32,636 nucleotides of DNA, taken from the NCBI GenBank assembly GCA_938010715.1, contig CALLVG010000238.1, positions 1 to 32,636 on the forward strand, written 5' to 3'. Under the pieces are notes generated by a model, which was not told the origin of the DNA, searched no databases, and saw only the letters and a program-made list of their open reading frames with translations. This document shows, one piece after another, positions 1 to 32,636 of the stretch. Origin of the DNA: an uncultured Saprospiraceae bacterium. GTDB taxonomy: Bacteria > Bacteroidota > Bacteroidia > Chitinophagales > Saprospiraceae. Both the position numbers and the translations under genes were made by a program. How positions within the stretch are numbered: position 1 is the first letter of the stretch; the number at the start of each line of letters is the position of its first letter.

Positions 1-1146
1 TTCTATTTCGTATTCAAATTCCTTTTCAACGACTTTTTTCGCTTTCGCGGAATGAGCAGGTGCTACCGAAAAACTAATTGATGCCTCCGATGATCCTTGC
101 GTTATCAAAATGACATTAATACCTGCCTGTGCAATTGCTGAAAACAGACGACTCGCCGTCCCCGTCACTCCAAACATTCCACTTCCCGAAAGGGTCAACA
201 AAGAAATATTTCCAATAGAAGAAATTCCTTTAATTGGTCGATCGGTGCCATTGGATTCAGAGGAAATCAATGTTCCAGGATGCTCTGGATTGAAAGTGTT
301 TTTGGTAACGAGTGGAATATTCTTTTTCAAGGCAGGTTGCAAGGTTGGCGGATAAATCACTTTTGCACCAAAGTGGGCCATCTCCATCGCTTCGGCATAA
401 CTCATTTTTGGAATCGTAAAAGCGCGTTTTACTTTTCTCGGGTCAGCCGTCAAAACGCCATCCACATCCGTCCAAATTTCAATTATTTTTGCATCTAAAC
501 CAGCTGCCAACAAAGCGGCTGTATAGTCTGAACCTCCTCGGCCAAGCGTCGTTGTCAAGCCACCTTTGGTTGATGCGATGAAACCAGTCACCACTTGTAC
601 TTCTGGACTTTTATCAAAATGATTGGCAATTTCTTTATAAGTCTTTTTGAAGTTGACCTTGGCTGCGCCGAAATTTTTATCGGTTTTGATGACCTTTCGA
701 GCGTCGAGGTAATTTGCTCTGACACCTTCTTGTGTCAAATATTTTGAAATGATAAATGACGAATTTCTTTCTCCAAAACTCAATACATAATCCATCGTGC
801 GTGGAGAGGCTTCTCTTACGAGGTATATTCCGTGGAGCAAATCATGAAGCGTTTGATGATTTTCTTTGAGTTCTTTTAACACCTCTTTTCGCAAATCACC
901 TTTCAACAAATTTTTGACTGCATCTTCATGACGTTCGCTGAATTCGGTGAGTTTTTCTCCATAGCATTTTTCGCCATTGGAAGCACGTCGAGCCATTTCA
1001 ATCAGTGAATCCGTCACCCCACCAAAGGCAGAGAAAACGACTGCGAATTTTTCACCTTTCTTATAATAGGATTTGAGAATCTCAGCTAATTGCTTGATAC
1101 GCTCTGGTTTGCCAACCGAAGAACCGCCGAATTTTAATACTTTCAT
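1..1146 (-). CDS. thrA: Aspartokinase domain, partial; probably bifunctional aspartokinase/homoserine dehydrogenase
   Basis: The reading frame is open from the ATG at 1146 to the left edge of the window (382 codons, no stop), so the 3' end is missing. The start gives MKVLKFGGSSVGKPERI, the classic aspartokinase N-terminus with the KFGGSS nucleotide-binding motif. Further in are TTLGRGGSDYTAALLA, EIWTDVDGVLTADPRKV and SYAEAMEMAHFGAKVIYPP, all family signatures of the amino-acid kinase domain (about residues 1-280). After it comes an ACT-type regulatory region with GVTGTASRLFSAIAQAGI and VILITQGSSEASISF. The enzyme phosphorylates L-aspartate in the first step to threonine, methionine, lysine and diaminopimelate. 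The ACT segment resembles ThrA more than monofunctional LysC, so a homoserine dehydrogenase domain is expected beyond the edge; that part is inference. No gene lies within 300 bases upstream. Confidence 0.9.
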   Translation of the reverse strand, partial: MKVLKFGGSSVGKPERIKQLAEILKSYYKKGEKFAVVFSAFGGVTDSLIEMARRASNGEKCYGEKLTEFSERHEDAVKNLLKGDLRKEVLKELKENHQTLHDLLHGIYLVREASPRTMDYVLSFGERNSSFIISKYLTQEGVRANYLDARKVIKTDKNFGAAKVNFKKTYKEIANHFDKSPEVQVVTGFIASTKGGLTTTLGRGGSDYTAALLAAGLDAKIIEIWTDVDGVLTADPRKVKRAFTIPKMSYAEAMEMAHFGAKVIYPPTLQPALKKNIPLVTKNTFNPEHPGTLISSESNGTDRPIKGISSIGNISLLTLSGSGMFGVTGTASRLFSAIAQAGINVILITQGSSEASISFSVAPAHSAKAKKVVEKEFEYEIE

Positions 1147-1297
1147 GGAGTGAGAGCTTAGAGTAATATATTACAAATTATTTGACTATGAGGATGCAAA
1201 CTTATTGCCAAATGGGGAGAGATGAAAGTATGGAGCGTTTTTTAATTTTCTATTTTCAATTAGACAATTTCCAAACTTTGAATATGAAGGAAGGAGC

Positions 1298-1452
1298 GTA
1301 GCTTCGATACCGTTTGTAGAAATGGAATGAAATCATGGTTTAAACCACGTAGTGGTGACACGGTTTGGTTGAATTTAACGGTGTCAGGGCTAACGCCCCT
1401 CAAACACGTTTTATTCTATTTTTCTACAAATCGAGCCGCTACTACGTGGCTG
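1298..1452. repeat. Multi-hairpin intergenic inverted repeat
   Basis: An imperfect inverted repeat is bounded by GTAG...CTAC ends. Its core arms are TTTGTAGAAA (1313-1322) and TTTCTACAAA (1421-1430), a perfect 10-base complement. Inside are smaller hairpins: CCAC-gta-GTGG (1345-1355) and GTGTcAGGGC-taac-GCCC (1381-1398). The arrangement resembles a REP-like structured intergenic element rather than a gene. No open frame of interest crosses it. Similar GTAG/CTAC-ended structures occur elsewhere in this window at 9757, 26075 and 29672. Confidence 0.5.
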
Positions 1453-1463
1453 AACTATGTCTC

Positions 1464-1658
1464 TTATCTCGTCGTATAATTCACTTTCGGTTCTTTCAAT
1501 TTATTGATGGCCTTTCTTGCTTTCTCAGGTTCCATCAGTTCTAAACCTGAACGTGCAACCCAATAACCTGATTTAACTTATTGTAATTTTGAATACTGAG
1601 TGGTGGTGACACAAGAGGTCAAGAACAGACCCAAGAGGATAGCATGGAATACTTTCAT
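1464..1658 (-). pseudogene. Small lipoprotein gene interrupted by an in-frame stop
   Basis: From the ATG at 1658 the minus strand reads MKVFHAILLGLFLTSCVTTT, a textbook lipoprotein signal with a lipobox (L-T-S-C, Cys at residue 16). After only 26 residues a TAA (1578-1580) closes the frame. The same frame then continues for 37 more codons, VKSGYWVARSGLELMEPEKA and onward, to a second TAA at 1464-1466. The downstream stretch has ordinary protein-like composition, so the simplest reading is a 64-residue lipoprotein with a nonsense mutation. A real 26-residue peptide or a sequencing error remain possible. I do not recognise the family. It lies in the 606-base gap between the aspartokinase and the phosphatase. 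Confidence 0.5.
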
Positions 1659-1752
1659 AATTGAATTTTTTGAATTTTTCAGACGAAATTATTCCTATCA
1701 CTCCTAAACTTAGTTTTTACGAAAATGAAGTGCTACACTTCAACTTTAACGT

Positions 1753-2868
1753 TTATTCCCATCCCAACACCGCTCTCATTTTGTGATAGATTTCTGTATT
1801 ATCATAAATGCCAGTGAAGGTCTCTGCGCCTGGACCAAATGCAAAAACTGGAATCATGGTCGCGGTGTGTCGTCGTGCTGTGTATCCTATTTTCAAGTCT
1901 TTGAATTTTTTGCCAGTGTTCACTGCCAATCCACCGCATTCGTGGTCACCCGTCACGATGACTAAAGTTTCTTTGTCTCTCATAGCAAAATCTAAAATTC
2001 GGACAATTGTTTTATCAAAGTCTTCCATTTCGCCCAAAAATTTTTGGGTGTTGTTTGCATGCAATGCCCAATCAATTTGCGAACCCTCGATCATTAGCAA
2101 AAAGCCTTTATCACTTTTTTGTTTTAAAAAATTAGCGGCTAAAACGCCTGCTTCTGGCAGGTATTTTCTACCATCTAACGCATAAAGCGGATCATTGTCA
2201 GAAGTAAACCAAACGATTTTATCTTTTTGTGAAAGTTGTTTTTTAGTGGGCCTCGAACGTGTTAAAAAGTAGCCTTTGTCTTTTAGTTTTGCTCGTATAG
2301 TTTTACTAATTTCTTTTGCAGTTGAAAAATATTTTTCACCACCACCAATCATGATGTCAAAATTACAATTGGCCATATCCTCTGCAAGTGCATCGTAATT
2401 ACCACGTAATACACTATGTCCATAAAGTACAGCAGGAGTCGCATGAACTACCGTTGAAGTTACCGCAAATCCAGCTTTATAGCCTCGCTCTTTCCCTTCT
2501 TCAAAAAAAGATTGAACTGGAGTAGAATCGGGCAATACTCCAACCATTGTGTTGTCGGTCTTATGGCCACTCAACATAGCAGTGCCTGAAGCAGCGGAAT
2601 CAGTAACTAAATTATCTGAGGAATGTGTTTTTTGAAAACCGATGTGTTTAAACCATTCGAAGTATGAATGATTTTTGTTTTCATAATTATGTGCAGAAAT
2701 TTGATTAACTCCCATCCCGTCGCCAATCAGCAAAATGATATTTTTAGGAGTAGAGGATTTAGGTTTTTCAGTTATGTTGGTTGCTGCTTGTTGTCGATAT
2801 GAAAAAGCAAGCACTGCAAGCACAATTAAAATGAAATGACTAGCCTTCCAAATTTTACTATTATCCAA
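1753..2868 (-). CDS. Alkaline phosphatase (PhoA family), exported
   Basis: A 371-residue phosphomonoesterase of the metal-dependent alkaline phosphatase superfamily. A hydrophobic segment at residues 11-24 (HFILIVLAVLAFSY) is a signal peptide or anchor, placing the enzyme in the periplasm or on the membrane. Metal and active-site motifs are in order: IILLIGDGMG (metal Asp50), VTDSAASGTAMLSG (Asp90 and nucleophile Ser91), LLMIEGSQIDWALHAN (metal ligands Glu, Asp, His) and VIVTGDHECGG (Asp-His pair). All the core Zn/Mg ligand motifs appear intact. At 371 residues it is shorter than E. coli PhoA, consistent with a small crown domain. The expected role is phosphate release from organic esters. 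Its 5' end is about 80 bases from the lpxK stop on the same strand; no Pho box was recognised. The exact natural substrate is unknown. Confidence 0.92.
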   Translation of the reverse strand: MDNSKIWKASHFILIVLAVLAFSYRQQAATNITEKPKSSTPKNIILLIGDGMGVNQISAHNYENKNHSYFEWFKHIGFQKTHSSDNLVTDSAASGTAMLSGHKTDNTMVGVLPDSTPVQSFFEEGKERGYKAGFAVTSTVVHATPAVLYGHSVLRGNYDALAEDMANCNFDIMIGGGEKYFSTAKEISKTIRAKLKDKGYFLTRSRPTKKQLSQKDKIVWFTSDNDPLYALDGRKYLPEAGVLAANFLKQKSDKGFLLMIEGSQIDWALHANNTQKFLGEMEDFDKTIVRILDFAMRDKETLVIVTGDHECGGLAVNTGKKFKDLKIGYTARRHTATMIPVFAFGPGAETFTGIYDNTEIYHKMRAVLGWE

Positions 2869-2949
2869 ATCTTTGATTTGTTTGTTAAGTTTTTATCAGG
2901 TTTTCGGTTTGACCGATAAAGATGGGAAATTTTAGTAATCAATCTTTAT

Positions 2950-4017
2950 TTAAGCTTTAAAATTCAATAGAAAGTTCTTTATCAAGTCATTGAATCTTCC
3001 TCCTTCTCCAAAAAGAAAAGAAACTTCTACTGGTAAAACCATGATTGGAATTTTGTTTTCAATCAAATATTGGCGATGTAGTTCTAATCGCATCGCATCC
3101 TTTTCGGTGGTGAGGATAACTTTTTTGGGAGAGTCAATTTTGTCAAATGTTTCTTTGAGGCGACCAATATCATACGCCTTGAAATAATGGTGATCTTCAA
3201 ATGCTAAAACCTTTACTGAGTTAACCAAAGGTTTTAAATTGTTAAGTAAATAATCGGTATTGGCGATAGCACAAATGACCAAAACATCCCAATCTTTATT
3301 GATCTGAAATCGCTGTGACCAATTGAACATATAGTACGGATAGCCATAATTGTAGCGAGAAAAAAATATTTTTTGATGTGGGAAAGGTTTGATTTCCTGA
3401 ATCATTTTTTCTTTTCCTTCCTCTGTCAAATTATGTGGACATTTCGAAATAACAATCACGTTTGCTCGCTCATACGAGGAACGCCATTCGCGCAGTCGTC
3501 CTGAAGGCAGGAGGTAATCTTTTGTAAAAGGTTTTTCGTATTCTGTTAATAAAATATTCAACCCTGGATTGACAGATAGATGCTGGAAAGCATCGTCCAA
3601 TAAAATCGCTTGTGTCTCAGGATGGTTTTGCATTAATTTAGGAATCGCGTAAGAGCGATCTTCACCTACTGTCACCAAAACATCTTGAAACTTTCGAGCA
3701 TATTGCAATGGTTCGTCACCTGCTTGTTCTGCGTTGAAATTTGGTTTTATTTCTAAATAGCCCTTTGTTTTTCGTTGATAACCTCGACTTAAAGTTGCGA
3801 CTTCGATATAATCTTTTAGAAGGCGAATCAGATACTCGATGTGAGGTGTTTTGCCGGTTCCACCAATTGATAAATTTCCAACAGAAATAACTGGAACATT
3901 GAAGGTGATACCTTTTAATAATCCATTTCGATACAAAAAATTACGAATACTAATGCCTATCCCGTAGAGGAAAGAAATAGGGGCAAGCAGTATTTTTACG
4001 ATTGTATTTTGTACCAT
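2950..4017 (-). CDS. lpxK: Tetraacyldisaccharide 4'-kinase LpxK
   Basis: LpxK phosphorylates the 4' position of the lipid A disaccharide at the inner membrane, a late step in lipid A synthesis. The 355-residue protein matches the usual length. The N-terminus (residues 1-30) is amphipathic/hydrophobic and fits the membrane-associating helix of the family. The P-loop is VGNLSIGGTGKTP (about residues 46-58), followed by VATLSRGYQRKTKG and AGDEPLQYA. The catalytic-region motif LLDDAFQH is present, then LLPSGRLREW and the C-terminal VILTTEKDAMRL. All diagnostic motifs are intact. It lies between a DUF3137 gene upstream and the phosphatase gene downstream on the same strand. No other lipid A gene is in the window. 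Confidence 0.96.
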   Translation of the reverse strand: MVQNTIVKILLAPISFLYGIGISIRNFLYRNGLLKGITFNVPVISVGNLSIGGTGKTPHIEYLIRLLKDYIEVATLSRGYQRKTKGYLEIKPNFNAEQAGDEPLQYARKFQDVLVTVGEDRSYAIPKLMQNHPETQAILLDDAFQHLSVNPGLNILLTEYEKPFTKDYLLPSGRLREWRSSYERANVIVISKCPHNLTEEGKEKMIQEIKPFPHQKIFFSRYNYGYPYYMFNWSQRFQINKDWDVLVICAIANTDYLLNNLKPLVNSVKVLAFEDHHYFKAYDIGRLKETFDKIDSPKKVILTTEKDAMRLELHRQYLIENKIPIMVLPVEVSFLFGEGGRFNDLIKNFLLNFKA

Positions 4018-4033
4018 TTAACCTTGAAAGTGT

Positions 4034-4080
4034 AAAACTCTGCGAAACTCTGCGTCTCCTCTGCGAAACTCCGCGTAACT
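4034..4080. repeat. Short tandem-like repeat (ctctgcgaaact units)
   Basis: The gap between lpxK and the DUF3137 gene is filled by degenerate units of about 11-12 bases: aactctgcga, aactctgcgtc, tcctctgcga, aactccgcgt. The motif (in reverse, cgcagagtttcgc) is one I recognise as a low-complexity intergenic repeat seen in many bacterial genomes. No coding or terminator function is evident. Confidence 0.6.
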
Positions 4081-4089
4081 TTTTAGTTT

Positions 4090-5022
4090 TTAATTTTTCT
4101 CATCAAACTCAGCAACAATCTGAATCATCAATTGAACGTCCTCGAAAAACTCTCGGATGAGGTCAAAACTGACATTCGATTGAAAAATAAAAGGCTCCAT
4201 CAAATCTTTATGTTCGGTTACGGCTATATAGATTTCTCTTCCTAAAATCGACATATAAATTTCTTTACCCGTTCGATGACGAAAATCTACAATTGCTTCC
4301 TGCATTTCAGGAGAAAGCAACCTGCGAAATGGAGCATCATCTGTTGCATAAGTCAAAAACGCTTCAGTGTACATTTGGTTGCTTAGATAGTCGTCAACGC
4401 TTCTTCCACCAAGTCGATTAAATTGTTTTATAGAACGAGTTAAATATTGTCGAAACTCCTTTGGTAAAATAAGTATCGAACCTTTGACTTCATAATTGAG
4501 CGTCGCATGCATAAAAACGCCTCTGAAAACATAATTGAGCCGACTTCTTACTTTTGAAAATTCTCTAACTTTTAATTCACACATTTTGAAAGGAAGTTCG
4601 CCCAACTGACCTTCGATATAATCTTCTCCTTTGTATTCGTCGGCTGTGGTGACAAATATTTTACTACTTAAAAATTCTTTTTTAGAAATGAATTTTTCTT
4701 CTTCATATTTCAGTGTTCCATAATTCACATCATTGTCCATAAAGTCCAAAACCAAATTCATAACATTGGGCTTGAAAGTACTTCTGAATTGTTGAAACTG
4801 ATAAACCAAATAAGTCATATAAAACCCAACGGGAATGACGAGGAATAGAGTCACTGTTAAGATATCTAAAAAGACACTTAACCCCATTAATACACATAAA
4901 AATAAAATGGACAAAAAGAATAAACGCAACAAGCGCCCACGCTTCTTTTCCATTCTCATCAATTCAGGATGAATGGTATGATTATAAAAAATCCGAAATT
5001 CTTCGAGTTTGTGTGGTGACAT
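4090..5022 (-). CDS. DUF3137-family membrane protein
   Basis: A 310-residue protein with two closely spaced hydrophobic segments (about residues 31-53 and 55-72: LLRLFFLSILFLCVLMGLSV, then ILTVTLFLVIPVGFYMTYLV). These form a hairpin in the membrane ahead of a large soluble domain. The soluble part has the layout of DUF3137: EGQLGELPFKMCELKVRE, then VFRGVFMHATLNY, then a C-terminal helical region starting RLLSPEMQEAIVDFRHRTGK and ending near IREFFEDVQLMIQIVAEF. The function of the family is not established. The start ATG is 30 bases from the left inverted repeat of the element at 5052-5382, so the native promoter may have been separated from the gene by that insertion. A divergent member of another membrane family cannot be excluded. 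Confidence 0.75.
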   Translation of the reverse strand: MSPHKLEEFRIFYNHTIHPELMRMEKKRGRLLRLFFLSILFLCVLMGLSVFLDILTVTLFLVIPVGFYMTYLVYQFQQFRSTFKPNVMNLVLDFMDNDVNYGTLKYEEEKFISKKEFLSSKIFVTTADEYKGEDYIEGQLGELPFKMCELKVREFSKVRSRLNYVFRGVFMHATLNYEVKGSILILPKEFRQYLTRSIKQFNRLGGRSVDDYLSNQMYTEAFLTYATDDAPFRRLLSPEMQEAIVDFRHRTGKEIYMSILGREIYIAVTEHKDLMEPFIFQSNVSFDLIREFFEDVQLMIQIVAEFDEKN

Positions 5023-5051
5023 TAGACGTTTCTCATATTTATGTATGAAAG

Positions 5052-5382
5052 TATTCTACTGAACATTGAAAAGGGATAATATAAAAAACTAACCAAAAGA
5101 GGTTAGGTAAAGTTGAAAAAAATAACATTTCGATTTGAAGCGGTTCTTTTCCTATCAGTTCTGAGAATTTACAAAAGCAAATTCTGGTACTCACAGAGAA
5201 AAATTAAGCCATTTATTGGTCTGTGACCTGACTGTTGGCAGCACGGCAGCCAAACGAATGAGCAAAGTGTTGGGTAAAATTATCAAATTTGATACAGCAT
5301 ACACCCGATTGCTACGCTTTTTTCAAACTGGCAATTCAGTTGGTGTTCTTCAATCTATGTAATTTTACTGTTCAGTAGAATA
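5052..5382. mobile_element. Small insertion-element remnant with 14-base terminal inverted repeats
   Basis: TATTCTACTGAACA at 5052-5065 is the exact reverse complement of TGTTCAGTAGAATA at 5369-5382, giving a 331-base unit with perfect 14-base ends. If the outermost TA is counted as a target duplication, the repeats are 12 bases; with a palindromic TA the two cases cannot be told apart. Inside, plus-strand 5165-5362 is an open frame without a convincing start, containing SHLLVCDLTVGSTAAKRM and then FDTAYTRLLRFFQTG. This reads like a fragment of a transposase N-terminal domain; that assignment is a guess. The right end overlaps the last codons of the msrBA gene and supplies its stop. It is best read as a MITE or internally deleted insertion sequence, no longer able to move by itself. 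Confidence 0.6.
5165..5362 (+). pseudogene. Open frame inside the element, possible transposase fragment
   Basis: This frame runs from just after a TGA at 5162-5164 to the TAA at 5360-5362 (65 codons) and has no ATG near its beginning. It contains HREKLSHLLVCDLTVGSTAA, then KRMSKVLGKIIKFDTAYTRL and LRFFQTGNSV. The basic, helix-rich composition and its place between terminal inverted repeats suggest the truncated start of a transposase. I cannot name the family. It overlaps the minus-strand 3' end of msrBA by eight bases. Confidence 0.35.
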
Positions 5383-6347
5383 TCTGAAAACTGCGCTTTC
5401 AATTTTTCCAATTTGGGATTTATGTTTTGCGTGCAATAAGGTTTTTCTGGATTGCTTTTGTAATAGTTTTGATGACGATCTTCTGCTGGATAAAATTTCT
5501 CAAAAGGAACAATTTCTGAAACGATTGGTAAATCGAAATTGCTTTCTTCTTCTGCGATTATTTTTTCAATAGTTGCTTTCTCCTCTTCATTTCTGTAAAA
5601 GAAAACGGAGCGATATTGGCCACCTTTATCTGTTTTTTGCGGATGTAAAAAAGTAGGATTATGCGAATACAAATGAATCCGCACCAAATCTTCCCATTTA
5701 ATTTCTGATGAATCATAAACCAACTGAATCACTTCTGCGTGACCTGTTTTCCCAGTACAAACTTGTTCGTAGCTGGGGTCAATTTTAGTTCCACCACTGT
5801 AGCCAGAAAGCACAGATTTTACACCTTTCAATTGTTGAAAAATTGCTTCTGTACACCAAAAACAACCGCCACCCAAAGTCGCCAATCGCATTGAACTGTC
5901 TATGGTTTTTACTTTTTTGAGTGAAACAGAATTTAAACAAAAACGCAAACCACTCGGCATCGGCCCATCTGGAAAAACGTGTCCCAAGTGAGCTTCACAA
6001 ACATTGCATCTGGCTTCAACACGTCGCATGTTATGACTTTCGTCAAAAACATATTTCACCGCATTGGCTTTGACAGGTTGTGTAAAACTTGGCCAACCTG
6101 TACCGCTTTCAAATTTATCTCTTGACTCAAAAAGCCAACTTTCGCAACAAATACAGCCGTACAATGCTGGGTCAAACGATTGACAATGTTCTCCTGAAAA
6201 AGGACGTTCTGTTCCATGTTTTCGCGTTATTCGAAATTGCTCAGGAGTCAATACTTTCTTCCATTCTTCTTCCAATTGAAGTACATATCGATCAGGTTTT
6301 GGATTCTCTCCTTTTGCAAATTTTATGATGTCCAACCAGTTTAGCAT
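5355..6347 (-). CDS. msrBA: Fused methionine sulfoxide reductase MsrB-MsrA
   Basis: A 330-residue two-domain repair enzyme reducing both diastereomers of methionine sulfoxide. The N-terminal half is MsrB (R-form): zinc-type cysteines C65/C68 (YGCICCES) and C114/C117 (CNVCEAHLGHVF), the ESGTGWPSF substrate loop and the catalytic region RFCLNSVSL (C137). The C-terminal half is MsrA (S-form), with GGGCFWCTEAIF (catalytic C162), SGYSGG, KTGHAEVIQ and GGQYRSVFFY. There is no signal peptide, so it should be cytoplasmic. The B-then-A order is the reverse of the PilB-type A-then-B fusions. The last eight or so codons and the stop lie in the terminal repeat of the neighbouring insertion element, so the natural C-terminus was replaced just after the conserved MsrA end. 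Activity should be unaffected because the catalytic core is complete. Confidence 0.95.
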   Translation of the reverse strand: MLNWLDIIKFAKGENPKPDRYVLQLEEEWKKVLTPEQFRITRKHGTERPFSGEHCQSFDPALYGCICCESWLFESRDKFESGTGWPSFTQPVKANAVKYVFDESHNMRRVEARCNVCEAHLGHVFPDGPMPSGLRFCLNSVSLKKVKTIDSSMRLATLGGGCFWCTEAIFQQLKGVKSVLSGYSGGTKIDPSYEQVCTGKTGHAEVIQLVYDSSEIKWEDLVRIHLYSHNPTFLHPQKTDKGGQYRSVFFYRNEEEKATIEKIIAEEESNFDLPIVSEIVPFEKFYPAEDRHQNYYKSNPEKPYCTQNINPKLEKLKAQFSDILLNSKIT

Positions 6348-6388
6348 CAGATATTTTTTTTCTAAAAACGAATCAATAACCCTATAGT

Positions 6389-6766
6389 TTAAACCAATTG
6401 GGACTTTACCCGCTCTTCCAACATTTCCAAAATTCGCTTTTTCAATCGCCCCCGATTTTCTAAATAAAAATCAAACTCTTCACTCGTAAACAGACCCGAT
6501 ATCATTCCTAACAAAAACATCTGAAATTTTTGATTGGTATGAAAAGTGGAATGAATCTTCGCCTGCTTTTCATCTTTTGAAATATTTGAAAAATCAATTT
6601 TAAATCGCTTCATCTCTGCATGAAAAGATTCCAAAATCAATTCATTTTGAAATTTCAAAACAGGCCGTAGAACTTGGTGATGAAATTTTTCAAGATCGCT
6701 TTTTAGCTTATCTGTTGTGATAGCAGGGATTTCTGGGCGGAGCTTTTTTACATCGTTGTTTCGCAT
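6389..6766 (-). CDS. Conserved Bacteroidota small protein of unknown function
   Basis: A 125-residue soluble protein, rich in charged residues and predicted mostly helical. There is no signal peptide or membrane segment. The beginning (KKLRPEIPAITTDKLKSDLE, followed by KFHHQVLRPVLKFQNELIL) matches my memory of a small Bacteroidota family that databases often label 'glyoxalase' without visible glyoxalase-fold motifs. I do not adopt that function. A conserved-looking hydrophobic patch is FQMFLLGMISGLFTSEEFDFY (residues about 82-102). The gene lies 41 bases upstream of msrBA on the same strand and may be co-transcribed with it. It is divergent from uvrA. Confidence 0.65.
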   Translation of the reverse strand: MRNNDVKKLRPEIPAITTDKLKSDLEKFHHQVLRPVLKFQNELILESFHAEMKRFKIDFSNISKDEKQAKIHSTFHTNQKFQMFLLGMISGLFTSEEFDFYLENRGRLKKRILEMLEERVKSQLV

Positions 6767-6902
6767 GAATACTTAGACAAATAAAATAGACTTTGGTTTT
6801 ATGAACTTTACGTTTTAGTTATACAACAAAAAGTTTTTCACTCCAATTCAAAAACCCTACCTTCACATTCTTGTTTCCTAATCAAATAGTAGAAACTCAC
6901 CT

Positions 6903-9755
6903 ATGGCAAAAAAGACTCAATCAGATGTGTTGGAAGCACCAGCAGCGGAACGATTTCGCAACGAAATTTACATTAAAGGTGCGCGAGCGAATAACTTGCA
7001 AAATATAGACTTACGCATTCCCAAAAATAAATTGGTGGTCGTGACAGGCGTTTCGGGTTCAGGTAAATCGAGCATCACGATGGATACACTTTACGCCGAA
7101 GGTCAACGTCGATATGTGGAAAGTTTGAGTAGTTATGCGCGTCAGTTTTTGGGACGTATGAAAAAGCCAGATATCGATTTCATCAAAGGCATCTGTCCTG
7201 CCATTGCCATCGAACAAAAAGTAACTTCGGGAAACAACCGTTCGACTGTTGGTTCGATGACGGAGATTTATGATTTCATGCGTTTACTTTATGCGCGTAT
7301 TGGAAAAACGTACTCGCCTATTTCTGGAAACTTAGTCACCAAACATCGTGTGACGGATGTAACGGAATACATCCATTCACTGGAGGAAGGAACCAAGGTT
7401 CAGCTATTTATGCCGCTTTCGCTAAAATATCGAGATCGGACATTGGAGTTGGAATTGAAACTGCTTTTACAAAAAGGATACACTCGTATTTTTCACAAAA
7501 AAGAGTTGAAAAATATTGAAGAATTCTTAGAAGCAAAACCAATCGACTTATCAAAAACTCTTGACCAATATGATGAAGATGAAGTGTGGGTTTTGATCGA
7601 CCGTTTTGTAGTCAAAAAAGAAGAGGAGGAAAATAAAAAACGGATTTCTGATTCCGTTCAAACAGCTTTTCAAGAAAGTGAAGGGGAAGCCATTGTCGCG
7701 CCTTTAGGAACTAAAAAGAAGGTCAAAAAATTCAATAATCGTTTTGAGTTAGATGGGATGGAGTTTGTGGAACCCGCACCACAGCTGTTCAATTATAATA
7801 ATCCATTTGGTGCGTGTCCACAATGTGAAGGTTACGGAAAAGTGATGGGGATCGACGAAAACAAAGTCGTCCCAGATGACAGCAAATCTGTTTACGAAAA
7901 AGCGATTGCCTGCTGGAAAGGAGAGAAGTTTGGCTTGTGGCTTGAAGCTTTTTTGAATGTCGCACATCATTTTGATTTTCCAGTTCACACCCCTTTCGAA
8001 CAACTCAAAAAAGCAGAGAAAAAATTGCTTTGGACGGGGAATAAACACTTCCGAGGCATCAATGATTTCTTTGAAGAATTAGGAGAAAAAACCTACAAAA
8101 TTCAAAACAGAGTAATGCTCGCCCGTTATCGTGGGCGCACAACTTGCCCGACCTGTGACGGCGGTCGTTTGCGACCAGAAGCAAATTATGTTACAGTGGG
8201 CAAACAACCAATTACTTACTTGATTGATTTGCCATTGGATGAGTTATCCGACTTTTTTAATGGTTTAAAATTGAGTGATTACGATATGCAAATCGCTAAA
8301 CGTCTTCTACTCGAAATCAACACCCGACTTCATTTTATGAAAGATGTTGGGTTGGGTTACTTGATGCTCAATCGCGTTTCGAATACCCTCAGTGGTGGTG
8401 AAACTCAGCGTATCAATTTGACTCGAACATTGGGAAGTAATCTTACAAGTTCGATGTATATCTTGGACGAGCCGAGTGTCGGTTTGCATCCACGAGACAC
8501 TGCTCGTTTGGTAGAAGTTTTGAAAAATTTGAGAGACTTAGGAAATACCGTCATTGTAGTCGAGCATGAGGAAGAAGTTATCAAAAATGCGGATTACCTC
8601 ATCGACATTGGCCCAGAGGCAGGTGTACATGGTGGACACGTCGTTTTTGCTGGTCCTTATAAAAAAATCTACACCGATGCTGCCAAGAGTTTAACGACCA
8701 AATACATGAATGGTACGATGTCCATTCAGTTACCAGATGTGCGTAGAAAAGCGATTCGATACATTGAAGTCAAAGGTGCACGCCAGCATAATTTGAAAAA
8801 TATTGATGTCAAAATTCCACTCAATTGTTTCTCGGTTGTTTCGGGAGTTTCAGGAAGTGGAAAGACGACTTTAGTAAAACAAATTTTATATCCAGGTTTG
8901 AAAAAACACTTTGGAGAAGGCATGACCGTTGCGCCAGGTGCGCACGATGCTTTGGTTGGAGATTTGGATGCTTTGACGGGCGTAGAATTGGTGAGTCAAA
9001 GTCCAATCGGAAAATCATCGCGTTCGAATCCAGTAACTTATGTGAAAGCGTATGATGCGATTCGCGACCTGATGTCAAAGCAGCAATTATCAAAAATCAG
9101 AGGTTTCAAACCAAAACATTTTTCATTCAATGTAGAAGGTGGTCGTTGCGAAAATTGCAAAGGAGAAGGAGAGACCATTGTAGAAATGCAGTTCCTCGCC
9201 GACATTAAATTGGAGTGTGAAGATTGTAAAGGAAGGCGCTTCAAACAAGAAGTTTTGGATGTTAACTATAAAGGCAAAAATATCTCTGATATCCTTAGTT
9301 TAACAATAGATGAAGCACTCGAATTTTTCGAAGAGCAAAAAGATATTTTAAATAAAATCAGACCGCTGCAAAGTGTTGGTTTAGGCTATGTTCAATTGGG
9401 GCAAGCATCCAGCACCCTCTCTGGTGGAGAAGCACAACGCGTCAAACTCGCCAGTTTTTTAAATAAAAATAATAAGTCCGATAATATCTTTTTCATCTTC
9501 GATGAGCCGACGACTGGTTTGCATTTCCATGATATTCAAAAGCTATTGGATGCGCTGCAAGCGTTGGTTGAAAAAGGTCATACTGTCCTTGTCGTTGAGC
9601 ATAATATGGAAGTTATCAAATCAGCTGATTGGCTGGTTGACCTTGGTCCAGAAGGTGGTAAAGGAGGAGGAAATCTTCTTTATCAAGGTACCCCCGAAGG
9701 ATTGAAGAAGGTGAAGAAATCTTATACTGGGCAGTTTTTGAAGGAGAAAGTGTAG
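6903..9755 (+). CDS. uvrA: Excinuclease ABC subunit A (UvrA)
   Basis: UvrA is the damage-sensing ATPase of nucleotide excision repair; it dimerises and loads UvrB on lesions. The 950 residues match the family. There are two ABC modules: Walker A GVSGSGKSS (residues 49-57) and GVSGSGKTT (about 648-656); signatures LSGGETQRINL (about 496) and LSGGEAQRVKLA (about 839); Walker B ILDEPSVGLHP and IFDEPTTGLHF. Zinc-binding cysteines are seen in CPTCDGGRLRP and in CENCKGEG...CEDCKGR. The first finger is degenerate: before NPFGACPQCEGYG, where E. coli has a CxxC pair, this protein reads FNNRFELDGMEF, so only one cysteine pair remains. Bacteroidota often carry more than one UvrA; this could be either paralog. 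The gene is a single unit, convergent with the next gene. Confidence 0.97.
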   Translation: MAKKTQSDVLEAPAAERFRNEIYIKGARANNLQNIDLRIPKNKLVVVTGVSGSGKSSITMDTLYAEGQRRYVESLSSYARQFLGRMKKPDIDFIKGICPAIAIEQKVTSGNNRSTVGSMTEIYDFMRLLYARIGKTYSPISGNLVTKHRVTDVTEYIHSLEEGTKVQLFMPLSLKYRDRTLELELKLLLQKGYTRIFHKKELKNIEEFLEAKPIDLSKTLDQYDEDEVWVLIDRFVVKKEEEENKKRISDSVQTAFQESEGEAIVAPLGTKKKVKKFNNRFELDGMEFVEPAPQLFNYNNPFGACPQCEGYGKVMGIDENKVVPDDSKSVYEKAIACWKGEKFGLWLEAFLNVAHHFDFPVHTPFEQLKKAEKKLLWTGNKHFRGINDFFEELGEKTYKIQNRVMLARYRGRTTCPTCDGGRLRPEANYVTVGKQPITYLIDLPLDELSDFFNGLKLSDYDMQIAKRLLLEINTRLHFMKDVGLGYLMLNRVSNTLSGGETQRINLTRTLGSNLTSSMYILDEPSVGLHPRDTARLVEVLKNLRDLGNTVIVVEHEEEVIKNADYLIDIGPEAGVHGGHVVFAGPYKKIYTDAAKSLTTKYMNGTMSIQLPDVRRKAIRYIEVKGARQHNLKNIDVKIPLNCFSVVSGVSGSGKTTLVKQILYPGLKKHFGEGMTVAPGAHDALVGDLDALTGVELVSQSPIGKSSRSNPVTYVKAYDAIRDLMSKQQLSKIRGFKPKHFSFNVEGGRCENCKGEGETIVEMQFLADIKLECEDCKGRRFKQEVLDVNYKGKNISDILSLTIDEALEFFEEQKDILNKIRPLQSVGLGYVQLGQASSTLSGGEAQRVKLASFLNKNNKSDNIFFIFDEPTTGLHFHDIQKLLDALQALVEKGHTVLVVEHNMEVIKSADWLVDLGPEGGKGGGNLLYQGTPEGLKKVKKSYTGQFLKEKV

Positions 9756-9756
9756 C

Positions 9757-9821
9757 GTAGCACAGGCATTCCAGCCTGTGTTGACCCGAGCGACATTCAC
9801 AGGCAGAAATGCCTGTGCTAC
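9757..9821. repeat. REP-like inverted repeat between convergent genes
   Basis: The arms GTAGCACAGGCATT (9757-9770) and AATGCCTGTGCTAC (9808-9821) are perfectly complementary over 14 bases. An inner pair (cagcctgtg with cacaggcag) extends the fold. It starts two bases after the uvrA stop and ends three bases before the stop of the next, convergent gene, so it could act as a bidirectional 3'-end hairpin. A related copy is at 29672-29750 with the same first 15 bases, GTAGCACAGGCATTC. Confidence 0.7.
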
Positions 9822-9824
9822 TTC

Positions 9825-10133
9825 CTAAAAGAAATATCGAAGCATATCCGCAAAACTTCCTTCCAAAATCAGATAAGAGACAAATGAAAGCACTGCAATA
9901 GAAGCTACCAAAGTCATGTTTGACTTTTTGATTTGCGCATCTCGATAGCCCACTTCAGGGCTATACCCTCTTCTTGTTTTAAAACGCATACTGATACGTT
10001 CCTTAATTTCTTCGGGTGTTGCTTCTCCATCGCTTTGCATTTGCTTGACGCGTTGCTCCAATTCCTCTTTTTCTTGTTCCCAAAAACGAGGTTTGTAGTT
10101 GAATTGCTGGTTACGTGGTAGTCGGAATGCCAT
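9825..10133 (-). CDS. Small conserved membrane protein, function unknown
   Basis: A 102-residue protein starting MAFRLPRNQQFNYKPRFWEQ, followed by a charged coiled-coil-like segment (residues 19-50, EQEKEELEQRVKQMQSDG and on). One C-terminal transmembrane helix follows at about residues 74-93 (TLVASIAVLSFVSYLILEGS). This is a tail-anchored layout with the N-terminal part in the cytoplasm. The N-terminal pattern 'MAF..RN..FNY.PR' resembles a small Bacteroidota-restricted family that I cannot name functionally. It is the last gene of the minus-strand run starting at proS and converges on uvrA across a 65-base inverted repeat. Confidence 0.7.
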   Translation of the reverse strand: MAFRLPRNQQFNYKPRFWEQEKEELEQRVKQMQSDGEATPEEIKERISMRFKTRRGYSPEVGYRDAQIKKSNMTLVASIAVLSFVSYLILEGSFADMLRYFF

Positions 10134-10140
10134 AATATTT

Positions 10141-10175
10141 AGACTTGAGATGTTAGATATTAGATTTTAGATTGT
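10141..10175. repeat. Left flank of the four-helix-bundle cassette (TTAGAT-rich)
   Basis: The sequence agacttgagatgttagatat followed by tagattttagattg is a degenerate TTAGA/TTTAGA repeat. It matches, in inverted orientation, the stretch at 10559-10592 on the other side of the four-helix-bundle gene; both read GAGATnTTAGAnnTTAGA in the aligned part. Such paired low-complexity flanks are familiar around S23/IVP genes. They may mark the limits of a small mobile cassette. Confidence 0.45.
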
Positions 10176-10536
10176 TTTCTCTCTTAAGTTTATTAGTGAA
10201 TCCAATAAGCATTTTTTGCTCTTCATCTATTTTTTCTAAAATTTCTTTTAAAAGAGATGGATTGCCATAATTTCTTCGCTGACAGATGAGTAATTGAGTT
10301 TCTAATTCGTAAGATGAAGAGAGAGAAAACTCAAAAAATCTTAGTTGATCTTTTACGCCACTTCGTCCTGCTCCTTCTGCAATATTTGAAGGAATAGAAA
10401 CTGCACTTCTGGACATTTGACTTCTTAAATTAAATTTTTCGACAGAAGGCAACTCTTGAAGATAAAGATAGATCATATCAACGATATCCATCCCTAAACT
10501 CCAAATCTTCATTTTCTTAAAATTATGTCTTCCCAT
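10153..10536 (-). CDS. Four-helix-bundle protein (S23 / 23S rRNA intervening-sequence family)
   Basis: A 127-residue all-helical protein of the family known as four helix bundle protein or S23/IVP. Diagnostic features are the start FKKMKIWSLGMDIVDMIY, the central SQMSRSAVSIPSNIAEGAGR and FFEFSLSSSYELETQLLI. It has no catalytic residues. Relatives are encoded inside 23S rRNA intervening sequences in some bacteria and elsewhere as scattered single genes; their role is unresolved. Here it is far from any rRNA and sits between TTAGA-type inverted flanks, as though inserted between the small membrane protein gene and the SRAP gene. Its 3' end overlaps the left flank repeat. Confidence 0.92.
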   Translation of the reverse strand: MGRHNFKKMKIWSLGMDIVDMIYLYLQELPSVEKFNLRSQMSRSAVSIPSNIAEGAGRSGVKDQLRFFEFSLSSSYELETQLLICQRRNYGNPSLLKEILEKIDEEQKMLIGFTNKLKRENNLKSNI

Positions 10537-10558
10537 TTTAAAATTTTTAATTTTAAAA

Positions 10559-10592
10559 GTCTCGTGTCTAAAGTCTAATATCTCAAATCTAA
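10559..10592. repeat. Right flank of the four-helix-bundle cassette
   Basis: The stretch gtctcgtgtctaaagtctaa followed by tatctcaaatctaac is the inverted partner of 10141-10175. The reverse complement reads gagatattagactttaga, compared with gagatgttagatattaga on the left side. It lies between the four-helix-bundle start and the SRAP gene stop. Confidence 0.45.
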
Positions 10593-10615
10593 CAGCGAAG
10601 CGATCTCATATCCCC

Positions 10616-11296
10616 TCAAAACAAAGATGGCAATTCGGGTAATTCTTGGTGTAAGTCACTCGAATTATTTTTGGGAGAATTCACTCTTTCAGAAACGCGA
10701 TAGTATTTTAGAATATCATCAGAAGGAGTTTTGAGCAAAGATAAGACTTCTTCGAGTGCTAAACTGTTGTCAAGCCAAAGATTGCGATCATCCTCATTTT
10801 CAAACAAAACAGGCATACGACTGTGTAGAGAAGACATTTCTGCATTGGGCGAGGTGGTGATGACGGAGAAAGTTCGTTGACCAATATCTCCTTGCTGCCA
10901 AACATCATAGATACCTGCCATTTCGAGTAGCTTTCCATCTTTTAGGAAAATGCGATAAGGGACTTTGTTCTTTCCGATTTTTCGCCATTCGTAAAAACTA
11001 TCTGCCAAGACCACACATCTTTTTTTTCTGATGGGAACTCTGAATGACGGTTTCACTTCAATTCCTTCACTGCGAGCATTGATTAATTTACCACTATTCT
11101 TCCCATCTCTCGACCAATACGGAACCAATCCCCAAGCAAAATATTGAAGCTTTTCAGGTTTTTCGCTCGTGATAATATAGGCGTGTTGCGTCGGAGCAAT
11201 ATTGTAACTCGCTCTCAAATTATCGCCCGTTTCCACTGATGGAAGTTGAGTTTTTACTTTTTCTTTCGAAGCTGTAAATGAATATCTGCCGCACAT
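10616..11296 (-). CDS. SOS-response-associated peptidase (YedK/HMCES, SRAP domain)
   Basis: A 226-residue protein, the normal length for a single SRAP domain. It begins MCGRYSF; after removal of Met1 the exposed Cys2 forms a thiazolidine crosslink with abasic sites in single-stranded DNA, shielding them. Other conserved sites are visible: YNIAPTQ (Asn), INARSEGI, FYEWRK (Glu of the active site) and SLHSRMPVLF (His). All the core residues are present, so the protein should be active. It acts in the cytoplasm on replication-associated damage. It lies downstream of proS but is separated by a strong terminator at 11341-11382, so it probably has its own promoter. No LexA-type operator was recognised. 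Confidence 0.95.
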   Translation of the reverse strand: MCGRYSFTASKEKVKTQLPSVETGDNLRASYNIAPTQHAYIITSEKPEKLQYFAWGLVPYWSRDGKNSGKLINARSEGIEVKPSFRVPIRKKRCVVLADSFYEWRKIGKNKVPYRIFLKDGKLLEMAGIYDVWQQGDIGQRTFSVITTSPNAEMSSLHSRMPVLFENEDDRNLWLDNSLALEEVLSLLKTPSDDILKYYRVSERVNSPKNNSSDLHQELPELPSLF

Positions 11297-11340
11297 ATTT
11301 TATCGTAATTTTCTCAAATGATATGAGTCAAAGTTACGAA

Positions 11341-11382
11341 AAACAAAAGGCATCCTGCGTAATAGCAGAATGCCCTTGTTTT
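11341..11382 (-). terminator. Rho-independent terminator of proS
   Basis: On the minus strand AAGGGCATTCTGC, a short loop and GCAGGATGCCTTTTG form a long stem followed by T-rich sequence; the A-run on the other side makes it potentially bidirectional. It lies 27 bases beyond the proS stop and 45 bases upstream of the SRAP start, so it insulates the two genes. Confidence 0.8.
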
Positions 11383-11408
11383 ATATCTAAAATCAAATCT
11401 ATCGTCTA

Positions 11409-12878
11409 TTAATACGCTTTCGCGAAAAGTACTCTTCTCTTCGAAGGTTTTCCTGAGAAAACACATTTTCCATCTTCGGCTTTGGCGTCATTCGGAATAC
11501 ATCGAATCGTTGCTTTTGTCTCTTTTTTGATTTTATCTTCTGTCTCCTCAGTGCCATCCCAGTGCGCAGAAATAAAGCCGCCTTTCTCTTCTAAAACCTT
11601 TTTGAATTCATCAAAAGTATCGACAGAGGTGATGTGCGCATTTCGATAATCCAAAGCACGTTGGAAAAGGTTGTTTTGAATATCTTCCAAAAGTTGTTCA
11701 ACGTGATTCACTACGCCGTCCACTGCAATTGATTCCTTTTCTTTGGTATCTCTACGAGCAACTTCGACGACTCCTTTTTCCAAATCTCGCTTACCGATTC
11801 CAATTCTCACTGGAATTCCTTTCATCTCGTGTTCAGCGAATTTGAACCCTGGACGTTTCTTCGGATCTTGATCGTATTTTACAGAAATTCCTTTTTCTTT
11901 TAAACCAGCAATAATTTTGTTTGCCACTTCATCAATCTCCTCACCTGGTTTTGGAATTGGAACAATCACTACTTGTGTTGGAGCTAATTTTGGAGGAATC
12001 ACCAATCCTTGATCATCCGAATGTGTCATAATCAATCCACCAATCAAGCGAGTGGAAACACCCCAAGAAGTTGCCCAAACATATTTCTCCTTCTGATCGG
12101 AATCTGTAAATTTCACTTCAAAAGCTTTCGCGAAATTTTGACCCAAAAAGTGAGAAGTACCTGCCTGCAAAGCTTTTCCATCTTGCATCAATGCTTCAAT
12201 TGTATAAGTATCATCTGCACCTGCAAATCGCTCACTTTCAGACTTTACGCCTCGAATAACTGGCATCGCCATGTATTCTTCAGCGAATTTTGCATAAACA
12301 TCTTGCATACGTTTTGCCTCTTCGATTGCTTCATCTTTGGTCGCATGAGCAGTATGTCCTTCTTGCCAAAGAAATTCAGCAGTTCTCAAAAACATTCGAG
12401 TCCGCATTTCCCAACGAACAACGTTAGCCCATTGATTTATCAACAATGGTAAATCTCGATATGAATTGATCCAATCACGGTAGGTATTCCAAATAATCGC
12501 CTCGGAAGTTGGACGAACAATTAATTCTTCTTCCAATTTTGCAGCAGGATCAACTATCAACTTTGATTTGTCATCAGGGTTGGTTTTTAGTCGGTAGTGC
12601 GTAACAACAGCACATTCCTTAGCAAAACCTTCTGCATTTTTTTCCTCCGCCTCAAAAAGACTTTTTGGTACAAAAAGCGGGAAATAAGCATTGACGTGAC
12701 CAGTGTCTTTAAACATTTTGTCAAGCTGTTTCTGCATGTTTTCCCAAATCGCAAAACCAGTTGGTTTGATAACCATACAACCTCTCACTGCGGAGTGGTC
12801 TGCCAACTCTGCTTTTTTGACAATATCATTGTACCATTTAGAGTAATCTTCGCTCCTACTTGTGATTTCTTTTGACAT
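11409..12878 (-). CDS. proS: Prolyl-tRNA synthetase, archaeal/eukaryal type
   Basis: Charges tRNA-Pro with proline. The 489-residue length and the absence of the large editing insertion between motifs 2 and 3 place it in the shorter archaeal/eukaryal-like ProRS group, common in Bacteroidota. Class II motifs are seen: [36 protein letters not shown] (motif 2 region) and [20 protein letters not shown] (motif 3). The anticodon-binding domain follows (TQVVIVPIP, then [16 protein letters not shown]). The C-terminal zinc-like domain ends with [18 protein letters not shown]; the terminal Tyr is a family hallmark. The ATG at 12878 gives the expected N-terminus with [19 protein letters not shown]. The gene is followed by its own terminator. 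Confidence 0.97.
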
Positions 12879-13185
12879 TTTATAAAATTGATTTTAACAC
12901 AATTGTTATTGGTTGATTTTCAATGTTTTAAATACGTTTTTTAACAAAAAAAAGGTGCAATTTTCACCTTTCAAAAATAAATTAACTAGCCTTAAAAACG
13001 ACTTTAAACGAATTTTAACAAAAAAAGAGACGTAAAAGTAATAATTTACAGTCGTAAGAAATGAACACAACAAACTTACTGTCGTTTTATGAATGTGGCG
13101 TTTTAGTAATTATTACGTCTTAAGATTGAAACACGGAAAGAAATTTTAAAATTCCTTCAACAAATCTTTAAATATATTTTTAGAT
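12879..13185. other. Divergent intergenic region between proS and the acidic/basic secreted protein
   Basis: A 307-base A+T-rich gap between divergent genes, so it should hold promoters for both. One short hairpin is visible, AAAGGTG-caatttt-CACCTTT near 12951-12971. Imperfect inverted segments around gacgtaa (13027) and ttacgtc (13114) may fold. No convincing TTG-N19-TAnnTTTG promoter was found; TATATTTT at 13173-13180 is only a weak candidate. There is no open frame worth calling. Confidence 0.5.
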
Positions 13186-14316
13186 ATGAAAAAGAATAAT
13201 TTCACCTATTGGGTTTTATCGTTAGCACTTTTATTCAATGTATCTGCTTTTGCGCAGTACGATGACGTTTACTACAACCCAGATACTGACGGAGACTATT
13301 ACGAGACGAATGATTACGATGAAGATACTTACACTGAGGACGATGAAGATTCATCTTCCGATGCAGATGAGTATGCGTATGATGATGATAATTTCGATGA
13401 TTTTGATAGAAATGAAAGATATGACAATGATGGATATTACTATTCATCAAGAATCCGCCGATTTAACAGACCTTATTATGGGTTCAACTATTACGACCCA
13501 GTTTATGTAGATTCTTACTATTATGGTAACGGTTATAATCCATATTTTAATAATTTTGGTACAACTGTATTGATTTACTCAAACAACAATTCTTACAGAA
13601 ATTGGAGGAGAGCAAATCGTTTCAACAATTGGAATCGATACCGCCCTTACCGTCGCTCATATTTTGCTAATCCATGGAGTAGTCCTTATGGTTTCAATAA
13701 TAGAGTGAATAGATTTGGAGGAGGGTTCAATAATCCGTACAACACTGGCTTTGGTGGTGGTTTTGCAAGTAATGCTTACTGCCCACCCTCATACGGAAAT
13801 GGATTCAACTACAACACGAGAACGAATAGTTATACCAATACCAATAACAGTACTGGAAATTACTACGGTTCAAGACGTAACGGTGATGTGAGAAATGTTA
13901 GAAATACAGGAACATTAAGTAGAGGAAATGGGGCTGCTTCTAATAGCGAAAGAGGAACAACAAGAGGAACGAGCAGCACTTCTACTCGTGGAACAAGAGG
14001 AACTAACACGGGTAAAAATTCTACTTATTCTTCAAGAAAGAGAAGTAATAACAACAATTCTTATAGAGGTTCAAGAAGTACAACTTCAAAACCTTCTTCA
14101 AGAGGAAGCTATAAATCCAGTCGTGGAAGTAGCACTTTAAAAAGAAGTAATAGAGGGGCTTCTTCAAGAGGAAGTTACAATAGTAGTCGTTCTTCTTCAA
14201 GAACAAAACCAAGTAGAAGTTACAGAAGTACTCCTAAGACTTCAACGAGAAGCAAATCTTCTTTCAAGAGCTCATCAAGAGGATCAAGTTCTTTCAAGAG
14301 AAGTAGAGGAAACTAA
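13186..14316 (+). CDS. Secreted low-complexity protein with acidic and Ser/Arg-rich blocks
   Basis: A 376-residue exported protein with signal peptide MKKNNFTYWVLSLALLFNVSAFAQ. The mature chain has three compositional blocks. Residues about 25-85 are extremely rich in Asp, Glu and Tyr (YDEDTYTEDDEDSSSDADEY). Residues about 86-225 are rich in Tyr, Asn, Gly and Arg. Residues about 226-376 are almost entirely Ser, Arg, Gly, Thr and Lys (SSRGSYKSSRGSS-like). No folded domain, lipobox or T9SS C-terminal domain is visible. The opposite charges at the two ends suggest self-association or binding to acidic polymers; this is inference. It is a monocistronic gene with its own terminator. I do not recognise the family, and low complexity makes homology difficult to judge. 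Confidence 0.8.
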   Translation: MKKNNFTYWVLSLALLFNVSAFAQYDDVYYNPDTDGDYYETNDYDEDTYTEDDEDSSSDADEYAYDDDNFDDFDRNERYDNDGYYYSSRIRRFNRPYYGFNYYDPVYVDSYYYGNGYNPYFNNFGTTVLIYSNNNSYRNWRRANRFNNWNRYRPYRRSYFANPWSSPYGFNNRVNRFGGGFNNPYNTGFGGGFASNAYCPPSYGNGFNYNTRTNSYTNTNNSTGNYYGSRRNGDVRNVRNTGTLSRGNGAASNSERGTTRGTSSTSTRGTRGTNTGKNSTYSSRKRSNNNNSYRGSRSTTSKPSSRGSYKSSRGSSTLKRSNRGASSRGSYNSSRSSSRTKPSRSYRSTPKTSTRSKSSFKSSSRGSSSFKRSRGN

Positions 14317-14345
14317 ATAGTATATAATTTTTTAGTTCCTATGTC

Positions 14346-14381
14346 AAAAGGCGGGTCGGTGTTTTCACCAATCCGCCTTTT
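14346..14381 (+). terminator. Rho-independent terminator of the low-complexity secreted protein gene
   Basis: AAAAGGCGGGTCGGTG, loop tttt, CACCAATCCGCCTTTT forms a long G+C-rich stem with two wobble or mismatched pairs. It ends in TTTT followed by gtatttt. It lies 29 bases after the stop codon. Confidence 0.85.
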
Positions 14382-14440
14382 GTATTTTGTGATTTCAAAA
14401 TCCTATTTTTGACCCTATTTTTTCAAACTAAAATTAACTA

Positions 14441-15916
14441 ATGAAATATATATTTTCCTTCATTTTTAGTTTTACTCTATTGAGCCTTTCAGCCCAAAAC
14501 ATTACAGACGTAATAAGGTACTCGACGATAGAGTATGGAGCAACGGGAAGAGCGATCGGAACGGGTAGTTCATTTAGTGCGATTGGAGCCGATTTCTCGT
14601 TGATTGGTTCTAATCCAGCAGGTTTGGCAGCTTTTAGAAGATCTGAGTTGGTGATTACGCCCAGTTTTAGTTTGGGCAGTACAAATGCAAATCTTGCTGA
14701 AGATGCCGCATCCTCGACAAATGATAAAAAGATAGGTGTTGGTCTCAATAATTTTGGGATAGTCCTTGCTAGTAGTAAGCCATCCAGAAAATGGAAAACT
14801 TTTAATTTTGCCTTGGGGATCAATCGTTTGGCAACTTTTGGAAATAATATTTCTTATTCAGGATCGACAACTGGTTCTGTCACTGATAGATGGCTTGAGT
14901 TAGCGCAAGATTTTGCTCCTGATGAATTATTGCAAGATCCTTTTGAGGCTGGTTTGGCATTCAATGCTGATGCCATTTATCAAAATGAAAATACTGGGCC
15001 ACGAGAATACGCAAGTGATTATCAAACCTTTAGAAGTACTCCATTAACCAAATCACAAACGATAAATCAGTCAGGCTATATTTCTGAATTTGGAATTTCT
15101 TTAGCATCTAATTTCAAAGACAAGTTATACGTCGGAGCAATGCTCGGCTTACCGATTCTTTTATTTGAGGAGGAGAGAACTTATGAAGAAATTGATGAGC
15201 GTGATAGAGTGGATTTTTTCGACGATTTGGAGTTTAAGGAAAACTTATCTGCTGCTGGAGCAGGAATCAACCTAAAATTAGGCTTCATTTATAGACTAAA
15301 TCAACAACTAAGATTTGGTTTAGCTGGTCACACGGCAACGGTCTATGCCATTGAAGAAGATTTTAGTACTTCGATTGATTATCAATTTACAGATCCTAAT
15401 GCCAATCCTTTAGGGCTACAAGAATCTCCTGCTGGGAATTTTGAATATAGTTTAAAAACACCTTGGCGATTGATCGGGAGTGTCGGAACTATCATCGCAA
15501 AGAAAGGATTCTTAAGTGCTGAAGTAGAATATGTTGATTATTCGGGTAGCCGATTCAATTTTGAAAGTGAGGCAGGTGGTGAAATTAACCGACAAAATCG
15601 TTTGAATTCAGAGATAGCCAATGACCTCAACACTGCTCTTAATTTAAGATTGGGCGGAGAGTGGACTTACGATATCTATAGATTTAGAGCAGGTGCTAAT
15701 ATGTTGGGTGCAATCTCAGAAGAGTCAAAAAATGGAATTGTCTATAACGCTGGATTGGGATTAAGAAAGAATGCTTTCTTTATGGATTTGGGTTATCGTT
15801 TCAATCGCACAGAAGGAGAATTTTATGCTTATCAAACGAGCGCATCGAGTTCCCAATTAATTCAAAATCAAATATCGAAGAACTCCTTTGTTTTGACTTT
15901 TGGTTGGAAAATATAA
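14441..15916 (+). CDS. FadL/OmpP1-like outer-membrane beta-barrel protein
   Basis: A 491-residue protein with signal peptide MKYIFSFIFSFTLLSLSAQ. The mature start carries the pattern RYSTIEYGATGRAIGTGSSF, then GADFSLIGSNPAGLAAFRRS. That 'G..R..G.G..F.A.GAD......NPAGLA..R.SE' pattern is typical of Bacteroidota OmpP1/FadL/TodX transporters and of the related PorV-type proteins. The rest alternates hydrophobic and polar residues in strands, and the end (LTFGWKI) is a short C-terminal beta-strand. Such barrels move hydrophobic compounds across the outer membrane; the substrate is unknown. It is a single gene closed by a terminator at 15946. A role with T9SS is possible by analogy but nothing in the sequence shows it. 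Confidence 0.85.
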   Translation: MKYIFSFIFSFTLLSLSAQNITDVIRYSTIEYGATGRAIGTGSSFSAIGADFSLIGSNPAGLAAFRRSELVITPSFSLGSTNANLAEDAASSTNDKKIGVGLNNFGIVLASSKPSRKWKTFNFALGINRLATFGNNISYSGSTTGSVTDRWLELAQDFAPDELLQDPFEAGLAFNADAIYQNENTGPREYASDYQTFRSTPLTKSQTINQSGYISEFGISLASNFKDKLYVGAMLGLPILLFEEERTYEEIDERDRVDFFDDLEFKENLSAAGAGINLKLGFIYRLNQQLRFGLAGHTATVYAIEEDFSTSIDYQFTDPNANPLGLQESPAGNFEYSLKTPWRLIGSVGTIIAKKGFLSAEVEYVDYSGSRFNFESEAGGEINRQNRLNSEIANDLNTALNLRLGGEWTYDIYRFRAGANMLGAISEESKNGIVYNAGLGLRKNAFFMDLGYRFNRTEGEFYAYQTSASSSQLIQNQISKNSFVLTFGWKI

Positions 15917-15945
15917 ATCCCAAAAAAATAAGCGGTAACTAAAAA

Positions 15946-15982
15946 AAAACGCATCAAGAATCAATGATTTTTGATGCGTTTT
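15946..15982 (+). terminator. Rho-independent terminator of the FadL-like gene
   Basis: AAAACGCATCAA (15946-15957) pairs with TTGATGCGTTTT (15971-15982), a perfect 12-base stem with a 13-base loop, running into further T residues. It lies 30 bases after the stop. Confidence 0.85.
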
Positions 15983-16014
15983 TATTTTGATGTCAAAAAC
16001 ATCAATGGAAATCC

Positions 16015-16022
16015 TAACTTTG
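16015..16022 (+). promoter_or_regulatory. Candidate -7 box for the methyltransferase-hutI cluster
   Basis: TAACTTTG matches the Bacteroidota -7 consensus TAnnTTTG and lies 38 bases before the GTG start. The nearest upstream TTTTG (15985-15989) gives a spacer of 25, longer than usual, so the call rests mainly on the -7 element. Confidence 0.35.
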
Positions 16023-16060
16023 AGTTTTTTACCAAATTATTCTTTATCAAAAATTGAATC

Positions 16061-17212
16061 GTGCAAATTGTAGCAAAAACTTTTCATGGATTAGAAGATG
16101 TACTCGTCGCGGAGTTGGAAGCCTTAGGTGCAACCAATATTAGAAAAGTGACCCGGGCAGTTGAATTTGAAGGCGATAAAAAATTACTCTATCGAGCTAA
16201 TTATGAGTTGAGAACAGCACTCCGAATTTTAGTTCCTTTTTATAGTTTTCGAGCGAGACATGAAAATCATTTTTATAAAAAAGTCAGTGAGTTCGATTGG
16301 TCAACATTGATTTCTAACCATCAGACGTTTGCTATTAACTCGGCAGTTTCTTCTCGATATTTCAATCATTCGAAGTATATGTCTTTGAAAATGAAAGACG
16401 CGATCGTCGATCAATTTCGAGATAGAACGGGAGAGCGGCCAAGTATTGACATCAAAGACCCTGATTTGCGATTTCATCTTTTGATACAAGATGATTACTG
16501 CGAGATTGCGATGGATAGTTCCGGTGCATCGTTGCACAAAAGAGGATATCGCCAAACAACCGTCGAAGCACCAATCAACGAAGCGCTGGCCGCAGGAATG
16601 ATTCTGCTATCTGGTTGGAAAAACGAAGTCCCGCTACTCGACCCAATGTGTGGTTCCGGAACAATTCCGATAGAAGCAGCTTTGATTGCACGTAATATAC
16701 CACCTCAAATTTTGAAAGAGCGTTTTGCCTTTCATGAGTGGAGAGATTATGATAGAAAGATCTGGGAAGAAGTGGTAAATGAAGCAAAAGAACGAAGCAA
16801 TACCGATGATTTAAAAATCACGGCATCCGATATAGACCCTCAAGCGCGACATTTCAGTCGAAAAAATGCAATTTTAATAGACTTGGGCGACGATTTGACG
16901 TTTGAAAGAAAGGACTTTTACGCTATTGAAGGAGATGAAACAGGCGGCGTTATTATTATGAATCCGCCTTATCATGAGCGAATGGAGTTGGAAGATGTTG
17001 AGGCATTTTATAAAGAAATAGGAGACCATTTTAAGTTTAAATTTTCGGGTTGGACGGCTTGGATGATTACTTCAAGTAAAGACGGCTTAAAAAGTATCGG
17101 TCTTCGGCCTTCAAAAAAATATACCTTGTACAATGGTAAGTTAGAGTGCAAGTATCAAAAATTTGAACTTTTTAAGGGAAAACGACTTGAGTTTCTAAAA
17201 AGTAAATCATGA
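16061..17212 (+). CDS. THUMP-domain class I SAM-dependent RNA methyltransferase (RlmL-N/YpsC-like)
   Basis: A 383-residue methyltransferase. An N-terminal THUMP-type RNA-binding region (about residues 1-165; GLEDVLVAELEALGATNI and RKVTRAVEFEGDKKLLYRAN) precedes a Rossmann methyltransferase domain. SAM motif I is LLDPMCGSGTIPIEAAL (from residue 192) and the catalytic motif is NPPY at 301-304, as in enzymes forming m2G. It corresponds to the N-terminal half of E. coli RlmL, which makes m2G2445 in 23S rRNA; the exact target here is inferred. The start is GTG at 16061: the frame has a TGA at 16055-16057, immediately upstream, and no ATG fits the family N-terminus. Its last four bases overlap the next gene (ATGA), so the two are translationally coupled. 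Confidence 0.93.
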   Translation: MQIVAKTFHGLEDVLVAELEALGATNIRKVTRAVEFEGDKKLLYRANYELRTALRILVPFYSFRARHENHFYKKVSEFDWSTLISNHQTFAINSAVSSRYFNHSKYMSLKMKDAIVDQFRDRTGERPSIDIKDPDLRFHLLIQDDYCEIAMDSSGASLHKRGYRQTTVEAPINEALAAGMILLSGWKNEVPLLDPMCGSGTIPIEAALIARNIPPQILKERFAFHEWRDYDRKIWEEVVNEAKERSNTDDLKITASDIDPQARHFSRKNAILIDLGDDLTFERKDFYAIEGDETGGVIIMNPPYHERMELEDVEAFYKEIGDHFKFKFSGWTAWMITSSKDGLKSIGLRPSKKYTLYNGKLECKYQKFELFKGKRLEFLKSKS

Positions 17213-17526
17213 GGAGTTTAGTAGTAGGATTTGTTTTGTTGCTAATTTGCTTTTGCGCGAAAGCGCAGGCTCAATTACCCAAAATCAATATTCAACTGAA
17301 CTCAACCAAAAAAGAAAATACAAAATACCCTTCCTTAAATTCCGTCTTTCAGTCAGATTTTAAAATTCAAGACAAAACCGTTCCGTTAGTCTATAGTTAC
17401 AAAGACTTGGCTTTCTTCTGCAAAATGGAAGTGCAAATTGAAAAATCGGCTAAAGTGCCATTCAAATTTAGATTGGGCGATGTACGATATGTTGACTATT
17501 TGGAACAAAAAATCGATTCATATTAA
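17209..17526 (+). CDS. Small secreted protein of unknown function
   Basis: A 105-residue protein with a clear signal peptide (residues 1-21, MRSLVVGFVLLLICFCAKAQ, then AQ), so it should reach the periplasm or surface. The mature part contains FFCKMEVQIEKSAKVPFKFR, followed by LGDVRYVDYLEQK. It has a single mature-chain Cys and no recognised domain. It overlaps the preceding methyltransferase gene by four bases (ATGA) and hutI by one base (TAATG), so it is a genuine member of a coupled three-gene unit although its function is unknown. The arrangement suggests co-expression rather than a shared pathway. Confidence 0.8.
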   Translation: MRSLVVGFVLLLICFCAKAQAQLPKINIQLNSTKKENTKYPSLNSVFQSDFKIQDKTVPLVYSYKDLAFFCKMEVQIEKSAKVPFKFRLGDVRYVDYLEQKIDSY

Positions 17527-18761
17527 TGAGTTCAATTTTAATAAGAAACATCAAAAGTTTGGTTCAGACCTGCGAAGGAACACAATTGGTTTGTGGAGCA
17601 GCAATGAAGAATTTGCCAATAATAGACAACGCTTTTTTATTAATTGAAAATGATAAAATTGCAGATTTTGGCTCAATGGAAAACGCGCCTGATCGAGCCG
17701 AAAAAGAAATAGATGCAATAGGCAAAATGGTATTTCCTTCGTTTTGTGATTCGCATACTCATTTGGTTTTTGCGGCAAGCAGAGAAGAAGAATTTGTAGA
17801 TAGAATAAATGGACTTTCTTACGAAGAAATGTCTGCCAAAGGAGGAGGAATTCTAAACTCCGCTCGAAAACTTCAACAAACTTCCGAGGAAGAATTGTAT
17901 GACCAAGCATTGGAAAGATTAGAAGAGGCAATTCATTTTGGAACAGGAGCAATCGAAATTAAAAGTGGTTATGGATTGACCCTCGATAGCGAGTTGAAAA
18001 TATTGCGAGTCATTAGGAAGCTAAAAGAAAATACGAATGCCATTATCAAAGCTACGTTTTTGGGCGCACATTCGATTCCGATGGAATATCGTTCTAATCG
18101 TTCGGCGTATGTTGATTTGGTGGTGAATGAAATGCTTCCGAAAGTAGTAGCCGAAGGATTGGCAGATTATATTGACGTCTTTTGTGAAAAAGTCGCTTTC
18201 TCCATTGCAGAAACTGAACGGATTTTGGAAGCTGGAGCAAAATATGGTTTGCCTGCAAAAATTCACACCAATCAATTTTATAGTTTAGGAGGCATAGAGA
18301 CAGCCATCAAATTTGGTGCAAAATCAGTGGATCACCTTGAAGTTTTGACGGATGAAGAAATCGACCTTTTGAAAAATTCGAAAACGATACCAACGCTTTT
18401 GCCAACAGCTCCGTTTTTTTTGAACCAAGATCATACACCGCCTGCGCGTAAAATGATTGAAAAAGGATTAGGTGTCGCATTAGCCACAGATTTTAACCCA
18501 GGAACTACGCCTTCCGTAAAAATGCCGTTTGTGCTTTCCTTGGGTTGTATCAAACTGAGAATGTTGCCAGAAGAAGCGATAAATGCCGCAACTATCAACG
18601 GAGCAGTAGCAATGGATGTGGAAAGCCAAGTTGGTTCAATTGCAAAAGGAAAAATCGCAAATGTGTTTATTACCAAAAAAATACCTTCAATTAACTATTT
18701 GCCCTATGCCTTTGGCAGCGATTTGGTCGAAAAAGCCATCTTAAAGGGTGAGGTGCATTAA
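17526..18761 (+). CDS. hutI: Imidazolonepropionase
   Basis: HutI hydrolyses 4-imidazolone-5-propionate to N-formimino-L-glutamate, the third step of histidine breakdown. The 411-residue length is normal. Amidohydrolase metal ligands are visible in FCDSHTHLVFA (H77 and H79), KIHTNQFYSLGG (His) and LATDFNPGTTPS (Asp). SGYGLTLDSELK and LGAHSIPMEYR are also family motifs. The N- and C-terminal segments form the small beta-domain. It is cytoplasmic and metal-dependent (Zn or Fe). It overlaps the upstream gene by one base. No other hut gene (hutH, hutU, hutG) lies in the window, so the pathway genes must be dispersed or lie elsewhere. Confidence 0.96.
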   Translation: MSSILIRNIKSLVQTCEGTQLVCGAAMKNLPIIDNAFLLIENDKIADFGSMENAPDRAEKEIDAIGKMVFPSFCDSHTHLVFAASREEEFVDRINGLSYEEMSAKGGGILNSARKLQQTSEEELYDQALERLEEAIHFGTGAIEIKSGYGLTLDSELKILRVIRKLKENTNAIIKATFLGAHSIPMEYRSNRSAYVDLVVNEMLPKVVAEGLADYIDVFCEKVAFSIAETERILEAGAKYGLPAKIHTNQFYSLGGIETAIKFGAKSVDHLEVLTDEEIDLLKNSKTIPTLLPTAPFFLNQDHTPPARKMIEKGLGVALATDFNPGTTPSVKMPFVLSLGCIKLRMLPEEAINAATINGAVAMDVESQVGSIAKGKIANVFITKKIPSINYLPYAFGSDLVEKAILKGEVH

Positions 18762-19132
18762 AAAGATCTATTAAGGTGCAGCTCAAAAAGAGACATTATG
18801 TTCTAATAGTGTAGTTTTGAGTAATAAGTGATTTATGGAGCTTTATATAGCGATTTTTTTTAATAGAAGAAACAAGTATATTAAATATGTCTTGTTCTGT
18901 TAATTTGGCAGGGTTTTGTCACTTAATTACATTGTCTTAATTATGAAATAGGATGATGTTTTAAACATAAATCATCGAGCAATAAAGAAAATGGCAGAAC
19001 GTTTTCAAAAATTCTGCTTCTTCTACCGTTTAAAACCAAAAACGATAACTACTTTTGCTGTTTAGAAGAGTGTTAATAACCTCAAAAGGTCTCAGAAAAT
19101 ACGCTACATCCATTTAAAATAAATTGGAAAAA
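18762..19132. other. Intergenic region between hutI and the T9SS surface protein
   Basis: About 370 A+T-rich bases with no plausible gene. Two weak folds are visible: CTCAAAAA (18782-18789) with TTTTGAG (18815-18821), and GCAGAA with TTCTGC around 18993-19018, followed by a T/C-rich stretch. Either could end hutI transcription but neither is a convincing terminator. The promoter of the surface-protein gene should be here; I found no clear TTG-N19-TAnnTTTG match. Confidence 0.45.
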
Positions 19133-22100
19133 ATGATATTTCGTCTCACTACCACGATGCTGTTTCTATTTTTCACACTAATAGTGTCAGCTCAAAAACC
19201 AGAAAATATTAAAGCCCTATCTGTTTCGAGTGTCGAAACAATTTTGGCTTGCGACCAGCAGTTTGCTGGAACTATTGCCTCTATTACGGCAGTCAGTGCA
19301 CAGAGCAATGATATCGGTTCCAATATAACTTACCTCTGTATGGGCGATGAGATTAGCATCGATCATGCAAATGATTTCAACCTTTTAGACAGCCCTAACT
19401 CTTCCGATGCGGGTATTGGATATGTATTTTTCGACTGTGCACCAACCGCCACAGGCCCATTGTTGAGAGCAGTGCAAGATGATAATTGTACAAATAAACA
19501 AGCGATAACCGATAGTAACGGAAATGTTCTTACTCAAGAATATGGGGTTTGGGTAGCAGCGGGTCAGTCCAATGGAGATGTGAATTTTCTAAATGATGGC
19601 TCATTGTCACGTAGTTTTGAGGGTGCGCGAGGAAGAAATCCTGTGCAGTTTTGGTTTGCTCCCATGACCTTTGATGATTTTGATACGAGAGGTTTTGTGA
19701 CAGATGGTTCGGGTGTTGTGGGGCCGTGTGTAAATTTGAATGCTGATGAAGCTTTTTCAGTAGTTTATCTCCCTGCGATAGAAGCACTTCAAAGAGAGTT
19801 GCCAAATAACAACGACCAATGTGAAGGTCGTTTTCAAGTGCTTGGAGGATTACCTTCATTTGATAATTCAACCTATAGCGTTTCTATTGTAAAAGTAAAC
19901 GATAACAGCGTACAAGGAACAGTGACAAGTGCAATGCCAAGTGTACTTGATTTTGTGAATTTCACCGTTCCAGAACAAGGAGAATATGAAATCACAGTAG
20001 AAGACGGAAAAAGCTGTGGTCTCACATTTAGAATGGATTTGAAAGGTTGTAATGGCATCACTTCTGATGGAGATAGAAGATTGGTCGCGCCAGGAGATAG
20101 AGTTTGTGTAGATGTTTCGGTCAATGATTTTACAGACATTGTAAGTGTTCAATATACCTTAGAGTGGGATGAGTCTGTATTGATGTTTGATGGTATTGAT
20201 GATCCGACACCTGTCTTTCCAGGAACAATAAGTACAGGAACAACTTTTGTAAATGATGGTCAATTGACTTTTTCTTGGATTAGTCCAAATTTGCCAGACG
20301 GTGTAACTGTTCCAGATGGGACAGTATTTTATGAATTGTGTTTTATTGCAATTGGGCAGGTAGGTGATTTTAGTGACATATTATTTACAAGTGGACAAAC
20401 ACCAATTGAAGTATCTGAAGAAGGTGACCAAAAGGTAGGTTTTAGTTCGCAGGTTACTGGTTTTGTGAAAATTTCAACCCAAGCAGTAGATTTAGAATTT
20501 GAAGTAGATACAGCTTGTTTTGCACAAAATGATGGAGGTTTTTCAATCAAACCTATTGCTGGTACGCCACCTTATTCTGTAACCTACAGAGCATTAACGA
20601 CGCCACCAAGTCCAATACAAGGCCCATTTGTGATAAATAACAATGGTGATGAAATTGAAGTAACCAATCAATCTGCTGGTACATTTGAAGTAACCGTGAC
20701 GGATAACTCAACTCCGCCAGAAACATTTACAGCAAATGTTGATGTTATCGAACGACCAGAGATAGCCGTTAATGTTGCAGATCCAGTTCAAGAGATTAGC
20801 TGTTTTGGTGATACTGATGGAATCTTAACTATTGATTTATTTGTAAATGGATTACAAGTCAATAATCCAGATCCGAATTTATACTCCTTTACCTGGAATA
20901 CAGGAGATGAGACCGTCGTTATTTCAAATCTTCCATCAAGATCATATTCGGTTACCGTTGAAGATCAATTTGGTTGTCGAGCAATGGATCAAGATTTTCT
21001 TGGGAATCCATTTCCACTTTCGATTACTGCTAATATTTCAGAGGCAACTTGCTCAGGAGCAGATGATGGAGCCTTACAATTTGTAGTTGATGAAGATCCA
21101 GTAAATCCTCCTCCTGTACCTCAATCATATAACATCGAAGTAACGGATCCTACAATGATGGTAACGACTATCAGAAGCGATCGATATAACTTATCAAGTG
21201 GCGCATTCTCAGGTAGATATGACATCACGGTAATAGATGACAATGGATGTCGATTAGATACATTTTTGATAGTTGGGGCACTACGCGAGCTTTCATTTAG
21301 CAGAGTTGTAGTTGATAATGTCTCCTGCAATGGAGGAACTGATGGTCAGGTGTTTATTGAAGGTCTTACTTCTCCACCACCAGCTGCGACGCCTTATACT
21401 TTCAATTGGAATTCCAATCCACCTATCCCAAATGGAAACACAACGAATACCGCAACAACAAGTAATATTGAAAATTTAGCCGCAGGTGATTATAGAGTTA
21501 GAATGAGTGATATGGATGGCTGTTTTATCGATACCACTTTCAACGTTACAGAGCCAGACCCAATCATGATTACCTTAGCATCAAAGACAAATGAGACTTG
21601 TGCAGGTATGGATGGAACCGCTGAAGTAAATGTTATTGGTGGGACTACTGTAGGGGGATATGATTTTGACTGGGGTGTGCCAGGACAAACTTCAAATGAC
21701 ATTAACAGATTAGCTGCGGGGGATTATACTTTAACCGTAACAGATGATAACATGTGTGTCGATTCACTTCAATTTAACATTGGAGAACCATCTCCTCCGG
21801 TTGTGATTGATTTTAAAAATGATACGATTGCATGTGATGGAGACATGGACGGTTCTTTGACGGTTACTGCAAACGATGGAAGCTCAGCCATTACGGAATA
21901 CAGATGGTCAACCAATGAGTCAGGTGCAAATCTTACGAATATAACGGGGCTGACCAATGGTGAATATTACGTTACAGTCGTGTCTGCCGATGGTTGTGAG
22001 ACAATTGATACGGCTTTGGTTGTAGCACCCCCACCAGTTGTAATTGACAGTATTACGCTTCAATCACCTTCTTGTCCAGGAGAAAATAATGGATTAGCAA

Positions 22101-23809
22101 TCGTCTTTCCAAGTGGAGGTACAGAGCCATACAACATAGCATGGAGTACCAACCCTGCTTCGCCAGGTGATCGAGTGTTGGTAGGTTTAGTAGCAGGAGA
22201 ATACACGGTAACGATAACAGATGCAAACTCCTGTGCATCTGCTGATGCGACATTTACGATCGTGGACCCTCCATCAATTGAAATAGATGTTGATATTCTT
22301 CGACCAGTAAGTTGCTTTGGAGCAACAGGAACCAATTGCGATGGAATGGCATCTGCCACTGGAGCATATAGTGACGGTTCAGCAGGAACGTTTAATTTTA
22401 TTTGGGAATCGGGAGAGGAAGATATGGGTGTACTTACCAGCACAGCCAATATGTTATGTGCAGGCAATCAGCGAGTTTCTGTAACAGATGGAAATTGTGG
22501 TACAACTGAAATAATAATGTTCCCATCAAACCCACCTTTAGAAACACGAGTTGAAGCATCTTCAGTTAGTTGTTTTGGGCTTTCTGATGGCGATATTTCA
22601 TTGGAAACGACAGGAGGTCAGCCAATGTATGATTTCACTTGGCTCAATCTTCCTCCACAAGCTACTGACAATGGAGATATGGTTACAAACCTACCAGCAG
22701 ATACTTTCTTTGTAAATATCACGGATGCTAATATGTGTACTTTTTCTACTTCAGTAATCATTACGGAGCCAGAAGAGTTTATTGCAAAAATTGATACATT
22801 ACAAACTTTTGATGTAGAATGCCCAGGAGGAGACAACGGACAAATCATTACGACCTTTGATGGTGGAAACAGCGGCAACTTAAGTTATAACTGGACTCCA
22901 AATGTTGCACCAACCAGTTCACCTGGTGCGTTTGATTTAGTTGCAGGCGATTACTCAGTCGAAATTACAGATGGGCGTGGTTGTAAATCAACAGCGACCT
23001 ACACTGTTAATGAGCCTCCTCCAATTCGATTTGAATTAGATACTATTGACCCAATTCGATGTTTTGGTTTTACGACAACATTGGGCATCATTAATCCAAG
23101 TGGAGGAAATGGAGCATCGTATGCTTACTCTGTAGATCAGGCGCCTCTCCAAGATATTACTTTTGGTACAAATGTCTTTTCAGGTCCGCACATTATAGAA
23201 GTTTTTGACAGCAGAAACTGCTCGGTCGATACAACGATAAATATTACACAACCAAATCCAGTTGTTATTAACATCGACCCAGTTATAGAAGTAGAGTTGG
23301 GAGATAGTTTAAGGTTAGTTCCTCAATTTAACCCAGGAGGAGCGATGATCAACCCCGATAGTATTTTCTGGACTCCTGCAGATCAACTTTCATGTGACCG
23401 TTGTCCAAATCCAGTGGTAAGACCGTTTGAAGATCAGGGTTATTTGATTACGGTTTATGATGAGAATGGCTGTCAAGGAGATGCTGAAGTATTTATTGAA
23501 GTGGATAAAAATAGAAATGTTTTCTTACCCAATGCTTTCTCCCCAAATGGAGATGGAATTAATGATGAGTTTAGAGTCTTTACTGGGGTTGGCGTGCAAA
23601 AAGTAAATTATGTAAGAATTCTTGACCGTTGGGGTGAAATGATTTATGAGCAAAAAGATATTGATGCAAATCAAAGTGGCATCCCGACTTGGGATGGATT
23701 CTTCCAAGGCAAACCAATGGATCCTGGTGTATTCATTTATTTAGTTGAAGTAGAATTTGAAGATGATGTTACATTGCTTTACAGAGGTGATATTACCTTG
23801 TTGAGATAA
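19133..23809 (+). CDS. Large T9SS-secreted surface protein with SprB-like repeats and type-B C-terminal domain
   Basis: A 1558-residue extracellular protein. I choose ATG 19133 (MIFRLTTTMLFLFFTLIVSAQ, a clean signal peptide) over the in-frame TTG nine bases upstream. An N-terminal domain rich in Cys and Asp (about 22-305) is followed by a cohesin-like beta-sandwich (about 311-448: VAPGDRVCVDVSVNDF, then VQYTLEWDESVLMFDGI). About 11 SprB-like repeats follow (roughly 459-1372). Each opens with a C.G..DG motif and ends with AG.Y.VTVTD..GC, for example VSCFGLSDGDISLETTGGQP and LVAGDYSVEITDGRGCKSTA. A last domain and the type-B sorting signal (from about 1460: NVFLPNAFSPNGDGINDEF, VRILDRWGEMIYE, TWDGFFQGKPMDPGVFIY) complete it. 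This C-terminal domain directs export through the outer membrane by T9SS and attachment or release. It probably acts as an adhesin or matrix protein; the ligand is unknown. A terminator follows. Confidence 0.92.
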   Translation: MIFRLTTTMLFLFFTLIVSAQKPENIKALSVSSVETILACDQQFAGTIASITAVSAQSNDIGSNITYLCMGDEISIDHANDFNLLDSPNSSDAGIGYVFFDCAPTATGPLLRAVQDDNCTNKQAITDSNGNVLTQEYGVWVAAGQSNGDVNFLNDGSLSRSFEGARGRNPVQFWFAPMTFDDFDTRGFVTDGSGVVGPCVNLNADEAFSVVYLPAIEALQRELPNNNDQCEGRFQVLGGLPSFDNSTYSVSIVKVNDNSVQGTVTSAMPSVLDFVNFTVPEQGEYEITVEDGKSCGLTFRMDLKGCNGITSDGDRRLVAPGDRVCVDVSVNDFTDIVSVQYTLEWDESVLMFDGIDDPTPVFPGTISTGTTFVNDGQLTFSWISPNLPDGVTVPDGTVFYELCFIAIGQVGDFSDILFTSGQTPIEVSEEGDQKVGFSSQVTGFVKISTQAVDLEFEVDTACFAQNDGGFSIKPIAGTPPYSVTYRALTTPPSPIQGPFVINNNGDEIEVTNQSAGTFEVTVTDNSTPPETFTANVDVIERPEIAVNVADPVQEISCFGDTDGILTIDLFVNGLQVNNPDPNLYSFTWNTGDETVVISNLPSRSYSVTVEDQFGCRAMDQDFLGNPFPLSITANISEATCSGADDGALQFVVDEDPVNPPPVPQSYNIEVTDPTMMVTTIRSDRYNLSSGAFSGRYDITVIDDNGCRLDTFLIVGALRELSFSRVVVDNVSCNGGTDGQVFIEGLTSPPPAATPYTFNWNSNPPIPNGNTTNTATTSNIENLAAGDYRVRMSDMDGCFIDTTFNVTEPDPIMITLASKTNETCAGMDGTAEVNVIGGTTVGGYDFDWGVPGQTSNDINRLAAGDYTLTVTDDNMCVDSLQFNIGEPSPPVVIDFKNDTIACDGDMDGSLTVTANDGSSAITEYRWSTNESGANLTNITGLTNGEYYVTVVSADGCETIDTALVVAPPPVVIDSITLQSPSCPGENNGLAIVFPSGGTEPYNIAWSTNPASPGDRVLVGLVAGEYTVTITDANSCASADATFTIVDPPSIEIDVDILRPVSCFGATGTNCDGMASATGAYSDGSAGTFNFIWESGEEDMGVLTSTANMLCAGNQRVSVTDGNCGTTEIIMFPSNPPLETRVEASSVSCFGLSDGDISLETTGGQPMYDFTWLNLPPQATDNGDMVTNLPADTFFVNITDANMCTFSTSVIITEPEEFIAKIDTLQTFDVECPGGDNGQIITTFDGGNSGNLSYNWTPNVAPTSSPGAFDLVAGDYSVEITDGRGCKSTATYTVNEPPPIRFELDTIDPIRCFGFTTTLGIINPSGGNGASYAYSVDQAPLQDITFGTNVFSGPHIIEVFDSRNCSVDTTINITQPNPVVINIDPVIEVELGDSLRLVPQFNPGGAMINPDSIFWTPADQLSCDRCPNPVVRPFEDQGYLITVYDENGCQGDAEVFIEVDKNRNVFLPNAFSPNGDGINDEFRVFTGVGVQKVNYVRILDRWGEMIYEQKDIDANQSGIPTWDGFFQGKPMDPGVFIYLVEVEFEDDVTLLYRGDITLLR
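20507..23260 (+). repeat. Array of about 11 SprB-like protein repeats
   Basis: Within the surface protein, units of about 70-95 codons recur. They have an opening Cys-x-Gly-x-x-(D/N)-G motif and a closing (A/S)G-x-Y-x-V-x-(V/I)-x-D-x-x-x-C motif. Opening copies include CFAQNDGG, CFGDTDG, CSGADDG, CNGGTDG, CAGMDG, CDGDMDG, CPGENNG, CFGLSDG and CPGGDNG. The units are diverged at both DNA and protein level, so this is an old array and not a recent tandem expansion. The paired cysteines could form one disulfide per unit. Confidence 0.8.
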
Positions 23810-23831
23810 CCTGTTTTTCAAAATAAAACAA

Positions 23832-23868
23832 AAAAGCCTTCATACGAATCTATAGTATGAAGGCTTTT
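23832..23868 (+). terminator. Rho-independent terminator of the surface protein gene
   Basis: AAAAAGCCTTCATAC, a short loop and GTATGAAGGCTTTTCT form a near-perfect 14-base stem with flanking A and T runs. It lies 22 bases after the stop codon. Confidence 0.9.
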
Positions 23869-23974
23869 CTATTGAAATGCTCTTAGGAATGGTGTTCATC
23901 AATTGATGTTCAACTTTTAACGTAAGTTTTTAAAATGAACTTCTAAATTCAAACGTTTATTTCAAGTAGCTTTT

Positions 23975-23982
23975 TAACTTTG
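23975..23982 (+). promoter_or_regulatory. Candidate -7 box for prs
   Basis: TAACTTTG matches the TAnnTTTG consensus of the Bacteroidota primary sigma factor. It ends 20 bases before the ATG at 24003, giving a very short leader. No clear TTG -33 element lies 19-21 bases upstream, so support is partial. Confidence 0.35.
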
Positions 23983-24002
23983 CCGAAACACTAACTTAAA
24001 AT

Positions 24003-24989
24003 ATGTTACCAACTTCTTCTCCCGAACTCGTAACGCCGCAATCTCGCTCTACTATGGCTGATGTAAAATTGTTTTCTGGTGTCAATTCTCGATACCTCTC
24101 TTCTAAGATCTCTGATTATTACAACCAAGATTTAGGAGACTATACCCTCCATACTTTTATGGATGGTGAAATGCAGCCAGTCATCAATGAGTCTGTACGT
24201 GGTGCGTATGTATTTTTCATACAATCAACATTCGCTCCTTCCGAAAATCTAATGGAACTTTTGTTGCTGATTGATGCAGCCAAAAGAGCATCCGCAGGTT
24301 ACATCACGGCAGTGATTCCATATTTTGGATATGCGCGCCAAGATAGAAAAGACAAACCACGTGTTCCGATTTCAGCCAAATTGATTGCAAATTTATTGCA
24401 AGCAGCAGGCGCCAATCGAATCATGACGATGGATTTTCATGCAGATCAAATTCAGGGATTCTTTGATATTCCAGTGGATCACTTGAAGAGCCAAGCTATC
24501 TACATTCCTTATTTGCAAGAAACAGATTTGTCAAATGTGATTTTTGCATCACCTGATGTTGGAGGTGTAAAAAGAGCAAGAGCTTACGCAAAACACTTCG
24601 AGAAACGATTGGTGATTTGTGATAAATATAGAAAAGTTGCCAACGAAGTTGCCAGCATGACCGTCATCGGAGATGTGATTGGAAAGGATGTAATCTTGGT
24701 AGATGATTTGATTGATACGGCAGGTACACTTTGCCGTGCAGCAGATGTTTTGATTGAAAATGGGGCAAGAAGTGTAAAAGCACTTTGTACGCACCCTGTC
24801 CTTTCTGGAAAGGCCATCGAAAACATCAACAACTCAAAATTGGAGGAATTAATCGTTTGTGATACGATTCCTTTAAATGATAAAAAGTCGAAAAAAATTA
24901 AAGTACTTTCTACTGCGAAATTATTCGCTCGTGCGATTCGCAATACACATGAGCATCGTTCAATTTCTGCATTGTTTGTGGAAGAATAG
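24003..24989 (+). CDS. prs: Ribose-phosphate pyrophosphokinase
   Basis: Prs makes PRPP from ribose 5-phosphate and ATP, feeding purine, pyrimidine, histidine, tryptophan and NAD synthesis. The 328 residues match the family. Recognised motifs include VKLFSGVNSRYLSSKI, YFGYARQDRKDKPRVPISAK (ATP-binding flexible region), MDFHADQIQGFFDIPVDHL, VGGVKRARAYAKHF and the PRPP loop VILVDDLIDTAGTLCRAAD. An alternative start at the ATG at 24054 (MADVKLFSG) would drop 17 residues and fit the usual N-terminus better. I keep 24003 because the candidate promoter sits immediately upstream, but the shorter form is plausible. The protein is cytoplasmic. The gene stands alone and ends at a hairpin terminator overlapping the 3' end of the convergent ypdA gene. 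Confidence 0.96.
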   Translation: MLPTSSPELVTPQSRSTMADVKLFSGVNSRYLSSKISDYYNQDLGDYTLHTFMDGEMQPVINESVRGAYVFFIQSTFAPSENLMELLLLIDAAKRASAGYITAVIPYFGYARQDRKDKPRVPISAKLIANLLQAAGANRIMTMDFHADQIQGFFDIPVDHLKSQAIYIPYLQETDLSNVIFASPDVGGVKRARAYAKHFEKRLVICDKYRKVANEVASMTVIGDVIGKDVILVDDLIDTAGTLCRAADVLIENGARSVKALCTHPVLSGKAIENINNSKLEELIVCDTIPLNDKKSKKIKVLSTAKLFARAIRNTHEHRSISALFVEE

Positions 24990-24994
24990 TTTTT

Positions 24995-25025
24995 CAGTCG
25001 GCAGTTTGCAGTGAGCAGTCGGCAA
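24995..25025. repeat. Low-complexity GCAGT repeat
   Basis: cagtcggcagtttgcagtga followed by gcagtcggca repeats the motif (a)gcagt(c/t) about four times just after the prs stop. In reverse it reads tgccgactgc...actgc, a short intergenic repeat type I recognise from Bacteroidota genomes. No function is evident. Confidence 0.5.
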
Positions 25026-25034
25026 AATTGAAGG

Positions 25035-25072
25035 AGGCCAATAATTTTATGATTGTTGGCCTTTTTCTTTTT
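25035..25072 (+). terminator. Terminator of prs, overlapping the 3' end of the convergent flavoprotein gene
   Basis: AGGCCAATAAT (25035-25045) pairs with ATTGTTGGCCT (25052-25062) with one G-T wobble, and a T-rich tract (ctttttcttttt) follows. The downstream arm and T-tract encode the last codons of the minus-strand gene, so the terminator and coding sequence share bases. Confidence 0.8.
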
Positions 25073-26027
25073 GTAGAATATGCTCCACAATTATTTCCCC
25101 ATGATCTCTCGTATTTTCAATAAAAAGCTTGCTCGTCAACATGCCCGCACAAACAACTCCAGCCAAGTAAACACCTTTTAGATTTGTTTCTAAAGTATCA
25201 GAATGATGAGTTGGTATTTTCTCTGCTGTTTCAGGAATTTCAATTCCCAATTTTTCTAAAAAAGGAAAATTGGGTTTGTAACCTGTCATTGCAAAAACGA
25301 AGTCATTTTCGATTTCCACAATACCTTCCGGCGTATCTAAAACGACCGAATCTTCTTTTATCTCTTTGACGTTGGTGCTAAAATGAGCTTTTATGCTGCC
25401 CTCTTTAATTCGATTTTCGATGTTTGGTTTTATCCAATATTTTACCTTTTCATAAATTGTTGGTTTACGGACGGCCATGGTTACGTCAGCTCCTTTTTGC
25501 CAAAGCTCCAATGCCACATCACAACCAGAATTTGCTGCACCAACTACCAATACCTTTTTACCAATATAAGGATGTGCTTCATCGTAATAGTGCTTTACTT
25601 TTGGCAAATCTTCCCCTGTTACATTGAGCAACCGTGGAACATCATAAAACCCAGTACAAACGATGATATGTTTTGCTTGATAAGTCGATTTGGAAGTAGT
25701 GATATTATAAAACTCATCCGTTTTATCTCGTTCTAAACCTTCAACTGATTCATAGGTATTGATGGGTAATTTCCAAGTCTCCGCTAAACGGCGGTAATAT
25801 TCGAGCGCCTCTCGACGGGTAGGTTTTTCGGTATGAGAAATGAAAGGCACCTCTCCAATTTCCAAAAGTTTAGAAGTTGAAAAGAAAGTCATATTGGTCG
25901 GAAAGTTGAAAATAGAATTGACCATCACGCCTTTTTCAACGATCAAAAAATTCAAATTTGCTTTGCTCGCTGCAATACCTGCACTGATGCCCGTCGGCCC
26001 TCCTCCAATGATTAATAGGTCTAACAT
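25047..26027 (-). CDS. ypdA: YpdA-family FAD/NAD(P)-dependent oxidoreductase (putative bacillithiol disulfide reductase)
   Basis: A 326-residue two-dinucleotide-binding flavoprotein. The FAD-binding GGGPTGISAGIAASKA follows immediately after the start at ATG 26027. The track-long form from 26066 would add a 13-residue hydrophobic leader before the Rossmann strand, which the family lacks, so I take 26027. The second (NADPH) motif is VLVVGAANSGCDVALEL, and the C-terminal FAD contact is GVYLAGVVCAG. There is no CxxC redox pair as in thioredoxin reductase, consistent with YpdA. In Firmicutes YpdA reduces oxidised bacillithiol (BSSB); bacillithiol is known in some Bacteroidota, so the same role is likely but not shown here. 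No bsh genes are in the window. It is cytoplasmic and convergent with prs. Confidence 0.85.
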   Translation of the reverse strand: MLDLLIIGGGPTGISAGIAASKANLNFLIVEKGVMVNSIFNFPTNMTFFSTSKLLEIGEVPFISHTEKPTRREALEYYRRLAETWKLPINTYESVEGLERDKTDEFYNITTSKSTYQAKHIIVCTGFYDVPRLLNVTGEDLPKVKHYYDEAHPYIGKKVLVVGAANSGCDVALELWQKGADVTMAVRKPTIYEKVKYWIKPNIENRIKEGSIKAHFSTNVKEIKEDSVVLDTPEGIVEIENDFVFAMTGYKPNFPFLEKLGIEIPETAEKIPTHHSDTLETNLKGVYLAGVVCAGMLTSKLFIENTRDHGEIIVEHILQKEKGQQS

Positions 26028-26074
26028 AAGTAACTTCACAATTATTATAATCAAAGTTGCGATCAACTAAAGCC

Positions 26075-26100
26075 GTAGCCTGAGCGAAATCGAAGGCTAC
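26075..26100. repeat. Short dispersed hairpin repeat
   Basis: GTAGCCT (26075-26081) pairs with AGGCTAC (26094-26100) around gagcgaaatcga. It sits between the ypdA start and the stop of the AsmA-like gene. The motif (in reverse, gtagccttcgatttcgctca) is one I recognise as a frequent intergenic repeat in Bacteroidota. Its GTAG/CTAC ends are like those of the larger inverted repeats in this window. Confidence 0.55.
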
Positions 26101-26109
26101 ACGAGCAAA

Positions 26110-28761
26110 TTAAAATCCTTCAATGTATTCTTCGTCATCGTCGTCCTCAATTGGTACTTCCTTTACTTTAGGTTTTTCCTTTTTGGGCGTAACCTTTTTG
26201 ATAGAAGCGGTACCTATTTTGCCACTCCCTGAGAAAATATCTCTTCTCTCTTCTTCAGAGGATTGTTCCAATAATTGTATTGGCCCAAACTGGCGTTCCA
26301 ATTCTTTTTGTACTCTTTTCTTTAAAACGACGCTTCGCTCCAATGCTTTCTTTACAGAACGTTTGCTCATCTGAACATTATAATCATCGTCATCGTTGAG
26401 GTCGCCTTTTATTTTATAAAATAAATTTAGCCAACCTCGTTTTTTGGAAGGTTGAGGATCTAATTTAGGATTATGTCGTTTGAGGCGATTGAGGAGTACT
26501 TGTCCTGCATTGACTTTTACATTATAATCAACATTTTGCTCGAAAGTATGCGTTCCCGATACTTCTAAATTGACGGCATTGCTACGCACAAACATGGCAG
26601 GAATATAGACTTTTCCCTTTTGTACTTGAAACCAGTTTTCAACATCCACAAATTTGATCTTTTGCAAGTCTTTCATTTTGATGATAGTTGAAAAGTCTTC
26701 TAACATTTCAAAATCCTTTAACTCTCCATCGGTGATTCCAAGACCAGCAAAAACAGTTAGGTCATCGTATAAAAACTCCCCTTTTTCGTCCCAAAATGCA
26801 TTGATAATCATTCGGGAGTTGAGCAAACCAGAAACATTTTCTGCTTTCAAAAATTCCTGACCAAAGTTTTCTGATTGTCTGAAAAATTCGTGTGCATCAA
26901 TTTCATCGCATTTGATTTTAGCATTCAGATATGGTTCTTTTTCAATGAAAAATTTTCCATTCATATCAATGAGGCCATCCATAGCGCTTGCTTCTCCTTT
27001 GATGGTAACCTCATTGTTGTCAAATACAATTGTTCCTTCAAAATCTTCTCCTTCAATTTTATTATAGTTGAAATTGTCAATTGTTGCGTTGAAAGTACCT
27101 TTCAAAAAATTGGCTAAAAACTCACGATCCGCATTGACCTTCGTTTGTAATGAATCAACAACTTCTTTACTATCATCCTTTTGTTCTTCCGTCACAGCAG
27201 TCAAAGCCATTAGTCGATCTCCGTCAAATTCTTCTGCGTTTAAATCAGCTTTAAAAATCAATTCTGCTTTTTTCGTATTCAAAGAATCAGCAAACAATAC
27301 TGGGAGTAAATTTTCAAAATGCCCATTGAAAATGATTTCACTGCCAGCACCTTCGAGTTTCAATCCGTCCATTTTGAGGTCATTATCTTTGAGCAAGACT
27401 GATCCACGATCAAAGATCATTTTTTCGTCTTTGAAAATTAGAGAAGCATCATCCAAAATCATTTCACCTGAGGCTTCAACTCGGTCAATCCTTGATGTAC
27501 TCAGCATGTTTTTGTATTTTCCTCTGATAGCCAAGTTTTTGATTTCCACCTCGCCACGACCACCGGTAATATTTGGATTGTCAAAAAGTTTATAAACTGA
27601 CTTCATCGGAATAGCTCCGTCCAATTTGAAATCAATTCTTGGGTCATCCGCGTTATTTACTTTTAATTTAAGTTCAATCAACTCCCGATTAAAATATCCT
27701 TTGAAATTCTTGATTTCGAAAAGCGTACTTGATGCTTTTCTGTACTCGCCATTCGTAAAACGCGCTGAGAAGGAAACATCTTTCAAATCATCTTCCAATC
27801 GTGGGCTGGTTATACGCCCATCTTTCAAAATGAATTTAGTATTGATATTAGGATTGGATTTATTACTCAAGCGCCCTTTTATAATAGATTCAAAAAGAAA
27901 CTTTCCGGTTCCAGAAAAGTCATTGAGTGGTTCCAGATATTGCTCTGGCAAAAGCTGAATAATAGACCCTAACTTCCCTTCGCTACAAGTAATGGCTATA
28001 TCAATATCAGTTTCATTACTTTTGGCTTCGTTGTCAACAAATCCATCTACCTTAAAAACATTGCCATCAATAGCGACGTCCAATTTTTCAAATTCATAAT
28101 ATCCTTGTTCGCTATTGACATGGAGTTTTGCATCGTATGTGATTTCTTTTCCGACCAAATAACGAAACTCTCCCATGTCCACAAATCGAGAAATCATATC
28201 GGCATTACTCGTCAATTCAAATTTTGTAGAAGAAAATTCTCCAGAAAAAACAGCATTTTCTAATATGATAACAGCTTCTTGTTCGGTGCGTTTGTCTTCA
28301 TAGATTAATTCCATGTTTTTTAAAGTCGCTTCTTTCAACGAGATTGCCATATCTCCTCCATCATCACTTTCTCCTGATTTTATAATGTCATAATTTGATT
28401 TTCCTCTTTTGTTAAAAACGATCATTAGAGCGCCATCTTCTATCTGCACTTCTTTGATGTTCATTTTTGTTTTGAAAAGGCTAAAGAATCCCAACTTGAA
28501 ACCAATAGATTTTGCTTGTAAAAGATTCTTTTTTCGGGTGTCTTTGACGACGACATCTATCAATTCGGCAGAAACATTAGGAAATCCACCGAAGAAATTC
28601 AAGTCAAAATCCTTTACGGTGAGTTCTGTTTTCAAAGATTTATTAACTTCCGTAATGATTTTGTCTCCGATCTCTTTTTCAAAGAATGCAGATAAAACCA
28701 CCGTCGCTATTAGAAATAGGAGGAAAAAGACACCAAAACCGATAAGAATTTTTCTAATCAT
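26110..28761 (-). CDS. AsmA-like envelope protein
   Basis: An 883-residue protein with one N-terminal transmembrane helix (residues 5-27, ILIGFGVFFLLFLIATVVLS) and a long, mostly beta-structured periplasmic region. The start (KKSL...VKDFDLNFFGGFPNVSAELIDV) and the segments VQIEDGALMIVFNKRGKSNY and LKNMELIYEDKR are typical of the AsmA superfamily. The C-terminal part contains the second AsmA-type block (SGLLNSRMIINAFWDEKGEF, and GLGITDGELKDFEMLEDFST). The tail is lysine-rich then acidic (DDDDEEYIEGF). AsmA-family proteins, related to TamB and YhdP, bridge the inner and outer membranes and influence lipid transport; the specific role here is unknown. It is a single gene divergent from the tRNA array. 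Confidence 0.88.
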   Translation of the reverse strand: MIRKILIGFGVFFLLFLIATVVLSAFFEKEIGDKIITEVNKSLKTELTVKDFDLNFFGGFPNVSAELIDVVVKDTRKKNLLQAKSIGFKLGFFSLFKTKMNIKEVQIEDGALMIVFNKRGKSNYDIIKSGESDDGGDMAISLKEATLKNMELIYEDKRTEQEAVIILENAVFSGEFSSTKFELTSNADMISRFVDMGEFRYLVGKEITYDAKLHVNSEQGYYEFEKLDVAIDGNVFKVDGFVDNEAKSNETDIDIAITCSEGKLGSIIQLLPEQYLEPLNDFSGTGKFLFESIIKGRLSNKSNPNINTKFILKDGRITSPRLEDDLKDVSFSARFTNGEYRKASSTLFEIKNFKGYFNRELIELKLKVNNADDPRIDFKLDGAIPMKSVYKLFDNPNITGGRGEVEIKNLAIRGKYKNMLSTSRIDRVEASGEMILDDASLIFKDEKMIFDRGSVLLKDNDLKMDGLKLEGAGSEIIFNGHFENLLPVLFADSLNTKKAELIFKADLNAEEFDGDRLMALTAVTEEQKDDSKEVVDSLQTKVNADREFLANFLKGTFNATIDNFNYNKIEGEDFEGTIVFDNNEVTIKGEASAMDGLIDMNGKFFIEKEPYLNAKIKCDEIDAHEFFRQSENFGQEFLKAENVSGLLNSRMIINAFWDEKGEFLYDDLTVFAGLGITDGELKDFEMLEDFSTIIKMKDLQKIKFVDVENWFQVQKGKVYIPAMFVRSNAVNLEVSGTHTFEQNVDYNVKVNAGQVLLNRLKRHNPKLDPQPSKKRGWLNLFYKIKGDLNDDDDYNVQMSKRSVKKALERSVVLKKRVQKELERQFGPIQLLEQSSEEERRDIFSGSGKIGTASIKKVTPKKEKPKVKEVPIEDDDDEEYIEGF

Positions 28762-28868
28762 AAGACTTAAAATAAGGGAAATCCAAAATTAGCCAAAAGG
28801 AACTTTATACACGAAATCAAACGTTAGAAATAAAATAAATATTTTTTTAAAAAATAATTGGTTTGAAC

Positions 28869-28899
28869 TTGCACTAAACTAATAGTAAAACTATATTTG
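28869..28899 (+). promoter_or_regulatory. Promoter of the tRNA array
   Basis: TTG (28869-28871), a 20-base spacer and TATATTTG (28892-28899) match the Bacteroidota TTG-N19-21-TAnnTTTG consensus well. Transcription should begin near 28906 and run through 28964 onward. Downstream, before the first copy, the hairpin GGACT-ttt-AGTCC (28943-28955) may be a processing signal. Confidence 0.7.
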
Positions 28900-28963
28900 C
28901 ACCCGCTTCGAAAGAGGGGCGAAAAGTACTTTAAAAAAAGTAGGACTTTTAGTCCAAAAATAA

Positions 28964-29028
28964 GGGCAATTAGCTCAGTTGGTTCAGAGCATCCCGATTT
29001 TAATCGGGAGGGTTTGGATGAGTCGAGT
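28964..29028 (+). pseudogene. Truncated tRNA-Val-like copy (copy 1)
   Basis: GGGCAATTAGCTCAGTTGG and on through ttcagagca are identical, with the preceding taa, to the true tRNA-Val at 29052. The anticodon arm is replaced by tcccgattttaatcggga, an almost perfect palindrome with no seven-base loop. The T-arm and 3' acceptor strand are then missing: the sequence continues ggtttggatgagtcgagtac and no GTTCGAATCC follows. It cannot fold as a tRNA. The right boundary is approximate. Confidence 0.65.
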
Positions 29029-29051
29029 ACAATTTGTCAACCTTATTATAA

Positions 29052-29126
29052 GGGCAATTAGCTCAGTTGGTTCAGAGCACCTCGTTTACACCGAGGGGGT
29101 CGGAGGTTCGAATCCTTCATTGCCCA
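29052..29126 (+). tRNA. tRNA-Val (anticodon TAC)
   Basis: A 75-base gene with a complete cloverleaf. The acceptor stem is GGGCAAT/ATTGCCC, the D-stem GCTC/GAGC, the anticodon stem CCTCG/CGAGG with loop TTTACAC (anticodon TAC at 29087-29089), the T-arm GGAGG-TTCGAAT-CCTTC, and the discriminator is A. CCA is not encoded. It is the only copy of the array with a proper anticodon loop. A strong terminator follows directly. Confidence 0.95.
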
Positions 29127-29130
29127 CTTT

Positions 29131-29160
29131 AAAGGCTTCCCGTTTGGGAAGCCTTTTTTT
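29131..29160 (+). terminator. Terminator after tRNA-Val
   Basis: AAAGGCTTCCC-gttt-GGGAAGCC followed by seven T residues. Related versions follow copy 3 (decayed) and copy 4 (intact), so the terminator was duplicated together with the tRNA-like sequence. Confidence 0.9.
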
Positions 29161-29183
29161 GTATATGGAGTCTTGGGATTTAC

Positions 29184-29260
29184 TGGCAATTAGCTCAGCT
29201 GGTTCAGCGCATCCCGAATTAATTCAGGAGAGTCGTGAGGTTCGAATCCTACATTGCCCA
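29184..29260 (+). pseudogene. Degenerate tRNA-like copy (copy 3)
   Basis: A 77-base sequence with tRNA order but several defects. The first acceptor base is T instead of G (T-C mismatch), and the D-stem reads GCTC/GCGC with a mismatch. The anticodon arm is TCCCGAATTAATTCAGGA, an 18-base near-palindrome leaving eight bases instead of seven in the loop. The T-arm tgagg/cctac is mismatched; TTCGAAT is kept. It is followed by a decayed terminator (aaaggcttcccatttaaaga). It is nearly identical to copy 4 at 29553-29629. Confidence 0.65.
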
Positions 29261-29298
29261 CATAAAAGGCTTCCCATTTAAAGATTTTTTGTTTTTAA

Positions 29299-29306
29299 TA
29301 CATTTG
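29299..29306 (+). promoter_or_regulatory. Candidate -7 box just before the GIY-YIG gene
   Basis: TACATTTG fits TAnnTTTG and ends only four bases before the ATG at 29311. If used, the mRNA would be nearly leaderless. No matching TTG lies at the right distance. Alternatively the gene could be read through from the tRNA promoter. Confidence 0.3.
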
Positions 29307-29310
29307 CAAA

Positions 29311-29562
29311 ATGTACCACACCTACATCTTATATTCAAAGCAATTGGATAAATATTACATCGGTGCATGTGGAACTGATGTAAGCCGCCGCCTTCAAGAG
29401 CACCTTTGGAAACACAGTGGTTTTACTTCAAAAGCCAAGGATTGGGAAATAAAGCACGTAGAAGATTACGAAACAAAAGAATTAGCGTATGATAGAGAAC
29501 GACAAATCAAGAAGTGGAAATCAAGAAAAATGATAGAGGCATTGATAAGAAAGGGCAATTAG
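29311..29562 (+). CDS. Small GIY-YIG endonuclease-domain protein, stop codon inside a tRNA-like copy
   Basis: An 83-residue single-domain GIY-YIG protein. The 'GIY' part is YHTYILYSKQLDKYYIG (Tyr2/Tyr5 region, then YYIG), the catalytic Arg region is DVSRRLQEH, and the C-terminal conserved part is AYDRERQIKKWKSRKMIEAL with the usual Glu. This is the URI/YhbQ-like single-domain type of about 80-100 residues, common in Bacteroidota; the function of most is unproven. The last three residues and the stop (AAG GGC AAT TAG) lie in the first ten bases of tRNA-like copy 4, so the ORF and the tRNA-like sequence overlap. Upstream lies near-identical copy 3. Thus the gene is flanked by direct tRNA-like repeats. 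Confidence 0.9.
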   Translation: MYHTYILYSKQLDKYYIGACGTDVSRRLQEHLWKHSGFTSKAKDWEIKHVEDYETKELAYDRERQIKKWKSRKMIEALIRKGN

Positions 29563-29629
29563 CTCAGTTGGTTCAGCGCATCCCGAATTAATTCGGGAGA
29601 GTCGTGAGGTTCGAATCCTTCATTGCCCA
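29553..29629 (+). pseudogene. tRNA-like copy with palindromic anticodon arm (copy 4)
   Basis: A 77-base sequence with intact acceptor stem GGGCAAT/ATTGCCC, discriminator A and TTCGAAT T-loop. The D-stem is GCTC/GCGC with one mismatch. The anticodon arm is TCCCGAATTAATTCGGGA, a perfect 18-base palindrome: a five-base stem leaves an eight-base loop AATTAATT, or a seven-base stem leaves TTAA. The variable and T regions read gagtcg and tgagg/ccttc, with an end mismatch. I think it is not a working tRNA. It begins inside the GIY-YIG ORF and is followed by an intact terminator. A tRNA gene finder might still score it as an undetermined tRNA. Confidence 0.6.
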
Positions 29630-29633
29630 CTTT

Positions 29634-29663
29634 AAAGGCTTCCCATTAGGGAAGCCTTTTTTT
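29634..29663 (+). terminator. Terminator after tRNA-like copy 4
   Basis: AAAGGCTTCCC-atta-GGGAAGCC plus seven T residues, nearly identical to the terminator after the real tRNA-Val. It ends the plus-strand array. Confidence 0.88.
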
Positions 29664-29671
29664 GTAGAATT

Positions 29672-29750
29672 GTAGCACAGGCATTCTTACCGTGAAAATT
29701 GTTTAGTGCTATCTCAAATCATCGTTTACAGGCAGGAATGCCCGTACTAC
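29672..29750. repeat. REP-like inverted repeat, second copy
   Basis: GTAGCACAGGCATTC (29672-29686) and GAATGCCCGTACTAC (29736-29750) pair over 15 positions with two mismatches. The first arm is identical to the element at 9757, and an inner acaggcag also recurs. As at 9757, it lies between convergent transcription units (tRNA array and S9 peptidase gene). Confidence 0.65.
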
Positions 29751-29752
29751 AA

Positions 29753-29790
29753 AAAAAATACCTCGCAGTAATCACTACGAGGTATTTTTT
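29753..29790 (-). terminator. Terminator of the S9 peptidase gene
   Basis: AAAAAATACCTCG and CGAGGTATTTTTT form a perfect 13-base stem around cagtaatcacta; on the minus strand it ends in a T-run two bases after the stop codon. It may also work for plus-strand readthrough. Confidence 0.88.
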
Positions 29791-29792
29791 AT

Positions 29793-31829
29793 TTACGGCT
29801 TATTGGAATCATCATCATCCTTCAACCACTTATCCAACCAACTGAAATACTCTCGATGCCAAAGCAAACCATTTTGTGGTTTTTGTACCCAGTGTCCTTC
29901 GTCTGGGAAATATAAAAAACGGCTCGGCACTCCTTGTAATTGAGCAGCTTGAAATGCTTGCATTCCTTCTCCGATCGGAACTCTGAAATCTTTTTCTCCA
30001 TGGATTACTAAAATTGGTGTATCCCAATTTTGAACATATTTATGAGGAGAATTTTTCATGTACTGTTCTTTCATTTTTGGATCCCAGTAGGCACCTCCAA
30101 TATCTTTGTTAGCAAAAAACATCTCTTCGGTTGTTCCATACCAGCTCTCTAAATTGAAAAGCCCACAATGAGAAATAAAACTCTTGAATCGCTTGTTATG
30201 ATTGCCTGCCAACCAATAAACAGAGTAACCACCAAAACTTGCTCCTACTGCTCCCAAGTTATCTTCATCGACATAAGGTTCTTTTGCTGCTTCATCAATC
30301 GCAGACAGATAATCTTTCATCGCTTGACCTCCCCAATCACCACTGATTTGGTCATTCCATTCTCTACCGAATGAAGGCAAACCACGTCTATTTGGCGCTA
30401 CGATAATGTAATCATTCGCCGCCATCAATTGAAAGTTCCAACGATAAGACCAAAATTGACTTACGGCTGCTTGAGGGCCACCTTGACAATAAAGCAGCGT
30501 TGGATATTTTTTCTTTGGGTCGAAGTTAGGTGGATAAATCATCCAAACGAGCATGTCTTTTCCATCAGTTGTTTTGACCCAAGTTTCCTTTACATCGCCC
30601 ATTTTGATATTGTCTAACATCGGTTTGTTGGTGAAAGTCAATTGAGTTTCTTTACCTGTTTTTGCATCAACGCGATACAATTCATGTGGCATTGACATCG
30701 AACATTTACGACCAATTAAGGACTTTTTGTTTGCGGGGATCACGTCATAATAATTATGCGTTCCTTTAGTCACCAATTTGAACTTCTTGCTCACTACATC
30801 AATCACTGCCATCTGATTGGTTGCCTTTTCGCCGGTAAGGCAATAGATTTTTTTAGAGTCTTTCGACCAATGCGGATGATTACATGCTCTGTCTAACCCA
30901 GCAGTTAGTTCGGTTTTATTTTTGGTTTGAAAATCGTAGATGAAAATTCGATTTCTATCACTTTCAAAACCATCTTCTTCCATGCTATTCCAAGCGACAT
31001 ATCGACCATCGGGAGAGAAGGCTGCTTCCATGTCGTAGCCATCCATTCCTTTCGTCAGATTGGTTGTTTCTTTTGTTTTTAAATCATAAACGTAAACATC
31101 TGAATTGGTGCTGACGGTGTAATCTTTTCCTGCTTTCTTTTTACAAGCATAAGCGATTTTAGTACCATCATGATTCCAAGTAATTTGCTCCATTCCTCCA
31201 AAAGGATTGATTGGTGCGTCAAATGGTTCATTCATGATATTTGTTGCTTCGCCTGTTAACTTGCCATTTTCGTAAGAAGCAATGAAAATATTACTATTAG
31301 CCATATCATCCCAACTTGACCAGTGTCGATACATTAAGTTATCAATGATTTTTGCCTCTGTTTTTGGTAAGTCATCATATTTCTCATTGGCATGTTGACC
31401 ATATTTCACATCACGAATAAACAAAACATGCTTACCGTCAGGAGAATATTTGAAGCCATTCATTTGTTCGTCGCTGACCTTTCTTTGGCGTATTCCTGTA
31501 CTGGTCATTTCCCAAAGATTTCCATCTTTTAAGAAGCCGATTCTTTTGCCATCAGGATGGTAAGCACCATTGTATTCGCTTCCCTCAAACTCAGTGAGTT
31601 TAATCGATCTTCCTCCCTTGGACGGAACGAGGTATAAATCACGATTGCTTGTTTCTGAGGCGACATCATAACGGGTCACTCCATATAAAACAGATTTTCC
31701 ATCAGGGGAAACATCGTCTAATGAAACGCGGCCAAGGTCCCAAAGTCCTTCGGGCGTCAGGCGGCCATCTTGAGCAAATACTACTGAAATTAGTAGTGTA
31801 AAAATTAAAGTTGAAAAAATGTTCTTCAT
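29793..31829 (-). CDS. S9 family peptidase (prolyl oligopeptidase-like), exported
   Basis: A 678-residue serine peptidase with signal peptide MKNIFSTLIFTLLISVVFAQ, so it should be periplasmic or outer. Residues about 20-400 form a TolB/WD40-like beta-propeller, with repeated blocks such as SPDGKSVLYGV, HPDGKRIGFL, SPDGKHVLFI, SPDGRYVAWNS and HWSKDSKKIYCL. The C-terminal alpha/beta hydrolase domain holds the catalytic triad: Ser531 in GASFGGYS, Asp614 in HGEKDFRVP and His646 in PDEGHWV. The family includes acylaminoacyl-peptidases and dipeptidyl peptidases that trim peptides; the substrate is not determined by sequence. The C-terminus is acidic (KDDDDSNKP) and has no T9SS domain. It forms a single-gene unit with a terminator immediately after the stop. 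Confidence 0.94.
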   Translation of the reverse strand: MKNIFSTLIFTLLISVVFAQDGRLTPEGLWDLGRVSLDDVSPDGKSVLYGVTRYDVASETSNRDLYLVPSKGGRSIKLTEFEGSEYNGAYHPDGKRIGFLKDGNLWEMTSTGIRQRKVSDEQMNGFKYSPDGKHVLFIRDVKYGQHANEKYDDLPKTEAKIIDNLMYRHWSSWDDMANSNIFIASYENGKLTGEATNIMNEPFDAPINPFGGMEQITWNHDGTKIAYACKKKAGKDYTVSTNSDVYVYDLKTKETTNLTKGMDGYDMEAAFSPDGRYVAWNSMEEDGFESDRNRIFIYDFQTKNKTELTAGLDRACNHPHWSKDSKKIYCLTGEKATNQMAVIDVVSKKFKLVTKGTHNYYDVIPANKKSLIGRKCSMSMPHELYRVDAKTGKETQLTFTNKPMLDNIKMGDVKETWVKTTDGKDMLVWMIYPPNFDPKKKYPTLLYCQGGPQAAVSQFWSYRWNFQLMAANDYIIVAPNRRGLPSFGREWNDQISGDWGGQAMKDYLSAIDEAAKEPYVDEDNLGAVGASFGGYSVYWLAGNHNKRFKSFISHCGLFNLESWYGTTEEMFFANKDIGGAYWDPKMKEQYMKNSPHKYVQNWDTPILVIHGEKDFRVPIGEGMQAFQAAQLQGVPSRFLYFPDEGHWVQKPQNGLLWHREYFSWLDKWLKDDDDSNKP

Positions 31830-31892
31830 GGTTGTTGATTGATGTTTTTATCAAAATCATTGTTTAATTAGAAATGGTTTGTTGGGTAAAGT

Positions 31893-32022
31893 TTCATAGC
31901 ACCTTGCTTTCGCAAGGTGTTGGAATCGAGATATAGGAAGGCTTTAACTGAACATATGCCTGTTCGGCTAAAGCCTTTTACCCTCTTAAATTGAACACCA
32001 AGCTAAAGCATGGTGCTATGAA
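31893..32022. repeat. Three-hairpin inverted repeat
   Basis: Outer arms TTCATAGCACC (31893-31903) and GGTGCTATGAA (32012-32022) are perfect complements. Three hairpins lie inside. CACCTTGC-tttc-GCAAGGTG (31900-31919) is perfect. AAGGCTTTAACTGAACA-tatgcc-TGTTCGGCTAAAGCCTT (31938-31977) has two imperfect pairs. CACCAaGC-taaa-GCaTGGTG (31996-32015) is imperfect. The structure fills the gap between the molybdopterin oxidoreductase stop and the S9 peptidase start. It looks like a dispersed structured element; a role in mRNA ends is possible. Confidence 0.65.
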
Positions 32023-32059
32023 AAGGTTATTTTGCTTAAAAGCAGTGTCTTTAACTTAC

Positions 32060-32636
32060 TTATGCGTTATCTACTTTCTTCATTCGAATGATTACCGACT
32101 TCGAAATTGGCGTTTCACTTTTGGTCGCATATTTATCAAAAGGAATTAACGGATTGGCTTCTGGAAAATAGGTGCCAATACACCGACGTGGAATATCATA
32201 AGCCACGACATAAAACTTAGGAGCAATACGTTCTACCTCTTCATAATTACTTGTCAAATCTACAAAATCACCTTCTTTCAAATTGGCGGCTGCCATATCA
32301 TCAGGGTGCATCATGACGACTCGGCGACCATTGTAAATTCCTCTATAGCGATCATCTAATCCGTAAATAGTCGTGTTGAATTGATCATGACTTCGGATAG
32401 TCATCATCAAATATTCATCTTCATTGAGGTTGTGTTCCGCAACTTGATTTATAGTGAAATTCGCTTTGCCAGTGGCGGTTTTAAAATTACCATCTCGTGC
32501 ACCATTCGGTAAATAAAATCCACCAGGTTTGCGAACACGTTCATTGTAATTTTCAAAACCAGGAATGGTATTCTCAATTGCTTCTCGAATGCGATCATAA
32601 TCTTCCACGAGGGCAGTCCAATCTGTCTTTGTATTT
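32060..32636 (-). CDS. FdhF/YdeP-family molybdopterin oxidoreductase, C-terminal part
   Basis: The frame is open to the right edge, so the 5' part is missing; about 191 codons are visible, ending at 32060. Visible sequence includes TDWTALVEDYDRIREAIENT, then NERVRKPGGFYLPNGARDGN and FKTATGKANF. The molybdopterin-dinucleotide-binding C-terminal domain follows: TIRSHDQFNTTIYGLDDRYR, then MHPDDMAAANLKEGDFVDL and IGTYFPEANPLIPFDKYATK. This matches the YdeP-type formate-dehydrogenase-like family; E. coli YdeP is linked to acid resistance but its reaction is unknown. The cofactor site and any iron-sulfur motif lie outside the window. The frame stays open upstream of the GTG at 32608, so that codon is not the true start. 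Confidence 0.88.
   Translation of the reverse strand, partial: NTKTDWTALVEDYDRIREAIENTIPGFENYNERVRKPGGFYLPNGARDGNFKTATGKANFTINQVAEHNLNEDEYLMMTIRSHDQFNTTIYGLDDRYRGIYNGRRVVMMHPDDMAAANLKEGDFVDLTSNYEEVERIAPKFYVVAYDIPRRCIGTYFPEANPLIPFDKYATKSETPISKSVIIRMKKVDNA

Follow-up and report, generated by a model that had tools for sequence, protein, structure and literature searches.

A small GIY-YIG nuclease gene set among tRNA-like copies with palindromic anticodon arms: a probable tRNA-nested selfish element of Bacteroidota

The window considered here is a stretch of 32,636 nucleotides from the genome of an uncultured Saprospiraceae bacterium. Between positions 28964 and 29666 it holds one intact tRNA-Val(TAC) gene together with three altered copies (Table 1). 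Copy 1 is followed by the intact copy 2, a terminator, copy 3, a GIY-YIG open reading frame (ORF), copy 4 and a second terminator. The ORF, situated between copies 3 and 4, was missed in an earlier, sequence-only reading of this DNA. It is the sole ORF of length between the copies, and no tyrosine or serine integrase is found in the unit. The encoded protein ends in Lys-Gly-Asn, and the TAG stop codon falls inside the first bases of copy 4. The repeating unit is composed of a terminator, the GIY-YIG nuclease gene and a tRNA-like copy with a palindromic hairpin as its anticodon arm. A short stretch (29161-29183, ATGGAGTCTTGGGATTTACTGG) that lies after the first terminator and before copy 3 may, by eye, be the beginning of an earlier nuclease unit since deleted.

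Table 1. Features of the tRNA-Val array and the criteria by which each was assigned
Feature	Position	Strand	Basis
Copy 1, tRNA-Val 5' half in the upstream unit; palindromic anticodon arm at 28992-29009, T arm gone	28964..29037	+	sequence
Copy 2, intact tRNA-Val, anticodon TAC	29052..29127	+	ARAGORN; Rfam RF00005, 70.9 bits
Terminator-like hairpin and T run 3' of copy 2, recurring 3' of copy 4	29131..29160	+	inverted repeat; closely similar in congener G182
Copy 3, tRNA-Val-like; one-change palindrome at 29212-29229, T-loop and 3' end kept	29184..29260	+	Rfam 24.6 bits, below cut-off
GIY-YIG nuclease ORF, 83 aa	29311..29562	+	Pfam PF01541, E 1.7e-12; profile kinship to UPF0213 and Slx1
Copy 4, tRNA-Val-like, palindromic anticodon arm	29553..29629	+	Rfam 34.4 bits; ARAGORN
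Perfect 18-base palindrome TCCCGAATTAATTCGGGA in copy 4	29581..29598	.	sequence
Terminator-like sequence, second copy	29634..29665	+	sequence

The perfect 18-base palindrome that the sequence-only reading described in copy 4 is real and lies exactly at 29581-29598. Its companion statements, that copy 3 differs by a single change and that copy 1 carries a similar arm, are borne out by TCCCGAATTAATTCAGGA and TCCCGATTTTAATCGGGA, respectively. Under a first-order Markov model, 0.22 perfect 18-base palindromes are expected in the window and two are present, the second being an AT-only sequence at 26408; for the motif TCCCGA(0-8)TCGGGA, two are present against 0.0 expected. The arm of copy 4 folds into a 7-bp stem with a 4-nt loop in place of the 5-bp stem and 7-nt loop of an anticodon arm, and ARAGORN labels the copy “tRNA-???” with a two-letter anticodon, in agreement with the earlier claim that a normal 5+7+5 arm cannot form. 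Likeness to tRNA is nonetheless retained, with copy 4 scoring 34.4 bits in Rfam (gathering score 29) compared with 70.9 bits for the intact copy 2. The acceptor stem and T-loop, which had been described as kept, are kept in copies 3 and 4 only, copy 1 having lost its T arm.

The GIY-YIG domain of the ORF product is confirmed by a PF01541 score of 47.9 bits against a cut-off of 22.6. Y5, R27 and E63 are invariant among 20 aligned sequences and, by analogy, correspond to the expected active-site Tyr, Arg and Glu, with a putative catalytic role. A structure model of the nuclease has a pLDDT of 90.8. The closest solved structures by profile are those of UPF0213 (PDB 1ywl, 1zg2) and Slx1, a clear match, and a fold search likewise ranks UPF0213 1zg2 and Slx1 at the top, with weak E-values. 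Among close nuclease pairs, dN/dS is mostly 0.04-0.18 (0.35 in one pair); these ratios place the nuclease under purifying selection and, taken with the invariant residues and the confident model, make it look functional. A relative is present in 118 of 199 genomes of one family. Phage records gave no tblastn match to the nuclease, plasmid records gave no match and the PHROG homing-endonuclease match is weak.

A survey of the family and a search of genome contigs together yielded 97 distinct nuclease loci, the window included. ARAGORN calls a tRNA near 83 of the 97, a few such calls being the altered copies themselves. At 71 of these 97 close-relative loci there is a tRNA-like copy with a palindromic anticodon arm of the TCCCGA..TCGGGA type, canonical tRNA arms caught by the scan having been excluded from the palindrome counts. 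The host tRNAs include Val, Arg, Pro, Lys, Met and Ala. The tRNA, the nuclease and all of the tRNA-like copies share one strand, and the downstream palindrome is found at a near-constant position, some 240-280 bases from the nuclease start. More distant relatives of the nuclease show the same association: 35 of 40 lie no more than 600 bp from a tRNA, all 35 on the same strand, where about 1% would be expected by chance (an estimate based on 27 tRNA hits over 3.6 Mb). An exact tRNA-like pattern, built from examples already seen, occurs in 12 of the 199 family genomes, and its reversed control occurs in none. Some copies with no nuclease found nearby stand beside tRNA-Lys, tRNA-Thr or tRNA-Val. 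There is also a mirrored form, in which the altered copy lies upstream and the C-terminus of the nuclease runs into the intact tRNA.

The mirrored locus belongs to the same genome as the window, where a second GIY-YIG gene adjoins tRNA-Arg(TCG); the upstream half copy there has a 26-base insert, CCTGCCCGACAAGCGGAGCAGGCGGG, in its anticodon loop. On another contig of this genome, a tRNA-Met-like copy, in which the perfect palindrome TCCGCCGCGGCGGA adjoins the anticodon, lies immediately 5' of an intact tRNA-Met, the contig end being close by. At five loci, altered copies contain a second palindrome-like insert in or near the T arm, which at one of them (L164) repeats the anticodon-arm palindrome exactly. 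Palindromic copies at several loci receive ARAGORN names that include tRNA-Stop, SeC, Pro(ggg) and Lys, and such naming probably leads to errors in the tRNA annotation of Bacteroidota.

The palindrome is not confined to tRNA-like sequence. The genome that contains the window has 11 TCCCGA(0-8)TCGGGA sites (reversed control, 0), nine of which are located outside the window in intergenic repeats. These nine occur on as many contigs, outside a tRNA context, and the intergenic palindromes form at least two repeat families with longer common flanks. A relative with a 5.2 Mb genome, G061, has 627 palindromes of the same definition. Several internal variants exist among them, all symmetric (AG..CT, AC..GT, AA..TT), and at the 15 loci viewed they are mostly intergenic. 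Genomes with the nuclease have a palindrome density of 0.83 per Mb compared with 0.39 per Mb in those without it (p=4e-4, uncorrected for relatedness or composition), a modest correlation that is no more than suggestive of a tie between the nuclease and the dispersed palindromes.

Maintenance of the palindrome was followed in downstream copies picked by a match to the D arm only, a choice that limits circularity. Perfect arms of at least 6 bp are present in 44 of 56 such copies, the remaining 12 being decayed or mis-anchored. Removal of eight rows with the anchor off the arm and of one duplicate left 47 copies for the analysis of covariation. In this set 94.2% of cells are paired, a percentage somewhat flattered because the eight rows were judged after they had been viewed and were mostly unpaired; the double changes are not produced by this exclusion. 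Double changes occur at five of eight pairs and amount to 32 cells against 5.8 in shuffles that ignore relatedness (0/500), and slid controls collapse. When the palindrome was set against nuclease clade, its 7-mer changed 23 times on a poorly resolved tree, a count that carries no shuffled-label control. Decay without compensation in other genomes, which the sequence-only reading had named as grounds for abandoning its proposal, is thus not the pattern observed: pairing is kept by compensatory changes, and a minority of copies have decayed. G.T pairs account for 2 of 336 pairs in palindrome arms versus 14 of 415 in intact anticodon stems, a scarcity that favours DNA. The total length of the palindrome varies from 16 to 21, and such a variable spacer favours a hairpin and disfavours binding as a rigid duplex. 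Both lines are indirect, and together they point to a hairpin formed in DNA more than to an RNA used for decoding. Perfect pairing could also stem from hairpin-templated mutation rather than selection.

Among the functions raised in the sequence-only reading, a DNA site that is not used for decoding, possibly for recognition by a nuclease, is the one favoured by the nuclease gene within the array, the compensatory changes, the few G.T pairs and the recurrence in many genera. The suggestion that the copies might be charged and present TAA or TTA in an eight-base loop fares worst. Copy 4 is still tRNA-like to both ARAGORN and Rfam, but the loop varies freely among relatives and the arm favours a short loop on a stem of 7-8 bp. 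Moreover, the palindrome core is near-identical in Val, Arg, Lys, Pro and Met contexts, and the arm also occurs in 5' half copies unable to be whole tRNAs, many upstream copies being without the tRNA 3' half. A charged product is therefore scarcely credible. An RNA device, in which the altered copies are co-transcribed with the tRNA and serve as decoys or processing signals or regulate the tRNA or nuclease, the nuclease itself being an RNase, would be in keeping with the shared strand, with the retention of much of the tRNA 5' half and with the predicted stability of the hairpin as RNA. Such a device is improbable given the few G.T pairs, the presence of the same palindrome type outside tRNA contexts in the genome and the kinship of the nuclease by profile to UPF0213 and Slx1, whose superfamily is generally known to consist mainly of DNases. 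The decay of part of the copies and the dispersal of the palindrome elsewhere could also be taken to indicate neutral debris, namely tRNA pseudogenes that arose by duplication and took in a common palindromic repeat, the nuclease being there by chance. Chance association is very hard to reconcile with recurrence across the phylum, with the linkage of 35 of 40 distant relatives to tRNA on one strand, or with the near-constant spacing, low dN/dS and compensatory changes, and we regard this account as highly improbable.

The history of the locus is informed by congener G182, the flanks of which are about 86% identical to those of the window. Its syntenic site consists of a single intact tRNA-Val with a closely similar leader and terminator, and has no extra tRNA copies and no nuclease gene. 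The array in the window is therefore an insertion or duplication, and the window and G182 provide one pair of occupied and empty alleles at a single site. Where units are in tandem, as is common among the loci, they repeat with a period of about 340-430 bp. Relocated units are also found. In Flavobacterium hibernum, a nuclease gene and tRNA-Arg-like copy lie between ordinary genes and are 97% identical over 284 bp to a unit in a tRNA cluster, and in Elizabethkingia miricola a 372-bp stretch about 10 kb away from a tRNA-linked unit is 93% identical to it and has tRNA 3'-end sequence on both sides. As these units have diverged, they are evidence of past movement or duplication only, and not of present activity. 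From such comparisons the element appears to multiply and to have moved.

Multiplication of this kind has a precedent in SegB of T-even phages, a free-standing GIY-YIG homing endonuclease that is reported to cut in tRNA genes and to drive tandem amplification of the tRNA-segB segment by way of microhomology that the 3' end of segB shares with the tRNA 5' region (PMC13096335). By the same route, a nuclease making double-strand cuts in element-free intact tRNA genes could have the nuclease-tRNA segment copied in by repair and amplified in tandem, the palindromic arm being mainly a disrupted and protective target. The overlap of the nuclease 3' end with the tRNA-like 5' end and the tRNA 3'-end sequence flanking the Elizabethkingia unit are consistent with this route. 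We nevertheless consider it unlikely, as the intact tRNA within the array would itself be a target, the T-loop is intact in copies 3 and 4, and protection alone leaves a conserved palindrome with compensatory changes unexplained; the lack of a tblastn match in phage records and the weak PHROG match may also count against it. In its simple form, the protection model gives the palindrome no role but to destroy a T-loop target, and was set aside in view of the T-loop that copies 3 and 4 retain.

The explanation that we favour, and hold to be probable, is a selfish element nested in a tRNA gene, with a nuclease that acts on the hairpins. The putative nuclease would recognise or cut the hairpin, most probably in the form that the DNA takes when the locus is single-stranded, and breaks at the hairpin would be repaired between tRNA-derived direct repeats, by which the unit would be duplicated or moved. 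One intact host tRNA stays beside the unit, and decoding should thus be unharmed. At the level of sequence, this explanation is supported by the recurrence of the arrangement, its absence from the syntenic site of the congener, the units in tandem, the diverged units with no intact tRNA next to them, the conserved pairing of the palindrome and the purifying selection on the nuclease; from these we infer cleavage, with its strand preference, mobility and the recombination route. It is conceivable, and proposed more tentatively, that these units represent a Bacteroidota-wide class of mobile elements made of a minimal GIY-YIG nuclease and hairpins in copies of host tRNAs, which together would move and amplify the element and seed the palindrome genome-wide in a REP-like manner with GIY-YIG chemistry. 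A search of one open-access library found no description, for Bacteroidota, of GIY-YIG elements linked to tRNA or of tRNA copies with palindromes, and the element is apparently undescribed so far. If the favoured explanation is correct, a common group of very small bacterial nucleases can be assigned both a defined habitat in the genome and a candidate substrate. Odd tRNA calls in the annotation of Bacteroidota would also be accounted for, as would GIY-YIG proteins with translated-tRNA C-termini and, perhaps, a widespread dispersed palindrome. The hairpin and nuclease would form a pair open to direct testing in vitro.

Parts of this arrangement are found in several known systems. UPF0213 (1ywl, 1zg2) and Slx1 are the nearest to the nuclease by profile, and we know of no link between either and tRNA-like repeats. 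The palindromic elements of Rickettsia and Wolbachia are palindromes inserted into genes, and to our knowledge have no linked nuclease; here, by contrast, an intact tRNA copy is retained nearby. The Ssn/NTS system of Neisseria combines a small stand-alone GIY-YIG nuclease with a genome-dispersed palindromic repeat, and is likened by description to the small GIY-YIG nuclease and dispersed palindrome seen here (11 sites in the genome of the window, 627 in G061); nesting in tRNA genes is not known to us for Ssn/NTS. In REP/RAYT systems palindromes flank a nuclease gene and are dispersed through the genome, but RAYTs are HUH/Y1 enzymes, whereas the linked gene here encodes a GIY-YIG protein in place of an HUH/Y1 transposase and the palindromes are built into tRNA copies. 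SegB differs in being phage-borne and larger, the present element being chromosomal and its nuclease about 80 aa. Palindromic tRNA-like copies are present here, and none are reported for SegB in the available part of its description (PMC13096335). The two share a GIY-YIG nuclease residing among tRNA genes, a tandem tRNA-nuclease segment and a nuclease 3' end with sequence in common with the tRNA 5' region (PMC13096335).
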